Source: Ephemeroptericola cinctiostellae
GTDB lineage: Bacteria; Pseudomonadota; Gammaproteobacteria; Burkholderiales; Burkholderiaceae
Length of the DNA stretch: 64,000 nucleotides
Direction: 5' to 3'
Assembly: GCF_003339525.1 (NCBI RefSeq)
Contig: NZ_CP031124.1
Coordinates: 1,240,001 to 1,304,000 of the forward strand
The position numbers were made by a program, and so were the translations under genes. Of this stretch, positions 1 through 64,000 are shown one piece after another (position 1 is the first letter of the stretch; each line of letters begins with the position of its first letter). The notes beneath the pieces were generated by a model. That model had not been told where the DNA came from, ran no database searches, and was given only the letters and a program-made list of their open reading frames with translations.

Positions 1-828
1 AGCCGCGCGCAGCAAGCCCAAAGTTTCTGGGCCTTTGTGCAATACATCGCTGACAAAAGCAGGCAAAAGCGCCATTGCGCCACCAAACAGCACGGCAAAC
101 ATGTCCAATGCCAATGCACTGAGCAGGACTTGGTTTTTGAAAACAAATTGCAAACCTTGGTTGATGCTTGAAAAAATGGCTTTGACATCGCCTGCTTGGG
201 GCGGCGTTTGTGCACTTTTGGGGGTGTAGTGCAGTGTAAATAAAGACAGCATACCGATGCTTGCGCAGACCGCAGTGACAGCGTATGCCCATGTGGGGTT
301 GCCAAAAGCCACCAAGCCACCGCCGATGGCTGGACCTAGGATTTGTGCCAACTGAAAAATGGACGTGCCCACACCCGCAGCTTTGGCATAATTTTCACGT
401 TCAACCAGTTGCACCAACAAAGTGTTGTAGACTGGGCTCAGAAAAGCGCGGGCAAATCCAGATAACGCAATGGCAGCATAAATGGGGGTTGTACCATAAC
501 GTGTTAAAAAATGCCCCATGCCGCTTGATAATGCCGTCAAAGTGATGGCCATGATCAACAACAGCACACAGGCGAAGATCCCCAAGCCACGACGCGAGTA
601 ATGATCCACCGCATAGCCTGCAAATAAAGCACTGGAAAAATAGGGAATCAGCTCTGCCAAGCCAATTAAGCCCAAAGCCAATTTGTCATGCGTTAAATCG
701 TACACCTGCCAACCGACCACAACCCCGATGATTTGATAACATAAAATAACGGATAGGCGATAACTGAGCAGTGCAATGAATGGTTTTGTGATGAATTGGG
801 TGTGATTCAGATTGGGCGAAGTGGACAT
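1..828 (-). CDS. MFS transporter, partial (EntS-like exporter)
   Basis: The reverse strand is open from an ATG at 828 to the window edge, giving the first 276 residues of a major facilitator superfamily permease. After a short polar N-terminus (MSTSPNLNHTQ) come alternating hydrophobic helices, and the loop DHYSRRG after the second helix fits the MFS A-motif position between TM2 and TM3. The overall pattern (YRLSVILCYQIIGVVVGWQV, LALGLIGLAELIPYF, FARAFLSPVYNTLL) resembles the enterobactin exporter EntS / MFS_3 group of the inner membrane. The substrate cannot be told from sequence. The gene is divergent from xseB, with 164 bp between the starts. The C-terminal part lies outside the window. 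Confidence 0.8.
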   Translation of the reverse strand, partial: MSTSPNLNHTQFITKPFIALLSYRLSVILCYQIIGVVVGWQVYDLTHDKLALGLIGLAELIPYFSSALFAGYAVDHYSRRGLGIFACVLLLIMAITLTALSSGMGHFLTRYGTTPIYAAIALSGFARAFLSPVYNTLLVQLVERENYAKAAGVGTSIFQLAQILGPAIGGGLVAFGNPTWAYAVTAVCASIGMLSLFTLHYTPKSAQTPPQAGDVKAIFSSINQGLQFVFKNQVLLSALALDMFAVLFGGAMALLPAFVSDVLHKGPETLGLLRAA

Positions 829-992
829 AAGGCAGTCAATATAAAAAGGTTGGCTTCATTATAACGACTTTGCGCAGTGCCCACTGGCGTGAGATCCGTG
901 CTCAAATCAGGACAACTCATTAAATCGAACCGCACCCCGCCGTTTTCACGTAAAATTGAGCCCATTTTAAAGAACATCTCAGGGCGGGTTTT

Positions 993-1241
993 ATGGCGCA
1001 AACAAAAGTCAAATACAAAGAACCGACGAGCTTCGAAGAGGCCATGCGTGAGCTGGACGCTTTGACTGCGAGCATGGAAAGTGGTGATTTCGCACTGGAG
1101 CAATCATTGGCGGCCTATCAACGGGGTGCTTATTTGGTGAAATATTGCCAAGCGCAGCTGCAAGCCATTGAGCAGCAAGTGAAAATTGTGGAAAATGACA
1201 TGGTAAAACCCTTTGACTTAAACACAGGGGCAGCGGTGTGA
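993..1241 (+). CDS. xseB: Exodeoxyribonuclease VII small subunit
   Basis: An 82-residue protein with the XseB signature: the FEEAMRELDALTASMESGDF stretch, then LEQSLAAYQRGAYLVKYCQAQL, and a coiled-coil tail. XseB binds several-fold to XseA to form exonuclease VII, which degrades single-stranded DNA in the cytoplasm. The length is normal for the family (about 70-85 residues). It is the first gene of an xseB-ispA-dxs string, the usual order in beta- and gammaproteobacteria. Its TGA stop overlaps the ispA ATG by one base (TGATG), so the two are probably translationally coupled. A weak purine-rich stretch (AGGGCGGG) lies upstream of the ATG. Confidence 0.93.
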   Translation: MAQTKVKYKEPTSFEEAMRELDALTASMESGDFALEQSLAAYQRGAYLVKYCQAQLQAIEQQVKIVENDMVKPFDLNTGAAV

Positions 1242-2185
1242 TGGTTGATTCAGCAGTAAAAAAAACAATGTTACACGGTGACGCGCAATCTTTTGAGCAA
1301 TGGGCACGTGTGCAACGGCCTTTGATTGAAACTTGTTTGGCGCATGCGGTGGGCACTGCGGCAACGCCAGATGTTGCAAATCAATCACCACTTTTGGCTG
1401 CGATGTCACATGGTTTGATGAATGGTGGCAAGCGCGTACGGGCTTTGGCGGCACTGGCCGCCGGGCAGTTGTTTGGTGCGGCCGATGCAACGGTGTTGCG
1501 TGTGGCGGTGGCTTTGGAATGCATCCATGCCTATTCGTTGATTCACGATGATTTACCTTGCATGGACGACGACGATTTGCGTCGAGGTCAACCCACCGTG
1601 CATGTCGTGTATGGTGAAGCAATGGCGCTGTTGGCTGGCGACGCATTGCAGACTTTGGCCTTTTCGATTTTAAGTGCTGATGATTTGAATCTGGCACCAA
1701 CGGCGCAAATCGCTTTGATCCAAACATTATCGCATGCTTCTGGTGTCGCGGGCATGGCGGGTGGACAAGCGATCGATTGCCACCATGTGGGGCAACCAAT
1801 GGCGATGATGGACATGCAACGGATGCACAACCTAAAAACGGGTGCATTGTTGCGTGCCAGTTTAATCATGGGTGCGCTGTGTGGTCATGTCGATGCCGAG
1901 CAAATGGGCGCTTTAGATGAGTACGCACAGCACATGGGGCTGTTGTTCCAAGTGGTCGATGACATCTTAGATGCCACCCAAGACAGCGCAACATTGGGCA
2001 AAACCGCAGGTAAAGATGAAATGGCGAATAAACCCACATATGTACGCGCTTTGGGATTGGATGAAGCAAAACGTTATGCCGACAGTTTGTATGAAAGTGC
2101 GATCTATGTGTTGAGTGCGTTTGAGCCCGCACGTGCACAACGGTTGGCGGATTTGGTGGCTTTTTGCGCACAACGGGTGTATTGA
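1241..2185 (+). CDS. ispA: Polyprenyl (farnesyl/geranyl) diphosphate synthase
   Basis: This 314-residue trans-isoprenyl diphosphate synthase condenses isopentenyl diphosphate with allylic diphosphates to make FPP. The first aspartate-rich motif is DDLPCMDDDDLRRG (about residues 105-118) and the second is QVVDDILD (about 230-237). GGKRVR near residue 63 supplies the diphosphate-binding Lys/Arg. The two residues after the first DD (LP) with the MD insertion fit the bacterial FPP synthase type. ATG 1241 was preferred to an in-frame GTG at 1238; both overlap the xseB stop. It is followed by dxs, so one transcript supplies both an early and a late step of the MEP/isoprenoid route. Confidence 0.93.
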   Translation: MVDSAVKKTMLHGDAQSFEQWARVQRPLIETCLAHAVGTAATPDVANQSPLLAAMSHGLMNGGKRVRALAALAAGQLFGAADATVLRVAVALECIHAYSLIHDDLPCMDDDDLRRGQPTVHVVYGEAMALLAGDALQTLAFSILSADDLNLAPTAQIALIQTLSHASGVAGMAGGQAIDCHHVGQPMAMMDMQRMHNLKTGALLRASLIMGALCGHVDAEQMGALDEYAQHMGLLFQVVDDILDATQDSATLGKTAGKDEMANKPTYVRALGLDEAKRYADSLYESAIYVLSAFEPARAQRLADLVAFCAQRVY

Positions 2186-2274
2186 GTCGATGATTGAGGC
2201 ATTGAAGAGTTGAAAATCAGATTGCATGGATTAAACTCAAGTCACCGATTGAAGCACCCGATAAAATTAAATAA

Positions 2275-4143
2275 ATGCAGTTGAATATGACGAATTTCCC
2301 TTTACTTGAATGCACCAATGACCCTGCTGATGTCCGCGCCTTATCGCGTGAACAATTGGGTCAACTCACGCAGGAGTTGCGTGGTTTTATTCTTGAATCT
2401 GTCGCCCAGACTGGCGGACATTTATCCAGTAATTTGGGCACGGTTGAGTTGACCGTTGCGCTGCATCATGTGTTCAACACGCCCGATGATAAAATCATTT
2501 GGGACGTGGGACATCAAAGTTACGGTCATAAAATCCTCACAGGGCGACGCGAGCAGATGCATTCTTTGCGTCAACTGGGCGGTTTATCTGGATTTCCAAA
2601 GCGTTCAGAATCCGTTTACGATGCCTTTGGTACTGCGCATTCATCGACCAGCATCTCCGCTGCGCTCGGCATGGCTGCGGCGGCACGACATTTGGGATTG
2701 AAGCACCGTCAGCACATTGCCATCATCGGCGATGGCGCACTCACGGGTGGCATGGCGTTTGAGGCGATGAACAATGCGGGTGTGACCGATGACATCAACC
2801 TGCTGGTGATTTTGAATGACAATGACATGTCCATTTCACCGCCTGTGGGTGCGATGAACCGTTATTTGGCCAAATTGTTGAGCGGTGATTTTGTCAACAA
2901 CACACGAGATAAATTGAAAAAATTGCTCAAAGGCGCACCACCTGTGTTGGAATTTGCCAAACGGTTTGAAGAGCACACCAAAGGCATGTTTGTACCTGCC
3001 ACCATGTTTGAAGAATTTGGTTTCAATTACATTGGCCCGATCAATGGCCATGATCTTGATTCGCTGTTGCCAACTTTGGAAAATTTAAAAAATCGCGGTG
3101 GTGTGCAATTCCTGCACATCATCACCAAAAAAGGTCAAGGCTATAAACTGGCCGAAGACGATCCGATCATGTATCACGGCCCTTCGACGTTTAACCCGCA
3201 ACAGGGCATCGTGGCCTCAACAGCACCGAAAAAAATCACGTTCACTCAGGTCTTTGGTCAGTGGGTGTGTGACATGGCGGCCGCTGATTCACGCTTGGTT
3301 GCGATCACACCTGCCATGCGCGAAGGTTCTGGTTTGGTGGAGTTCGAGGCGCAATACCCGCAACGTTATTTTGATGTGGGCATTGCCGAGCAGCATTCCG
3401 CCACATTTGCCGCAGGCTTGGCATGCGATGGTCTAAAACCTGTTTTAGCGATTTACTCGACTTTTTTACAACGGGCATACGATCAAGTCATTCATGACAT
3501 CGCTTTGCAAAATCTCGATGTCACTTTTGCAATCGATCGCGCGGGCTTGGTCGGCGCCGATGGTGCAACCCATGCGGGCGTGTATGACATTGCGTACATG
3601 CGCTGCATTCCGAACATCGTCATCGCCACACCATCGGATGAAGCTGAAACGCGGGCATTGTTGAGCAGTGCATATCAATTCAATGGCCCCGCCGCTGTGC
3701 GTTATCCGCGCGGTTCAGGCACGGGGGCTGTGCCTGCAACAGATGTACAGCCTTTGCCTGTCGGGCAAGCCAAGGTGGTGCGCCAAGGTGAACGGGTGGC
3801 GATTCTGGCTTTTGGTACTTTGCTGCACCCTGCGGCTTTGTCGGCTGAACAGCACAATGCCACTTTGGTGGACATGCGTTGGGTTAAACCCTTGGATGGG
3901 GTTTTACTTGCACAATTGGCTCAAACGCACACACATTTTGTCACCATCGAAGATTCTGCTAAACAAGGCGGCGCGGGCAGTGCGGTTGGTGAGTGGCTTG
4001 CGGCGCATGGTTACACCGCAAAAATATTGAATTTGGGTTTACCCGACCAATTCATAGATCAAGGCGATTATATGGCTCTGTATGCAGCGCATGGCTTGGA
4101 TGAAAAATCCATCGCCAGCACAATTGCCACTTTTGTGGCATAG
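2275..4143 (+). CDS. dxs: 1-deoxy-D-xylulose-5-phosphate synthase
   Basis: A 622-residue thiamine-diphosphate enzyme that joins pyruvate and glyceraldehyde 3-phosphate, the first step of the MEP pathway. Visible signatures are [14 protein letters not shown] (active-site His), the ThDP motif [18 protein letters not shown] with [12 protein letters not shown], the transketolase central domain [16 protein letters not shown] with the catalytic Glu, and [15 protein letters not shown]. Length is typical (about 620). It starts 89 bp after ispA. The ATG at 2275 has no clear Shine-Dalgarno, and a second in-frame ATG at 2287 is possible. The C-terminal transketolase domain is complete. Confidence 0.96.
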
Positions 4144-4296
4144 TATCACTTGTAATGGTTGATTGAATTACTCAACTATTTTTCTGTTTTTCTGTTTTTT
4201 TACCATGCTGGAACGATTCAAAACGCATCGGGCTTAAATTATTTGAACGCGATGCACCTTGAACAAAACCACGAATCTTAATTGAAAGCATACCCA

Positions 4297-5106
4297 ATGA
4301 ATTCCCCAACCGATTTAAAAGCCATTCCTGACGTTCAAAGTACGATTGACGCACGCAACATGCCAATCAGCCGTGTGGGCATCAAAGATGTTCGTTTTCC
4401 ACTGAGCATAGACCTTGGCGCAGGCGCGCAAGCCACTGTGGCGAGATACACCATGTGTGTGTATTTGCCTGCGGATCAAAAAGGCACACACATGTCGCGT
4501 TTTGTGGCTTTGCTTGAAGAAAATAAAACGGTGTTCAGCTTGTCATCATTCAAAACTTTGATTGATGACATGATGGTGCGCTTAGAGTCCGAAAAGGGTG
4601 ACATTCAAGCGCATTTCCCCTACTTTGTTGAAAAAGTTGCGCCTGTATCAGGCATCAAAAGCTTGATGGATTATGAAATCACTTTGAATGGCACGCATGT
4701 CAAAGGCCACAGTCAAGTGACTTTGAGTGTGTTGATTCCAATGACCAGTTTATGCCCATGTTCGAAGAAAATCTCAGCGTACGGTGCACACAATCAACGT
4801 TCTCACGTCACAGCACACATGACTTTTGATGATGAACACATGGCGGAGTTTGATTTGCATGCTTTGATTTCTGCGATTGAAGCGCAAGGTTCATGCGAGT
4901 TGTATGGCTTGCTCAAACGGCCTGATGAGAAATACGTGACGGAACGTGCGTATGACAACCCTAAGTTTGTTGAAGACTTGGTGCGTGATGTCGCGGGTGT
5001 CTTGAAAGCACAAACGTATGTGGCACAGTTTTCGGTTGAAGCGGAAAATTTTGAATCGATTCACAATCATTCTGCGTATGCTGTGATTGAGTCGACGGAC
5101 ATTTAG
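4297..5106 (+). CDS. folE2: GTP cyclohydrolase FolE2 (type IB)
   Basis: A 269-residue member of the GCYH-IB family, which converts GTP to 7,8-dihydroneopterin triphosphate at the head of folate synthesis and, unlike FolE, does not depend on zinc. Characteristic stretches are DIGVKDVRFP-like ([14 protein letters not shown]), [20 protein letters not shown] with the active-site Cys, RSHVTAH, and a C-terminal [18 protein letters not shown] 4297 is preferred over an upstream in-frame TTG at 4282, since homologues begin near there. A bidirectional terminator follows at 5149. Confidence 0.93.
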
Positions 5107-5148
5107 TCTGAGCTCATGCCATTCATATCAATTGAATGGCCAAAATGA

Positions 5149-5181
5149 TAAAAAACCTCGCTGATTCGGCGAGGTTTTTTT
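5149..5181. terminator. Bidirectional Rho-independent terminator (folE2 / eptA)
   Basis: Arms CCTCGC and GCGAGG around loop TGATTCG are flanked by an A-run on the left and a T-run on the right, so the hairpin can end both folE2 (plus) and eptA (minus). Confidence 0.85.
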
Positions 5182-5317
5182 GTGTACAACCATTCTGTTA
5201 AATCATTCAATGCCTGAAACAGGCTTGTTTTCTCTAGCCTTTCTCCATTTTCAGATAGAGGTAGAGGGCGGAGAAGTGAAACATTGATTTTTTAACAAAA
5301 CAACCGCTGTGTATAAG

Positions 5318-6907
5318 TTATGGTTTCAAGAAGTCCATTTTCGGATCGTACAGTTTGGTTTCAATTTTATTTAAACCCAACAAGGTGCTGAACAAGTTGT
5401 CATGCGATAACGGTGCATCGGCTTTTTGTTTGAGTTGATCAAATGTCAATGCTTTAAAGCCATCGCCGAGCCAAATGATGGACGCTGGATGTTTTTGTGC
5501 TTCGGGGGCAATCGCATACGGCATGCCGTGCAAATACACACCATTTTCACCCAACGATTCGCCATGATCTGACATATACACCATGGCTGTTTGGAAGTTT
5601 TTCGCATTGGGTTTCAGTAATGCAATGACTTTGGACAGGAAGTAGTCGGTGGCGACGATGGTGTTGTCAAAGGCATTTGAAATTTCTTCGACGCTGCATT
5701 TTTCGAGCAAGTTGGTTTGACAGGCGGGTGTGAATTTTTCAAAAGCTTTGGTGTAACGGCTGTAATAGGCGGGGCCGTGGCTGCCCATTTGGTGTAAAAC
5801 GATGGTGATGTCGCCCGTTTTGTGCTGATCAATGTAATCTTGCAAACCCACCAATAAACCTTCATCGCGACATTCGGTGTCACATATGGTGTTGATTTTT
5901 GGGTCTTTGTAGTCTTGGTAGGTCAGACGGGTGGCAACCCCTTTTGAATCTGAGTTGTTGTCGCGCCACAGCACACTGACACCTGCACGGTTGAGCACAT
6001 CGAGTAGGTTTTCAGAGGCGTTGAATTTCTTTTCATCGTAATTGGCGCGCCCAAGTCCAGAGAACATGCAGGGCACAGAAACAGCGGTGCTGGTGCCACA
6101 TGAACTGAGGTTGTGCAAACTGACCACTTGTTCTTTGGCGAGCAGTGGGTTGGTGTCTTTGGCGTAGCCATTGAGTGAAAAATGGTCGGCACGGGCGGTT
6201 TCACCCACCACGAGGATGGTCAGGTGGCGATCGCTGTCGGTGGCTGATTTTTTTGCATCTTCACCCAGTGGCGTGACGACTTTGGGTGCGCTGTCGGTGT
6301 TGCTTTTGATGGCGAATTGAATGGCTGAGTACACGGGCGTGATCGGGTTGGCATAAAAACGCACCAACTTGTGTTCGCGGAAAAAGGAGCTGTAGTTTTT
6401 GCTGAAACCAAACGCTTGGCTGGCCATCAGGATGAGGAGCAGGGCAATGAGCTTAAATTTGTTGGAGAAAGCGGCTTTGAATGTGGTTTTGGGCAGGTGC
6501 ACGCGCGATACGATCCATGCGGGCAGCACGCCGAGCACAAGGGCATAACCCACCATTTTCCACGTGAATAAATCTTTGGCTTCATTGACATTGGTTTGCA
6601 CGACATTTTGAATCATGGTTTTATCAACGATGATGTCATAAGTGTTCATGTAATACGCACAAAAGGCCGCGATGATGAACAGCAGCATCAAAATCGGTTT
6701 GGTGGTGCGGCGATAGCAGATCAAACTCAAGACCAAAGCGGTGGCGGAGAACAACATGATGCCAATCGAGATGAAGAAGGGCAGGCTGAACGTGCTATAA
6801 GCTTGATTGAAGTGGTTGAAAAAAGACCAGTTGTAAAACAGTGTAAAACCTAAGGCCGCGGTCAGTACCGTGGCATTGGTTTTTAAAAATTGTAAAAAAC
6901 GATTCAT
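5318..6907 (-). CDS. eptA: Lipid A phosphoethanolamine transferase (EptA family)
   Basis: A 529-residue inner-membrane enzyme predicted to transfer phosphoethanolamine from phosphatidylethanolamine to lipid A. The N-terminal ~200 residues hold about five transmembrane helices. The C-terminal periplasmic sulfatase-fold domain begins near TILVVGETARADHFSLNGYA (metal-binding Glu), has the nucleophile Thr in SSCGTSTAVSVPCMFSGLG, and ends with YMSDHGESLGENGVYLHGMP (Asp/His metal ligands). Paired cysteines such as CDTEC and CSVE fit the disulphides of the EptA/MCR family. The motifs place it in the EptA/MCR family, but a change in polymyxin sensitivity cannot be claimed from sequence. It stands alone, with no two-component system beside it. 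Confidence 0.9.
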   Translation of the reverse strand: MNRFLQFLKTNATVLTAALGFTLFYNWSFFNHFNQAYSTFSLPFFISIGIMLFSATALVLSLICYRRTTKPILMLLFIIAAFCAYYMNTYDIIVDKTMIQNVVQTNVNEAKDLFTWKMVGYALVLGVLPAWIVSRVHLPKTTFKAAFSNKFKLIALLLILMASQAFGFSKNYSSFFREHKLVRFYANPITPVYSAIQFAIKSNTDSAPKVVTPLGEDAKKSATDSDRHLTILVVGETARADHFSLNGYAKDTNPLLAKEQVVSLHNLSSCGTSTAVSVPCMFSGLGRANYDEKKFNASENLLDVLNRAGVSVLWRDNNSDSKGVATRLTYQDYKDPKINTICDTECRDEGLLVGLQDYIDQHKTGDITIVLHQMGSHGPAYYSRYTKAFEKFTPACQTNLLEKCSVEEISNAFDNTIVATDYFLSKVIALLKPNAKNFQTAMVYMSDHGESLGENGVYLHGMPYAIAPEAQKHPASIIWLGDGFKALTFDQLKQKADAPLSHDNLFSTLLGLNKIETKLYDPKMDFLKP

Positions 6908-7182
6908 AGTGTTCCTAAAGGCGATGCAATTCCAGTGTGTCAGTGTGTCGACGGCACAAGCTGTTAAATGGTTGAGCCGTTATTAAATGGTTGGTTTGGT
7001 AGTTTATCAAATAAATAAGGGCATGGTGTGTAACGATGTGTTGCGGCTAAATGCATCAAGCATCACAAATATTAGAAACCTCATTTTTGTACGGGGCACC
7101 TCTTTGATCGAGGTTGAGGTTCAATAATTTAAGTCTTTGGCTCTGAATCAGACATGCATGAAGGGCTGTTTTTAATTTCAAT

Positions 7183-7821
7183 TTAATCAAACAATGCATA
7201 GCCACGTGCCGCTTTACTCATGGTTTGTGGCGTGGCCTGTAGTTGCGTTTGAGCATCCAACGCGAGTTGCCGCATGATGTTCATGTCACCCGCTTTGTAC
7301 TCTATTTCCAATTCGTGGATGGGGGTGGACATGCCATTCAATTGATGTGCACAGCGGATCAAGCCGTCGTCAAAGGCCAATTCAAAGGCATTGTCATCAT
7401 GGACGTATTGGTAAATGGTGCGCGTGAAGTCGGTGTGAAAAGCGGGGCGCAATGCTTCAATGAGGGGTTCAAGGATGAGGTGTGCATCATCAGGGAAAGC
7501 GGCGAGTTCTAGTGTTGGGATGGCCTGTGCTTCGGGGGTGGCGTGTTGCAGGGCGCTTTCCCATTCCTGTCGAACATGAATGCCGTCCTTCAATGCACCA
7601 GCAGTTTTTAGGGTTTGTATCCAGCATGAACGTTCTGTGTCAAAGCGCAGGCGCAAACCTGCTTTTAAACGTTTTAGGTCATGATCAGGGGTATCGAGGT
7701 AAACGTTGAGCAGACGTGTGTTGCGTTCATACTGGGTATGGGGCAAATGGTTCAGCCAGTGGTGCAACGCATCATGTGTGTTGGCGGGTAGGGCGAGGGC
7801 GATTTCATGTTCCATTGACAT
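7183..7821 (-). CDS. CYTH domain protein, last gene of the trp operon
   Basis: A 212-residue CYTH-domain protein (the inorganic triphosphatase / class IV adenylate cyclase superfamily). Conserved tunnel residues are visible: YLDTPDHDLKRLKAGLRLRF, WIQTLKTAG, RQEWES, FTRTIYQ, FELAFDDG and HELEIEYK. The N-terminal ExExK signature is imperfect: MEHEIALAL has Ala where the Lys is expected. It starts 10 bp after the trpC stop on the same strand, so it is probably co-transcribed with trpE-G-D-C. Family members such as YgiF hydrolyse inorganic triphosphate. Whether this one is catalytic is uncertain because of the missing Lys. Confidence 0.8.
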   Translation of the reverse strand: MSMEHEIALALPANTHDALHHWLNHLPHTQYERNTRLLNVYLDTPDHDLKRLKAGLRLRFDTERSCWIQTLKTAGALKDGIHVRQEWESALQHATPEAQAIPTLELAAFPDDAHLILEPLIEALRPAFHTDFTRTIYQYVHDDNAFELAFDDGLIRCAHQLNGMSTPIHELEIEYKAGDMNIMRQLALDAQTQLQATPQTMSKAARGYALFD

Positions 7822-7830
7822 TTGCGATGC

Positions 7831-8622
7831 TTACAGGTTGAACAGTTGACTCAACGCTTCGCCTGCATGAGGTGCGCGCATGAATGCTTCACCAACGAGG
7901 AAAGCGTGCACATCGTTTTCTTGCATCAACAAGACATCTGACGGTTTGAGGATGCCTGATTCAGTGACGATGGTTTTCTCGGCGGGAATCTGTTTCATTA
8001 GATCCAAGGTGGTTTGCAGCGTCACTTCAAATGTATGCAAGTTGCGGTTGTTGATGCCGAGAAGGGGGGTATTCAGTTGCAATGCTGCTTGAAGCTCAGT
8101 TTCATTGTGTACTTCAACCAACACGCCCATGCCCAATGCGAAGGCGTGTGCTTCAAAGGCTTGCATTTGCGCTAATGTCAACGAGGCGGCGATGAGTAAA
8201 ATCGCATCCGCACCCCATGCACGTGCTTGATCGATTTGATAGGCATCCACGATGAAATCTTTGCGCAGCACGGGCAAAGCACAAGCGGCACGCGCGGCTT
8301 TGAGGTAATCGCTGTGGCCCTGAAAGTAGGTTTCGTCGGTTAAAACCGATAAACAAGCTGCACCTGCCGCTTCGTATTGACGGGCAATGTCTGCGGGCGC
8401 GAAGTGTTCGCGCAGGATGCCTTTGCTTGGCGAGGCTTTTTTGATTTCAGCAATGACTGTGGGTTGTTTGGCTGTGACACGGCGGGTGATCGCAGCGGTG
8501 AAGTCACGCGGTGCATCTGCTTTCAAAGCCAGTTCGTGCATTTTTTCAGGCGAAATCAAGGCTTGAGCGGCGGCGATTTCGACGAATTTGGTGGCGTTGA
8601 TGGTGTTGAGGATGTCGCTCAT
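7831..8622 (-). CDS. trpC: Indole-3-glycerol phosphate synthase
   Basis: A 263-residue TIM barrel that closes the ring of carboxyphenylaminodeoxyribulose phosphate in tryptophan synthesis. Signature residues are VIAEIKKASPSKGILRE (catalytic Lys), PVLRKDFIVDAYQI (Lys), LVEVHNETEL (Glu), LLGINNRNLHTFEV, VTESGI and FLVGEAFMR. It is the monofunctional form without a PRAI (trpF) fusion, as usual in Burkholderiales. It lies 53 bp downstream of trpD and is followed closely by the CYTH gene. Confidence 0.95.
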   Translation of the reverse strand: MSDILNTINATKFVEIAAAQALISPEKMHELALKADAPRDFTAAITRRVTAKQPTVIAEIKKASPSKGILREHFAPADIARQYEAAGAACLSVLTDETYFQGHSDYLKAARAACALPVLRKDFIVDAYQIDQARAWGADAILLIAASLTLAQMQAFEAHAFALGMGVLVEVHNETELQAALQLNTPLLGINNRNLHTFEVTLQTTLDLMKQIPAEKTIVTESGILKPSDVLLMQENDVHAFLVGEAFMRAPHAGEALSQLFNL

Positions 8623-8675
8623 GAAAAGGCCTTCAATAAAGGTATAAATGCATCAAAAATACGGGGCGGCTTGTT

Positions 8676-9710
8676 TTAACTGTGAATCACAAATTGTTGA
8701 GTGAAATCAGCAAAAATTTTGACTTTGGCCAATGCTTGACCCGATGCAATCACTTCTTTCGCCAAAGCGATGCCCGCTTCAATCGAGTCAACTTGATCTG
8801 CGGTGTACAGGGCAACACCAGAGTTCAAAATCACGATGTCACGTGCGGCGCAAGCTTGATTATTAAGTGCAGCCAGCAACATGGCTTTTGATTCTTGCGG
8901 GTTGTCCACTTTAAGCTCGGACATCGGGGCGCGGGTCAGGCCAAATTGTTCGGGGGTGATGGTGTATTCGCTCAGCTCATTGTTTTTCAACTCACATACG
9001 AATGTGGGGGCAGATAAAGACACTTCATCCATGCCGTCTTCGGAGTGAACGACCAACACATGTTTTGAACCCAAAGCCTGCATGGCTTTGGCCATCAACA
9101 CCAGCAATTCTTTTGAGAAAACACCCATCAAAGTGTGTTCAGTATTGGCAGGATTGGTCAATGGGCCGAGGATGTTGAATACCGTGCGCACGCCCAGTTC
9201 TCGACGAATTGGTGCCACGTGGCGCATCGCGGGATGGTGGTTCGGGGCGAACATGAAGCCGATGCCTGTTGCTTCAATGCATTGACCGACTTGCTCGGGT
9301 GTGAGGATGAGGTTCGCACCGAGGGCTTCGAGTGCGTCGGCAGAGCCTGATTTACTCGACACGCTGCGATTGCCGTGCTTGGCGACTTTGGCACCCGCAG
9401 CGGCCAAAACGAATAAACAGGTGGTGGAAATGTTAAATGTGCTTGCGCCATCACCGCCTGTACCGACGATGTCAATGAATTGGCTGTTGTCTGCAACCTC
9501 AACGTGATTGGAGAAATCAGACATCACCCGCGCCGCGGCGACGACTTCTTCCAATGTTTCGCCTTTGGCGCGCAGTGCTGTGAGCAATGCTGCCGCCGCA
9601 GGTGCGGTCAGTTGACCCCCCATCAGCGCGGTCATGAATGCCCCCATCGTTTCAGGAGAAAGGTTCTCACGGTTAATCAATTGGTTGAGGGTTTCAGCAA
9701 CGTTGAACAT
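8676..9710 (-). CDS. trpD: Anthranilate phosphoribosyltransferase
   Basis: A 344-residue enzyme that attaches phosphoribosyl pyrophosphate to anthranilate. The PRPP loop GTGGDGASTFNIST, KHGNRSVSSKSGSADALE, the anthranilate-site region HHPAMRHVAPIRRELGVRT and FNILGPLTNPA are all present. The start was set at ATG 9710, which gives the family's usual length. An in-frame ATG at 9737 would add nine residues that do not align with homologues. It lies about 150 bp after trpG; the gap is AT-rich and holds no gene. Confidence 0.95.
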   Translation of the reverse strand: MFNVAETLNQLINRENLSPETMGAFMTALMGGQLTAPAAAALLTALRAKGETLEEVVAAARVMSDFSNHVEVADNSQFIDIVGTGGDGASTFNISTTCLFVLAAAGAKVAKHGNRSVSSKSGSADALEALGANLILTPEQVGQCIEATGIGFMFAPNHHPAMRHVAPIRRELGVRTVFNILGPLTNPANTEHTLMGVFSKELLVLMAKAMQALGSKHVLVVHSEDGMDEVSLSAPTFVCELKNNELSEYTITPEQFGLTRAPMSELKVDNPQESKAMLLAALNNQACAARDIVILNSGVALYTADQVDSIEAGIALAKEVIASGQALAKVKIFADFTQQFVIHS

Positions 9711-9863
9711 AAGGTCTTTCAAAAATAAGGTGGCCATTTATTGCCACCATTTAAATCGATTGTTTCAATGCAGCCTATCAATCAATGCGAACAATGTGAT
9801 TCATATTCAATAAACAATATATAGCAAACATTGTGACGTGTCAGGTGGGCATGACAGCCAGTG

Positions 9864-10472
9864 TTATGCGTTTGACTTTGATAGAAATGCTTGCAACAAG
9901 GCGTGGCCGTGCTCACTCAGAATTGATTCTGGGTGAAATTGTACGCCTTCGATGTTGTATTTTATGTGACGCACACCCATGATTTCACCTGTGGTTTCGC
10001 TGTCCCCTGTCCATGAGGTGATTTTTAGATCGGCGGGCAGGCTGTCACGCTCAATCACCAGTGAGTGGTAACGGGTGACATTGAATGGGTTCGGTAAGTT
10101 TTCAAATACACCAGTGTTGTTGTGGTGTAAGACGTCGACTTTGCCGTGCATGGGTGCGGTGGCGCGCACCACTTTACCGCCAAACGCTTGGCCGATGGCT
10201 TGATGGCCAAGACAGACACCGAGAATTGGTAGCTTGCCTTTAAAATAATCCAGTGCCTCTAGGCAAATGCCCGCTTCGGTGGGCGTGCAAGGCCCTGGCG
10301 ATAGACACAAATGTGTTGGCGCGGCAGATTCAATGTCCGCGAGGGTGATTTCATCATTGCGCTTGACAGTGACTTTCGCACCCAATTCACCAAAATATTG
10401 TACGAGGTTGTAGGTGAATGAGTCGTAGTTGTCGATCATGAAAACATGGGTGTTGTGGTGTGGTGTGTTCAT
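9864..10472 (-). CDS. trpG: Anthranilate synthase component II (glutamine amidotransferase)
   Basis: A 202-residue class I glutamine amidotransferase that feeds ammonia to TrpE. It has MIDNYDSFTYNLVQYFGELG near the N-terminus, the oxyanion loop SPGPCTPTEAG, the nucleophile Cys in GVCLGHQAIGQAFGG, and the catalytic His-Glu in VQFHPESILSEHG. The ATG at 10472 lies one base after the trpE stop (10474), implying translational coupling. The longer open frame upstream only overlaps trpE. The same subunit may also serve p-aminobenzoate synthase, as in some bacteria, but no pab gene is seen here. Confidence 0.95.
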   Translation of the reverse strand: MNTPHHNTHVFMIDNYDSFTYNLVQYFGELGAKVTVKRNDEITLADIESAAPTHLCLSPGPCTPTEAGICLEALDYFKGKLPILGVCLGHQAIGQAFGGKVVRATAPMHGKVDVLHHNNTGVFENLPNPFNVTRYHSLVIERDSLPADLKITSWTGDSETTGEIMGVRHIKYNIEGVQFHPESILSEHGHALLQAFLSKSNA

Positions 10473-10473
10473 T

Positions 10474-11973
10474 TCAGTTCCCTTGTTCCATGGTGGGTAG
10501 TACGGTGTCCAGCCCATTGCAAGCCAAATCGGCGGCACTCAACACCGCTCGCATTTTTGCATTGGTTTCATTCCATTCGGCATCGACGTTCGAATCGGTG
10601 ACGATGCCCGCACCCGCTTGCACATATAAGGTTTTGTCTTTAATCACGGCGGTGCGAATGGCAATGGCCAAATCCATGTCGTTGAAAAAGCCCATGTGAC
10701 CTACAGCACCGCCATATATGCCGCGTTTGGTCGGTTCAAGCTCATCTAGAATCTCCATCGCGCGCACTTTCGGTGCACCTGACAATGTGCCTGCTGGGAA
10801 TGTTGCTTTCAATACATCAATCGCATCCATGCCTGCTTTGACTTGCCCTTGAACGTTGGACACCATGTGCAACACGTGCGAGTATTTTTCAATCGCCATT
10901 TGTTCAGTGACTACAACGGTGCCGATTTGTGCAATGCGACCAATGTCATTGCGCCCAAGGTCAATCAACATCAAATGTTCAGCACATTCTTTTGCATCTG
11001 CAAGCAGGTCATTGGATAAGCGAATGTCTTCCGCATCATTTGCACCGCGTGGGCGTGTGCCTGCGATGGGACGAACGGTGGCGACACCTTCTTCATCCAG
11101 TTTAACCAAAATCTCAGGTGAAGCGCCGACCACATGTGTGTCACCGTAATTCATGAAATACATGTATGGCGATGGATTCAGTGCGCGCAAGGCCCGATAC
11201 AGGTTGATGGGTTCCGCAGCAAAAGGACGCTGGTTGCGCTGAGAAAGCACCACTTGCATACAATCACCCGCAAGAATGTAGTCCTTGCACTTAAGTACAT
11301 CGCGTTTAAACTCATTTTCACCATAGTCAGACCGTGGCGCGTTATTTTCCACGCGTGGGCTGGAGGGGATTTGTGCAGAAGCTCGCAATTTATCCAACAT
11401 GTCGGACAAACGCGCCACTGCCTTTTCATAAGCATGCGGTTTTTGTGGATTTGCATAAACCGTTAAATAGACTTTACCCAACACATTGTCCACAACGGCC
11501 AGCTCTTCGGATAACAATAAATGCAAATCAGGGAGGTCAACATCCGCATGAGGCGTTGTTTTTTTCAGGCGGGTTTCGATTTCACGCACCGTGTCGTAAG
11601 AAAAATAACCGACCAAACCACCACTGTATCGGGCATGTCCATCCAGTTTAGGCACGTTGTAACGTTTTAAAAAATCGCGTGTATAGGCGAACAGATCGGT
11701 ATCTGGATGTTCTTCAATGCAAAGGTCATCGTGGTACACGCGAATGGTGTTCTCCATTTTAACCACCCGTGTCTGACAAGGTAAACCGATGATGGAGTAA
11801 CGGCCAGAGCGTTCACCGCCCACAACCGATTCCAGTAAATAGCTATAAGGTGCGTTGGCCAGTTTCAAATAAATTGAAAGTGGTGTATCGAGGTCAGCAA
11901 AGGTTTCCAGAGACAGCGGGACATGGTTGTGGCCTTGATGTGCCAAGGCGTAAAAAGCGTCTTGAGAGAGCAT
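10474..11973 (-). CDS. trpE: Anthranilate synthase component I
   Basis: A 499-residue chorismate-utilising enzyme that makes anthranilate with TrpG. The N-terminal part holds LLESVVGGERSGRYSIIG, with the LLES element of the Trp feedback site. The catalytic C-terminal half has CIIAGD-like KDYILAGDCMQVVLSQR, PSPYMYFMNYG, VGASPEILV, RPIAGTRPRG, HLMLIDLGRNDIGRIA, FPAGTLSGAPKVRAMEI and GIYGGAVGH. A good ribosome-binding site (AAGGAAAA) precedes ATG 11973. It is the first structural gene of the operon and is preceded by a Trp-rich leader ORF. Confidence 0.96.
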   Translation of the reverse strand: MLSQDAFYALAHQGHNHVPLSLETFADLDTPLSIYLKLANAPYSYLLESVVGGERSGRYSIIGLPCQTRVVKMENTIRVYHDDLCIEEHPDTDLFAYTRDFLKRYNVPKLDGHARYSGGLVGYFSYDTVREIETRLKKTTPHADVDLPDLHLLLSEELAVVDNVLGKVYLTVYANPQKPHAYEKAVARLSDMLDKLRASAQIPSSPRVENNAPRSDYGENEFKRDVLKCKDYILAGDCMQVVLSQRNQRPFAAEPINLYRALRALNPSPYMYFMNYGDTHVVGASPEILVKLDEEGVATVRPIAGTRPRGANDAEDIRLSNDLLADAKECAEHLMLIDLGRNDIGRIAQIGTVVVTEQMAIEKYSHVLHMVSNVQGQVKAGMDAIDVLKATFPAGTLSGAPKVRAMEILDELEPTKRGIYGGAVGHMGFFNDMDLAIAIRTAVIKDKTLYVQAGAGIVTDSNVDAEWNETNAKMRAVLSAADLACNGLDTVLPTMEQGN

Positions 11974-12079
11974 GGTTTTCCTTCAGGTAGGGAACTGTTG
12001 TATTTAAGTGTCAAGCACTTAAGACAGATTCAAACCGCGAAACACGATGCCGTAATGACACATGGATGTTGCGCGGAAA

Positions 12080-12121
12080 GGCTTTAGAGGGCGGCGTTCA
12101 AACGCCAAGACCCTAAACGCC
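12080..12121 (-). promoter_or_regulatory. Candidate trp attenuator hairpin
   Basis: On the transcript strand the arm GGCGTTTAGGG (12121-12111) can pair with CCCTCTAAAGCC (12091-12080). A second perfect small hairpin, GGCGTT/AACGCC (12106-12093), is nested in the loop. The structure begins right after the second leader Trp codon, contains the third, and ends past the leader stop codon, so a ribosome stalled on Trp codons would disturb it. No long U-run follows, so which alternative fold terminates transcription is not resolved. Confidence 0.55.
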
Positions 12122-12203
12122 AACGCAAGCGCTGCCAACGTGTCACATGAATGATGTGTTTACGGGGGCTTGCAGCAGAGAAGGAAAGATTGAAGTGTTG
12201 CAT
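12084..12203 (-). CDS. trpL: trp operon leader peptide (candidate TrpL)
   Basis: A 39-codon reading frame on the minus strand, 110 bp upstream of trpE. It starts MQHFNLSFSAASPRK and carries Trp at codons 23, 28 and 33, within RWQRLRWRLGSW. Three Trp codons in eleven is far above background and is what a ribosome-mediated attenuator needs. A hairpin overlaps its 3' end (12080-12121). The promoter at 12211-12239 places the start of transcription at or next to the ATG, so it may be translated as a leaderless message, as is known for trpL of Sinorhizobium meliloti. The coding call is inferred from position and composition. Confidence 0.72.
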   Translation of the reverse strand: MQHFNLSFSAASPRKHIIHVTRWQRLRWRLGSWRLNAAL

Positions 12204-12210
12204 GGGGATT

Positions 12211-12239
12211 ATTGTAAACGATTTTTTAAAAACAGTTAA
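12211..12239 (-). promoter_or_regulatory. Candidate sigma-70 promoter of the trp operon
   Basis: On the minus strand: -35 TTAACT (12239-12234), a 17-bp spacer, and -10 TACAAT (12216-12211). The predicted start, about 7 bases on, falls at the ATG of the leader peptide. Confidence 0.5.
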
Positions 12240-12660
12240 TTAAAAATAAACGATTGAAGGGTAGGCTTAAATGTGAAATAGAAAGTCAATTTGCATCTGT
12301 TTGATATACTTATATTTTAAATAAAATATGTTTTTTATGTATACATCCGTGTAATATATATCCTTAATTGTTTGCAATCGTGATTTTGTTGCATTATAAT
12401 TCGTCATAATTGTTGAATAGTACTAAATTAAACTCTCGTTTAATCTTAAAAATATCGTTTTTAAGTAGCTATTTTTACATTTTAAGTAAAAATCAACTAT
12501 GTGTTTTATTTTATAAAACAAAGTAAAGATTGATTTTTCGTGTTTCTGATAATTAAATTACAATTTGTCATCTGTTTGTATGCTGTTGTGTGTGCTATTT
12601 ATTGTGGTTTTACAGAGCTTATACACTGGCTTGCTGGGTTGTCCATGTTTCATTCATAAA
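12240..12660 (+). promoter_or_regulatory. Very AT-rich upstream region of the giant adhesin gene
   Basis: About 420 bp with long A/T tracts (for example TATATATCC, GCATTATAATTCG) between the divergent trp leader and the adhesin start. No gene is seen in it. TATAAT-like boxes are abundant, so no single promoter is assigned. Such tracts are typical of promoters of surface and xenogeneically silenced genes; binding by an H-NS/MvaT-type protein is only inference. The last part, 12565-12660, is an open frame upstream of the adhesin start that encodes no recognisable signal. Confidence 0.4.
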
Positions 12661-12672
12661 AAAGGTATAGAG

Positions 12673-15600
12673 ATGAATAAGTCATATCGATCGATTTATA
12701 ACGAAGAGCTAGGTGCGTGGGTTGCAGTTGCAGAAAACGTACCCGCCAAAGGAAAAAAAGGTAAAGCAGGTGGCTTGGTTATGGCCGCTGCGGTGATTGC
12801 AAATGCGGCTGGTGCAGTGGCACATGCGCAGGTTGTGGTTGTCGGTACCGACACTTCGCTTGAGGGTGGAGCCACAGCCAGTGCGAATGGTGGGGTTGGG
12901 GAAACAACGAATTCTGTTGCGATTGGATCATATGCGACGGCCAATGCAGGCTCATCAATCGCGATTGGTTATAAGGCTTATGCCGTAACAAGTGGTGCAG
13001 TCAATGGCAAATACCCAGTGTCTATCGCAATTGGTTGGTCTGCTTCTGCAACAGCCGGGGATGCATTGGCTTTTGGTACAAATAACATTGCCGCTGGGGT
13101 GAACTCCAGTTCCTATGGTAACCAGATTAAAACATCAGGGGCAAACGCTATCGCCATTGAAGGGTTGACTGATGGTGTATGGGGAGCTGCGGGTACCACT
13201 GTTGAGGTGATTGACGCTGCATCGACTTCAGGTGTTGCTGTGGGTAACTATGCGACGATTAAGGGTTCAGTGGATGCCATATCCATTGGTACAAATGCCA
13301 GCATCGCTTCAGGTGCGACCAATGCGACCGCTTTGGGTAAAAATGCAAACGTTGCAACGGGTGCGACAGGTGGCATTGCGTTTGGTACCGCTGCCAATGT
13401 GAGTGCGAATGCGATCAATGCTGTGGCCATCGGTAACTCAGCCACTGCAAAAGGTGCTTACACTGTTGCAGTGGGTAATGCTGCGTTGGCGGGCGGCACA
13501 GACAATGGTGTTGCTGTCGGTAACAGTGCAACAGCGGCAGGTGTTGATTCTGTGGCTGTGGGTAGTAAAAACTATGCCGCAGGTGCAAATGCAACCGTTG
13601 TGGGTAATCAAGTCAAAGCATCGGGTGGGAATTCAATTGCCATTGCGGGTCTGTCAGGTTCCTCGGTGGTTGAGCTCATTGATGCGACTTCTGATTCTGC
13701 CATCGCGATTGGTAATATGGCGAAAGTGACAACGGCCGTAAATGGTATTGCCTTGGGTACAAGTGCAACCGTGGGTGCCGCTGATAATGTGGCAATTGGC
13801 TCGGGCTCTACTGCCTTGACATCAACTTCTAAAGTGACCAGTGGGACAGTCGGCACGGTGACATATGGTACTTTTGCCAATGGCACAACAAGTGCGACAC
13901 GTGTGTTTGCTGTTGGTTCAGCAGCAGATACGCGTCAACTACAATTTGTGTCAGCTGGTAACATCACATCGACTTCTACGGATGGTATCAACGGCAGTCA
14001 ATTGTATGCAGCCTTAAGCGTGACTCAAAGCAGCATTGCTTCATTGTCAACGGGCACTTCAACTGGATTGAGTGCCAGCAACAGCGCGGTGGCGTCTTTG
14101 TCAAGTTCAACCTCCAGTGGCTTGAGTTCTGCTGACTCGGTTATAGCATCGTTGTCAACGAGTACCTCAACAGGGCTGAGTGCAACCAACAGCGCTGTGG
14201 CGTCATTGTCATCGTTAACAGGTAGCACGGTTGCCTCGTTGTCGACATTGACGGGTAGCGTAGTGGCTTCATTGTCAACCAGTACTTCAACAGGTTTGAG
14301 CACAACGAACAGTGCAGTGGCCTCATTGTCAAGCGTGACTGGCAGTTCAATTGCATCGTTGTCGACGGCCATTTCAACAACAACATCAACTGTTTTGAGC
14401 ACAGCCAATAGCACGATTGCATCGTTGTCAACATTGACGGGCAGCGTGGTGGCTTCGTTGTCGACTTCAGCTTCAACAGGTTTGAGCACAACCAACAGTG
14501 CAGTGGCGTCATTGTCATCGTTAACCGGCAGCACAGTTGCATCGTTGTCAACGGTGGTATCTTCTATTACCTCAACGACTTTGAGCAGCGCCAACAGCAC
14601 GATTGCATCGTTGTCAACATTGACGGGCAGCGTGGTGGCTTCGTTGTCGACTTCAGCTTCAACAGGTTTGAGCACAACCAACAGTGCAGTGGCGTCATTG
14701 TCATCGTTAACCGGCAGCACAGTTGCATCGTTGTCAACGGTGGTGTCTTCTATTACCTCAACGACTTTGAGCAGCGCCAACAGCACGATTGCATCGTTGT
14801 CCACATTGACGGGTAGCGTGGTGGCTTCGTTGTCGACTTCAACTTCAACAGGTTTGAGCACAACCAACAGTGCCGTGGCGTCATTGTCATCGTTAACAGG
14901 CAGCACAGTTGCATCGTTGTCAACGGTGGTGTCTTCGATCACATCGACCACTTTGAGCAGCGCCAACAGCACGATTGCATCGTTGTCAACATTGACGGGC
15001 AGCGTGGTGGCTTCGTTGTCGACTTCAACTTCAACAGGTTTGAGCACAACCAACAGTGCAGTGGCGTCATTGTCATCGTTAACAGGCAGCACAGTTGCAT
15101 CGTTGTCTACTGTGGTGTCTTCTATTACCTCAACGACTTTGAGCAGCGCCAACAGCACGATTGCATCATTGTCAACGGTAACGGGCAGCGCGATTGCCTC
15201 GTTGTCGACATTGACGGGTAGTGTGGTGGCTTCGTTGTCGACTTCAACTTCAACAGGTTTGAGCACAACCAACAGTGCAGTGGCGTCATTGTCATCGTTA
15301 ACAGGCAGCACAGTTGCATCGTTGTCAACGGTGGTGTCTTCGATCACATCGACTACTTTGAGCAGTGCCAACAGCACGATTGCTTCATTGTCAACCGTAA
15401 CAGGCAGCGCGATTGCCTCGTTGTCGACATTGACGGGTAGTGTGGTGGCTTCATTGTCAACTTCAGCTTCAACAGGTTTGAGCACAACCAACAGCGCCGT
15501 GGCATCGTTGTCAACGGCGGTGTCTTCTATTACCTCAACGACCTTGAGCAGCGCCAACAGCACAATTGCTTCATTGTCAACCGTAACAGGCAGCGCGATT

Positions 15601-18600
15601 GCCTCGTTGTCGACATTGACGGGTAGTGTGGTGGCTTCATTGTCAACTTCAGCTTCAACAGGTTTGAGCACAACCAACAGCGCCGTGGCATCGTTGTCAA
15701 CGGCGGTGTCTTCTATTACCTCAACGACCTTGAGCAGCGCCAACAGCACAATTGCTTCATTGTCAACGGTGACGGGCAGCGCTATTGCATCGTTGTCTAC
15801 ATTGACGGGTAGCGTGGTGGCTTCGTTGTCGACTTCAGCTTCAACAGGTTTGAGCACAACCAACAGCGCGGTTGCATCATTGTCAACTGCGGTGTCTTCG
15901 ATCACGTCGAGCACTTTGAGCAGCGCCAACAGCACGATTGCTTCATTGTCAACGGTAACGGGCAGCGCGATTGCATCGTTGTCTACATTGACGGGTAGCG
16001 TGGTGGCTTCGTTGTCGACTTCAGCTTCAACAGGTTTGAGCACAACCAACAGCGCCGTGGCGTCACTGTCAAGCGTGACGGGTAGTTCAATTGCATCGTT
16101 GTCAACGGCCATTTCAACAACGTCATCGACTGTTTTGAGCACAGCCAACAGCGCGATTGCATCGTTGTCAACATTGACTTCAACTGGTTTCAGTACGGTT
16201 GATTCAACAGTGGCTTCGTTGTCGACTTCAACTTCAACAGGTTTGAGCACAACCAACAGCGCGGTTGCATCGTTGTCAACTGCAGTGTCTTCGATCACAT
16301 CAACGACTTTGAGCAGCGCCAACAGCACGATTGCTTCATTGTCAACGGTGACGGGCAGCGCGATTGCATCGTTGTCTACATTGACGGGTAGCGTGGTGGC
16401 TTCGTTGTCGACTTCAACTTCAACAGGTTTGAGCACAACCAACAGCGCCGTGGCGTCACTGTCAAGCGTGACGGGTAGTTCAATTGCATCGTTGTCAACG
16501 GCCATTTCAACAACGTCATCGACTGTTTTGAGCACAGCCAACAGCGCGATTGCATCGTTGTCAACATTGACTTCAACTGGTTTCAGTACGGTTGATTCAA
16601 CAGTGGCTTCGTTGTCGACTTCCACTTCAACAGGTTTGAGCACAACCAACAGCGCTGTGGCGTCATTGTCAAGCGTGACTGGCAGCTCAATTGCATCGTT
16701 GTCAACCGTTGTTTCAACGGCATCATCGACCACTTTGAGTAGCGTCAACAGCACGATTGCCTCGTTGTCAACGGTGACGGGTAGTGCGATTGCATCGTTG
16801 TCAACATTGACCGGTAGCGTGGTGGCTTCGTTGTCGACTTCAGCTTCAACAGGTTTGAGCACAACCAACAGCGCCGTGGCTTCGTTGTCAACAGCAGTGT
16901 CAACGGCATCATCGACGATCCTGAGCACAGCCAACAGCACGATTGCTTCGTTGTCCACATCGACTTCAACTGGTTTCAGTACGGTTGATTCAACAGTGGC
17001 TTCGTTGTCGACTGTGACGGGCAGTTCGATTGCTTCATTGTCAACGAGCACTTCAACAGGTTTAAGCACAACCAACAGCGCTGTGGCTTCGTTGTCAACA
17101 GCAGTGTCAACGGCATCATCGACCATCCTGAGCACAGCCAACAGCACGATTGCCTCGTTGTCTACATTGACTTCAACTGGTTTCAGCACAGTGGACTCAA
17201 CAGTGGCTTCGTTGTCAACGAGTACTTCAACAGGCTTAAGCACAACCAACAGTGCTGTGGCTTCGTTATCAACCGTGACAGGTAGTTCAATTGCATCGTT
17301 GTCAACAGCAGTGTCAACGGCATCATCGACGATCCTGAGCACAGCCAACAGCACGATTGCTTCGTTGTCCACATCGACTTCAACTGGTTTCAGTACGGTT
17401 GATTCAACAGTGGCTTCGTTGTCGACCGTGACGGGTAGTTCAATTGCATCGTTGTCAACAGCAGTTTCAACGGCGTCATCGACGATCCTGAGCACAGCCA
17501 ACAGCACGATTGCCTCGTTGTCTACATTGACTTCAACTGGTTTCAGCACAGTGGACTCAACAGTGGCTTCGTTGTCAACGAGTACTTCAACAGGCTTAAG
17601 CACAACCAACAGTGCTGTGGCTTCGTTATCAACCGTGACAGGTAGTTCAATTGCATCGTTGTCAACAGCAGTGTCAACGGCATCATCGACTGTCTTGAGC
17701 ACTGCCAATAGCACGATTGCTTCGTTGTCCACAGCGACTTCAACTGGTTTCAGCACGGTTGATTCAACAGTGGCTTCGTTGTCGACCGTGACGGGTAGTT
17801 CAATTGCATCGTTGTCAACAGCAGTTTCAACGGCGTCATCGACGATCCTGAGCACAGCCAACAGCACGATTGCCTCGTTGTCTACATTGACTTCAACTGG
17901 TTTCAGCACAGTGGACTCAACAGTGGCTTCGTTGTCAACATCGACTTCAACTGGTTTCAGTACAGTCGATAGTTCGATTGCATCATTGTCAACGGCTGCT
18001 TCAACGGCATCATCGACTGTCTTGAGCACCGCCAATAGCACGATTGCTTCGTTGTCCACAGCGACTTCAACTGGTTTCAGCACGGTTGATTCAACAGTGG
18101 CTTCGTTGTCGACTTCAACTTCGACAGGCTTCAGTACAGTAGATTCAACAGTGGCTTCGTTGTCCACATCGACTTCAACTGGTTTCAGTACAGTCGACAG
18201 CTCGATTGCATCATTGTCAACGGCTGCTTCAACGGCATCATCGACTGTCTTGAGCACCGCCAATAGCACGATTGCTTCGTTGTCCACAGCGACTTCAACT
18301 GGTTTCAGCACGGTTGATTCAACAGTGGCTTCGTTGTCGACGTCAACTTCGACAGGCTTCAGTACAGTAGACTCAACAGTGGCTTCGTTGTCAACATCGA
18401 CTTCAACTGGCTTCAGTACAGTCGACAGCTCGATCGCATCATTGTCAACGGCTGCTTCAACGGCATCATCGACTGTTTTGAGCACCGCCAACAGCACGAT
18501 TGCTTCGTTGTCCACAGCGACTTCAACTGGCTTCAGCACGGTTGATTCAACAGTGGCTTCGTTGTCAACATCGACTTCAACTGGTTTCAGTACAGTCGAT

Positions 18601-21600
18601 AGTTCGATTGCATCATTGTCAACGGCTGCTTCAACGGCATCATCGACTGTCTTGAGCACTGCCAACAGCACGATTGCTTCGTTGTCCACAGCGACTTCAA
18701 CTGGTTTCAGCACGGTTGATTCAACAGTGGCTTCGTTGTCGACGTCAACTTCGACAGGCTTCAGTACAGTAGATTCAACAGTGGCTTCGTTGTCAACATC
18801 GACTTCAACTGGTTTCAGTACAGTCGACAGTTCGATCGCATCATTGTCAACGGCTGCTTCAACGGCATCATCGACTGTCTTGAGCACTGCCAATAGCACG
18901 ATTGCTTCGTTGTCCACAGCGACTTCAACTGGTTTCAGCACGGTTGATTCAACAGTGGCTTCGTTGTCGACGTCAACTTCGACAGGCTTCAGTACAGTAG
19001 ATTCAACAGTGGCTTCGTTGTCAACATCGACTTCAACTGGTTTCAGTACAGTCGACAGTTCGATCGCATCATTGTCAACGGCTGCTTCAACGGCATCATC
19101 GACTGTCTTGAGCACTGCCAATAGCACGATTGCTTCGTTGTCCACAGCGACTTCAACTGGTTTCAGCACGGTTGATTCAACAGTGGCTTCGTTGTCGACG
19201 TCAACTTCGACAGGCTTCAGTACAGTAGATTCAACAGTGGCTTCATTGTCCACATCGACTTCAACTGGTTTCAGTACAGTCGACAGTTCGATCGCATCAT
19301 TGTCAACGGCTGCTTCAACGGCATCATCGACTGTCTTGAGCACCGCCAATAGCACGATTGCTTCGTTGTCCACAGCGACTTCAACTGGTTTCAGCACGGT
19401 TGATTCAACAGTGGCTTCGTTGTCGACGTCAACTTCGACAGGCTTCAGTACAGTAGATTCAACAGTGGCTTCGTTGTCCACATCGACTTCAACTGGTTTC
19501 AGTACAGTCGATAGTTCGATTGCATCATTGTCAACGGCTGCTTCAACGGCATCATCGACTGTCTTGAGCACCGCCAATAGCACGATTGCTTCGTTGTCCA
19601 CAGCGACTTCAACTGGTTTCAGCACGGTTGATTCAACAGTGGCTTCGTTGTCGACGTCAACTTCGACAGGCTTCAGTACAGTAGATTCAACAGTGGCTTC
19701 GTTGTCCACATCGACTTCAACTGGTTTCAGTACAGTCGACAGCTCGATTGCATCATTGTCAACGGCTGCTTCAACGGCATCATCGACTGTCTTGAGCACC
19801 GCCAATAGCACGATTGCTTCGTTGTCCACAGCGACTTCAACTGGTTTCAGCACGGTTGATTCAACAGTGGCTTCGTTGTCGACGTCAACTTCGACAGGCT
19901 TCAGTACAGTAGACTCAACAGTGGCTTCGTTGTCCACATCGACTTCAACTGGTTTCAGTACAGTCGATAGTTCGATTGCATCATTGTCAACGGCTGCTTC
20001 AACGGCATCATCGACTGTCTTGAGCACTGCCAATAGCACGATTGCTTCGTTGTCCACAGCGACTTCAACTGGTTTCAGCACGGTTGATTCAACAGTGGCT
20101 TCGTTGTCGACGTCAACTTCGACAGGCTTCAGTACAGTAGACTCAACAGTGGCTTCGTTGTCCACATCGACTTCAACTGGTTTCAGTACAGTCGATAGTT
20201 CGATTGCATCATTGTCAACGGCTGCTTCAACGGCATCATCGACTGCCTTGAGCACTGCCAATAGCACGATTGCTTCGTTGTCCACAGCGACTTCAACTGG
20301 TTTCAGCACGGTTGATTCAACAGTGGCTTCGTTGTCGACGTCAACTTCGACAGGCTTCAGTACAGTAGACTCAACAGTGGCTTCGTTGTCCACATCGACT
20401 TCAACTGGTTTCAGTACAGTCGATAGTTCGATTGCATCATTGTCAACGGCTGCTTCAACGGCATCATCGACTGTCTTGAGCACCGCCAATAGCACGATTG
20501 CTTCGTTGTCCACAGCGACTTCAACTGGTTTCAGCACGGTTGATTCAACAGTGGCTTCGTTGTCGACGTCAACTTCGACAGGCTTCAGTACAGTAGACTC
20601 AACAGTGGCTTCGTTGTCCACATCGACTTCAACTGGTTTCAGCACGGTTGATTCAACAGTGGCTTCGTTGTCGACGTCAACTTCGACAGGCTTCAGTACA
20701 GTAGATTCAACAGTGGCTTCGTTGTCAACATCGACTTCAACTGGTTTCAGTACAATGGACTCAACAGTGGCTTCGTTGTCAACATCGACTTCAACTGGTT
20801 TCAGTACAATGGACTCAACAGTGGCTTCGTTGTCGACGTCAACTTCGACTGGCTTCAGTACAGTGGACTCAACAGTGGCCTCGTTGTCAACATCGACTTC
20901 GGCTGGTTTCAGTACAGTAGACTCAACAGTGGCATCGTTGTCAACAGTGACAGGCAGCTCAATCGCTTCATTGTCAACGTCGACTTCGGCTGGTTTCAGC
21001 ACGGTTGATTCAACAGTGGCTTCGTTGTCAACGTCGACTTCGGCTGGCTTCAGCACAGTGGACTCAACAGTGGCTTCGTTATCAACAGCGACAGGCAGTT
21101 CAATCGCATCGTTGTCAACGTCGACTTCAGCTGGCTTCAGCACGGTGGATTCGACAGTGGCTTCATTGTCAACAGTAACAGGCAGTTCAATCGCATCGTT
21201 GTCAACGTCGACTTCAGCTGGTTTCAGTACGGTGGATTCGACAGTGGCTTCATTGTCAACTTCGACTTCAGCTGGTTTCAGTACAGTGGACTCAACAGTG
21301 GCTTCGTTGTCAACATCGACTTCGGCTGGTTTCAGTACGGTGGATTCGACAGTAGCTTCGTTGTCAACATCGACTTCAGCTGGCTTCAGCACAGTGGATT
21401 CAACAGTGGCTTCATTGTCAACAGTAACAGGCAGCTCGATCGCATCGTTGTCAACATCGACTTCGGCTGGTTTCAGCACGGTTGATTCAACAGTGGCTTC
21501 ATTGTCAACGTCGACTTCAGCTGGTTTCAGTACGGTGGATTCGACAGTGGCTTCATTGTCAACAGTAACAGCCAGCTCGATCGCTTCGTTGTCAACGTCG

Positions 21601-24486
21601 ACTTCGGCTGGCTTCAGCACAGTGGATTCAACAGTGGCTTCGTTGTCAACATCGACTTCGGCTGGTTTCAGCACGGTTGATTCAACAGTGGCTTCATTGT
21701 CAACGTCGACTTCGGCTGGTTTCAGTACAGTAGACTCAACAGTGGCATCGTTGTCAACAGTGACAGGCAGCTCAATCGCTTCATTGTCAACGTCGACTTC
21801 GGCTGGCTTCAGTACGGTTGACTCAACAGTGGCATCGTTGTCAACAGTGACAGGCAGCTCAATCGCTTCGTTGTCAACATCGACTTCAGCTGGTTTCAGT
21901 ACAGTTGATTCAACAGTGGCTTCGTTGTCAACATCGACTTCGGCTGGTTTCAGCACGCTTGATTCAACAGTGGCTTCATTGTCAACGTCGACTTCAGCTG
22001 GTTTCAGCACGCTTGATTCAACAGTGGCATCGTTGTCAACAGTGACAGGCAGCTCAATCGCTTCATTGTCAACGTCGACTTCGGCTGGCTTCAGTACGGT
22101 TGACTCAACAGTGGCTTCGTTGTCAACAGTGACAGGCAGCTCAATCGCTTCGTTGTCAACGTCGACTTCAGCTGGTTTCAGCACGCTTGATTCAACAGTG
22201 GCTTCATTGTCAACGTCGACTTCAGCTGGTTTCAGCACAGTGGATTCAACAGTGGCTTCATTGTCAACAGTGACAGGTAGCTCAATCGCTTCATTGTCAA
22301 CGTCGACTTCGGCTGGCTTCAGTACGCTTGACTCAACAGTGGCGTCGTTGTCAACAGCGACAGGCAGCTCAATCGCTTCGTTGTCAACGTCGACATCGGC
22401 TGGCTTCAGTACGCTTGACTCAACAGTGGCTTCGTTGTCAACAGTGACAGGTAGCTCAATCGCTTCGTTGTCAACATCGACTTCGGCTGGTTTCAGTACA
22501 GTTGATTCAACAGTGGCTTCGTTGTCAACGTCGACTTCGACCGGCTTCAGTACAGTGGACTCAACAGTGGCCTCGTTGTCAACTTCGACTTCGGCTGGTT
22601 TCAGTACAGTAGACTCAACAGTGGCATCGTTGTCAACAGTGACAGGCAGCTCGATCGCTTCATTGTCAACATCGACTTCAGCTGGTTTCAGTACGCTTGA
22701 CTCAACAGTGGCGTCGTTGTCAACAGTGACAGGCAGCTCAATCGCTTCGTTGTCAACGTCAACTTCGACTGGTTTCAGCACACTTGACTCAACAGTGGCT
22801 TCGTTGTCAACAGTAACAGGCAGCTCGATCGCTTCGTTGTCGACTTCGACTTCAGCTGGTTTCAGTACGCTTGACTCAACAGTGGCATCGTTGTCAACAG
22901 TGACAGGCAGCTCGATTGCTTCGTTGTCAACATTGACCTCAACAAGCTTTATGTATGTGAACAGTGCTGTGGCGTCTTTGTCAACGTCAACATCGACGGG
23001 CTTTAGCTCGACGAACAGTGCGGTGGCTTCGTTGTCAACTTCGACTTCGGCTGGATTCAGCACTGTTGATTCGACTGTGGCTTCATTGTCTACAGCGACT
23101 TCAACGGCGATCAGTTCGACGAACAGTGCGGTGTCTTCATTGTCAACATCGACTTCGGCAGGCTTCAGTACAGTTGATTCAACGGTGGCTTCGTTGTCAA
23201 CATCGACTTCGGCTGGTTTCAGCACGGTTGATTCAACAGTGGCTTCATTGTCAACGTCGACTTCGGCGGGCTTCAGTACGGTAGACAGTTCGATTGCTTC
23301 GTTGTCGACTTCGACTTCGACTGGTTTCAGCACGGTGAATAGTGCGGTGTCTTCGTTGTCTACGGCGACTTCAACGGCGATCAGTTCGACGAACAGTGCG
23401 GTGTCTTCGTTGTCAACATCGACTTCAACGGGCTTTAGCACGGTGGATTCAACGGTGGCTTCGTTGTCGACTTCAACGTCAACAGGGTTGAGCACGTTGG
23501 GTAGTGCGATTGCTTCGATTTCATCGTCATTCAGCAGCTCAGGCAGCGCGGTGGCTTCGTTGTCAACGTTGACTTCAACGGGCTTTAGTACGACCAACAG
23601 CGCGGTGGCTTCGTTGTCAACTTTGACTTCGACGGGTCTTAGCACGACCAACAGTGCGGTGGCTTCGTTGTCCACTTTGACTTCGACAGGTTTGAGTACG
23701 ACCAACAGCGCGGTGGCTTCATTGTCAACGACGACGTCAAGTGGTTTGAGCTCGGTCAACAGCGCGGTGGCTTCGTTGTCAACCGTGGTGACCAAAGGTT
23801 CGAAATACTTCCAGGCGAACTCAACTGAGGCGGGTGCACAGGCCAATGGCAATAACTCGATCGCTATCGGTCCAAATTCTGTGGCCAATGGCGATAACTC
23901 AACCGCGATGGGCAATGGGGCTGTGACAACGACCAATGCGACCAATTCGTTGGCAATGGGTACGAGTGCGACAGCTTCAGCTGCCAACTCGGTGGCTTTG
24001 GGGTCGAATTCGAATGTTTCTGCGAACAATTCGGTGGCCTTGGGTGCCAATTCGGTGGCCGATGGTACAAGCTTGACTAACGCAGCTTATAACCCAGGCG
24101 GCTCGATTGCAGGGGCAACACCTGTGGGTGAGGTTTCAGTTGGTTCCGCAGGTGCTGAACGTCGAATCACCAATGTTGCCGCAGGTTCTGCTGATACCGA
24201 TGCGGTGAATGTGAGCCAGTTGAAAGCGTTGAAATCGAGTGTCAATACCGATATCAAGGAGCTCAAAGGCGGTATTGCAGCAGCATTGGCACTTGAGTCT
24301 GCCCCATCGGTGGCTGGCAAGTTCACCACTTACATGGGTGTTGGGCATTACGATGGTCAGACTGCAATTGGTATCTCGGGTCGTAAGACTTCAGACAACG
24401 GCCGTTGGAGTTTGTCGGGTGGCGTCACAGCTTCTCAACAAGGTAAGATCGGTGCTCGTATTGGTTTCACGAAAGTATGGGATTAA
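12673..24486 (+). CDS. Giant trimeric autotransporter adhesin (YadA/AtaA type)
   Basis: A 3937-residue type Vc secreted adhesin. Start 12673 is chosen for its RBS (AAAGG) and because it opens an ESPR-type extended signal peptide (MNKSYRSIYNEELGAWVAVA, cleavage near AHA-Q, residue 52). Residues ~70-420 are YadA-like head repeats (SVAIG.YATA / AVAIGNSATA type). A neck follows (~420-446, DGINGSQLYAA). The stalk, ~450-3705, is built almost wholly of [VI]ASLS-headed modules. A second short head (~3716-3815, NSIAIGPNSVANGDNS) precedes the neck RRITNVAAGSADTDAVNVSQ (~3830-3850) and the YadA anchor (~3865-3937), which forms the trimeric beta-barrel. The last residues are KVWD, not a terminal aromatic. 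Its size rivals AtaA of Acinetobacter sp. Tol5 (3630 residues). A TpgA-like gene follows. The ligand is unknown. Confidence 0.95.
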   Translation: MNKSYRSIYNEELGAWVAVAENVPAKGKKGKAGGLVMAAAVIANAAGAVAHAQVVVVGTDTSLEGGATASANGGVGETTNSVAIGSYATANAGSSIAIGYKAYAVTSGAVNGKYPVSIAIGWSASATAGDALAFGTNNIAAGVNSSSYGNQIKTSGANAIAIEGLTDGVWGAAGTTVEVIDAASTSGVAVGNYATIKGSVDAISIGTNASIASGATNATALGKNANVATGATGGIAFGTAANVSANAINAVAIGNSATAKGAYTVAVGNAALAGGTDNGVAVGNSATAAGVDSVAVGSKNYAAGANATVVGNQVKASGGNSIAIAGLSGSSVVELIDATSDSAIAIGNMAKVTTAVNGIALGTSATVGAADNVAIGSGSTALTSTSKVTSGTVGTVTYGTFANGTTSATRVFAVGSAADTRQLQFVSAGNITSTSTDGINGSQLYAALSVTQSSIASLSTGTSTGLSASNSAVASLSSSTSSGLSSADSVIASLSTSTSTGLSATNSAVASLSSLTGSTVASLSTLTGSVVASLSTSTSTGLSTTNSAVASLSSVTGSSIASLSTAISTTTSTVLSTANSTIASLSTLTGSVVASLSTSASTGLSTTNSAVASLSSLTGSTVASLSTVVSSITSTTLSSANSTIASLSTLTGSVVASLSTSASTGLSTTNSAVASLSSLTGSTVASLSTVVSSITSTTLSSANSTIASLSTLTGSVVASLSTSTSTGLSTTNSAVASLSSLTGSTVASLSTVVSSITSTTLSSANSTIASLSTLTGSVVASLSTSTSTGLSTTNSAVASLSSLTGSTVASLSTVVSSITSTTLSSANSTIASLSTVTGSAIASLSTLTGSVVASLSTSTSTGLSTTNSAVASLSSLTGSTVASLSTVVSSITSTTLSSANSTIASLSTVTGSAIASLSTLTGSVVASLSTSASTGLSTTNSAVASLSTAVSSITSTTLSSANSTIASLSTVTGSAIASLSTLTGSVVASLSTSASTGLSTTNSAVASLSTAVSSITSTTLSSANSTIASLSTVTGSAIASLSTLTGSVVASLSTSASTGLSTTNSAVASLSTAVSSITSSTLSSANSTIASLSTVTGSAIASLSTLTGSVVASLSTSASTGLSTTNSAVASLSSVTGSSIASLSTAISTTSSTVLSTANSAIASLSTLTSTGFSTVDSTVASLSTSTSTGLSTTNSAVASLSTAVSSITSTTLSSANSTIASLSTVTGSAIASLSTLTGSVVASLSTSTSTGLSTTNSAVASLSSVTGSSIASLSTAISTTSSTVLSTANSAIASLSTLTSTGFSTVDSTVASLSTSTSTGLSTTNSAVASLSSVTGSSIASLSTVVSTASSTTLSSVNSTIASLSTVTGSAIASLSTLTGSVVASLSTSASTGLSTTNSAVASLSTAVSTASSTILSTANSTIASLSTSTSTGFSTVDSTVASLSTVTGSSIASLSTSTSTGLSTTNSAVASLSTAVSTASSTILSTANSTIASLSTLTSTGFSTVDSTVASLSTSTSTGLSTTNSAVASLSTVTGSSIASLSTAVSTASSTILSTANSTIASLSTSTSTGFSTVDSTVASLSTVTGSSIASLSTAVSTASSTILSTANSTIASLSTLTSTGFSTVDSTVASLSTSTSTGLSTTNSAVASLSTVTGSSIASLSTAVSTASSTVLSTANSTIASLSTATSTGFSTVDSTVASLSTVTGSSIASLSTAVSTASSTILSTANSTIASLSTLTSTGFSTVDSTVASLSTSTSTGFSTVDSSIASLSTAASTASSTVLSTANSTIASLSTATSTGFSTVDSTVASLSTSTSTGFSTVDSTVASLSTSTSTGFSTVDSSIASLSTAASTASSTVLSTANSTIASLSTATSTGFSTVDSTVASLSTSTSTGFSTVDSTVASLSTSTSTGFSTVDSSIASLSTAASTASSTVLSTANSTIASLSTATSTGFSTVDSTVASLSTSTSTGFSTVDSSIASLSTAASTASSTVLSTANSTIASLSTATSTGFSTVDSTVASLSTSTSTGFSTVDSTVASLSTSTSTGFSTVDSSIASLSTAASTASSTVLSTANSTIASLSTATSTGFSTVDSTVASLSTSTSTGFSTVDSTVASLSTSTSTGFSTVDSSIASLSTAASTASSTVLSTANSTIASLSTATSTGFSTVDSTVASLSTSTSTGFSTVDSTVASLSTSTSTGFSTVDSSIASLSTAASTASSTVLSTANSTIASLSTATSTGFSTVDSTVASLSTSTSTGFSTVDSTVASLSTSTSTGFSTVDSSIASLSTAASTASSTVLSTANSTIASLSTATSTGFSTVDSTVASLSTSTSTGFSTVDSTVASLSTSTSTGFSTVDSSIASLSTAASTASSTVLSTANSTIASLSTATSTGFSTVDSTVASLSTSTSTGFSTVDSTVASLSTSTSTGFSTVDSSIASLSTAASTASSTVLSTANSTIASLSTATSTGFSTVDSTVASLSTSTSTGFSTVDSTVASLSTSTSTGFSTVDSSIASLSTAASTASSTALSTANSTIASLSTATSTGFSTVDSTVASLSTSTSTGFSTVDSTVASLSTSTSTGFSTVDSSIASLSTAASTASSTVLSTANSTIASLSTATSTGFSTVDSTVASLSTSTSTGFSTVDSTVASLSTSTSTGFSTVDSTVASLSTSTSTGFSTVDSTVASLSTSTSTGFSTMDSTVASLSTSTSTGFSTMDSTVASLSTSTSTGFSTVDSTVASLSTSTSAGFSTVDSTVASLSTVTGSSIASLSTSTSAGFSTVDSTVASLSTSTSAGFSTVDSTVASLSTATGSSIASLSTSTSAGFSTVDSTVASLSTVTGSSIASLSTSTSAGFSTVDSTVASLSTSTSAGFSTVDSTVASLSTSTSAGFSTVDSTVASLSTSTSAGFSTVDSTVASLSTVTGSSIASLSTSTSAGFSTVDSTVASLSTSTSAGFSTVDSTVASLSTVTASSIASLSTSTSAGFSTVDSTVASLSTSTSAGFSTVDSTVASLSTSTSAGFSTVDSTVASLSTVTGSSIASLSTSTSAGFSTVDSTVASLSTVTGSSIASLSTSTSAGFSTVDSTVASLSTSTSAGFSTLDSTVASLSTSTSAGFSTLDSTVASLSTVTGSSIASLSTSTSAGFSTVDSTVASLSTVTGSSIASLSTSTSAGFSTLDSTVASLSTSTSAGFSTVDSTVASLSTVTGSSIASLSTSTSAGFSTLDSTVASLSTATGSSIASLSTSTSAGFSTLDSTVASLSTVTGSSIASLSTSTSAGFSTVDSTVASLSTSTSTGFSTVDSTVASLSTSTSAGFSTVDSTVASLSTVTGSSIASLSTSTSAGFSTLDSTVASLSTVTGSSIASLSTSTSTGFSTLDSTVASLSTVTGSSIASLSTSTSAGFSTLDSTVASLSTVTGSSIASLSTLTSTSFMYVNSAVASLSTSTSTGFSSTNSAVASLSTSTSAGFSTVDSTVASLSTATSTAISSTNSAVSSLSTSTSAGFSTVDSTVASLSTSTSAGFSTVDSTVASLSTSTSAGFSTVDSSIASLSTSTSTGFSTVNSAVSSLSTATSTAISSTNSAVSSLSTSTSTGFSTVDSTVASLSTSTSTGLSTLGSAIASISSSFSSSGSAVASLSTLTSTGFSTTNSAVASLSTLTSTGLSTTNSAVASLSTLTSTGLSTTNSAVASLSTTTSSGLSSVNSAVASLSTVVTKGSKYFQANSTEAGAQANGNNSIAIGPNSVANGDNSTAMGNGAVTTTNATNSLAMGTSATASAANSVALGSNSNVSANNSVALGANSVADGTSLTNAAYNPGGSIAGATPVGEVSVGSAGAERRITNVAAGSADTDAVNVSQLKALKSSVNTDIKELKGGIAAALALESAPSVAGKFTTYMGVGHYDGQTAIGISGRKTSDNGRWSLSGGVTASQQGKIGARIGFTKVWD
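14030..23790 (+). repeat. Stalk-coding repeat tract of the adhesin (33-, 54-, 66-bp modules)
   Basis: Nearly 9.8 kb of in-frame repeats. Successive [VI]ASL motifs are 11, 18 or 22 codons apart (33, 54, 66 bp). In 14.4-15.2 kb they combine 11+18+11+22 into a 186-bp unit (anchors at 14413, 14599, 14785, 14971, 15157); an extra 11-mer then makes 219 bp. 17.96-20.69 kb is dominated by a 228-bp unit. 20.7-22.9 kb alternates 18- and 11-residue modules with TSAGFSTVDS. 22.95-23.79 kb is more degenerate. Synonymous codons vary between copies. Confidence 0.93.
17960..20690 (+). repeat. 228-bp higher-order tandem repeat within the adhesin gene
   Basis: The anchor TCGACTG occurs at 18013, 18241, 18469, 18643, 18871, 19099, 19327, 19555, 19783, 20011, 20239 and 20467. 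Ten of the eleven intervals are exactly 228 bp, and one (18469 to 18643) is 174 bp, short by one 54-bp module. Each unit encodes 22+18+18+18 = 76 residues. Copies differ by only a few, mostly synonymous, bases. Confidence 0.93.
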
Positions 24487-24529
24487 TTCTAAACAGAAAG
24501 GCTCCCTTTGCATGATGTGAGGGGGGCTT

Positions 24530-24556
24530 GGCTGATGAAGCGATGTTTCATCAGCC
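24530..24556. repeat. Perfect inverted repeat between adhesin and tpgA-like genes
   Basis: Arms GGCTGATGAA and TTCATCAGCC (10 bp each) around a 7-base loop, 44 bp after the adhesin stop. There is no T-run, so it is more likely an mRNA-stabilising or attenuating intercistronic stem than a full terminator. Confidence 0.6.
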
Positions 24557-24612
24557 ACCCATGACCGATACCTTGGCAGATGGCTGCTCAATAGATAGAA
24601 TAAGGATTGATG

Positions 24613-25407
24613 ATGAAAAAATACATGACATTGTTTACAGGAATAGCAGTGGTGCTGGCTTTGGGCAGTACCGCTGCCTTTGCGCAACAAGCTGAAACAA
24701 CTGTGAAATTTCCAGAATTAAAATCGACCTATTTAAAAACAGGTGATTTTGTGAATTTGGAAAATTTGAAAAAAATTGCTGCGGGTTTACATAAAGACCA
24801 AGTGCGTTTGTTGCTGGGTAACCCGCATTTTAGTGAGGGCATTGGCAATCCACATGTGTGGGATTATGCGTTTAATTTTTATACAGGACAAATGGGTGGC
24901 GATTATGTGACGTGCCAATACCAAGTTCAATATGATAAAGATTACCACATCAATGCAACTTACTGGAAAGACAAACAATGCGAAGGTTTCTTGCATGAAG
25001 CACCACCACCCGCACCACGCGTGGCTGAGCCGATCACCTTGTCTGCCGATGGTTTGTTTGCGTTTGGCCGTTCGGATTTGAATAGTTTGCAAACCAAAGG
25101 GCGTGAAAATTTACGTCAATTGGCGGGTCAAATCAATTCAGGTTTGAGCAAACTGACTTCGGTCTCAATTGTGGGCTACAGTGATCGAATCGGTTTACCT
25201 AAGACCAACTTGGCCTTGTCTCGTGCACGTGCAGTCACAGTTAAAAAGTATTTGGTACAACAAGGTGTGCCTGCGAATTTGATCACGACCAGCGGCATGG
25301 GACCTGCAAATCCTGTTGTGAATTGCCCTGGCCCAGCATCGCCACGCACAATTGCTTGTTTGATGCCAAATCGCCGCATTGAAGTGACATTGAATGGTGA
25401 AAAATAA
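24613..25407 (+). CDS. TpgA-like periplasmic protein (BamE-like + OmpA-like domains)
   Basis: A 264-residue exported protein. The signal peptide is MKKYMTLFTGIAVVLALGST with AFAQQ at the cleavage site. Residues ~30-115 resemble the SmpA/OmlA (BamE) fold (GLHKDQVRLLLGNPHFSEG, VWDYAFNFY). Residues ~140-262 are an OmpA_C peptidoglycan-binding domain (VSIVGYSDRIG, NLALSRARAVTVKKYL, GVPANLITTSGMG, NRRIEVTL). In Acinetobacter sp. Tol5, TpgA has this layout, is encoded next to the giant adhesin AtaA and ties its anchor to peptidoglycan. The same role is inferred here from architecture and position. Start 24613 lies 6 bases after AAGGA; ATG 24610 is possible. Confidence 0.82.
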   Translation: MKKYMTLFTGIAVVLALGSTAAFAQQAETTVKFPELKSTYLKTGDFVNLENLKKIAAGLHKDQVRLLLGNPHFSEGIGNPHVWDYAFNFYTGQMGGDYVTCQYQVQYDKDYHINATYWKDKQCEGFLHEAPPPAPRVAEPITLSADGLFAFGRSDLNSLQTKGRENLRQLAGQINSGLSKLTSVSIVGYSDRIGLPKTNLALSRARAVTVKKYLVQQGVPANLITTSGMGPANPVVNCPGPASPRTIACLMPNRRIEVTLNGEK

Positions 25408-25461
25408 CCATTTGTTTGTTGCTGTCTATTGTTGTCAATTTGTTGTCAATTTGTTGTCAAT

Positions 25462-25492
25462 AAAAAATCCGCCAATTTCGGCGGATTTTTTA
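25462..25492. terminator. Bidirectional terminator after tpgA-like gene
   Basis: Stem TCCGCC / GGCGGA with A-run before and T-run after, between convergent genes. Just before it are three tandem copies of TTGTTGTCAAT (about 25429-25461). Confidence 0.85.
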
Positions 25493-25588
25493 TTGAGCTT
25501 TGGCTTTCCTGTCGAAATGAGCGGATGGCTCTCTATTGCAATCGCTAAAAGTCATTATTTCATGGGCTAGATGCAACACTGGCTGACA

Positions 25589-26779
25589 TCAGTGTTGATT
25601 GTTGCGCAGCCACAATCGAATGAGTTCGTGCTGATTGCTGTGCATAGGGGTCAACAATAACAAGCGTTCAGCAGCACTGCGGTGATGGTGACGTTGAAAA
25701 AAATGACTTAGGATGCTGTTGTCTTGGCACGTGTGAATGGCTCGTTCTACCCCAGCCTCAATGAAGTTTTGCCAATTCAACAGTTCAGGGGAGTCTGTGT
25801 TGGGTAGAAACACACCGCGATAATCGCGTAAAACGGCTGCGGAGTCCCCTGATTCAATGGATTGGATGAGGCCGCTGTGATCCGTGCCAATGGGAGAACC
25901 TAAGCGATAAGGCTTGTTGTGCAATGTTGAGCCCAATAACGAGCGAATGTGGCTGATTTCTGATTTCAATGTGGTTGTGCTGACGCGGTGATCGCCGTAC
26001 AGTTTGCTGTGCAGCTCGCTCAATGACAAACCTTGGGGGTGCAGTGCCAGTAAAGTCAGGATTTCCATTTGGCGCGGTGAGCAAGCCAGTGGCTTGTGAT
26101 CCCAATACGCTGCGGCATGGGGTTGGCAAACATTGAGAATCAATTGAGGCTGGGCAAAAGTCCCAATCAGTTGACTTAAACTTTGAGCAAAATTTTGTAC
26201 GGCAGCCAAAGTTAAACCACTGTGTTGTCGCCATGTGGTTGAAAAATCCAAAACCCCAACGACATGTTGATTGCGTGGGTCAATGATGGGGGCGGCCGCA
26301 CATGACCAATCGTGAACGATGTCTGCATAATGTTCACCCGCAAAGACGGCTTGAGGGCGATGGTGGGTCAACACCTCAGACAATGCATTTGTGCCTACGG
26401 CACGTTCATGCCACAAGCCGCCAGCGGAAAAGTTGATTTTCTCTGCCCGATCACGCATGGCTCGACCTGAATCTGTCCATAAAATATGCCCTTGTGCATC
26501 ACTGAGGGCGACAATCAAACGGTTTTCCAACGCGATGCTGGACAATTGATTCAGAATGCCTTGCCCATGCCGAGCGATCACAGACTCTTGCCAAATGGTG
26601 CGCGTATAGAGTTGATCCAAGAGGGGAGCCGCATGGATGTGTGTGCTGACAGAAGCACTTGAGCGTTGCCAAGAATCGTATACCCTTTGTGGCAATGCCA
26701 AACTGCGCTGGCCTTGAGTGAAAACTTGATGTGCACTTTCTAATCGTTGACGATAGCGCGTCAGTGCCGCTCGTTCCAT
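25589..26779 (-). CDS. GAF-domain transcriptional regulator (AcoR-like N-terminus, winged-helix C-terminus)
   Basis: A 396-residue regulator. Residues ~1-215 look like the N-terminal sensory part of AcoR-type activators (LPQRVYDSWQRSSA, RHGQGILNQLSSIALENRL, then a GAF domain with GGLWHERAVGTNALSEVLTH and GEHYADIVHDWSCAAAPIID). No sigma-54 AAA+ domain follows. Instead residues ~235-300 (SPRQMEILTLLALHPQGLSL, VSTTTLKSEISHIRSLL) look like a winged helix. ATG 26779 has a strong RBS (AAGGAG); the open frame extends upstream without homology. It is divergent from an iron-dependent alcohol dehydrogenase, so control of alcohol or aldehyde metabolism is the likely role. The effector is unknown. Confidence 0.78.
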   Translation of the reverse strand: MERAALTRYRQRLESAHQVFTQGQRSLALPQRVYDSWQRSSASVSTHIHAAPLLDQLYTRTIWQESVIARHGQGILNQLSSIALENRLIVALSDAQGHILWTDSGRAMRDRAEKINFSAGGLWHERAVGTNALSEVLTHHRPQAVFAGEHYADIVHDWSCAAAPIIDPRNQHVVGVLDFSTTWRQHSGLTLAAVQNFAQSLSQLIGTFAQPQLILNVCQPHAAAYWDHKPLACSPRQMEILTLLALHPQGLSLSELHSKLYGDHRVSTTTLKSEISHIRSLLGSTLHNKPYRLGSPIGTDHSGLIQSIESGDSAAVLRDYRGVFLPNTDSPELLNWQNFIEAGVERAIHTCQDNSILSHFFQRHHHRSAAERLLLLTPMHSNQHELIRLWLRNNQH

Positions 26780-27102
26780 GCCCGGTCTCCTTGGTACTTT
26801 TGGTTGTGCTTGCTGATCGTTGTATGTGTACTTGCTCAGATCTGCCAATGGTTCAATATGTCCATTGAACCACAAAAAACCCCATATGCCAAGGTCATAC
26901 CAACCGTATGCCAACCTGTAAGTGTCTATTCTTAAGTCCATGCAACTTGTGAAAAATACAGTTTTATTCAATATATGGTGAATACATGGCTGTGTGATTT
27001 ATGTTTGACAAGGTGCATGGGGATAAGCTCAAATCCCGCCCAAAAATTGGGTAATAAAACAGTTGTATATCAATCAAATATCATCCTCTAGGAGACAACA
27101 TC

Positions 27103-28254
27103 GTGGCAAGTACAACATTTTTCATTCCATCTGTAAACATCATGGGCGCTGGCAGTCTGGTTGATGCCATGAAGGCGATTCAAGCCTATGGCTTTAAGCA
27201 TGCTTTGATTGTGACCGACAAAGGTTTGTCGCAATTGGGTGTGGCCACACATGTGGCTGAGCAATTGGCTGCACATGGCGTCAGCTCACATTTGTTTGAC
27301 GACGCCCAACCCAATCCGACGTCAGGGAATGTATTGGCTGGTTTGACCGCATTGTCTGCTCAGCAAAGCGATTGCATCGTCTCACTGGGTGGTGGCTCAT
27401 CACATGACTGCGCCAAAGGCATCGCTTTGGTCGCTACGAATGGTGGGAAAATTGCGGATTATGAAGGTGTGGATCAATCGAAAAAGCCGCAGTTGCCATT
27501 GATTGCCATCAACACCACGGCGGGTACCGCCAGTGAAATGACCCGTTTTTGCATCATCACCGATGAACAGCGGCATGTCAAAATGGCGATTGTGGATCGC
27601 AACACCACACCCATTTTATCGGTCAATGACCCCGATTTGATGATGGGCATGCCCAAAGGTTTGACCGCAGCGACGGGCATGGATGCTTTGACCCACGCCA
27701 TTGAAGCGTATGTTTCAACTGCGGCCACACCGATCACGGATGCATGTGCGCTCAAAGCGGTGTCATTGATTTCTGAATATTTGCGCACCGCTGTGCACGA
27801 TGGTCGCAATGCCGAGGCGCGTGAGCAAATGGCGTATGCACAATTTTTAGCAGGCATGGCTTTTAACAATGCATCCTTAGGGTATGTGCATGCGATGTCT
27901 CACCAATTGGGTGGGTTTTATGATTTGCCACATGGCGTGTGCAATGCACTGTTGTTGCCGCATGTTGAAGCGTTCAATGCCAGCGTATCGGCCAGCCGCT
28001 TGGCGGATGTGGCTGAAGCGATGGGCGAGGACATTGGTGGTTTGAATGATGAGCAAGCTGCACAAGTGTGCCTCAGCGCGATTCGCCAATTGTCAGCTGA
28101 CATCGGCATTCCACAATCTTTGGCTGAACTGGGTGTGAAAACAGAAGACATCCCGACGTTGGCAGCCAATGCAATGAAAGACGCGTGTGGTTTCACCAAT
28201 CCACGTGTGGCAACGCAGGCAGAGATTGAACAGATTTTTGCGGGTGCGATGTAA
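27103..28254 (+). CDS. Iron-containing alcohol dehydrogenase
   Basis: A 383-residue group III dehydrogenase close to Zymomonas AdhB / YiaY. NAD-binding [13 protein letters not shown] (GGGS plus D) lies near residue 96, [16 protein letters not shown] near 144, and the metal ligands in [13 protein letters not shown] (Asp, His), [11 protein letters not shown] (His) and [15 protein letters not shown] (His). It interconverts primary alcohols and aldehydes with NAD(H). The start is GTG 27103, with RBS TAGGAGA 8 bases upstream. It is divergent from the GAF regulator and followed by its own terminator at 28322, so it is probably monocistronic. Confidence 0.92.
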
Positions 28255-28321
28255 AGGGTTATGGGGAAAAAACAGTCCACATTGTTTTTGATCGTTATCT
28301 GAGTTTTTGATTTCAAGTGTT

Positions 28322-28356
28322 AAAAGTCCCAGCAGATACATTGCTGGGACTTTTTT
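28322..28356 (+). terminator. Rho-independent terminator of the alcohol dehydrogenase
   Basis: Stem AAGTCCCAGCA / TGCTGGGACTT, loop GATACAT-like, followed by TTTTTT. Confidence 0.9.
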
Positions 28357-28480
28357 GTGTTGAAGGCATGTTCAGAGAATATGCAGCCAAAAACTTCGCG
28401 ATTCGGCGCGTTAGTGCAGGTTTTATCTACAATTTCTATTGAGAAGGTGTAGTGAAAATTGTCAGAAATCCTTCAATACG

Positions 28481-28543
28481 TCATTGCGGGCTTGACCTGC
28501 AATCTCCTGATTCATCATGTTGCATCACAAGCACGGCATGATG
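28481..28543. repeat. REP-like palindromic element, copy A
   Basis: Begins TCATTGCGGGCTTGACCTGC, continues AATCTCCTG, and ends CACGGCATGATG. Shares its outer ends (TCATTGC ... CGGCATGATG) and inner AATCTCC box with a second copy at 31474-31552. The type resembles the intergenic repeat of the form TCATTGCGGGCTTGACC...CGGCATGA found in many proteobacteria. It lies downstream of glnE. Confidence 0.6.
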
Positions 28544-28618
28544 AAATGCGTCTGTTGTCCGTAGTGTTATTTGAAAAGAAGTGGAAAAATGCAATGTTTA
28601 CGAAAAAAACAGTCGCTT

Positions 28619-31333
28619 TTAACCCAATACTTCACGCAGTAAGTCCTGCACCGCATTCATTTCATTTTTCACCTGCTCAGGCTGAACACGCGTATCGTGG
28701 TTGTTTTGCAAGCGCGCTGCATGCTGAATGGCACGGAAAGAGCGATACGCATTCGCTGCTTCAGTGGCCGTGTGTGGAGAAATCAAACCTGCATCTCCAG
28801 CCCGATGAAGCAAACCGATGTTGCCTTTGTTTTCAAGCAATTCAACATGGGCATGGCTGTTCAGCAAAACCAACGCTTGTACACAAAATTCAATGTCAAC
28901 CATGCCACCTGTGTCATATTTAACGTCAAACAACGCACTGGTGTTGGGGTGACCTTCTTTGATTTTTTGCTTCATCTTGATGATGTCTTTAATGACCACA
29001 TCGCGTTCACGCGGTTGTTGCAAGATCGAACGCCGCTCGTTCTCAAACCAATCGCCAATGACTGCATCACCCGCGCAAAAACGCGCCCGTGTGATGGCTT
29101 GATGTTCCCAAAACCATGCAGATTCACTTTGGTATTGTTTAAACATGCTCAAGCTGCTGACCAGTAAACCGCTCGCACCATTCGGGCGCAGTCGATAATC
29201 GGTTTCAAATAAAATCCCAGCAGGCGTGGGCGCGATCAGCCAATTGTTCAAACGTTGGGCAAAGCGGGCGTAAATGTCCGAGGCATCCACATGCGCATCA
29301 TCGTACAAAAAGACCAAATCCAAATCCGAGGCATAACCCATTTCTTTACCACCCAATTTACCGTAGGCGATGATGGCGAAATTAGGCGTTTCTTTATGGC
29401 GTTTTAGAAAAGCGTGCCAGCAAAAATGCAAGGCTTGGCGCAAGATGATGTCTGTTAATTCAGACAAATGATCCGCCAATTGCTCCACCGTCCACAAGCC
29501 ATCAAGTTCCTGTGCGAGCAGGCGAAATACCTGTGCATGGTGGGTCTCACGCAGAATGTCCATTTGACGTTCGACATCGGGCATGTCAGGGTTGTCATTG
29601 ATCACAGCACGCGCCAAAGCCTGTTGTAACTCGGTTTCGACTTCTGCCCAATTCGGCGGCGTGTGTAGCGCAGGCGTGAGCATTTCATCCAATAAAATGG
29701 GATGCGCCGTCAAGTAATCGGCCGCCCAACGCGAGCGGGTGCACAGTTTGATCAAATGCGCCAAAGCTTTCGGGTATTCAAACAGCAAAGCCAAATAGCT
29801 GCTGCGTTTGGCGACAGAATCCAAAAAGTTGAAAATGCGCATCGCATATTCATTGGGAATCGGTGCCGTGTTTTGCGCCGCCAAAAGAGCCAATGTGCGC
29901 AACACCAATTGGCGATAGCGCATTTGACTGCGCTCAGGCAATTGGTTGATGCGCGCATCGCTGTCAAGCCGCGCCAAGTGCTCTTGCAAGGCATTCGGTT
30001 CTTTGAATGGGGCAATCAATGCTGCATGGTCGTCGTTTTGCGGTTGAGCCTCTGAGGCACCGTTTTTATCCGCTTCAAACAGCGCATTGAAGTGAGTGGA
30101 TACGATCGCTTGACCTATTTTCAAATGCGCAAGCAACGCGTCAAAGTCTGCACAATGCATGGCTTGCGCCAGTTTTGTTTGGGTGTCTGTTTGAGACGGC
30201 AACAACTGCGTTTGTGCATCATCGATGTATTGAATGTGGTGCTCAAGGTGGCGCAAGAAGACATAATACTCGGTCAATTGAGCCGCCTTTTCAGCAGAGA
30301 TCAAACCGTGTGCGAGTAAATGCGGCAACACATCCAAGCTGGCTTTTTGTTGCAGTTCAGGTGTGCGCGCACCTTTGATGATTTGATACAACTGCACGAT
30401 GAACTCAATTTCACGGATGCCACCTGCACCCAGCTTGATGTCAATTGCGTTATTTTTTGCGCTTGATTTTGCATTGGCCTGCGTGCGGATTTTGCTGTGC
30501 ACATCACGCAGTGCATCGATGGCATCGTAATCAAGGTAACGACGGAAAACAAAAGGGCTGATTAAATTGTGCAGCTGATGTGAGTGCGCATCGGGATTCA
30601 TCAAACGGCTTTTCAGCCAAGCAAAACGCTCCCACGTGCGCGCATTGGAGATCAAATATTTTTCAAGCATCGACAAGCTCACGCACAGCGGTCCGCTTGC
30701 GCCGTTCGGACGCAGGCGCATGTCGACGCGAAACACAAAACCAAACTCCGTGACATCATCGAGCAACTTGATGACCCGTTTGCCCAAACGTTCAAAAAAC
30801 TCACCGTGCGACAACAGCCGTGGACGGGGATTGTCGCTGGTGTTGCGTGTTTCCCCATCGTGTTCAAACACAAAAATCAAATCCATGTCCGACGAGACAT
30901 TCAGCTCATTGCCCGCCAGTTTACCCATCCCCATCACCCACAACGGCATCGGCGTGCCATCCTCACGCAACGGCTCGCCATGCACTTCACGCAACGACAA
31001 GCGGCACACCTCAAGCGCATGTAAAGTACTTGCATCCGCCAATGCGCTGATGGTCGCCGTCACCACGGTCAAGTGCTGCTCATCCAATGCATGGTTCAGG
31101 TTGTACTCCATCAACGCCAACATCACCTGCGCCCGCGTTCGTCGCAGAGCCACGCCCGCCGCCGTTTCAGCGTCGTGGTGCGCAGGGGTGTTGGCTTTGA
31201 ATAATGTTTGAATGTCAGCGATGGATAAAGGCAATTTAGCCATTAAATCAAGGACTTGTGTCTCGTTGACGCGACCGCTGTTCAATTGATTGCGGGCGTA
31301 GTTGGAGTAGGATTCAGATTTTAAATGGGACAT
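28619..31333 (-). CDS. glnE: Glutamine synthetase adenylyltransferase / deadenylase
   Basis: A 904-residue bifunctional enzyme that adenylylates glutamine synthetase to lower its activity and removes the AMP under PII control. Two nucleotidyltransferase domains are visible: WVMGMGKLAGNELNVSSDMD with DLIFVFEHDG near residues 130-160, and FAIIAYGKLGGKEMGYASDL with DLVFLYDD near 640-670. Each is followed by its helical domain (RLRPNGASGPLCVS; RLRPNGASGLLVSS). GAGGIREIEFIVQ and DTGGMVDIEFCVQ are the conserved linker motifs. Length is usual (about 900-950). The gene stands alone between two REP-like repeats. Confidence 0.95.
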   Translation of the reverse strand: MSHLKSESYSNYARNQLNSGRVNETQVLDLMAKLPLSIADIQTLFKANTPAHHDAETAAGVALRRTRAQVMLALMEYNLNHALDEQHLTVVTATISALADASTLHALEVCRLSLREVHGEPLREDGTPMPLWVMGMGKLAGNELNVSSDMDLIFVFEHDGETRNTSDNPRPRLLSHGEFFERLGKRVIKLLDDVTEFGFVFRVDMRLRPNGASGPLCVSLSMLEKYLISNARTWERFAWLKSRLMNPDAHSHQLHNLISPFVFRRYLDYDAIDALRDVHSKIRTQANAKSSAKNNAIDIKLGAGGIREIEFIVQLYQIIKGARTPELQQKASLDVLPHLLAHGLISAEKAAQLTEYYVFLRHLEHHIQYIDDAQTQLLPSQTDTQTKLAQAMHCADFDALLAHLKIGQAIVSTHFNALFEADKNGASEAQPQNDDHAALIAPFKEPNALQEHLARLDSDARINQLPERSQMRYRQLVLRTLALLAAQNTAPIPNEYAMRIFNFLDSVAKRSSYLALLFEYPKALAHLIKLCTRSRWAADYLTAHPILLDEMLTPALHTPPNWAEVETELQQALARAVINDNPDMPDVERQMDILRETHHAQVFRLLAQELDGLWTVEQLADHLSELTDIILRQALHFCWHAFLKRHKETPNFAIIAYGKLGGKEMGYASDLDLVFLYDDAHVDASDIYARFAQRLNNWLIAPTPAGILFETDYRLRPNGASGLLVSSLSMFKQYQSESAWFWEHQAITRARFCAGDAVIGDWFENERRSILQQPRERDVVIKDIIKMKQKIKEGHPNTSALFDVKYDTGGMVDIEFCVQALVLLNSHAHVELLENKGNIGLLHRAGDAGLISPHTATEAANAYRSFRAIQHAARLQNNHDTRVQPEQVKNEMNAVQDLLREVLG

Positions 31334-31694
31334 GGGCAGGGGTTTGGAAAGTAAGGGTTCATGGTCATCACCATCATCACAACTTGATGGATCATACCGA
31401 AAAGATGAAAAATCGCTGACGTGTTTTTGCCTTCAAACCCAATGATAGCCAGTCCGCTATTGAATTTGACAGGTCATTGCATCGTGTGCTTGATCCGCAA
31501 TCTACCGTCAATCTCCAGTGCTGGGAGATGCCGCATCAAGTGCGGCATGATGGATTAATTAACGAAACAACCATAGAAACGGTATTGCTCTTCTGACCAT
31601 GTGGCGTGCTCCGCATGGTCATTAAATGCATGCCCGTTGGATTTGACATCAGTTTTTACGTCACATGTGGGGCAGATGCAAGTGCTCACCGCGA
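31334..31694. other. Intergenic region with REP-like element
   Basis: 361 bp without a gene between glnE and the CitE-like gene, both on the minus strand. It holds REP copy B (31474-31552) and a further stem, GACCATG / CATGGTC, at about 31595-31621. Nothing else was recognised. Confidence 0.6.
31474..31552. repeat. REP-like palindromic element, copy B
   Basis: Begins TCATTGCATCGTGTGCTTGA and ends AAGTGCGGCATGATG. Internal hairpins ATCTCC...GGGAGAT and GCCGCA-TCAAG-TGCGGC are present. Same ends and inner box as copy A, with about 16 bp more. Confidence 0.6.
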
Positions 31695-32672
31695 TCAAAA
31701 CCACTTTTCAGCAAAAGCAGGCAGCGTTTTACCCGCCGCATGCGCCCGTTGAAGCACCAACCAAAAATGCCTAAAACTGGCTCGATCATGCAATTTGTTT
31801 TCAAAAGCAATCGGCCCCCAGCTCGCCGCCTCCGCTTTTAACAACAAATCGGCTGCAAAAGTCACCTCATCATCATCAGGCGAAAACGCCCGCAAAATTT
31901 CATCGATCTGATTCGGATGAATGCTCCACATGCGCAAATAACCAAACTCATCTCGCGCACGGCGTGCATCATTAAACGCCGCGTTTGGCGTTGCATAATC
32001 TGTCGTCACATTGTGCGAAGCCACCTTGCCAAACGCCGCACACGCGCGCGTAATCGCCAACTTACAATGCGCCACCATCGGATGCTCAAACTGCCCTGGT
32101 GACGTCATCGCGCCCGCAGGAATTGTACCGTGGTGCGCCGAGACAAAATCCATCAAGCCAAACGATAAACTTTCGACTTGAGGCAACGCTGCAATCGCAT
32201 GCACATCATATAACGCCGCATGCGTTTCAATCAAAATATGCAGCGGCGGCAACACCACACCCGCATCCTCGTGCAAACGACCAATATCAGCAATCTGGGC
32301 CAACGTTTCGCTCAACGTACCCACTTTTGGAATCATCCAATACGCAGGCGCACGCCGCGCCGTCGCCAACACCAAACGCACATCATCCAAACTGTGACCA
32401 TGCTGCGCATCATGAATCCGCACACCAAGGCGATTAAATTGATTCAACTCAGACGCCAACACCTCACCCATCAACCTCGCCTGCGCCGCCTCCTGCCCAA
32501 TACTCGCACCATCCTCAAGATCCAGTGCAATGTCAAATGCGCCATGAAGCTCAATTTGCTTGGCAATCGCCTTGTGAATAAACCGCTCATTACCTGCATA
32601 ATGGTCAACAGGTGAAAGCGAAACAGGCGCGGGCGCGTCGGAAAAAAGGGCGATGGATGGATGGACTGTCAT
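31695..32672 (-). CDS. HpcH/HpaI aldolase / citrate lyase beta (CitE)-like protein
   Basis: A 325-residue CitE-type TIM barrel. Mg-binding and CoA-ester lyase elements are visible: DIALDLEDGAS (about residues 47-57), LGVRIHDAQHG, PKVGTLSE, LHILIETHAALYDV (catalytic Glu), SLSFGLMDFVS and MWSIHPNQIDEI. The family cleaves or condenses CoA thioesters such as citryl-, malyl- or citramalyl-CoA. No citF/citD genes are nearby, so a stand-alone lyase or thioesterase is more likely than true citrate lyase. In Burkholderiales a homologue commonly sits next to mdh and sdh, as here, except that a cassette array now separates them. RBS TAAGG precedes ATG 32672. Confidence 0.82.
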   Translation of the reverse strand: MTVHPSIALFSDAPAPVSLSPVDHYAGNERFIHKAIAKQIELHGAFDIALDLEDGASIGQEAAQARLMGEVLASELNQFNRLGVRIHDAQHGHSLDDVRLVLATARRAPAYWMIPKVGTLSETLAQIADIGRLHEDAGVVLPPLHILIETHAALYDVHAIAALPQVESLSFGLMDFVSAHHGTIPAGAMTSPGQFEHPMVAHCKLAITRACAAFGKVASHNVTTDYATPNAAFNDARRARDEFGYLRMWSIHPNQIDEILRAFSPDDDEVTFAADLLLKAEAASWGPIAFENKLHDRASFRHFWLVLQRAHAAGKTLPAFAEKWF

Positions 32673-33098
32673 GTGACCTTAGGAAATAATGGCTCAAAAA
32701 ATGGATTGGATAACGCGTGAAGTCGTTGGTGCCCATCCTAACAAAATAAGGGGCTTGGTACAACTGTAGCGCTGAAAGTCCTGTGCTTTTATAATCGTCA
32801 ATGAGGCAAATCATGGATCAATCAAAAAGTATAGATAGGCATTGATTAAACGATGTTCATCATGTACTCTTATGGTGTAAGCCTCAAGTCAAGGCATTAA
32901 ATCGTCATGCCGTACTTTAGATTCGAACAGGAAGACGTTCTACTGGCTTAAAGAATCAAGCAAGCCCATTGCCTTGAGGGCAGCAGATTTATAAAAATCA
33001 TATAAGCAGGTTGTGCGGCATTTTGAAAACAGAATGTTTTTAATTGTTGGTGTTTTTTGACGCATAACATACGTTAGCCACACAAATAGGAAAAAAAC
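32673..33098. other. Intergenic region at the left border of cassette array 1
   Basis: 426 bp with no convincing gene. At its right end lies ATAACATACGTTAGCC (33064-33079), containing the core GTTAGCC (33073-33079) that opens the cassette array. No integrase gene or fragment is seen. The promoter driving the cassettes, if any, is not assigned. Confidence 0.5.
33064..33079 (+). other. Leading core site of cassette array 1 (attI-like or attC half-site)
   Basis: ATAACATACGTTAGCC ends with the recombination core GTTAGCC. The same 16-base block with two changes (ATAAGATACGTTAGGC) opens array 2 at 44186. No inverse core pairs with it upstream, unlike the complete attC sites that follow. Confidence 0.5.
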
Positions 33099-33446
33099 AT
33101 GGATCTTCAAGAATTTGTATCAGAAACATTACTGCAAATTATTTCTGGGATTAAAAATGCACAAGATAAAACTAGCACTTCTGGTGGTTCAGTTAATCCA
33201 AGAATAACAGGTAGCTCGGAGTATGCAGCGCAACATGGCTTTCTTCGAACCGCTGGAGGATCTCCCGCGCAAATCGTGCAATTTGACGTAGCTCTAACTG
33301 TCACAGAAGGCACTGGAACAAAAGGTGGTATTGGCGTTTTTGCTGGTGCAATAAACTTAGGTAGCAGTGGGCAGTCCACTAATGAAAACAAATCAATCAG
33401 TAGAGTTAAGTTTGCAGTACCTGTTTCTCTTCCTGAAAATCAATAA
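33099..33446 (+). CDS. Trypco2-like cassette protein
   Basis: A 115-residue cytosolic protein, first in the cassette array. N-terminal helix DLQEFVSETLLQIISGIKNA, a polar middle, then a beta-rich half (VQFDVALTVTEGTGTKGGIG, ISRVKFAVPVSLP). This helix-plus-beta pattern resembles the trypco2 (trypsin-co-occurring) domain seen beside predicted bacterial conflict proteases; the match is by eye. No protease gene is adjacent. An attC site begins two bases after its stop, as expected of a one-gene cassette. Confidence 0.55.
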   Translation: MDLQEFVSETLLQIISGIKNAQDKTSTSGGSVNPRITGSSEYAAQHGFLRTAGGSPAQIVQFDVALTVTEGTGTKGGIGVFAGAINLGSSGQSTNENKSISRVKFAVPVSLPENQ

Positions 33447-33447
33447 T

Positions 33448-33573
33448 GGCTAACAAGTCGCTGAAGCATCGCGCACTTCGTGCGCTGGACAGTTTTTAAG
33501 TTGCGGTTTTGTGGTTTTGCTGCGCAAAAGTATCCCACAAAACCGCAACTTAAAAACTGCCGCTTAGTTAGGC
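33448..33573 (+). other. attC site 1 (126 bp, VCR-like length)
   Basis: Inverse core GGCTAAC (33448-33454) and core GTTAGGC (33567-33573). Between them is a perfect 25-bp inverted repeat (33490-33514 with 33535-33559, loop 20 bases) and a smaller CGCACTTCGTGCG stem. Length and layout are those of long chromosomal-integron attC sites. Confidence 0.82.
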
Positions 33574-33628
33574 ATCGGCAAACGCAGCGCATGCTTCAGC
33601 CTTCCCAACCAACCACATTGGAGCCACA

Positions 33629-34093
33629 TTGCTACAGACTCAAAAGCGAATTGCCGCGTTCTTCTATGGGAGTTTCATCCGTAGAGACGTCATGGCCTTG
33701 GGTGGCTTCAATCCCGAAACAGTCGAAGTCGCAAAACTAAATGGGTACGACATCACCTTTGATCCACACGCGAATATCTTTCGGTCTGGTCAACACGCCG
33801 TTTGTGGTGTCCTGGTGTATCCATCCCACGATGAACTGAACAAGCTGTACTCAAGAGACGGAGTTGGTGTCTTTCTTCCCGAGGCCGTGCTTGTGGAAAC
33901 CAGCAACAACAGAATGTTGCCAGCCATTTGCTACATGCCGCCTGGGCGAAAAGACGATCCAGCCGACCTTGCATATGTCGAGCACATCATCAAGGCGGCC
34001 CGAGAACATGGCTTTCCCAAGTGGTATTTGAGCCACTTGGAAGAATTTTGTTCTTCTCCCAAGGTTGAAGGTGCGGTACACACCGACGCCTAA
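33629..34093 (+). CDS. Gamma-glutamylcyclotransferase / AIG2-like cassette protein
   Basis: A 154-residue protein. FFYGSFIRRDVMALGGFNPE near residue 10 resembles the YGSL-type substrate loop of the GGCT/AIG2 fold, and the beta strands AVCGVLVYPSHDELNKLY and GVFLPEAVLVET fit the rest of the barrel. GGCT-fold enzymes cyclise gamma-glutamyl amines, and many stand-alone members are uncharacterised. The start is TTG/ATG-ambiguous; position 33629 follows the attC by 55 bp. The stop overlaps the next inverse core site, typical of cassettes. Confidence 0.6.
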   Translation: MLQTQKRIAAFFYGSFIRRDVMALGGFNPETVEVAKLNGYDITFDPHANIFRSGQHAVCGVLVYPSHDELNKLYSRDGVGVFLPEAVLVETSNNRMLPAICYMPPGRKDDPADLAYVEHIIKAAREHGFPKWYLSHLEEFCSSPKVEGAVHTDA

Positions 34094-34156
34094 CCCTGCA
34101 ATCGAGAGGACGTGCCTCGGCAAGCTGGGTCGCGCCTCTCAACTCAAACGTTAGCC
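34088..34156 (+). other. attC site 2 (69 bp)
   Basis: Inverse core GCCTAAC (34088-34094), core GTTAGCC (34150-34156), with imperfect stem GAGAGGACG...CGCGCCTCTC between. It overlaps the stop codon of the preceding gene. Confidence 0.85.
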
Positions 34157-34168
34157 CGTAGATCGAAT

Positions 34169-34807
34169 ATGCTCACCACCACCAGCTACCTCCTCTTTGT
34201 CGGCGCAGCCCTGCTCATGGCACTCACGCCAGGCCCGAACATGATCTACTTGATTTCACGATCACTTTGTCAAGGTCGCGCCGCAGGTGTCATGTCTTGG
34301 TTCGGTGTTGTGCTTGGCTTCACAGTCCACATGGTCTGTGCCACGGTCGGACTTACCGCTCTATTCATGGCTGTTCCTCTTGGCTACGAACTGCTCAAGT
34401 TTGCTGGAGCAGTTTACCTTCTGTGGCTGGCTTGGCAGGCGGTGCGGCCTGGTTCACGTTCTCCATTCGAGGCCAGAGACCTCCAGGCCGAGTCACCACG
34501 CAAACTTTTCACGATGGGCTTGCTCACCAGCATTCTCAATCCAAAAGTCGCAATCTTTTATCTCTCGGTCTTGCCGCAGTTCATTTCACCTGAGGCAGGC
34601 TCTGTATTTACCCAGAGTCTACTGCTGGGCACAACTCAGGTGTGCATTGGGTCAACAGTGAACCTGCTGGTTACACTTTCGGCGGCGGGCATAGCTGGTT
34701 GGTTCTCAAGAAATCCAGTCTGGCTTTCGGTGCAGCGGTATTTCATGGGCTTGGTACTCGGCACTCTCGCAATCAAGCTGCTGGCGCAGCAGCGAAATGC
34801 GGCCTAA
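34169..34807 (+). CDS. LysE family amino-acid exporter
   Basis: A 212-residue inner-membrane translocator with six hydrophobic segments. The LysE/RhtB signature ALTPGPNMIYLISRSLCQGR lies near residue 18, then GVVLGFTVHMVCATVGLTAL, KFAGAVYLLWLAWQAVR and LTSILNPKVAIFYLSVLPQF. It exports amino acids or homoserine-like compounds; the exact substrate is unknown. ATG 34169 lies 12 bp after the attC core, and the upstream extension overlaps the attC. GC content is visibly higher than that of the housekeeping neighbours, which fits acquisition as a cassette. Confidence 0.85.
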   Translation: MLTTTSYLLFVGAALLMALTPGPNMIYLISRSLCQGRAAGVMSWFGVVLGFTVHMVCATVGLTALFMAVPLGYELLKFAGAVYLLWLAWQAVRPGSRSPFEARDLQAESPRKLFTMGLLTSILNPKVAIFYLSVLPQFISPEAGSVFTQSLLLGTTQVCIGSTVNLLVTLSAAGIAGWFSRNPVWLSVQRYFMGLVLGTLAIKLLAQQRNAA

Positions 34808-34808
34808 C
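34802..34808 (+). other. Isolated attC inverse core (half-site)
   Basis: GCCTAAC overlaps the LysE stop codon, but no palindrome or GTTRRRY core follows before the cupin gene at 34865. The site appears eroded, leaving the two genes joined. Confidence 0.5.
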
Positions 34809-34864
34809 AGATCTGTTTAATTTCAGCATTACCCACAGCACACGAATCCATCACCCCTACTGAC

Positions 34865-35221
34865 ATGACCATACAACACATCCAAAAATCTTCTGCCCGC
34901 CGCATCCCTATCTCCCCCGAGTTCACGATTTTTGAGTATGGATCGCTCGGGAGTTCTGTTGCGAATGGGTCTGTTGCTGAGATCAATGGCCGCTACCCTG
35001 TTCAGGGTTGGGGCAGAAATCTTGAGTCAGACGAGATTGTCTATGTCGTGTCTGGTTCAGGAGAGCTTGAAATGCCCGAGTCGGTTGTTATCCTGCAAGC
35101 AGGCGATGTCGCTTTCGTTCCAAAAGGTCAGAAGATCGCCTGGCGCGGAGACCATCTTGTCGTCTTCATTCCGTGTGTCCCAGCCTGGCGGCCAGAGCAG
35201 CACGAGCTATTGAATGAATAG
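34865..35221 (+). CDS. Cupin-domain cassette protein
   Basis: A 118-residue single-domain cupin. LESDEIVYVVSGSGELEMPE is motif 1 (without the usual HxH) and LQAGDVAFVPKGQKIAWRGD is motif 2, with PGD-type GD and a P-G turn. A typical cupin metal site is therefore incomplete: the His pair of motif 1 is absent. It resembles small cupins related to EutQ or AraC-type N-terminal domains. Function is unknown. It begins 57 bp after the LysE gene without a complete attC between. Confidence 0.68.
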   Translation: MTIQHIQKSSARRIPISPEFTIFEYGSLGSSVANGSVAEINGRYPVQGWGRNLESDEIVYVVSGSGELEMPESVVILQAGDVAFVPKGQKIAWRGDHLVVFIPCVPAWRPEQHELLNE

Positions 35222-35241
35222 TATTGGCTCTGCAAGACTGG

Positions 35242-35351
35242 GGGCAACCTTTCCATCGAACGGATGCGCAATGGCATGCCACGCCTGACCCCCATTTCAT
35301 TTTGGGTCAGGCGCATCAATCCACCGCGTGCCGCTCATGTCAAAGTTAGGG
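35242..35351 (+). other. attC site 3 (about 110 bp, degenerate inverse core)
   Basis: Core GTTAGGG (35345-35351) and probable inverse core GGGCAAC (35242-35248). The inner stem CGCCTGACCC / GGGTCAGGCG is perfect, with outer imperfect pairing (GAACGG with CCGCTC). Confidence 0.6.
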
Positions 35352-35370
35352 CTTTTTAATTGGAGGCAAA

Positions 35371-35727
35371 ATGAGTATTCTTGAATTGTTGCGCTGGCAG
35401 TGGAGCGGCTATCCGAGGTATCACCACTCGCGCGCCAACCTGCTCATACACATCGTCGTTGTGCCTCTTTTCTTGGCTGGCAATGTCGCACTTGTCGTCG
35501 CGGTCATCGAGCGTTCTGCCACGTTGGCAATCTTCTCGGTCGTTGCCATGGTTGTCTCTGTTGCCTTCCAAGCCCGCGGTCACGGGAAAGAGGAGGTGCC
35601 GCCGGAGCCTTTCACGAGTCGCACCAATGCCCTCTCGCGCATCCTTCTTGAGCAGTGGGTTACGTTTCCACGGTTCGTCATTTCAGGAGGCTGGTTCCGT
35701 GCATTGCGTCAAAGCAGCCCGCCCTAA
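35371..35727 (+). CDS. DUF962/Mpo1-like membrane cassette protein
   Basis: A 118-residue protein with two hydrophobic helices (NLLIHIVVVPLFLAGNVALV; TLAIFSVVAMVVSVAFQ). The segment WQWSGYPRYHHSRANLLIH and the QARGHGKEE stretch after the second helix resemble the GH..E pattern of the DUF962/Mpo1 family, whose yeast founder is a 2-hydroxy fatty acid dioxygenase. The match is by eye and only moderate. The ATG at 35371 follows GGAGG by 5 bases, and the cassette boundary is 20 bp upstream. Confidence 0.5.
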   Translation: MSILELLRWQWSGYPRYHHSRANLLIHIVVVPLFLAGNVALVVAVIERSATLAIFSVVAMVVSVAFQARGHGKEEVPPEPFTSRTNALSRILLEQWVTFPRFVISGGWFRALRQSSPP

Positions 35728-35817
35728 TTTTTCCGTCGAGAGGGCATGCAATGGTGAGCCAGGTTCGTTTTGATAAAGCCTTCATGCCTACGCATGCCCT
35801 CAAGTCAAACGTTATGC
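35722..35817 (+). other. attC site 4 (96 bp)
   Basis: Core GTTATGC (35811-35817) and inverse core CCCTAAT (35722-35728). The stem GAGGGCATGC / GCATGCCCTC brackets a ~40-base loop region. Confidence 0.7.
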
Positions 35818-35838
35818 CACATAGAAAGTGATCGCACC

Positions 35839-36291
35839 ATGTACCACGCCATTGTTCGCAGGAAGATCACCTCAGCGTTTGCTGGGCTCAGCGCTGGGAG
35901 GATTGAGGCCATTACAGATGAGCTGTCCACAAACGCTGTTCACTATTTCGTAGGTACGCATGCGCTGTCCGGAACACGTCGAACACCAGAGGCCATCCGA
36001 GCTTGGTATGGGCGTCTTCTGCGGCTCTTGAATGGAATCAGCTTTACTCTTCAGGAAGTGAGGGTCTCGGGTTGGCCGTGGTGCATGCAAGTGGAGACCA
36101 TTTGGATCGAAACTAACTTTGGAACCGATGGAGTCAAAACTTCGGCTGAAGGGGGCAATCTGATTCAAATTGAGTGGGGTCGTGTAACCAGCGTATGCAT
36201 CTATCCAGACACAGCTGCGCTGGAGCGCACGCTGCAACGCATCGCTGCAAAAGGCACCACAGAGGCGCTGGCCGCTCCGATCACATCCTGA
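35839..36291 (+). CDS. SnoaL-like (NTF2-fold) cassette protein
   Basis: A 150-residue protein. RKITSAFAGLSAGRIEAITD, then VHYFVGTHALSGTRRTPEAI and AWYGRLLRLLNGISFTLQEV fit the cone-shaped NTF2/SnoaL fold (two helices, then a beta-sheet with a hydrophobic pocket). WCMQVETIWIE and IEWGRVTSVCIYPDT complete the sheet. Enzymatic role unknown. ATG 35839 lies 21 bp after the attC core; the longer frame upstream runs through the attC and was not used. Confidence 0.62.
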   Translation: MYHAIVRRKITSAFAGLSAGRIEAITDELSTNAVHYFVGTHALSGTRRTPEAIRAWYGRLLRLLNGISFTLQEVRVSGWPWCMQVETIWIETNFGTDGVKTSAEGGNLIQIEWGRVTSVCIYPDTAALERTLQRIAAKGTTEALAAPITS

Positions 36292-36304
36292 GCATGTCGC
36301 ATGA

Positions 36305-36383
36305 GCCTCACTCTTCCATTGAAAGGACGCCTTCTGGCAGACTTCGCCCACCTCCAGTCGCCTCGCTCTGTCAAACATTAGGT
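36305..36383 (+). other. attC site 5 (79 bp, core with ATT)
   Basis: Inverse core GCCTCAC (36305-36311, one change from GCCTAAC) and core ATTAGGT (36377-36383), with imperfect pairing between. The conserved first G of GTTRRRY is A. Confidence 0.55.
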
Positions 36384-36397
36384 TTAAGGAAAATCGT

Positions 36398-36970
36398 ATG
36401 AAATATCTGAAAAAATTAGTTTTTGCATTAATTGCAACATCCAGCGTTGCGCGCGCCGAGAGCATCATCAATTACCAAACACAGGGAAACCTACAGATAA
36501 CAAACAATATAGCTTGTGTTGATGTGTCAGAGCTAAAAAACATGTATACCCCAGCAGATGTTTTCAAGGGAATGACAAATTGTTTAGACAAGAAAGATTA
36601 TGTGGCCGCAACAAATTTATATGCATTTTCTAGGGTGTACGGTATGGTTGATGCAAAGAGGGTGAGTGATAGAACAGCCCATCAAGCGATGGTGGTTTTG
36701 CAAATGAATGCCGTCAGAAATTTATCAAGCGACGAGTTAAATTCTTTTAGCCAAGTCATGAAAGCAACCCTTTCAACTGGCAGCGATTCACTAAATCGAT
36801 TATGCAAAAAAATTAAAACTGTTGGAGCACCCAATTATTATCCCGCCTACATGATACAACATGGCATGGGCGCTTTTATGGGTGGGCAAAACCCAATTGA
36901 TCAGTCGGTTGATGTCACAAAAACATTTAACGAAGCATTGACCCAAAGTTTACATTGTAATCCTGAATAA
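36398..36970 (+). CDS. Exported hypothetical cassette protein
   Basis: A 190-residue protein of unrecognised family. The signal peptide is MKYLKKLVFALIATSSVARA with cleavage before ESII. The mature part is mostly helical and has four cysteines (NIACVDVSE, TNCLDKKDY, NRLCKKIK, SLHCNPE), which fits two disulphides in the periplasm. Codon use is AT-richer than in the preceding three cassettes, suggesting a different donor. RBS AAGGA lies before ATG 36398. Confidence 0.65.
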   Translation: MKYLKKLVFALIATSSVARAESIINYQTQGNLQITNNIACVDVSELKNMYTPADVFKGMTNCLDKKDYVAATNLYAFSRVYGMVDAKRVSDRTAHQAMVVLQMNAVRNLSSDELNSFSQVMKATLSTGSDSLNRLCKKIKTVGAPNYYPAYMIQHGMGAFMGGQNPIDQSVDVTKTFNEALTQSLHCNPE

Positions 36971-36972
36971 AA

Positions 36973-37064
36973 AACCAACCGCTCGTTTAGCACGGACAAC
37001 AATAAGGTCGAGCGTTTCGCATATTTTCAACCCCATTGCTTGCTGGTTGGCTCAAACATTGGGC
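36973..37064 (+). other. attC-like site 6 (92 bp, degenerate)
   Basis: Core ATTGGGC (37058-37064), preceded by CTCAAAC as in the other sites, and a probable inverse core AACCAAC (36973-36979). GGTCGAGCGTTTCGCAT gives part of a stem. Confidence 0.45.
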
Positions 37065-37104
37065 GTTGAAAACTTAATGAACTTCATTTGAGGAGTTTTG
37101 TACT

Positions 37105-37533
37105 ATGACCACATTCAGCACCAGCCGCCAGCTGGCCGCGTCACCTTCATTGGTGTTCGGTGCGATGAAGGACGCTGAACGTCTCGCCAAATGGTGGGGC
37201 CCAGCGGGCTTCTCTAATCGTTTCGATGTCTTTGAGTTCAAAACGGGTGGCAAGTGGCTTTTCACCATGATCGGCCCTGATGGTGCGAGCTATCCTAATG
37301 AGGCGATTTTTTTAACCATTGAAGCGGATCGCAAAGTCGTCATCAAACATGTCAATCAACCTCATTTTCAGCTTACCATAACGTTAGAGGCCTTTTCTGG
37401 GGGGACTTTGCTGCGTTGGGATCAGACGTTTGACGATGAAGTCGTTGCTCAATCCGTTCGACAAATTGTCGAACCTGCAAACGAACAAAACCTTGACCGT
37501 TTAAGCGTTGTACTGGGGTTGAGTGAGGGCTGA
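37105..37533 (+). CDS. SRPBCC / AHSA1 family cassette protein
   Basis: A 142-residue START-like protein. It opens SRQLAASPSLVFGAMKDAER, then the family hallmark LAKWWGPAGFSNRFDVFEFK, GGKWLFTMIGPDG, YPNEAIFLTIEADRKVVIKH and LLRWDQTFDDE. The fold is a ligand-binding helix-grip; AHSA1-type single-domain members in bacteria are mostly uncharacterised. RBS GAGGAG lies 9 bases before ATG 37105. A second SRPBCC gene, broken, lies in array 2. Confidence 0.82.
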   Translation: MTTFSTSRQLAASPSLVFGAMKDAERLAKWWGPAGFSNRFDVFEFKTGGKWLFTMIGPDGASYPNEAIFLTIEADRKVVIKHVNQPHFQLTITLEAFSGGTLLRWDQTFDDEVVAQSVRQIVEPANEQNLDRLSVVLGLSEG

Positions 37534-37575
37534 GTAAGGGTGTGGCGTATTGTAATTACTAAGGCTTTATCCATC

Positions 37576-37995
37576 ATGACGACCCTACGTTTTTTTCGTT
37601 TGCACGTGTTGATTTGTTCTCTGCCTTTTTTAGTGGGTTGCAACGAGATTGAGCCGATTGAAATTGAAAGTGGTACGATACATTTTTATCGAAAAATGGA
37701 TGGTGCATTTAATGATCAGAAAAATTCTATTGCTCTTTCAACAAAGCAAGTTCAATTTCTTGAAGATTGGCTTAACGCCAATAAAAAAGGTTGGTCGTCT
37801 TACACGCCAATGGGAACATTTATTCCAAATTGGTGTATCGCATTCAGTGCATTGAATGCGGAGTTTGTTTCTCTATGTTTTATTGAAAAACGACTGGTGT
37901 TATTTGGAGAAGGGAAGCAAGTTGAGCACTCTTTTTCAGAAAGTGACAGCGGTGTATTTTTTGAAAATATTATCAATACAATGCCTTCTCCTTAA
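37576..37995 (+). CDS. Hypothetical lipoprotein
   Basis: A 139-residue protein with a lipoprotein signal: TTLRFFRLHVLICSLPFLVG followed by Cys (lipobox LVGC, Cys near residue 23). The mature part is acidic and aromatic (IHFYRKMDGAFNDQ, LEDWLNANKKGWSSYTPMG) and matches no family I recognise. ATG 37576 is chosen because it opens the signal peptide; an upstream GTG at 37540 would bury it. It lies 42 bp after the SRPBCC gene with no attC between, and ends the array before the terminator at 38030. Confidence 0.7.
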   Translation: MTTLRFFRLHVLICSLPFLVGCNEIEPIEIESGTIHFYRKMDGAFNDQKNSIALSTKQVQFLEDWLNANKKGWSSYTPMGTFIPNWCIAFSALNAEFVSLCFIEKRLVLFGEGKQVEHSFSESDSGVFFENIINTMPSP

Positions 37996-38029
37996 TAGGT
38001 TTAAAAATATACATTACTTAAAAGTACAT

Positions 38030-38063
38030 AAAAAAAACCAGCTCAAGTGAGCTGGTTTTTTTT
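38030..38063. terminator. Bidirectional terminator between array 1 and mdh
   Basis: Stem CCAGCTC / GAGCTGG, loop AAGT, flanked by seven A and eight T. It ends the plus-strand cassettes and the minus-strand mdh. Confidence 0.9.
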
Positions 38064-38090
38064 ATGTTGTACCGAAGTACATTCAAGCGA

Positions 38091-39074
38091 TTAGCCCAAT
38101 AAATGTGCAATGCCTGCTTTTTCTTCTTCCAACTCAGCCAATGTGGCATCCATTTTGCTGCGTGAGAACTCATCGATTTCCAAGCCTTCAACGATGGTGT
38201 ATGTGCCATTTTCAGTTGTGACCGGGAAGCCGTACATGGTGTCTGCTGGAATACCATAATCGCCGTTTGATGGCACGCCCATGGTGACCCATTTGCCGTT
38301 TGAACCGAGGATCCAGTCATGGATGTGGTCGATGGCGGCGTTGGCTGCTGAAGCGGCCGATGATAAGCCACGTGCTTCAATGATCGCTGCACCACGTTTG
38401 CCGACTGTTGGGATGAATGTGTCGCGTGTCCATGCTTGATCGTTGATCATGCCGTCAACAGATTCGCCGCCGATGGTTGCGAAACGTGTGTCTGGGTACA
38501 TGGTTGGGCTGTGGTTACCCCATACGGTGAGTTTTTCGATGCCGTCAACTGCTTTGCCTGTTTTCGCTGCGATTTGTGATGCGGCGCGGTTGTAATCCAA
38601 ACGCAACATGGCGGTGAAGTTTTCGCGTGGCAGGTCAGGTGCAGATTTCATGGCGATGTAGGCGTTGGTGTTGGCTGGGTTGCCGACGACCAATACTTTA
38701 ACGTTGCGGCTGGCGTGGTCGTTCAATGCTTTGCCTTGAACGGTGAAAATTGCGCCATTGGCTTCGAGCAAGTCTTTGCGTTCCATGCCTTTTGAGCGTG
38801 GGCGTGCGCCAACCAATACAGCAACATCTGCATCTTTGAATGCAACGTTTGGATCATCAGAGATCACAACGCCTGCGAGCAATGGGAATGCGCAGTCTTC
38901 TAATTCCATCACAACGCCGTTCACTGCTGGCAATGCAGGTGTGATGTCAAGGAGTTGCAAAATCACAGGTTGGTCTTTACCAAGCATGTCGCCGTTGGCG
39001 ATGCGGAACAACAAAGAATAACAGATTTGACCTGCGGCACCAGTGACCGCAACGCGCATGGGGGCTTTTGCCAT
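38091..39074 (-). CDS. mdh: Malate dehydrogenase
   Basis: A 327-residue NAD-dependent malate dehydrogenase of the TCA cycle, of the cytosolic/Thermus-like type usual in Burkholderiales. [20 protein letters not shown] is the Rossmann motif. Others are [40 protein letters not shown] (substrate Arg), [35 protein letters not shown] and the catalytic His in [17 protein letters not shown] 39074 with RBS AAAGGTG is preferred over the upstream 39119. Divergent from the gntR-sdhCDAB block, with a palindromic operator candidate at 39231 between them. Confidence 0.95.
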
Positions 39075-39230
39075 GATATAACACCTTTTAAAAGTTGAGA
39101 AATGAGAAGAATCAAGCATGATATTGTAACGCAGCTTGGCACTTTTGCTGTGGAGTTTTGCTATTTGTGCGAAGCAGCATGACGAATAACAAGAGTGTAA
39201 ACAAGGGTGTGTGTTGTGTCAATACTCTAG

Positions 39231-39246
39231 TGTCTTATACAAGATG
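39231..39246. promoter_or_regulatory. Candidate GntR-family operator (mdh/gntR interval)
   Basis: TGTCTTATACAAGATG contains the near-palindrome TCTTATACAAGA. A 13-of-14 match (TGTCTTATATAAGA) lies upstream of gcdH at 56421. It fits the spacing of HutC/FadR-like operators. The link to the adjacent regulator is inferred. Confidence 0.5.
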
Positions 39247-39501
39247 TAGGAGTGATGGACAGTTCAATCAGTTTGGGGCATAATGCTTGCAATCAACTGA
39301 CAGCTGGCCGCGAAAGGTCGTTCGTCTAGAGAAGAAGCAAAAAAACATTTTGATGGCCGTTAAAAAATACTTTTTAAACTGTAGATGCCAAAGATGTTAT
39401 GCGCCGAACCTGAAAAAATCAAAGACACACAAGCACACCTTTGGTTGAAGCTGAGTTCTCGTCAATTATAAAACAATCGCGCCAATGGCGTGGAGGATGA
39501 C

Positions 39502-40251
39502 ATGGTCGATCACAATTCAAATGCGGCGGATACGTCCCCTGTATTCAGTCCGTTGTATCAGCAAATTAAAGCTTTATTGTTGCAAAGTTTGGAGCAGGGT
39601 GAGTGGAATGCGGGGGAAATTATTCCATCTGAGGTTGAACTGGCTTCACGTTATAAAGTCAGTCAGGGCACGGTGCGTAAAGCCGTTGATGAGTTGGCTG
39701 CTGATAATTTGTTGGTGCGCCGTCAAGGGCGAGGGACGTTTGTCGCGACCCATCAAGAAGCGAAAGTGCGTTTTCGTTTTCTCAGCATGAAAGCGGATTC
39801 AGGCGCGGATGTTAAAACGAAATCAAAAATTGTAAATGTAGAGCATTTACAGCCATCTGAGGATGTTCGCACCCACCTTGGCTTGGCCAAAAAAGAGTTG
39901 GCTGTTAAAATCACACGCCTATTGTCTTTTAATAATAAACCTGCAGTGTATGAGGAAATCTGGTTGTCAACCCACATTTTCACCGATGTGACGCAGGAAA
40001 AAATGATGAATTATAAAGGAACGCTGTACGGTTGGTTCGAAGCAGAATATAATGTGCGGATGATTCGAGCGGTAGAGAAATTGCGTGCGGTGATGGGCGA
40101 TTCGCAAGTGGTTGATTCCCTAGAAATTTCCCAAAATGAACCTTTGTTGTTCATTGAGCGCTTGTCTTACAGCTATGCCGATAAGCTGGTTGAGGTTCGC
40201 CATGGTTGGTACCTCACTTCTGCATATCACTATCAAAATGAATTAATTTGA
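39502..40251 (+). CDS. GntR family regulator (HutC/UTRA type) of the sdh block
   Basis: A 249-residue repressor-type protein. The winged helix spans residues ~15-80 (PLYQQIKALLLQSLEQGEW, IIPSEVELASRYKVSQGTVR, KAVDELAADNLLVRRQGRGT), followed by a UTRA ligand-binding domain (~95-240). The ATG at 39502 has GGAGG 5 bases upstream. A possible promoter is TTGAAG (39445) - 16 bp - TATAAA (39467). It lies between mdh and sdhCDAB, as in other betaproteobacteria, so it probably controls TCA-cycle genes. The ligand is unknown. Confidence 0.85.
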   Translation: MVDHNSNAADTSPVFSPLYQQIKALLLQSLEQGEWNAGEIIPSEVELASRYKVSQGTVRKAVDELAADNLLVRRQGRGTFVATHQEAKVRFRFLSMKADSGADVKTKSKIVNVEHLQPSEDVRTHLGLAKKELAVKITRLLSFNNKPAVYEEIWLSTHIFTDVTQEKMMNYKGTLYGWFEAEYNVRMIRAVEKLRAVMGDSQVVDSLEISQNEPLLFIERLSYSYADKLVEVRHGWYLTSAYHYQNELI

Positions 40252-40268
40252 GCTTAAGCTCATGCAAT

Positions 40269-40297
40269 AACGCTATTGTTTTTTAGCGTTTTTATTT
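40269..40297 (+). terminator. Terminator after gntR
   Basis: Stem AACGCTA / TAGCGTT followed by TTTATTT. A second stem without T-run, ATGCCAGC / GCTGGCAT (40387-40412), lies in the sdhC leader region. Confidence 0.65.
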
Positions 40298-40453
40298 ACC
40301 AATATGTTGTTGCAATGCGGTATTTTCTGTGAAATTACGGTAAGTTTTTAGTAATTTTATGTGTTTAATATGTCATTTAGTGAAAAATGCCAGCTTTTTG
40401 AACGGCTGGCATCATTCAATATCACCAGTTTTTAATTAATAGTAGAGGTCATT

Positions 40454-40867
40454 ATGGGTCAAACACCACACACACCCAAACGGCAAGAGTTTCGTAATAT
40501 TGGCATTTCTGATATTCGCAACTACCGCTTGCCGCCTGCGGGCATCGTATCTATTCTTCATCGCATCAGCGGCGCAGCTTTGTTTTTGGCTCTGCCGTTT
40601 TTATTTGCGATCATCACCGCTGCCTTTGGCTCCAAGGACAAATTTGATGCTTTGGTGCTGTGTTTAGCGAATCCCTTGGTCAAAATCATCTTGCTTGGCT
40701 TGATCTGGGCCATTTTGCATCACGCATGCGCGGGTGTTCGTTACCTTGTGATGGATTTGCACATCAAGGTCAGCAAAGAGGGCGGTCGTTCAACAGCGCA
40801 CACGGTGTTGATGGTGAGTTTAGCGTTGACAGCAGTTGTTGCTGCACGTTTATTTAATTTATTCTAA
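40454..40867 (+). CDS. sdhC: Succinate dehydrogenase cytochrome b556 subunit
   Basis: A 137-residue membrane anchor with three hydrophobic helices. RLPPAGIVSILHRISGAALF carries the SxxHRxSG quinone/heme signature. The conserved His in WAILHHACAGVRYLVMDLH ligates heme b. It forms complex II with SdhD, A and B and passes electrons from succinate to ubiquinone. First gene of sdhCDAB; sdhD begins 12 bp after it. Confidence 0.94.
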   Translation: MGQTPHTPKRQEFRNIGISDIRNYRLPPAGIVSILHRISGAALFLALPFLFAIITAAFGSKDKFDALVLCLANPLVKIILLGLIWAILHHACAGVRYLVMDLHIKVSKEGGRSTAHTVLMVSLALTAVVAARLFNLF

Positions 40868-40879
40868 TAGGAGCACCTG

Positions 40880-41239
40880 ATGAATAACGTAAAAGTAGGT
40901 ACTTCTCGCGTCGTGACTGGCGCGCATTATGGTTGGAAAGACTGGCTCGCACAGCGCATCACAGGTGCGTTGGTGTTGGTGTTCGTGGTTGCCGTTTTAG
41001 TGCGCTTTTTGACGGCGCCTGCAACTTATGAGGCTTGGAATGGTTTCATGGCCAGCGGTCCGATGAAGTTTTTGACTTTCTTCACCTTGTTGGCTGCTTG
41101 TTATCACGCTTGGATTGGCGTGCGTGATATTTGGATGGATTATGTTAAAAATTCAGGCGTGCGCTTGGCTTTGCATATTTTTACCATTTTATGGTTGCTG
41201 GGTTGCGCTGCGTATGGCGTTTCAGCCTTGTTTAAGTAA
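40880..41239 (+). CDS. sdhD: Succinate dehydrogenase hydrophobic anchor subunit
   Basis: A 119-residue, three-helix anchor. VVTGAHYGWKDWLAQRITGA, FLTFFTLLAACYHAWIGVRD with the heme-ligand His, and WMDYVKNSGVRL are typical of SdhD. It pairs with SdhC in the inner membrane. RBS AGGAG precedes ATG 40880, and sdhA starts 17 bp after its stop. Confidence 0.92.
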   Translation: MNNVKVGTSRVVTGAHYGWKDWLAQRITGALVLVFVVAVLVRFLTAPATYEAWNGFMASGPMKFLTFFTLLAACYHAWIGVRDIWMDYVKNSGVRLALHIFTILWLLGCAAYGVSALFK

Positions 41240-41256
41240 GGAATTAAGGAAATAAC

Positions 41257-43068
41257 ATGGCGATTTTAACGAAAAAATTTGATGTGGTTGTGGTTGGTGC
41301 GGGTGGTTCAGGTTTGCGCGCGGCATTGCAACTTTCTGAAGCGGGCTTGTCGGTTGCCGTATTGACCAAGGTATTCCCAACACGATCTCACACCGTTGCG
41401 GCGCAAGGTGGTATTGGCGCATCTTTGGGCAACATGGCTGAAGACAACTGGCATTACCACTTCTATGATACGGTCAAGGGTTCTGACTGGCTTGGCGACC
41501 AAGACGCAATTGAATTCATGTGCCGCGAAGCACCCAAAGTTGTGTATGAACTTGAACATTTTGGCATGCCTTTTGACCGCAATCCAGATGGTACGATTTA
41601 CCAACGTCCATTTGGCGGTCACTCTGCCAATTATGGCGAAAAGCCCGTGCCTCGCGCTTGCGCGGCCGCGGATCGTACGGGTCATGCATTGTTGCATACA
41701 CTGTATCAACGCAATGTGCGCGCAAACACCCAATTCTTCGTTGAATGGATGGCGCTTGATTTGCTCCGTGATGAAGAAGGCGATGTGCTTGGTGTGACTG
41801 CGCTCGAAATGGAAACAGGCGAAGTGATGAATTTGCAAGCAAAAATCACCTTGTTTGCAACAGGTGGTGCTGGTCGTATTTTTGCCGCATCAACCAACGC
41901 CTTCATCAACACTGGTGACGGCTTGGGCATGGCAGCGCGCGCGGGCATTCCACTCGAAGACATGGAGTTCTGGCAATTTCACCCAACAGGCGTGGCGGGT
42001 GCAGGCGTGTTGATCACCGAAGGCGTGCGAGGCGAAGGCGGCATTTTGCGCAACTGCAATGGCGAGCGCTTCATGGAACGCTATGCGCCGACATTGAAAG
42101 ATTTGGCGCCACGTGACTTCGTGTCACGTTCGATGGATCAAGAAATCAAAGAAGGCCGTGGTTGCGGTCCAAACAAAGACCACGTGATGCTTGACGTGAC
42201 GCACATTGGTAAAGAAACCATCATGAAGCGTCTGCCATCGATTTTTGAAATTGCGAAGAAATTCGCGAACGTCGACGCCTCTAAGGAAATGATTCCTGTT
42301 GTGCCAACGATTCATTATCAAATGGGTGGCATTCCGACCAATGTACATGGTCAAGTGGTTGTTCCTGCTGATCCAAGCAATGCGATGGAAAGCGGCAATA
42401 AAGTGGTCAAAGGCTTTTACGCTGTGGGCGAATGCTCATGCGTATCGGTGCATGGCGCGAACCGCCTCGGCACGAACTCACTGCTTGATTTGGTCGTTTT
42501 TGGTCGCGCAGCGGGTAATCACATTGTTGAAGCGATTAAATCATTCCCAGTCGATCACAAAGTCTTGCCTAAAGACGCCGCTGATAAAACTTTGGCGCGT
42601 TTGAACCGTTTCCAAAGCAACACATCGGGTGAAAATGCACAAGACGTGGCTGATGCCATCCGTGCAACGATGCAGCAACATGCAGCGGTTTTCCGTACGC
42701 AAGACACCTTGAACAAAGGCGTCACGGAAATCATGAAAGTGGCACAGCGCGTCAACAACATCCAAGTCAAAGACCCATCAAAAGTATTCAACACCGCTTT
42801 GGTGGAAGCGCTTGAAGTGGACAACTTGATCGAAGTCGCGAAAGCAACGATGGTTTCTGCCGCAGCGCGCACAGAATGCCGTGGTGCACATGCCGTGTAC
42901 GATTATGAACATGGCGCGGATCACCCAGACTTCCCATTGGGTCGTAACGACAAAGAGTGGATGAAACACACTTTGTGGTACGCCGAAGGCAATCGTTTGG
43001 ATTACAAACCTGTGAACTTGAAACCGTTGACCGTGGACACCGTACCACCAAAACCACGCACGTTCTAA
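41257..43068 (+). CDS. sdhA: Succinate dehydrogenase flavoprotein subunit
   Basis: A 603-residue FAD subunit that oxidises succinate to fumarate. FAD motif VVVGAGGSGLRAALQLSEAG, the covalent-flavin His in FPTRSHTVAAQGGI, GGHSANYGEKPVPRACAAAD, FHPTGVAGAGVLITEGVRGE, catalytic Arg region ERYAPTLKDLAPRDFVSRSM, HYQMGGIPTN and GANRLGTNSLLDLVVFGRAA are all present, as is the C-terminal helical domain (TECRGAHAVYDYE). Length is typical. It is followed by an unusually long 146-bp gap with two stem-loops before sdhB. Confidence 0.97.
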   Translation: MAILTKKFDVVVVGAGGSGLRAALQLSEAGLSVAVLTKVFPTRSHTVAAQGGIGASLGNMAEDNWHYHFYDTVKGSDWLGDQDAIEFMCREAPKVVYELEHFGMPFDRNPDGTIYQRPFGGHSANYGEKPVPRACAAADRTGHALLHTLYQRNVRANTQFFVEWMALDLLRDEEGDVLGVTALEMETGEVMNLQAKITLFATGGAGRIFAASTNAFINTGDGLGMAARAGIPLEDMEFWQFHPTGVAGAGVLITEGVRGEGGILRNCNGERFMERYAPTLKDLAPRDFVSRSMDQEIKEGRGCGPNKDHVMLDVTHIGKETIMKRLPSIFEIAKKFANVDASKEMIPVVPTIHYQMGGIPTNVHGQVVVPADPSNAMESGNKVVKGFYAVGECSCVSVHGANRLGTNSLLDLVVFGRAAGNHIVEAIKSFPVDHKVLPKDAADKTLARLNRFQSNTSGENAQDVADAIRATMQQHAAVFRTQDTLNKGVTEIMKVAQRVNNIQVKDPSKVFNTALVEALEVDNLIEVAKATMVSAAARTECRGAHAVYDYEHGADHPDFPLGRNDKEWMKHTLWYAEGNRLDYKPVNLKPLTVDTVPPKPRTF

Positions 43069-43075
43069 ATCGTTC

Positions 43076-43163
43076 AAAAAAAGTAAACATTTACTTTTTT
43101 TGGTTAAAGTTAAAAAAGTGGTGCAAGGTGCTTGGATCAACCCATGCCGCACCCACCACTTTT
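43076..43163 (+). promoter_or_regulatory. Two stem-loops in the sdhA-sdhB gap
   Basis: Stem 1: AAAAAAAGTAAA with TTTACTTTTTTT (43076-43101), a T-run hairpin. Stem 2: AAAAGTGGTG with CACCACTTTT (about 43114-43163). They could lower or process read-through to sdhB, or protect the sdhCDA message. Confidence 0.5.
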
Positions 43164-43214
43164 GAAGTCAATGTCGAAGCTCACGCATTGACCGAAGCAT
43201 AAAGAGAATACACG

Positions 43215-43919
43215 ATGAAAACTAAAGTTTTTGAAATCTACCGCTACGATCCAGACAAAGATGCAAAACCGTACATGCAAACCATCAAAATCGACCTCGA
43301 AGATGGCGACCGCATGTTGCTTGACGCCTTGGTCAAATTGAAAAAAATCGATGAAACGATTTCTTTCCGTCGCTCATGTCGTGAAGGCGTGTGCGGCTCG
43401 GATGCGATGAACATCAATGGTAAAAATGGTTTGGCTTGCTTGACCAATCTCAACGATTTGCCAGAGAAAATCGTTTTACGCCCATTACCTGGCCTGCCCG
43501 TTGTGCGTGATTTAATCGTCGACATGACGGATTTCTTCAACCAATACCATTCGATTAAACCGTATTTGGTGAATGATGTAGCCCCACCAGAAAAAGAACG
43601 TTTGCAATCACCTGAACAACGTGATGAATTGAACGGCTTGTACGAATGCATCCTTTGTGCATGCTGTTCAACGTCATGCCCATCGTTCTGGTGGAATCCT
43701 GATAAGTTCGTCGGCCCAGCGGGTTTGTTGGCCGCTTACCGCTTCATCGCCGACACGCGTGACAACGACACATCGGCACGCTTGGACAATTTGGACGACC
43801 CATATCGATTGTTCCGTTGCCACACCATCATGAACTGCGTTGATGTGTGTCCGAAAGAACTCAACCCTACCAAAGCGATTGGGAAAATCAAAGAAATGCT
43901 CGTGCGCCGAGCGGTTTAA
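43215..43919 (+). CDS. sdhB: Succinate dehydrogenase iron-sulfur subunit
   Basis: A 234-residue subunit carrying three Fe-S clusters. The [2Fe-2S] ligands lie in SFRRSCREGVCGSDAMNING and LACLTNL, and the [4Fe-4S]/[3Fe-4S] ligands in YECILCACCSTSCPSFWWNP and CHTIMNCVDVCPKELNPTKA. It relays electrons from SdhA to quinone. The usual followers sdhE and gltA are not found after it; a terminator and cassette array 2 follow instead. Confidence 0.97.
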   Translation: MKTKVFEIYRYDPDKDAKPYMQTIKIDLEDGDRMLLDALVKLKKIDETISFRRSCREGVCGSDAMNINGKNGLACLTNLNDLPEKIVLRPLPGLPVVRDLIVDMTDFFNQYHSIKPYLVNDVAPPEKERLQSPEQRDELNGLYECILCACCSTSCPSFWWNPDKFVGPAGLLAAYRFIADTRDNDTSARLDNLDDPYRLFRCHTIMNCVDVCPKELNPTKAIGKIKEMLVRRAV

Positions 43920-43925
43920 TTGATG

Positions 43926-43958
43926 AAAATGGATGATGCTTGCATCATCCATTTTTTT
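43926..43958 (+). terminator. Terminator of sdhCDAB
   Basis: Stem AAAATGGATGATG / CATCATCCATTTT around loop CTTG, followed by a T-run. Confidence 0.9.
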
Positions 43959-44185
43959 GAAAGATCAATGTGCAAAGTCATTGAGGGTGCGGATGACACT
44001 GTGCTGATCGTACCGATCGTTTAATGCCTTTGTCATCTAAATGGGATTGATATACAGCTAGGTATACATCTGGCCCCGATTTATGTTGTTTTAAAGTCAT
44101 TTAAAATTAATGTATTATAGTTATTGTGTTTTTCAAACAAGAATATATGGCGAAATGATGGCAGAATGCCAATGCATTACGCCGT

Positions 44186-44201
44186 ATAAGATACGTTAGG
44201 C
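44186..44201 (+). other. Leading core site of cassette array 2
   Basis: ATAAGATACGTTAGGC ends in core GTTAGGC (44195-44201). Fourteen of sixteen bases equal the left border of array 1. The ~225 bp between the sdhB terminator and this point show no gene and no integrase. Confidence 0.5.
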
Positions 44202-44228
44202 CAACAACGACCTCTTGGAGGCATGCAA

Positions 44229-44660
44229 GTGAAAACATCTGACTCAATTGTTGAAATTATTGCCCCCGCAAGGAAGGTTTGGCTGGCCTTGACCGTGCCT
44301 GATTTAGCGAAGCAATGGTAGTATGGCTCTGATTTGCTGGCAACATGGGAGATCGGAGCCCCTATCATTTTCCGCAACGAATGGAATGGGCGAGTATTTG
44401 AACAGAAGGGCAACGTTCTTGAGTTTTTATCAGAGTCACACCTAAAGTACTCATTGTTTTTCCCTCGCCCCGATCTGCAAGACATTCCAGAGCACTGCTT
44501 TTTCATGACATATGAATTGACCGAAAGCGAAGCGGTTACATTCCTGCTTGTGCGCCAGGAAGACCCATGCCCCTTCCCACCCAATGAATCGACTGATGGA
44601 GATGAAGGTCCAGATGTACTTTCTTGTTTGAAAGAACTTGTTGAAGTAAAAATGCCGTGA
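44229..44660 (+). pseudogene. SRPBCC cassette gene interrupted by an amber codon
   Basis: Reading from GTG 44229 (GGAGG 7 bases upstream) gives VKTSDSIVEIIAPARKVWLA, then VPDLAKQW, a TAG at 44319-44321, and YGSDLLATWEIGAPIIFRNE onward to a normal end at 44660. In SRPBCC homologues this position reads W-Q/F-Y-G-S, so TAG most simply arose from CAG (Gln) by one C-to-T change. Both halves are in one frame and otherwise intact (about 143 codons). It is broken unless the amber codon is suppressed or the 3' part is translated from an internal start. Confidence 0.75.
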
Positions 44661-44670
44661 GTGCAAGTCT

Positions 44671-44730
44671 GCCTAACAATTCATTCAAGCCGATGCGGCT
44701 TCGTGGCGCGACTTGATTCAGCCGTTAGGC
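44671..44730 (+). other. attC site 7 (60 bp, classical 59-base element)
   Basis: Inverse core GCCTAAC (44671-44677) and core GTTAGGC (44724-44730), perfectly complementary. Inner L-boxes ATTCAAGCCGATGCGGC and GCGCGACTTGATTCAGCC pair imperfectly. A textbook cassette attC. Confidence 0.92.
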
Positions 44731-44770
44731 ATCGATCATTGCATCGGGGCTGTAAACACTTGAGATTGCC

Positions 44771-45451
44771 ATGAACAAATTGAAGCTTTACTCCGGCCCG
44801 CTAAGCATGTTTGGTGCAAAGGTTGAGATAGCCGTGCGCGAGAAGGGGATTGAGTTCGACTTGGTGATGGTGCCATTCGACTTTGAACGCGGCTACACAC
44901 CGAAACACCCCGAGGTGCTGCGCATCAACCCCAAGTGGCAAGTGCCTGTCCTCATTGATGAGGGTGTCCAGCTTTTCGATTCCACGCAGATATTTGAGTA
45001 CCTAGAGGATCGATGGCCGGAGCAGCCCCTTTGGCCTCATTCCATCGCCGCGCGAGCGGAGGCGCGTAAGCAAGAGCATTGTTCTGACGAAGTGTTTTTT
45101 CCGCATGTCATCCGATTGATGGGCATGCGCGCAAACCCTGACCCCGTCGAGGCGCAAGAATGGAAGAATGCGACAGCGGCCATTGAGGCGTACTACCTCG
45201 GGATGGAGCAATGGCTTCAAGACCATGAGTATATTGCGGGGCAGTTCAGCTACGCAGACATCGCGTTCTATATGGCGCAATTCTTTGCGGCACGTCACAC
45301 GGTGCCGCTGACGGCGCAGCATCCAAGGCTACTTGCCTGGCGGGGCCGCATGATTGATCGGCCAGCTGTAAGGCTTGTAGTGACAGCAATGGCGGACTAC
45401 TTACGCAGTCAGGGTCAAATGGTGCCGCAGCTTGGCGATCAAGCCACATAG
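44771..45451 (+). CDS. Glutathione S-transferase family protein
   Basis: A 226-residue GST. N-terminal thioredoxin-like domain: KLYSGPLSMFGAKVEIAVRE, INPKWQVPVLIDEGVQLFDS (cis-Pro and glutathione-binding DS), IFEYLEDRWPE. The C-terminal helical domain has GQFSYADIAFYMAQFFAARH, with the N-capping Asp. It conjugates or reduces substrates with glutathione in the cytosol; specificity unknown. It is a single-gene cassette flanked by attC sites and is GC-richer than sdh. Confidence 0.88.
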   Translation: MNKLKLYSGPLSMFGAKVEIAVREKGIEFDLVMVPFDFERGYTPKHPEVLRINPKWQVPVLIDEGVQLFDSTQIFEYLEDRWPEQPLWPHSIAARAEARKQEHCSDEVFFPHVIRLMGMRANPDPVEAQEWKNATAAIEAYYLGMEQWLQDHEYIAGQFSYADIAFYMAQFFAARHTVPLTAQHPRLLAWRGRMIDRPAVRLVVTAMADYLRSQGQMVPQLGDQAT

Positions 45452-45483
45452 GCGAACCCGTGTACATGCAGCCGGTGTGCGAT

Positions 45484-45553
45484 GCCTAACCGCTTCATTT
45501 GAACGGACATCCACTGGGGTGGCAGTGTCTGCCGCTTAACTAAAACGTTAAAC
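45484..45553 (+). other. attC site 8 (70 bp)
   Basis: Inverse core GCCTAAC (45484-45490), core GTTAAAC (45547-45553), with AACGGACATCCACTGG / TGGCAGTGTCTGCCG stem region between. Confidence 0.8.
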
Positions 45554-45574
45554 TTTTAAAAAAGAAATTGACTC

Positions 45575-46000
45575 ATGCTTCATATCTTTAAAAAACCGAT
45601 AGTTCTGTTAAAACTCGAAGGCTTAGCTGTCACTCTGTTGGCGCTCGTTCTTTATTGGCAGCAGTCTTTCGGATGGACGTTGTTTTGGTCAACCGTATTG
45701 CTTCCAGACCTTGCACTCTTTGGGTATTTCATTAATGCCAAGGTTGGCGCAACAACGTACAACATCACGCACTCAAAATTGTTACCCGCTGTGTTGGCTG
45801 TTGTTTCCATCGTAACAGGCAATGCCTTGTTCTTGGCTTTGGCTCTTATTTGGTTTGTTCACATTGGCGTCGATAGGTTGTTGGGTTACGGTCTAAAATA
45901 CCCTGAGGGATTTAAAGTTACTCACCTTGGCACCATTGGAGAAATGGCTGGTGACCCACGTGGCAGCGATTTAGGCCGTTATTTACCGTGTGGAAAATAA
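45575..46000 (+). CDS. DUF4260 family membrane protein
   Basis: A 141-residue protein with about four hydrophobic helices. The DUF4260 pattern is clear: LLKLEGLAVTLLALVLYWQQ, LLPDLALFGYFINAKVGATT, YNITHSKLLPAVLAVVSIV, IWFVHIGVDRLLGYGLKYPE and GFKVTHLGTIG. Function unknown; the family is common in integron cassettes and soil bacteria. Last gene of array 2. Confidence 0.85.
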   Translation: MLHIFKKPIVLLKLEGLAVTLLALVLYWQQSFGWTLFWSTVLLPDLALFGYFINAKVGATTYNITHSKLLPAVLAVVSIVTGNALFLALALIWFVHIGVDRLLGYGLKYPEGFKVTHLGTIGEMAGDPRGSDLGRYLPCGK

Positions 46001-46004
46001 AAAT

Positions 46005-46065
46005 CTATAACCCTACACTCGAGGGGCTGGTTAGAAGCGGCGAGTCCCTCACATCGATGTTATGG
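46005..46065 (+). other. attC-like site 9 (61 bp)
   Basis: CTATAAC (46005-46011) and GTTATGG (46059-46065) are complementary at six of seven bases. Stem GAGGG / CCCTC lies inside. Right border of array 2. Confidence 0.6.
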
Positions 46066-46378
46066 TTTTGAATCGTGATTCTTGGCTAGGATCTTCTAAA
46101 TAGGCCAAAAGCGATTGGCTGATCTGCTTCGTTTTAGATCAAAAATCATTTGTATTTTTTATACCCAATAATGTTTTCCACGAATCTCAACACCCATGTG
46201 ACCTCGCTGTTGCCTAGAGCAACGTTGAAATTCCCGTATTCATCGCCCATCTAAAAAATCACCAACACCGTAAATCAAACGCTTTTCCTTAATCAGTTCG
46301 ATGCATGTGCGCCAATACAGGTAAAATGTGGGGGTATCAAGCGTGCCCTGCGTTTTGAGCCTTATTTGTGAGTCTGTT
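46066..46378. other. Intergenic region between array 2 and the helicase
   Basis: 313 bp without a recognisable gene or attC. The start of the helicase open frame (46328-46378) is judged non-coding because MSEVVSEVV at 46379 is the conserved beginning. Confidence 0.5.
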
Positions 46379-48577
46379 ATGTCTGAAGTTGTGTCCGAAG
46401 TTGTTTCTGAAATCATTGAAAATCCACCTGTGTCTTTTGCCGATTTGACCTTGAGTGAGCCGTTATTGCGCTCGCTTCATGACATTGGTTATGAGTATCC
46501 ATCGCCGATTCAGGCGGCGACAATCCCTACGTTGCTTGGTGGGCGTGATGTGTTGGGACAGGCGCAAACGGGGACGGGTAAAACAGCGGCGTTTGCTTTG
46601 CCTATTTTGTCGAACATTGACATGGCGCAAACCGCCCCTCAAGCTTTGGTGCTGGCGCCAACACGTGAGTTGGCGATTCAAGTGGCTGAGGCTTTTCAGA
46701 CCTATGCGAAGCACATGCCGAATTTCCATGTGTTGCCAATTTATGGTGGTCAAAGTTATGGCCCGCAATTGTCCGCTTTGCGCCGTGGCGTGCATGTGGT
46801 GGTGGGCACACCGGGTCGTGTGATTGACCATTTGGACAAAGGTTCACTTGATTTGTCTCAGCTCAAAACATTGGTGTTGGATGAAGCGGATGAAATGTTG
46901 CGCATGGGGTTCATCGACGATGTGGAGCGGATTTTGAAAGAAACACCGCCGACGCGTCAAACCGCTTTGTTCTCTGCGACGATGCCCGCTGCGATCAAAC
47001 GGATTGCCCAGACGTATTTAAACAAGCCCGAAATGGTCACGATTGCTGCGAAAACAGGCACGGCGGACAACATCCGTCAACGTTATTGGTTGGTCAGCGG
47101 CATGCATAAATTGGATGCTTTGACGCGCATTTTAGAAGCTGAAACTTTTGACGGCATGATCATTTTTGCGCGTACAAAATTGGGCACGGAAGAGCTCGCA
47201 GCGAAATTGTCAGCGCGCGGTTTTTCTGTCGCGGCAATCAATGGCGACGTGCAACAGCAACAACGCGAACGCACGATTCAACAACTCAAAGATGGAAAAA
47301 TTGACATCCTTGTCGCCACCGATGTTGCAGCACGCGGCTTGGACGTTGAGCGCATCAGCCATGTCGTCAACTACGATGTACCCCATGATCCTGAGAGCTA
47401 TACCCACCGCATTGGTCGTACAGGTCGCGCTGGGCGCAGCGGTGAGGCGATTTTGTTCATCACGCCACGTGAAAAGCATTTGCTCAAAGTCATTGAACGG
47501 GCCACCCGTCAACCTGTTTCACCGCTTGAATTGCCAACGGTGCAAGATGTGAATAATGTGCGCATCACGCGTTTTAAAACACAAATTTCTGATGTGCTCG
47601 CCGAAGGTGGACTGGAAGAGTTTGCCAGCTTAATCGAGGATTACGAGCGCGAACACAATGTGCCTGCCATCGAAATCGCTGCGGCATTGGCCAAAATGGC
47701 ACGTGGCAATTCCTCTTTGCTGTTGAGCAAAAAGAGTCATCCTGTTTTTGAAGAGCGTGAAGTGCGCAGTGATGTGCGTTTTGAGCGCCAACGTGAGGCG
47801 GCACCACAGCGAGAATACAAACCACGCAGCGCCAATGCAGGTGCACAGACGTATCGCATTGCGGTGGGTCATGAACATGGTGTCAAACCTGGTAACATCG
47901 TCGGTGCGATCGCCAATGAAGCGAACATCGAATCGCGTTACATTGGGCGCATCGACATCCGTGACGAATACACCTTGCTTGATTTGCCGAGTGATTTATC
48001 CCCCGAAACCATCGAGCACCTGCGCGGTGTGCGTGTGGCTGGGCAGATGTTGAACATTCAAGCCGACGGTCAAAGCATGCCACCAGCACCACGTGGACCA
48101 AGAAGAGAGCGCTCAGAGTACACTGAACGTGCGGAACGTCATGAGCGCAACGAATCTTTTGAAAGAAAAGCGCGCGTGGAGCGCACAGAGCAACAACCTG
48201 TCCGCGCCGAGTTTGCTGACCGTTTAGATCGTCCTGAGCGTGCCGAACGTGCCAAGGCCAACCCCAGCAAATATACCATGCACACCTATCGCATCGACAT
48301 TGGTGGTGCCGATGCCGTGACCAAAAGCGGTATTGTTGAAGCCATTGCCAATGGCGCAGGTTTACAGGCCAAATTGATTGGTCGCATTCAATTGCTGGAT
48401 GGACACAGCAATATTGACCTCCCAGAAGGGATGCCTGAAGATGTGTTAAACCGCCTTAAAACGGTTCAAATTGATGGCAAGTCGTTGAACATGCGCTATG
48501 TGGGTTTGAGCGATGCAGGTGAAAATCGGCCGAAAGATGAAACCGAACGCAAGAAAAAAAGCACCAAGAAGAAATAA
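46379..48577 (+). CDS. DEAD-box RNA helicase with two DbpA-type domains
   Basis: A 732-residue DeaD/CsdA-like helicase. Motifs in order: Q (FADLTLSEPLLRSLHDIGYE, YPSPIQ), I (AQTGTGKTA), Ia (APTRELAIQ), Ib (GTPGR), II (VLDEADEML), III (SAT), IV (MIIFARTK), V (ATDVAARGLDVERISHV) and VI (YTHRIGRTGRAGRSG). Two DbpA-like RNA-binding domains follow, at about residues 480-560 (YRIAVGHEHGVKPGNIVGAI) and 635-715 (YRIDIGGADAVTKSGIVEAI). They are separated by a charged Arg/Glu-rich linker, and the tail is Lys-rich (KKKSTKKK). E. coli DeaD has one such domain. The likely role is ribosome assembly and RNA unfolding, especially in the cold. Confidence 0.92.
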   Translation: MSEVVSEVVSEIIENPPVSFADLTLSEPLLRSLHDIGYEYPSPIQAATIPTLLGGRDVLGQAQTGTGKTAAFALPILSNIDMAQTAPQALVLAPTRELAIQVAEAFQTYAKHMPNFHVLPIYGGQSYGPQLSALRRGVHVVVGTPGRVIDHLDKGSLDLSQLKTLVLDEADEMLRMGFIDDVERILKETPPTRQTALFSATMPAAIKRIAQTYLNKPEMVTIAAKTGTADNIRQRYWLVSGMHKLDALTRILEAETFDGMIIFARTKLGTEELAAKLSARGFSVAAINGDVQQQQRERTIQQLKDGKIDILVATDVAARGLDVERISHVVNYDVPHDPESYTHRIGRTGRAGRSGEAILFITPREKHLLKVIERATRQPVSPLELPTVQDVNNVRITRFKTQISDVLAEGGLEEFASLIEDYEREHNVPAIEIAAALAKMARGNSSLLLSKKSHPVFEEREVRSDVRFERQREAAPQREYKPRSANAGAQTYRIAVGHEHGVKPGNIVGAIANEANIESRYIGRIDIRDEYTLLDLPSDLSPETIEHLRGVRVAGQMLNIQADGQSMPPAPRGPRRERSEYTERAERHERNESFERKARVERTEQQPVRAEFADRLDRPERAERAKANPSKYTMHTYRIDIGGADAVTKSGIVEAIANGAGLQAKLIGRIQLLDGHSNIDLPEGMPEDVLNRLKTVQIDGKSLNMRYVGLSDAGENRPKDETERKKKSTKKK

Positions 48578-48992
48578 ATCCATGTAAACCCATTGGTCTG
48601 ACCTCATTTGGGGCGTGTTGTGTATGACAAAGACTTGAACGGCTTGGCTTGCATGGTTTTTTGATGTTACGTGCGATGCACGCTGGTCTTTGAACTTTAC
48701 AAACGGATGCGTGAATGGGTGAGTAGGTGAGTAGGTGAGTGGTGTGGTTGTATCAACGTGCTTTCATGGGCATGTTGTGATTGCAACACAGGGGAAAACA
48801 AGCACAGGAAAAAATAAAAAAATGGATGGCGGGCTCAATGCCCGCCCTGTGTTATCTCTCGAATTTTAAGCGTTGCCACGTTGACCCTCTACCAAACCCA
48901 TGTCTTTTTGCCTTTACGGTACAATGCGCTGCATGATGGGGCTATCCCCTTATTGTCTATTTTTTTATCATTTATTCAAAGCACACACATAT
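48578..48992. other. Intergenic region before parE
   Basis: 415 bp without a gene. It contains three tandem GTGAGTAG-type octamers (about 48718-48742) and a stem GGCGGGC / GCCCGCC (48828-48846). Read on the minus strand, the stem is followed by a T-rich run, a terminator facing away from parE with no minus-strand gene to serve. Confidence 0.55.
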
Positions 48993-50960
48993 ATGAGCCA
49001 AGTCTATTCAGAAGACAGTATTCGCGTCCTTAAAGGTTTGGAGCCAGTCAAAGAACGACCTGGCATGTACACGCGGACAGAAAATCCATTGCACATCATT
49101 CAAGAGGTGATTGATAACGCAGCAGATGAAGCGCTCGGCGGTTTTGGTTCCGTGATTGCCGTCACCTTGCACAGCGATGGCATGGTCAGCATCGAGGACG
49201 ATGGTCGCGGGATTCCAATTGGCATTCACCCTGAAGAGGGTGTGCCCGTGATTGAAATTGTCTTTACCCGATTGCATGCGGGTGGCAAATTCAATAAAAA
49301 AGACGGCGGCGCCTATACCTTTTCGGGTGGCTTGCACGGTGTCGGTGTGTCCGTGACCAACGCTTTGTCGACTTATCTTGGCGTGACCGTATGGCGCGAT
49401 AAGCAAGTGGCCAGTTTGGTGTTTTCAGGTGGTGATGTCACCGAGGCCTTGGCAGTGCGTCCTGCCACACGCGGTGAGAAAAAAAACGGCACGCGCGTGA
49501 CCGTTGCGCCTGACCCGAAGTATTTTGATTCACCCAACATCCCACAAGCAGAACTTGAACGCGTTCTGCGCTCAAAAGCGGTGTTGATGCCTGGTGTTAA
49601 AGTGACGTTGACCAATGAAAAAACGGGTCAAACGCACACGTGGTTGTATGAAGATGGTTTGCAAGGCTACTTGCGCGAGCACATCGAAGATGAACCATTG
49701 ATTCCTTATTTTGGTGGCGAGTGGTTCGCACCCGCAGGCGATGAGACATACGCCAAAGGTGAAGGCGCTGCGTGGGTGCTGGCATGGACGGCGCAAGGGG
49801 GACTGGTGCGCGAGAGTTATGTGAATTTGATCGCCACGCCTGCGGGGGGTACGCACGAAGCGGGTGTGCGTGAGGGGGTGTTTGGTGCGGTGAAAAGTTT
49901 CATTGAGTTGCACGCGTTATTGCCCAAAGGTGTGAAATTGATTTCTGACGATGTGTTTGCACGAACGTCTTTCGTGTTGTCGGCCAAAGTGCTGGATCCA
50001 CAATTTCAAGGGCAAACCAAAGAACGTTTGAACAACCGCGATGCCGTGAAATTGGTGGCACAAGCCACGCGACCTGCGCTTGAATTGTGGCTCAATCAGC
50101 ATGTGGATTATGGCAAATTATTGGCTGAGTTGGTGATTGCCCAAGCCCAAGCGCGGAACAAAGCAGCGCAAAAAGTTGAAAAACGCAAAAGCTCGGGTGT
50201 GGCCGTGCTGCCGGGGAAACTTACCGATTGTGAGTCAACCGATTTGCTGCACAACGAGTTGTTTTTAGTGGAGGGCGATTCTGCGGGTGGTTCGGCGAAA
50301 ATGGGACGTGATAAAGAGTTCCAAGCGATTTTGCCTCTGCGCGGTAAAGTCTTGAATACGCTTGAAGTGGACAAAGACCGCTTATTCGCCAACAATGAAG
50401 TACATGACATGGCGGTGGCCATTGGGGTTGATCCACATGGCCCCAATGATGCACCAGATATGACTGGTTTGCGTTACGGAAAAATTTGTATTTTGTCGGA
50501 TGCCGATGTGGATGGCTCACACATCCAAGTGCTGTTGTTGACCTTATTTTATAAACATTTTCCAAAATTGGTGGAAATGGGACACATTTATATTGCCCGT
50601 CCACCTTTATTTCGCATCGATGTGCCTGCTCGCGGCAAAAAACTCGCACAAAAGGTATACTGTCTGGATGCGGAAGAGCTGGTTCGGATTCAAGACAAAC
50701 TCTTAAAAGACGGTGTGAAGGATGGGGCGTGGCAAGTGTCGCGCTTTAAAGGCTTGGGTGAAATGAATGCTGAACAGTTGTGGGAAACCACAATGAATCC
50801 CGATACGCGTCGTTTGTCGCAGGTCGCTCTGAACACTGAGCGTGTGGTCGATGATGGCGCGAGTCAACTCATGATGACCATGCTCATGGGTAAAGGTGAA
50901 GCCTCATCACGCCGTGCATGGTTGGAAGAAAAAGGCAATTTGGTCAATGCTGACATCTAA
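48993..50960 (+). CDS. parE: DNA topoisomerase IV subunit B
   Basis: A 655-residue GHKL ATPase. QEVIDNAADEALGGFG and DDGRGIPIGIHPEEGVPVIE form the ATP site, with GGLHGVGVSVTNALS and LHAGGKF. TOPRIM elements are LFLVEGDSAGGSAKMGRDKE and ILSDADVDGSHIQVLLLTLF; the end is SRFKGLGEMNAEQLWETTMN. Length and the absence of the GyrB insert point to ParE over GyrB. With ParC it decatenates chromosomes. ATG 48993 is chosen because homologues start at SEDSIRVLKGLEPVKERPGM. parC is not found next to it. Confidence 0.92.
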   Translation: MSQVYSEDSIRVLKGLEPVKERPGMYTRTENPLHIIQEVIDNAADEALGGFGSVIAVTLHSDGMVSIEDDGRGIPIGIHPEEGVPVIEIVFTRLHAGGKFNKKDGGAYTFSGGLHGVGVSVTNALSTYLGVTVWRDKQVASLVFSGGDVTEALAVRPATRGEKKNGTRVTVAPDPKYFDSPNIPQAELERVLRSKAVLMPGVKVTLTNEKTGQTHTWLYEDGLQGYLREHIEDEPLIPYFGGEWFAPAGDETYAKGEGAAWVLAWTAQGGLVRESYVNLIATPAGGTHEAGVREGVFGAVKSFIELHALLPKGVKLISDDVFARTSFVLSAKVLDPQFQGQTKERLNNRDAVKLVAQATRPALELWLNQHVDYGKLLAELVIAQAQARNKAAQKVEKRKSSGVAVLPGKLTDCESTDLLHNELFLVEGDSAGGSAKMGRDKEFQAILPLRGKVLNTLEVDKDRLFANNEVHDMAVAIGVDPHGPNDAPDMTGLRYGKICILSDADVDGSHIQVLLLTLFYKHFPKLVEMGHIYIARPPLFRIDVPARGKKLAQKVYCLDAEELVRIQDKLLKDGVKDGAWQVSRFKGLGEMNAEQLWETTMNPDTRRLSQVALNTERVVDDGASQLMMTMLMGKGEASSRRAWLEEKGNLVNADI

Positions 50961-51112
50961 GGCGGGTTGAAAGCCCAAGTGCTTAAAAATCCAATGGGTC
51001 AGGTCGTGTTGATGAGATTGTACGAATCTAAGTTGGTCTGAATTTAAGTCGGCCTGAATCTACGATGTCTATGACAACAGGGTTGTTGACTGTTTATTTA
51101 TGAAAGTTTTGA

Positions 51113-52027
51113 GTGCATATTACAGCTAAACATTTTTTTTCTATATTTGCTGCGTTGAGCCTGTTCATCGCAGCACCAGCGCGGGCCGGCGGTTTGTACG
51201 TGTACGTCGATGATCAAGGCATTCCGCATTATTCATTGCAAAAACTGGATGAACGTTATCAACTGTTTGCCAATGATGGCCCTGCTTTGTCCGACGATGT
51301 GGTGCTTTCTGTGAGCAAAGATGAGGGCATGCAGGCCAAACTACCCGACATGGGGCCGTTTTCAGGTACAGCCAAGCGCAACAAGCCGCCTGTAAACACG
51401 GTGGCACGGATGAACAATCCAGTGGGCATGAAAATTCCTGCGCCATCCAAAGCGGTATTGAACCGTTTGCTCAACAGCCCAAGCATGGCACGCTATGAAG
51501 CGACGATCATCAAACACGCCCGCAAGAGTGGTGTGGATTACAATTTGGTCAAGGCGGTCATGGCGGCAGAATCTGGTTTTAACGCCAACGCGATTTCACC
51601 CAAAAGTGCGATGGGTTTGATGCAAGTCATCGTGCCTACCGCGGCGCGTTATGGGGTGACAGAGGCTCAGTTGATGATCCCTGAGCGAAACATTTATGCG
51701 GGTGTGCGCTACTTGGCTGATTTATCACGCATGTTCAAAGGTCGCCCTGAGTTGATCATTGCCGCTTACAATGCAGGCGAAGGTGCTGTGTACAAATACA
51801 ACCGTCAAATTCCACCCTATGCTGAAACGCAAAACTATGTGCGCACAGTGCTGTCGTTTTACAATGTGTATGCGCCTCGCGCCAGCACAGCAGTCGGCTC
51901 GACGGCGATTGTCAGTGACGATGGCAGCATGCCTTTGGGTGGGAAAAACTCACGCCGTGGCATGCAGCGTGTGAAAATGAAAATAGGCGGTGGACTGGGC
52001 TTTAATAAAATCATCAAGTATGAGTAA
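51113..52027 (+). CDS. Lytic transglycosylase (DUF4124 + SLT domain)
   Basis: A 304-residue exported enzyme that cleaves peptidoglycan to 1,6-anhydroMurNAc. The signal peptide is MHITAKHFFSIFAALSLFIA with cleavage after PARA. Residues ~27-50 are a DUF4124-like YVYVDDQGIPHYS element. The SLT catalytic domain (~135-255) has VKAVMAAESGFNANAISPKS with the catalytic Glu, GLMQVIVPTAARYGV, NIYAGVRYLADLSRMF and LIIAAYNAGEGAVYKY. The start is a GTG at 51113 with a weak RBS. It follows parE by 152 bp and has its own terminator. Confidence 0.9.
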   Translation: MHITAKHFFSIFAALSLFIAAPARAGGLYVYVDDQGIPHYSLQKLDERYQLFANDGPALSDDVVLSVSKDEGMQAKLPDMGPFSGTAKRNKPPVNTVARMNNPVGMKIPAPSKAVLNRLLNSPSMARYEATIIKHARKSGVDYNLVKAVMAAESGFNANAISPKSAMGLMQVIVPTAARYGVTEAQLMIPERNIYAGVRYLADLSRMFKGRPELIIAAYNAGEGAVYKYNRQIPPYAETQNYVRTVLSFYNVYAPRASTAVGSTAIVSDDGSMPLGGKNSRRGMQRVKMKIGGGLGFNKIIKYE

Positions 52028-52087
52028 ATGATTTTAATTGGTTCACCTAACGGTTTACCTAAGCATCCATCATCATCTGTGACTGCA

Positions 52088-52124
52088 ATAAAAAAAAGCG
52101 TTTGAAATCAAACGCTTTTTTTAT
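52088..52124. terminator. Bidirectional terminator
   Basis: Stem AAGCGTTTGA / TCAAACGCTT, preceded by an A-run and followed by a T-run, between convergent genes. Confidence 0.92.
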
Positions 52125-52148
52125 TGCACATTGAACAAGCACATGGCA

Positions 52149-53207
52149 TTAAAGCACATGCACCCGTTGACCGCTGTGTGCGCTTTTTTGTGCCGCATCA
52201 ATCACTTTGCACGTCAGCAGTGCTTGAGTGGCCAATACAGGCGCGATGGTTTTACCTTCTATGGCCGATTTGACTTGCGTGTAAAAAATAGGCCATTGCC
52301 CAATGCCCGCCGCTGTGCGACTGACTTGCCCCGTCACTCCATCGATTAAATGACCGCGCGCGGCCTCGATTTCACTCACCCAAGCATGCTCGTTGGGAAT
52401 GATGCCTTTTCGTAATTCTGTTTCTTGTGGGTCAAAACCACTTTTGAGCCACGTCGCGCGTCGGCCATTGACCTTAAAACGAGGTGCACCTTGAGGGCTG
52501 TCACCTGCGGCGGAAAACATCGATGCGCCAAGGCTGATGTAAGGGTAATTGCAGTCACTTGAACCCAGAATCAACTCAAAAGCATCATCGGTTTGCGCAC
52601 CGTCGCGTTGAGTCAGTTGTGTGCAAAAAACCCATTCAGGCGCACCAAACAAGTGTAGCGCTTGGTCGATCAAATGAGGGCCGAGGTCGTATAACATCCC
52701 ACCACCTGCAACGTTGTGCTCGCGCCAACGGTCTTTGACTGTGGGGTTGAAGCGATCAAACCGCGCCTCATAACGCACGATGTCACCCAATTGCCCCGTG
52801 TGTATCAATTCTTTCAAACTCAAAAAATCAGCATCCCAGCGGCGGTTTTGGAATGGAATGACGAGTTTATTTGCAGCATGTGCCGCTGCAATCACAACCT
52901 CTGCTTCGTGTGCATCAACAGTGAAAGGCTTGTCAATCACCACATGCCGCCCAGCGTGTAACGCTTCAATTGCCAGTGGTGCATGTGTGGCCGTGGGGCT
53001 GGCCAGTGTGACCAAATCGGCTGTGGTCTGACTTAAGGCTTGCGTGAGGTCATCACAGATCAGGGCATGTGGGTGTGAGGCGGCGGCCTGTGCCCTCCGT
53101 TCTGGATTGCGCACCACGATGGCGGCAATCTCAAAACCAGCCGATTGAAGTAAGGGCGCGTGAAACACGCTGCCCGCGAGACCGTAACCGACGATGATGG
53201 CTTGCAT
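52149..53207 (-). CDS. Gfo/Idh/MocA family oxidoreductase
   Basis: A 352-residue NAD(P)-dependent oxidoreductase. The Rossmann N-terminus has IIVGYGLAGSVFHAPLLQSA, TLASPTATHAPLAIEALHAG, and VVIDKPFTVDAHEAE with the family's E/D-KP lysine. The C-terminal alpha/beta domain has PFQNRRWDADFLSLKEL and GGGMLYDLGPHLIDQALHLF with the catalytic His. The group acts on sugars, inositols or related alcohols; no sugar operon adjoins, so the substrate is open. Confidence 0.88.
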   Translation of the reverse strand: MQAIIVGYGLAGSVFHAPLLQSAGFEIAAIVVRNPERRAQAAASHPHALICDDLTQALSQTTADLVTLASPTATHAPLAIEALHAGRHVVIDKPFTVDAHEAEVVIAAAHAANKLVIPFQNRRWDADFLSLKELIHTGQLGDIVRYEARFDRFNPTVKDRWREHNVAGGGMLYDLGPHLIDQALHLFGAPEWVFCTQLTQRDGAQTDDAFELILGSSDCNYPYISLGASMFSAAGDSPQGAPRFKVNGRRATWLKSGFDPQETELRKGIIPNEHAWVSEIEAARGHLIDGVTGQVSRTAAGIGQWPIFYTQVKSAIEGKTIAPVLATQALLTCKVIDAAQKSAHSGQRVHVL

Positions 53208-53598
53208 GATGAATCCCCTCTGGCGTTTTATTGTGGTTTAATTGTCGCAGTAGGGGGAGGAGATGTCAAGCTGGGGTTTTTACCTGAATAATCAGATTCT
53301 GACTGCTTTTTGGCCATAAAATAGGCTTCATTTGTGAAACTGTTTTTATGTGCCTCAACAGCCCTGTTGCGCTGATTGCACGACCATGTGAAGATTTTAT
53401 TGAGGATACAGTACGGATACTGGATGGAATGCTGAATCTAACGAAAATAAAAAAGCCAGCCTTAATGACTGGTTTTTTTATCGAGCAGCAATAACCAAGT
53501 GATGTTGCTTAGTTTGGTGTGCTTCTCACTATTTTGTGGCTCAAAGTATTGTTGATTTGTTTAAATTACGAAGGTCTCTTTAGTGAGCCATGTTGAGT
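53208..53598. other. Intergenic region with terminator
   Basis: 391 bp without a gene, between two minus-strand genes. It holds the terminator at 53448-53481 and AT-rich promoter-like sequence near the oxidoreductase start; nothing else recognised. Confidence 0.55.
53448..53481 (-). terminator. Terminator of the amidohydrolase gene
   Basis: On the minus strand the stem CCAG / CTGG (loop TCATTAAGG) is followed by CTTTTTTATT; a T-run on the other side makes it partly bidirectional. Confidence 0.65.
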
Positions 53599-54915
53599 TT
53601 ACTTCTGAATCCGCTCACGCCATTCACTTGCGGTAATTTTTAACGCTGATTCATCCAAAGTGGTCAATGTGCGTGCGCGCATGACGCAGCGGCCATTGAT
53701 CCACGAATGGGTGACGTGTTCGCGTCCTGCGGTGTAAATGATGTGCGAAATCACATCGAAAGCTGGGGCTGTTTCAAGGCTGCCCATGTCGATGGCGATT
53801 AAGTCAGCGCGTTTGCCAACTTTCAAACTGCCGACTTTATCCGCGATATGCAGGGCTTTTGCACCTTCGAGTGTGGCCATGCGCAATGCGGTGGCGGCTG
53901 GAACTGCTGTTGGATTTAATGTGCCGACTTTGGCCAATAATGCGGCTGAACGTGTTTCTGCAAACATGTCCAGTTTGTTATTGGAAGCTGCGCCGTCGGT
54001 GCCGATGCCCACGGTCACGCCTGCATCAAGTAGTTTTTGAATCGGGGCGATGCCTGATGCGAGTTTCATGTTGGATGAGGGGTTGTGGGCAATGGCGATG
54101 TTCAGGCGTGCAACGAGTACAATTTCTTCATCGTTTAAATGCACCATGTGCGCGCCGATGAGTTTGTCATTGAGTACGCCGAGGTCATTTAAACGAGCCA
54201 ATGGGCGTTTGCCGTGTTCTTTCACGCTGTTGTTGACCTCATCGGCGGTTTCGTGGATGTGACAATGCACCAACATGTTGTGTTTTTCGCTGGTCGCGAT
54301 GACTTTGCGGAAAGTGTCATCTGACACGGTGTAGGGGGCGTGTGGCGCGAGGGTGAAGGTGATCAGTGGGTCGTTCAAATAGGCTTCGCGTTCGGTCATG
54401 GCGCGACGGATGTATTCATCGGAATTTTGCGCATAATTGGTTGGGAATTCTAAAATGGATGCGCCCACAAAGGTGCGCATGGCGGCTTTTTGTCCTGCTT
54501 CGGCCACCGCGCTGTGGTAAAAGTACATGTCGTTGATGGTGGTTGTGCCTGAACGAATCATTTCCGCCATGCCAATCATGCTGCCATCACGCACGAAATC
54601 GTGGCTGACGTGCTTGCCTTCAGCAGGCCAGATGTGATTTTGCAACCAGTCCATCAAGGCCAAATCATCGGCGTAGCCGCGCAGAAGGGTCATGGCGCTG
54701 TGCCCGTGCAGGTTAACAAAACCAGGCATCAATGCATGTTCATCCAATGTAATCACTTCATCCGCTGTCCAATGTGCGGCATCCGCTGTGGGGGCGATGG
54801 CTGCGATGCTGTCATTTTCGATGGCCAACGTGTGGTGATGTAGAATTTCACCATCTTGTTCAATGGTGATGAGCCAACGGGCGTGAATGAGTGTTTGAAA
54901 GTGAGTCTGGGTCAT
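53599..54915 (-). CDS. TRZ/ATZ-type amidohydrolase (MTA/SAH deaminase-like)
   Basis: A 438-residue metal-dependent deaminase. Metal ligands appear in LMPGFVNLHGHSAM (HxH), ADEVNN-associated VHCHIHETADE (His) and GIGTDGAASNNKLDMF (Asp); GTTTINDMYFYH and APHAPYTVSDDTF are further hallmarks. It most resembles 5-methylthioadenosine/S-adenosylhomocysteine deaminases, which recycle purine thioethers, and less the triazine hydrolases. The start at ATG 54915 removes nine non-conserved residues. Substrate is inferred from family only. Confidence 0.85.
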   Translation of the reverse strand: MTQTHFQTLIHARWLITIEQDGEILHHHTLAIENDSIAAIAPTADAAHWTADEVITLDEHALMPGFVNLHGHSAMTLLRGYADDLALMDWLQNHIWPAEGKHVSHDFVRDGSMIGMAEMIRSGTTTINDMYFYHSAVAEAGQKAAMRTFVGASILEFPTNYAQNSDEYIRRAMTEREAYLNDPLITFTLAPHAPYTVSDDTFRKVIATSEKHNMLVHCHIHETADEVNNSVKEHGKRPLARLNDLGVLNDKLIGAHMVHLNDEEIVLVARLNIAIAHNPSSNMKLASGIAPIQKLLDAGVTVGIGTDGAASNNKLDMFAETRSAALLAKVGTLNPTAVPAATALRMATLEGAKALHIADKVGSLKVGKRADLIAIDMGSLETAPAFDVISHIIYTAGREHVTHSWINGRCVMRARTLTTLDESALKITASEWRERIQK

Positions 54916-55065
54916 GAATGCGCAATCTGAAATATGAATCAATAAAGTTCAATATTATAACTGACATTCAATTGTTGGCTTTTGATGAGTGTGAGAAAGC
55001 CATTCATCAGGTCATGAAGAAAAATTATGGGGGCGGGCTGAGACCTTTTTCATATCAAACAAAAA

Positions 55066-55101
55066 AATGCCCTTCTCGATGTTCATCTCAAAGGGCAAAA
55101 C
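55066..55101 (-). terminator. Terminator of gcdH
   Basis: On the minus strand GCCCTTTGAG ... AAGGGC is followed by ATTTTTTTG. It lies 89-124 bp past the gcdH stop. Confidence 0.8.
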
Positions 55102-55189
55102 ACTTGTTCGGATCAAGTTTGAGCAACGTGTTTTAGTGGGCTTTTAATGGCTCACGGTTGATGTGTGACGTTGCTGTTGGATGGGTGGT

Positions 55190-56377
55190 TTAGAAAAAGG
55201 CTTGAATCCCTGTTTGAGCGCGACCCAAAATCAAGGCGTGGATGTCGTGTGTGCCTTCATAAGTGTTGACCACTTCTAAGTTCACCAAATGTCGAGCCAC
55301 ACCAAATTCGTCGGCAATGCCATTGCCACCGAGCATGTCGCGGGCAAGGCGGGCGACATCAAGGGCTTTGCCACAGGAATTGCGTTTCATCATTGAAGTG
55401 ATTTCAACAGCAGCCTTGCCTTCTTCTTTCAGTCGACCAAGGCGCAAGCAACCTTGCAAGGCCAAAGTGATTTCAGTTTGCATGTCGGCCAATTTCTTTT
55501 GGATCAGTTGATTGGCCGCTAAAGGGCGACCGAATTGTTTCCGGTCGAGCACGTATTGGCGAGCGGTATGCCAGCAATCGGTTGCTGCACCGAGCGCGCC
55601 CCAAGCGATGCCGTAGCGGGCTGAGTTTAAGCAGGTGAATGGACCTTTGAGGCCGCGCACGTCTGGGAATGCATTTTCTTCGGGAACAAAGACCTCGTCC
55701 ATGACGATCTCGCCTGTGATGGAGGCGCGCAATCCGACTTTGCCGTGAATGGCGGGTGCGCTTAAACCTTTCCAGCCTTTTTCAAGGATGAAGCCTCGGA
55801 TTTCACCTTCGTCGTCTTTTGCCCAAACAACAAAGACATCGGCGATTGGCGAGTTGGTGATCCACATTTTTTGCCCGCTAAGTGAATAACCACCATCGAC
55901 TTTTTTGGCGCGGGTTTGCATGCTGCCTGGATCTGATCCGTGGTTGGGCTCAGTCAAGCCGAAACAGCCAATCCATTCGCCTGCTGCGAGTTTGTGCAGG
56001 TATTTCTGTTTTTGTGCCTCACTGCCAAATTTTTCAATCGGTACCATGACCAATGAACTTTGTACGCTCATCATGGAGCGATAACCCGAATCGACTTGCT
56101 CGACGGCATAGGCGATTAATCCATAGCATACGTCGTTCAAGCCTGACCCACCATATTCTGGCGCAATGGTGGCGCCGAGCAAGCCGAGTTCGCCCATCTC
56201 TGCAAAAATGGCAGGATCCGTTGATTCGTTGCGGAAGGCATTGAGGACACGTGGTTTGAGTTTTTCCTGAGCATAAGCAGTGGCGGTGTCCCAAACCATG
56301 CGCTCTTCATCGGTCAGTTGTTCGCGTAACAATAAAACGTCATCCCAAATGAAACTTGCACGAGCAGTTGTGGCCAT
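55190..56377 (-). CDS. gcdH: Glutaryl-CoA dehydrogenase
   Basis: A 395-residue acyl-CoA dehydrogenase. It has [100 protein letters not shown] and [16 protein letters not shown], and the catalytic Glu in [18 protein letters not shown]. These fit GcdH, which oxidises and decarboxylates glutaryl-CoA to crotonyl-CoA in lysine/tryptophan breakdown, using FAD and ETF. ATG 56377 follows AAGGAG by 6 bases. An operator-like palindrome lies at 56421, shared with the mdh/gntR interval. Confidence 0.92.
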
Positions 56378-56420
56378 GGTGTTCTCCTTAAAGATTAAAT
56401 TTGATGGATCCATCATCCTC

Positions 56421-56436
56421 TGTCTTATATAAGAAT
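56421..56436. promoter_or_regulatory. Candidate GntR-family operator upstream of gcdH
   Basis: TGTCTTATATAAGAAT contains the perfect palindrome TCTTATATAAGA, 44 bp upstream of the gcdH ATG. It matches the 39231 site at 13 of the first 14 bases. Confidence 0.5.
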
Positions 56437-56669
56437 ACAAGAGCCACTTTTTTTTGCAGCTTGGAACTATTTCACCTTTTTTTATTTGGAAAATGCAATT
56501 TTAAAGGGAATGAAGTTTAATATAACTTATGATTTGTTTGTAAACGATGGTGTTTTTTATAGTTTTGTTTTAACTTTCAATTTAAATGTATATCTTGATG
56601 TGTGTTTATTGTATGTAATTGCGACGCATTGTCCTTATTTGATTTTCTGTCAAGCGGCATAAAATTAGG

Positions 56670-57322
56670 TTAAATACCAGTCCAAGATTTGAGTATTTTA
56701 AACTGATTTTTTGGAGTGCCGTAGTTAAATCTAAACTCACCCTCTTTCAGGAACAAAGGAAAGGTTTTTTGGTTAATTTCATTGTATTTTCGCAGTACAC
56801 GTTTGGCTTGATTCCAAAAATTCTCAACGCCATTGATGTGGTTTTTACCTGTAGCAAACAATCGAGAATGATTGATGCGCTCATGATAAAAGCCGCTCAC
56901 ATCCAAAGCATTGTAACTGCGACAACAATCAGTATAAACCACGCTGTCAGGCGCGATTTTGCTAGTAATAATGGGCATTAGCGTAGATGCTTTGGTATCG
57001 ACAACGACTTTGGTATAAGCTTTACCGCCGCGTTTTAAGATCCCAAACACAGCCGTTTTACCAGCCGCACCACGCCACGTCGACCTTTACGAGCACCAGC
57101 AAAGTAACTCTCGTCAAGTTCAACGTGACCTTCAAAGACTTCATCAGCCTCCAGTTCTAAATGATAGGCAATGATTGCTCTGATTTTGCGGTAAAACAAG
57201 GCCGCACTGTTTGGCTGTATGCCGAGTAAATCGGCAGCCGAACGTGCGGTCACTTCGAGCACAAAATACTCAAGTAACCTACGTTGGGTATTTTTGCTTA
57301 ACTTACAATGGGTTAGTTTCAT
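56670..57322 (-). pseudogene. IS1595-family transposase, frameshifted
   Basis: Two overlapping frames make one transposase. The N-terminal part (57322-57038) has a zinc-less helix-turn-helix region (LEYFVLEVTARSAADLLGIQ) and the first Asp in HVELDESYFAGARKGRRG. The C-terminal part (from the 57050 region to 56670) has VFGILKRGGKAYTKVVVDTK, the second Asp in VVYTDCCRSYNAL, and the Asn/Glu of the DDNE motif in HINGVENFWNQAKRVLRKYN. Near 57071-57080 the frame slips; restoring one C (GGCCGTGGT) would give the expected GRRGRGAAGKTAVFGILKR. It is a decayed copy; no slippery heptamer for programmed frameshifting is seen. Confidence 0.82.
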
Positions 57323-57360
57323 TTTATTAGCATATCATGATGCTAATTTACTACACCCCC
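57323..57360 (-). mobile_element. Probable right end of the IS1595-family element
   Basis: Read inward the end is GGGGGTGTAGTAAATTAGCA, immediately next to the pgaC remnant at 57361. A matching inverted copy near 56600-56669 was not found, so the other end is lost or too diverged. Confidence 0.5.
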
Positions 57361-57504
57361 AAGTTTTTTTGGTGCATTTGGTACCCATTTGCTTATTGGT
57401 TACTGAACTTCACCACCATGTGCATCGCTGTGCCTCGGGCGTTGCTCAAGAAAAAAGGGCAACTTGCGGTATGGGAAAGCCCTGGCCGAGGTCAAAGCAT
57501 CTAG
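57361..57504 (+). pseudogene. pgaC: Remnant of pgaC (C-terminal end of PNAG synthase)
   Basis: The plus strand encodes 47 residues ending in TAG at 57502: FFWCIWYPFAYWLLNFTTMC, then VPRALLKKKGQLAVWESPGR and GQSI. A last membrane helix, a basic PRALL stretch and a final W-x-SP-x-RG motif are the C-terminus of PgaC/IcaA-type glycosyltransferases, which polymerise poly-beta-1,6-N-acetylglucosamine. The reading frame is cut off at the IS end, and no upstream pgaC sequence exists on the far side of the IS. Confidence 0.62.
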
Positions 57505-57514
57505 GGAGAAAAAC

Positions 57515-57673
57515 ATGACAAAAACCACAGAACGAAAACTGTTGAGCCAGCGCATGATCATCAATCAATCAAACAAACGATCCTGGTCTTTTAGGATGCG
57601 TGATGTGTTGATTGTTGGCTGCGCATGGGGCATATGGTTGTTTGTTGCATGGCAGGTGGCTGTTTTAAAATAA
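57515..57673 (+). pseudogene. pgaD: Truncated pgaD-like gene
   Basis: ATG 57515 follows GGGAG by 6 bases and 10 bp after the pgaC stop. The 52-residue product (QRMIINQSNKRSWSFRMRD, then the helix VLIVGCAWGIWLFVAWQVAV) matches the start of PgaD (an II[ND]-x-RPW/RSW segment followed by a Trp-rich helix) but stops after the first membrane segment. Complete PgaD is about 130-170 residues with two helices. It cannot work without pgaC in any case. Confidence 0.5.
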
Positions 57674-57945
57674 AGGGGGCAGAGAAAAGGCAAACCTGCT
57701 TTTTCGTGCTACAAATTGAAGTCAAACTGTTTTGAGTCGCACATGTTCATCAAAACAGTGCCAGAAAAATACAGGGTATTTGCATTAAACTGTGCCGTAC
57801 CCTGTTTGCATGCCTTTTGGTCTGCGACACCTTAAAAAAGAAGGGGATGTCTGATATAATGGCGATTCTTTTACGCCTTTCAAAAACGACGCAAGTGCAC
57901 CGATTGCCGAATCGCCAAGTTTTTTGATCTATTTTAGGATTGTCC
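57674..57945. other. Region between pgaD remnant and purL
   Basis: 272 bp in which I see no gene. It should hold the purL promoter; ATATAATGG (57855-57863) contains a TATAAT-like -10 about 85 bp before the ATG. Confidence 0.4.
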
Positions 57946-60900
57946 ATGTCTGTCATCACCCATTTGCACGGCTCGCGTGCTTTGTCTGATTTTCGCGTAT
58001 CGCGTTTACTGAACCGTTTTGCCGCCCTGAACCCTGATATCGTCGGGGTTCAGTCGCGTTATGTGCACTACATTTGGTCGAATGAAGCGTTGTCGGCGCG
58101 CGACCTTGAGGTGCTCAAGGGTTTGTTGGCGTATGGTGAAGAAGGCATTGATGCGACGGTGGCACACGTGGATTTGACCGTTGTGCCGCGCATCGGTACG
58201 ATCTCGCCATGGGCGAGTAAAGCGACGGACATCGCGCATAATGCAGGTTTGACGCACATTCGCCGCATTGAACGTGGGATTGAATATGGTTTGTTGGTCA
58301 AAAAAGGTCTGTTGGGCAATAAAAAGCTCAGTGCGGCGGACATCGAAGTCGCCAGTGTTTTAATGCATGATCGCATGACTGAATCGGTGTGCGTGGGTGA
58401 GTTTGATGGTGTGGCGTTGTTTAACGATTTGCCGAGCAAACCTTTGTTGACCATCCCTGTGTTGACCGAGGGCAAAGCCGCTTTAGAATACGCGAATACA
58501 GATTTGGGCTTGGCCTTATCAGACGATGAGGTGGATTATTTGCTTGACGCGTATTTGAATCTGCAACGTGATCCGACCGATGTCGAGCTGATGATGTTTG
58601 CACAAGCGAATTCTGAACATTGCCGTCACAAAATTTTCAACGCCGACTTCATCATCGACGGTGAAGCGCAACCGATCGGTTTGTTCAAAATGATTCGCAA
58701 CACCCACCAGCTCAATCCTGCTGGTGATGTGGTCGCGTATGATGACAACGCAGCGGTGATGGCGGGTGCGACAGTGCAACGCTTTTATCCTGACGCGAAC
58801 GGCGTGTACCAAGGCAACAATGCCTTGACGCATACATTGATGAAAGTCGAAACGCACAATCACCCCACAGCGATTGCACCGTTTTCAGGTGCGGCCACAG
58901 GTTCGGGTGGTGAAATCCGTGATGAAGGCGCAACAGGACAGGGTTCTAAGCCAAAAGTCGGTTTAACTGGTTTCACCGTGTCAAATCTGAATTTACCCGA
59001 TGCGCCACGCGCTTGGGAAGTGGCGTATGGCAAGCCCGAACGCATCGTTTCAGCCTTGGACATCATGCTCGAAGGCCCCATTGGTGGTGCGGCGTTTAAT
59101 AATGAATTTGGTCGTGCCAACCTTGCAGGTTATTTCCGTACGTTTGAGCAGCCGATTGGCGACGTGACTTATGGTTATCACAAACCAATCATGATTGCGG
59201 GTGGCATCGGTAACATCGACGACAGTCACATTGGCAAAAAAGATTTACCCGAGGGTGCGCTGTTGATTCAGCTCGGCGGCCCTGGTATGAAAATTGGTCT
59301 GGGCGGCGGTGCGGCATCGAGCATGGGTGCAGGTTCTAACAGTGCAGCACTTGACTTTGATTCTGTTCAACGCGGCAATCCCGAAATCCAACGCCGTGCA
59401 CAAGAGGTCATCGACCGTTGCTGGCAGCGTGGTGCAGAGAATCCGATATTGTCCATTCATGATGTGGGCGCGGGCGGCATTTCCAATGCTTTTCCTGAAA
59501 TCGTTCACGGTGCACACCGTGGTGCAGTGTTTGATTTGAATCTCGTTCAGCTTGAGGAATCTGGTCTCAGCCCGCGTGAAATTTGGAGCAATGAAGCGCA
59601 AGAACGTTATGTCATGTCGATTTTGCCTGAATCATTGGCGTGGTTTGCCGATGCGTGCGAACGTGAGCGTTGCCCATTTGCGGTGATCGGCTCAGTGACT
59701 GCGGAGCAACAACTCATCGTCAAAGACTCGCGTGACGATGTACAAAACCCATGTGAGCCTGTGGACATGCCGATGGATGTGCTGCTCGGTAAACCGCCTA
59801 AAATGACCCGTGACGTGAAGCGCGTCGAGACCAAAGGTGAGGCGATTGATTTGGTCGGTTTGGATCTTGAGCAAGCTGCGCTCGAAGTCATGCGTCACCC
59901 AACCGTGGCTTCAAAATCATTCCTCATCACCATCGGTGATCGCTCTGTCGGTGGCATGACCGCGCGCGATCAGATGGTCGGGCCGTACCAAGTGCCCGTG
60001 GCCGATTGTGCTGTATCTTTGCGTGATTACGTCGGCACGCTCGGTGAGGCTTTTGCGATGGGCGAGCGCACGCCGCTGGCGGTGCTCGATGCACCTGCAT
60101 CGGGTCGCATGGCGATTGCTGAAGCGATCACGAACATTGCTGCGGCACCGATTGAAAACATCAGCCAAATCAAGTTGTCCGCCAACTGGATGGCAGCTTG
60201 TGGTGTCGATGGTGAAGATGCGAAGTTGTATGACACCGTGCATGCAGTTGGTATGGAATTGTGTCCCGCATTGGGCATTTCGATTCCCGTGGGCAAAGAT
60301 TCATTGTCCATGCAAACCAAATGGAATGACAACGAAGGCAACAAAACTGTTCGCTCTCCGGTGTCATTGATCGTCACCAGCTTCGCGCCCGTGACGGATG
60401 TGCGCAAAACCCTCACGCCTGAATTAAGTAAAGACGTGGGCGCAACAATGCTGGTGTTGATCGACTTGGCCAAAGGCAAAACCCGTATGGGCTTGTCCAT
60501 TCTCGCCCAAGTCACCCGTCAAGTTGGCGACAGTGTGCCAGACCTCGACGATGCCGACATGCTGAAAAATGCATTTGCTGCCGTGCAAACACTGAACGCG
60601 AAAAATTTAGCCCTCGCCTACCATGACAAGAGTGATGGTGGCTTATTCGCCACCGTTGCTGAAATGGCCTTCGCCGCACAAACATCGGTCTCGATCAATG
60701 CGGATCTGTTGACCATTGATCCAAACACAGCCGATGCGGGTGATTTCAAAATCAGCGGCGTACAAATGTCCGTGCAACGTGCAGAAAAACTCATGCAAGC
60801 CTTGTTCAACGAAGAACTGGGCATGGTGATTCAGGTCAAAAAAGATCAAATTGGTGACGTGATGGATGTACTTCGCGCCCACGATCTCGGCGCACACAGC

Positions 60901-61929
60901 CATGTGGTCGGACAAGTGATTCCAAGCACTCAAGCCGAAGCGCAGCTGAGCGTATGGCAAGATGGCGAAGCCAAATTGAAATTACCACTTGCTGTTTTGC
61001 ACGCCGCATGGCAAGAAACCAGTTTCCACATCGCCAAACTGCGTGACAATCCCGCGTGTGTTGAACAAGAGTACGCGCAAGCGCCACAGCCGCTCACGCC
61101 CAAACTGATGTTTGCACCCGATGCCAACGCACACAGCGCCTACCTCAACGTCGCCAATAAACCGAAAGTCGCTATTTTGCGCGAACAAGGGGTCAATGGT
61201 CACGTCGAAATGGCCGCCGCATTCACACATGTCGGATTTGATGCGGTCGACGTCCACATGAGCGATCTGCTCGCAGGCCGAGTGAATTTGAACGACATGC
61301 GTGGCCTCGTCGCCTGTGGTGGCTTCTCTTACGGTGATGTGCTCGGTGCAGGTGAAGGCTGGGCAAAAACGATCTTGTTCAACGACAATGTGCGTGAGCA
61401 ATTCGCCCAGTTTTTCGCTCGTCCAGATACGTTCAGCCTTGGCGTGTGTAACGGTTGCCAAATGATGAGCAACCTCAAAGACATCATCCCTGGCGCAGAC
61501 CATTGGCCAAAATTCGTGCGCAACCGCTCGGAACAATATGAAGCCCGCCTTGTACAAGTCGAAATCACTGAATCACCCTCGATTTTGCTCAAAGGCATGA
61601 CAGGCAGCGTCCTTCCGATCGTCATCAGCCACGGTGAAGGACGCGCCAGCTACGCCAACGCAGATGACCTCACGCAAATGCAGAGCACAAGTAAAGCCAG
61701 CCTGCGTTACGTTGATGCCGCCCACAACGCCACCGAACACTACCCCATGAACCCGAACGGTGCACCCCTCGGTTTAAATGGCTTCACTTCCGCCGATGGT
61801 CGTGTCCTCATCATGATGCCGCATCCCGAACGCGTTTACCGTGCTGAACTGTTTTCGTACAAGCCAAGTGAGTGGGATGTGTCGCCGTGGTTGCAGTTGT
61901 TCCAGAATGCGCGGGAGTGGGTGGGTTGA
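57946..61929 (+). CDS. purL: Phosphoribosylformylglycinamidine synthase
   Basis: A 1327-residue single-chain FGAM synthase that converts FGAR, glutamine and ATP to FGAM in purine synthesis. N-terminal linker, then AIRS-like domains (MMFAQANSEHCRHKIFNADF, VETHNHPTAIAPFSGAATGS, GGEIRDEGATGQGSKPK, LSIHDVGAGGISNAFPEIVH). The C-terminal glutaminase has LVACGGFSYGDVLGAGEGWA, the nucleophile Cys in LGVCNGCQMMSNLKDI, and His/Glu in MMPHPERVYRAE. ATG 57946 with TAGGA 6 bases upstream. Length is typical of the large proteobacterial form. Confidence 0.97.
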   Translation: MSVITHLHGSRALSDFRVSRLLNRFAALNPDIVGVQSRYVHYIWSNEALSARDLEVLKGLLAYGEEGIDATVAHVDLTVVPRIGTISPWASKATDIAHNAGLTHIRRIERGIEYGLLVKKGLLGNKKLSAADIEVASVLMHDRMTESVCVGEFDGVALFNDLPSKPLLTIPVLTEGKAALEYANTDLGLALSDDEVDYLLDAYLNLQRDPTDVELMMFAQANSEHCRHKIFNADFIIDGEAQPIGLFKMIRNTHQLNPAGDVVAYDDNAAVMAGATVQRFYPDANGVYQGNNALTHTLMKVETHNHPTAIAPFSGAATGSGGEIRDEGATGQGSKPKVGLTGFTVSNLNLPDAPRAWEVAYGKPERIVSALDIMLEGPIGGAAFNNEFGRANLAGYFRTFEQPIGDVTYGYHKPIMIAGGIGNIDDSHIGKKDLPEGALLIQLGGPGMKIGLGGGAASSMGAGSNSAALDFDSVQRGNPEIQRRAQEVIDRCWQRGAENPILSIHDVGAGGISNAFPEIVHGAHRGAVFDLNLVQLEESGLSPREIWSNEAQERYVMSILPESLAWFADACERERCPFAVIGSVTAEQQLIVKDSRDDVQNPCEPVDMPMDVLLGKPPKMTRDVKRVETKGEAIDLVGLDLEQAALEVMRHPTVASKSFLITIGDRSVGGMTARDQMVGPYQVPVADCAVSLRDYVGTLGEAFAMGERTPLAVLDAPASGRMAIAEAITNIAAAPIENISQIKLSANWMAACGVDGEDAKLYDTVHAVGMELCPALGISIPVGKDSLSMQTKWNDNEGNKTVRSPVSLIVTSFAPVTDVRKTLTPELSKDVGATMLVLIDLAKGKTRMGLSILAQVTRQVGDSVPDLDDADMLKNAFAAVQTLNAKNLALAYHDKSDGGLFATVAEMAFAAQTSVSINADLLTIDPNTADAGDFKISGVQMSVQRAEKLMQALFNEELGMVIQVKKDQIGDVMDVLRAHDLGAHSHVVGQVIPSTQAEAQLSVWQDGEAKLKLPLAVLHAAWQETSFHIAKLRDNPACVEQEYAQAPQPLTPKLMFAPDANAHSAYLNVANKPKVAILREQGVNGHVEMAAAFTHVGFDAVDVHMSDLLAGRVNLNDMRGLVACGGFSYGDVLGAGEGWAKTILFNDNVREQFAQFFARPDTFSLGVCNGCQMMSNLKDIIPGADHWPKFVRNRSEQYEARLVQVEITESPSILLKGMTGSVLPIVISHGEGRASYANADDLTQMQSTSKASLRYVDAAHNATEHYPMNPNGAPLGLNGFTSADGRVLIMMPHPERVYRAELFSYKPSEWDVSPWLQLFQNAREWVG

Positions 61930-62034
61930 TGTGTGAGTTATCCATCAAAAAAGCATCACTCACTTAGAAGTAGACATTCCTCATAAGCCACAGCAAGGAT
62001 AATGTCTACTAAAAATTCAAAATAGAGCGAAAGC

Positions 62035-62060
62035 CTGTCGTTCCTTAAACAGAACGACAG
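62035..62060. repeat. Inverted repeat downstream of purL
   Basis: CTGTCGTTC and GAACGACAG (9 bp arms, 8-base loop). No T-run; it may belong to the IS relic that follows. Confidence 0.45.
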
Positions 62061-62061
62061 C

Positions 62062-62136
62062 ACTGCACCCATGCTCACCGTGTCAGAATGTGGCATGAGC
62101 AGTGCCACATTTCACAAGTGGCGTAAGTCAATTTTG
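62062..62136 (+). pseudogene. IS3-family orfA fragment
   Basis: The plus strand reads APMLTVSECGMSSATFHKWR followed by KS, closely resembling the helix-turn-helix of IS3-family OrfA proteins (x-C-R-E-x-GMSSATFYKWR). Only about 25 codons remain, with no start, no orfB and no clear ends. Confidence 0.6.
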
Positions 62137-62184
62137 TCCATCATTCGGTGGGCTACCCTTTGGCTAACCCACCCCTGCTTAAAC

Positions 62185-63141
62185 TCACTGCTTTTGTCGG
62201 CTGCTCATCAAGCTCAAACCAATCGATGAACCCAGAATCAGGCCGACAGCACCCAATGACCAACTTGTTGGGATTTTATAAAAGCCCATCATGAGCATTT
62301 TAATTCCAACGAAAATCAAAACGAATGCCAAACCATATTTGAGCAAGTGAAAACGCTCATTCATATCTGCTAGCAAAAAGTACAAAGCCCTTAAACCCAT
62401 GATCGCAAAAATATTCGAGGTGAACACAATGAATGGATCTGTGGTAATGGCGAAAATCGCAGGAATGCTGTCCACAGCAAAAATCAAATCTGTCACTTCA
62501 ATCATCACAACAACCAGAGCCAGCGGTGTAAACCAGCGCACCCCATTTTTCATGATCGAGAATTTTTCACCATGAAAATCATCGGTAACGCGCAAATGAC
62601 TGCGCAACCATTTGAGCAAAAAGTTTTTGTCCAAATCAACTTCATGATCCGCGAACAATAACATTTTCGCCCCTGTGATCAACAAAAATGCACCAAAAAC
62701 ATAAAGCACCCAATGAAACTGGCTGATCAATACCGATCCTGCAAAAATCATCACCGCGCGCATCACAATCGCACCCAAGACACCGTATAACAGCACGCGC
62801 CGTTGGTATTCCACAGGGACAGAAAAATAGCCAAAGACCATCAAAAATACAAAAATATTGTCAATGGACAATGCTTTCTCGATTAAATAACCTGTTAAAA
62901 AAGCAGTCGCTTGCTCATTCGCCAGCTCAACACCCGCCGTTCTGTTTAAATACCACCACAACAAACCCGCAAATAAAAACGCCAAGGCAAACCAAGTCAG
63001 TGACCATGAAATGGCTTGTTTGGTCGTCACCTTTTGACTGTTTTTACCACCCAAGACAAACAGGTCAATTGCCAAAGCCAGCAGCACAAACAGCATAAAT
63101 CCACCCCACATCCAAGGGGTTGCTATTGTCATCAAATTCAT
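62185..63141 (-). CDS. TerC family integral membrane protein
   Basis: A 318-residue protein with about nine transmembrane helices. Typical TerC/Alx signatures: MLFVLLALAIDLFVLGGK, FLTGYLIEKALSIDNIFVFL (acidic residues in the membrane), RVLLYGVLGAIVMRAVMIFA, VVVMIEVTDLIFAVDSIPAI and SNIFAIMGLRALYFLLADM. The family includes tellurite-resistance TerC and Alx, linked to Mn2+ export and metal loading of exported proteins. ATG 63141 with AAAGGA 6 bases upstream. No yybP-ykoY riboswitch is evident in the short upstream gap. Confidence 0.9.
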   Translation of the reverse strand: MNLMTIATPWMWGGFMLFVLLALAIDLFVLGGKNSQKVTTKQAISWSLTWFALAFLFAGLLWWYLNRTAGVELANEQATAFLTGYLIEKALSIDNIFVFLMVFGYFSVPVEYQRRVLLYGVLGAIVMRAVMIFAGSVLISQFHWVLYVFGAFLLITGAKMLLFADHEVDLDKNFLLKWLRSHLRVTDDFHGEKFSIMKNGVRWFTPLALVVVMIEVTDLIFAVDSIPAIFAITTDPFIVFTSNIFAIMGLRALYFLLADMNERFHLLKYGLAFVLIFVGIKMLMMGFYKIPTSWSLGAVGLILGSSIGLSLMSSRQKQ

Positions 63142-63232
63142 TTTAATCCTTTGTAAGCACGAGGAGATGGTCAAACCAACTCCCCATGTCAAATTGTATC
63201 GTGGTTAGATACTTGTCCAATTCAAACGTTAT

Positions 63233-63793
63233 TTAATGTTTGGTTTCTTTGGTTTCTTTTGTATCAATTGCTTCAGGCATGGCGGAAGAGTGGTGATGGC
63301 TGATGAGCCATTGACCATTTTTATATTCGTACACAAAAGAATAACGGGCTCGAACGTGCTGCACCACACCGTCTTTACCAGTCAAGGCAAAAGTGTACAC
63401 GCCCACATCGTATGCTTTATTGCAACCTATTTTGACATGGCTTTTATTGATTTCCCCTTGAGGTTTTTTCTCTAGGAAATGAACAAAATAATCTTGAATT
63501 TCAGCAGGTGTGGTGCGGGGCTTGTTGGAAACAGTGGGTAACAATACGGCATCATCACTGTAATTTGCCGTGACTTTGGCGGGGTCAAGTGTTAAAAGTG
63601 AATCATTCCAACGTGTGAACAGCCGACGCACATCTGCAACCGACGTGGTATAGCAGACCTCAGCCGTGACCTGAGGTAAATCAACCTGTTTTTGAGTAAG
63701 GGTCGGTGTTTCTTGAGCAAAAGCAGCCAAAGAAGATAAGCTGAGGCTTGCAGCACATGCCCAGCGAGACCATGTAGAAATAGAGATTTTCAT
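63233..63793 (-). CDS. Secreted SgcJ/EcaC-like (SnoaL-fold) protein
   Basis: A 186-residue protein with signal peptide MKISISTWSRWACAASLSLS and cleavage after AFA. The mature domain fits the CaMKII-association / SgcJ-EcaC NTF2-like group: VADVRRLFTRWNDSLLTLDP, VTANYSDDAVLLPTVSNKPR, IQDYFVHFLEKKPQG, YTFALTGKDG and ARYSFVYEYKNGQWLISHHH. One Cys pair (EVCYTT, KIGCNKAY) may form a disulphide. Function unknown; secreted members are common in proteobacteria. It ends in a KETKETKH tail. Confidence 0.82.
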   Translation of the reverse strand: MKISISTWSRWACAASLSLSSLAAFAQETPTLTQKQVDLPQVTAEVCYTTSVADVRRLFTRWNDSLLTLDPAKVTANYSDDAVLLPTVSNKPRTTPAEIQDYFVHFLEKKPQGEINKSHVKIGCNKAYDVGVYTFALTGKDGVVQHVRARYSFVYEYKNGQWLISHHHSSAMPEAIDTKETKETKH

Positions 63794-64000
63794 ATCAACG
63801 TCCTAATCGAGTTTTAATTAATAAACCCAAGACCGTTGATAGAACAAAAAAATCACGTTGCGCAACATCGGCCTTGGTTTCAAGTCCGAAGTCTTGCCTG
63901 CGTGATTCGAGACGATGACCAATCGGTCAGTCGTATGAAGACGCTCCAATGCCGAGTGCGAAAGCACCGTAATGACGACAATTGGATGGGAGGCTACTCC
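63794..64000. other. Right window edge, unassigned
   Basis: 207 bp upstream of the SgcJ-like gene. The minus strand is open for about 59 codons at the very edge but resembles nothing I know, and an ATG on the plus strand at 63936 opens a frame to the edge. Neither is called. Confidence 0.3.

Follow-up and report, generated by a model that had tools for sequence, protein, structure and literature searches.

A predicted giant trimeric autotransporter adhesin with a nearly charge-free SLST-repeat stalk built from modules of 11, 18 and 22 residues

The 64-kb stretch of DNA analysed here (the window) carries a gene for a protein of 3937 aa on its forward strand (12673–24486, +). The surrounding frame is open from 12553 to 24486 (+), and the start was placed at the ATG of MNKSYRS, where the extended signal peptide region (ESPR, PF13018) begins. 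The ESPR covers aa 1–39 (12673–12789, +; E 3.5e-10 and 3.5e-11) and is followed by an N-terminal YadA-like head of beta-roll repeats (12823–13902, +; five PF05658 stretches, approximate limits set by eye), the neck-to-stalk transition GSQLYAALSVTQSS (13993–14034, +), a stalk of 3255 residues (14029–23793, +), a second, membrane-proximal YadA-like head (23842–24162, +; four PF05658 stretches, approximate limits), a neck/coiled-coil domain matching YadA_stalk (PF05662; 24163–24285, +; E 1.5e-14) and the outer-membrane domain YadA_anchor (PF03895; 24313–24480, +; match over the cut-off). Because an ESPR, YadA-like heads, YadA_stalk and the YadA anchor are all present, the product can be assigned by its domain content to the trimeric autotransporter adhesins (TAAs; type Vc, YadA-like), as the earlier note on this DNA had proposed, and would presumably form a homotrimer. 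An AF2 model of 13453–14439 (mean pLDDT 73) shows strands in the head over 13453–13869 and a helix that begins at the neck motif GSQLYAAL (aa 441), with pLDDT values of 81 and 86 in the first two ten-residue blocks from the neck transition and under 50 over much of 223–296. The best PDB match of the modelled head was 3s6l, the BoaA head of Burkholderia pseudomallei (Foldseek, E 1.1e-5). A coiled-coil stalk after the neck is likewise indicated by PF05662, by the AF2 helix starting at the neck, and by the spacing rule and face segregation described below; all AF2 folds are of monomers. The Pfam coiled-coil families gave no match in the 688 stalk residues searched (14137–16200), and a weak Pfam apolipoprotein match was rejected (20 bits against a cut-off of 90). 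Rfam gave no match within the 64-kb window, and plasmid records gave none.

Downstream of the adhesin gene, at 24607–25407 (+), lies a gene for a TpgA-like, putatively periplasmic partner with BamE and OmpA domains. The protein aligned with 10–267 of the 268 positions of the TpgA family model NF047726 (E 3.1e-50), and its score of 170.8 bits is below the family cut-off of 350, which sets it apart from TpgA proper. The available text of two reports describes Acinetobacter TpgA as interacting with both peptidoglycan and the TAA (PMC13082670, PMC8151025). The protein encoded here probably tethers the anchor to peptidoglycan.

The genome consists of one contig of 2.72 Mb, in a family that also includes genomes of 6–9 Mb. 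An assignment to Oxalobacter was discarded after none of the six genomes of the genus reached the cut-off of the oxalyl-CoA decarboxylase model. A PF03895 profile search of it found seven anchors, and eight TAA-like genes were found, all with SLST stalks; their proteins or frames sum to 21319 aa, equivalent to 2.35% of the genome. A TpgA-like gene lies directly downstream in seven of the eight, the exception being L027. The NF047726 scores of these neighbours range from 102 to 170 bits, all under the 350-bit cut-off, and the BamE and OmpA domains were checked for the window's copy only. The same model gave partial, weaker matches at eight other places in the genome (up to 64.5 bits) and matches below the cut-off in 3 of 14 control genomes.

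SLST stalks also occur in relatives from Burkholderia, Paraburkholderia and Variovorax, and 17 named loci with such relatives were compared. The highest stalk identity among them, 75% in the best segment, was found for L012 from an uncultured Burkholderiaceae MAG. With a 152-aa stalk probe (E 1e-10 or better), matches were obtained in four of the six genomes of the genus and in 21 of the 200 genomes of the family sample, the window genome being counted in both. A protein search with the stalk region returned none of 1716 scored candidates at 1e-10, which is no evidence of absence, as composition-bias correction probably explains the empty result. Among the best 120 of 3020 C-terminal relatives (E 1e-10 or better), none had at least 10 SLST spacings, and together with 120 listed head relatives 7 of 240 had at least 3; the SLST stalk is therefore uncommon among the giant TAAs listed.

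The stalk of the window protein contains 194 module heads of the form [VI][AS]S[LI]S between 14035 and 23767. The 193 spacings between them confirm the module lengths of the earlier note, namely 18 (111 spacings), 11 (50) and 22 (31) residues, and add one that it had not mentioned, a lone 14-residue module, IASISSSFSSSGSA, at 23509–23550 (+). An identical or near-identical module is located near the stalk end in the paralogue L030 and in L012, and its second part is visible in L028. Of the 192 modules with 11, 18 or 22 residues, 181 have S-L-S-T at positions 3–6 and the remaining 11 have S-L-S-S there. Multiple SLST-headed serine-rich repeats and two blocks of YadA-like head repeats, the features of a SLST-repeat adhesin, are thus both found in this protein.

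Lys, Arg, His, Glu, Gln, Pro, Cys and Trp are absent from the whole 3255-residue run, as had been claimed. It is composed of S (1089), T (743), A (377), L (284), V (272), G (160), I (99), F (86), D (82), N (59), M (3) and Y (1), and Ser and Thr together make up 56% of the stalk modules. The longest stretch without D, E, K, R and H extends over 688 residues (14137–16200, +), in good agreement with the approximately 690 given before. All 82 Asp stand at position 16 of 18-residue modules (n = 111), the other 29 having N (28) or G (1) there. D, E, K and R account for 2.5% of the module residues in the window gene and for at most about 4.4% in the 17 relative loci; the near-absence of charge is not special to the window protein but common to its paralogues and the relative loci measured. 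Trypsin and Glu-C sites are absent from the stalk, and it may be protease-resistant; with 284 Leu, 86 Phe and 82 Asp, sites for chymotrypsin, elastase and Asp-N do exist.

The modules also distinguish this stalk from others. The 14-residue, two-heptad modules of the Burkholderia kin, a trait outside the published definition of SLST-repeat adhesins, account for 1 of 193 spacings here versus 330 of 824 in the 17 relative loci. A hendecad (11/3) does not run throughout, as 11-residue modules account for 50 and 22-residue modules for 31 of the 193 spacings, 18/5 being dominant and the mean being 3.625 residues per turn. Of the right-handed pentadecad (15/4) known from YadA there was no trace, with 15-residue spacings numbering 0 of 817 for the window gene together with six paralogues and 0 of 824 in the relative loci. 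The earlier description of a stalk unlike the usual heptad and 15-residue types was therefore borne out, since 15-residue spacings are absent from the window stalk and a 14-residue spacing occurs once. One 15-residue spacing occurs in the more distant P0121.

For a comparison across loci, spacings of up to 40 residues between heads of the pattern [VI].SLS were counted and compared with the form 7m+11n, in which 7 and 11 residues stand for two and three helical turns. Among the spacings of the window gene and of six paralogues, 814 of 817 had this form, as did all 824 in the 17 relative loci, with only 15 of the values from 1 to 40 fitting it. In each of the three exceptions the spacing is 17 residues; L027 has two of them and L025 has one. 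Thirteen of the 14 distinct spacing values fit, which corresponds to a hypergeometric probability of 6e-7 for values of 5–40 treated as independent; the spacings are in fact not independent, because modules are copied from one another. In the loci L051–L058 (frames with at least 8 heads), 942 of 974 spacings fit, and 27 of the 32 exceptions come from two sister-species loci, L053 (30 and 34 residues; 21 of 91 spacings) and L055 (19 and 24 residues; 6 of 48). Spacings of 30, 34 and 19 residues would correspond to right-handed inserts with 3.75–3.80 residues per turn. In L053, which belongs to a sister species of the same genus and whose sequence contains masked letters, the 30-residue spacings (17) and the 34-residue spacings (4) contain V-S-T-A-like runs with a 4-residue step, and these inserts would be strongly right-handed (3.75–3.78 residues per turn).

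Read as helical turns, each SLST module would be an integer number of them, with 11, 18, 22 and 14 residues corresponding to 3, 5, 6 and 4 turns, respectively. The available text of PMC4786415 counts 18 residues per 5 turns among the accepted periodicities of coiled coils and gives 3.63 residues per turn for an undistorted helix. The mean pitch of the window stalk is 3.6246 (3244 residues over 895 turns). The length of one supercoil turn depends strongly on the reference, being approximately 2430 residues for 3.63, 530 for 3.60 and 860 for 3.64, and because straightness hinges on this value the pitch should be read no finer than near straight, averaged. The earlier note had suggested a straight to slightly right-handed coiled coil. 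The first part holds for the mean (3.625 versus 3.63), while right-handedness would apply at most to the N-terminal third, the thirds having pitches of 3.642, 3.623 and 3.610 from the N- to the C-terminus. If 3.63 is right, the supercoil would be slightly right-handed towards the head and slightly left-handed towards the membrane, giving a stalk that is straight on average and right-handed at most locally. As the pitch shifts along the stalk, one fixed pitch fits the whole poorly: the resultant was 0.351 at 3.615 and 0.140 at 3.6246, where shuffles reach 0.07, compared with 0.57–0.83 in 100-residue windows of the stalk. With a rise of 0.148–0.150 nm per residue, the length of the stalk would come to about 480–487 nm.

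Whether the straightness of such a coiled coil is selected can be argued both ways. The mean pitch of 3.62 might be an accident of which modules multiplied, with straightness unselected and local twist in either direction, a view that departs from our preferred explanation solely in what it makes of the pitch. It would account for the differences among the stalk thirds and among the paralogues (L025 3.612, L026 3.613, L027 3.648, L028 3.617, L029 3.571, L030 3.621, L051 3.613), and it suits a stalk whose middle is dominated by tandem duplication and relatives with 14-residue modules at 3.50–3.61. However, seven of the eight TAA-like genes of this genome lie at 3.61–3.65 despite different module mixes, and none of those seven has more than one 14-residue module. 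The pitches of the 17 relative loci (3.50–3.61, 14 of them 3.559–3.580) are lower because 14-residue modules are used there. We consider the chances of an accidental pitch to be even.

That the stalk is an alpha-helical coiled coil at all is well supported. When residues were assigned module-phased angles, V, I, L, F and M made up 623 of 1006 inward, 116 of 1007 flanking and 1 of 1231 outward positions. Because the module heads set the phases, the V/I of position 1 and the L of position 4 point inward by construction, and the informative part of this analysis is the nearly hydrophobic-free outward face. Weighing against a helix, Ser, Thr, Val and Gly all have a low helix propensity, and the inward face contains 19.7% Thr and 10.7% Gly. 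The periodicity check recommended in the earlier note yielded a hydrophobic (VILFM) DFT peak at 3.614 residues per turn with a power of 20.6, compared with maxima of 3.29, 3.73 and 0.49 in the bands 1.95–2.5, 2.5–3.3 and 3.9–8. AF2 predicted a single helix (2–159) for 160 stalk residues with a 19-row alignment (A2), at a mean pLDDT of 58.4 and a range of 39–58 over five models. In a PDB sequence search, the stalk matched a designed repeat protein only (E 0.0077), and the PDB profile search gave reovirus sigma-1 (E 0.067 and 0.13), a trimeric coiled coil, and a tail tip protein (0.25). All of these were treated as chance matches, and neither search found a solved structure that convincingly matches the module family.

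A beta-structured or disordered, mucin-like Ser/Thr-rich spacer, perhaps O-glycosylated and without any coiled coil, is the other conceivable fold, and one that we judge improbable. It would be in keeping with the Ser and Thr content of 56%, accompanied by Val and Gly, and with the low AF2 confidence in the stalk. The genome encodes one protein with Wzy_C, a Pfam family common to O-antigen ligases and O-oligosaccharyltransferases; its presence is unspecific, as Wzy_C is also found in 9 of the 14 control genomes. O-glycosylation has been suggested for the SLST protein BCAM2418 in the part of PMC7142374 available to us, and glycosylation would be compatible with a helix. Neither a disordered nor a beta spacer explains why module lengths are limited to 7m+11n over 1641 spacings or why the outward face carries a single hydrophobic residue. 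Moreover, one and the same AF2 model gives strands for the head and a helix for the stalk. The spacing, the faces, the periodicity and the monomer models thus argue for the helical stalk of the earlier note and against a beta structure.

On the opposite strand, a frame of 3341 aa (14025–24050, −) is open over the whole stalk and reads as a V/E/D/A/L-rich repeat. TTA, CTA and TCA are missing altogether from one register (0, 0 and 0 over the stalk), which keeps the frame open, and the frame is best taken as an artefact of codon usage. Codon constraint between module copies was discarded as a strand criterion, being undiscriminating (pN/pS 0.22–0.31 sense versus 0.21–0.37 antisense); the coding strand follows from the sense-frame ESPR, heads and anchor on either side of the stalk. 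We consider it extremely improbable that misassembly or the decay of a repeat array produced this gene and that the open antisense frame is the true coding strand, since the openness of that frame and the similar pN/pS of both strands are set against the flanking sense domains, the codon explanation, and the same kind of in-frame stalk in six other anchor-bearing TAA genes and in relatives from other genera.

At the DNA level, the stalk is a mosaic of tandem units, including units of 87, 141, 186 and 228 bp. The 228-bp unit (76 residues) forms an array of 10.4 copies with 95% matches at 18502–20868 (+). A tract of about 1.1 kb at 18046–19145 (+) is 97–100% identical to the paralogue L030, which sits about 0.7 Mb away on the opposite strand; the first 728 bp are exact, and the edges are sharp at 100-bp resolution. 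In the flanks of the shared tract, identity was 0.23–0.55 (ungapped 100-bp windows), and 2000 random head-phased 228-bp pairs from the stalk averaged 0.467 with a 95th percentile of 0.719. The tract is best read as the outcome of recent recombination or gene conversion. The longest exact matches to the other six loci reach at most 47 bp, with none of at least 30 bp for L028 and L029, and recent exchange is therefore established for one pair only. As the modules would all be whole turns, exchange should preserve the coiled-coil register. BoaA and BMA1027 orthologues are described, in the accessible portions of PMC2955633 and PMC4021183, as varying in the number or arrangement of their SLST repeats.

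Taken together, we regard it as likely, with some reservation, that the gene encodes a type Vc TAA whose SLST modules, each of whole turns, build an alpha-helical, trimeric coiled-coil stalk that is on average nearly free of supercoiling and approximately 480 nm long. Three chains would cross the outer membrane via the C-terminal anchor, probably tied to peptidoglycan by the TpgA-like protein, and the beta-roll head would be presented for adhesion far from the cell on the very long stalk. V/I, L, T, F/L and V/T would point inward and Ser/Thr/Ala outward, and the module mix, at 3.625 residues per turn, would come so close to the pitch of an undistorted helix that the rod averages nearly no supercoil. 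Because modules of whole turns share the same starting motif, unequal recombination within or between TAA genes could change the length without breaking the core register. A more far-reaching proposal, which we offer tentatively and consider possible, if on the whole rather doubtful, is that the SLST stalk acts as a kit of integer-turn parts: head-to-head recombination would resize or shuffle the fibre in steps of roughly 1.6–3.3 nm with the core intact, heptad pairs would in this genome have largely given way to modules of 11, 18 and 22 residues, bringing the mean pitch to the value of an undistorted helix, the rods would be almost uncharged, free of supercoil and up to about 0.7 µm long, and the eight loci would act as one shared module pool.

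The integer-turn rule turns the serine-rich SLST repeats into a testable structural statement, namely that module length equals whole helical turns. It predicts viable length variants and would explain how giant adhesins could change length by recombination. It also provides a template from nature for long and straight protein rods with almost no charge. Should the fibre truly be straight, it would stand as an extreme case for the theory of coiled coils, one found in nature, with the mean pitch of an undistorted helix over thousands of residues.

The module family itself is already known by sequence and hence not new, contrary to what the earlier note had implied. Serine-rich repeats starting with SLST have been described by sequence, as far as the available texts go, for BoaA/BoaB, BMA1027 and BCAM2418 (PMC2955633, PMC7142374, PMC4021183). 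The earlier note had itself named database homologues already describing the family as the finding that would speak against it, and as to sequence this is the case, since the SLST repeats were described and relatives were found (17 named loci, 21 of 200 family genomes). In the accessible part of PMC2955633, BoaA/BoaB of B. mallei and B. pseudomallei resemble the window gene as TAAs that carry YadA-like AIG head repeats in two sets, SLST repeats and a YadA anchor, but they are shorter, at about 1535–1766 aa versus 3937 aa. The Burkholderia kin of BoaA, which the module comparison covered (L008, L009, L011, L015, L017, L020 and L021), use 14-residue modules freely, in contrast to 1 of 193 here. 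BCAM2418 of Burkholderia cenocepacia is similar in being a long TAA with extensive serine-rich repeats of variable size and a SLST signature, a likeness by published description, and the part of PMC7142374 available gives no fold for the repeats. NadA3, as presented in the available text of PMC6191539, contains 11-residue coiled-coil repeats seen in a crystal structure; these are two single undecads amid heptads, whereas the window stalk has about 193 modules, almost no heptad pairs and nearly no charge. The AtaA/TpgA system of Acinetobacter sp. Tol 5, from what is accessible of PMC13082670 and PMC8151025, likewise pairs a giant TAA with an adjacent gene for a periplasmic, peptidoglycan-associated partner.

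The passenger of the window protein is nearly all one predicted coiled coil. That of AtaA is mixed-domain. AtaA is listed, in the text available, with 3630 aa and about 260 nm, and the roughly 480 nm for the 3937 aa of the window protein would, if true, amount to about 1.7 times its length per residue. For BadA, approximately 240 nm is given in the accessible part of PMC7247746. The open-access literature, with subscription papers mostly outside it and consulted sources available in part, yielded no report of a fold or of the 7m+11n rule for SLST stalks, which is weak evidence. On this basis, three points look new: that the spacings follow an integer-turn rule in several genera, that heptad pairs are nearly lacking in seven of the eight stalks of this genome, and that two adhesin loci show evidence of exchange.

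The other TAA-like loci differ in several respects. L026 (1.524–1.541 Mb) has the largest TAA frame (5675 aa, 282 module heads), and by the same per-residue arithmetic its stalk would measure about 0.7 µm. In L051 (0.774–0.787 Mb), the eighth TAA-like gene, a frame of 3281 aa has a SLST stalk, a second head (by eye), a YadA_stalk match and a downstream TpgA-like gene; its C-terminal part gave no PF03895 match and perhaps holds a divergent anchor. L027 (1.67 Mb) has no YadA-like head ahead of the stalk (by eye) and carries a tail beyond the anchor domain. In the assembly that holds L057 (G047), a SLST-stalk TAA region is broken into several open frames and would be decayed, frameshifted or misassembled.
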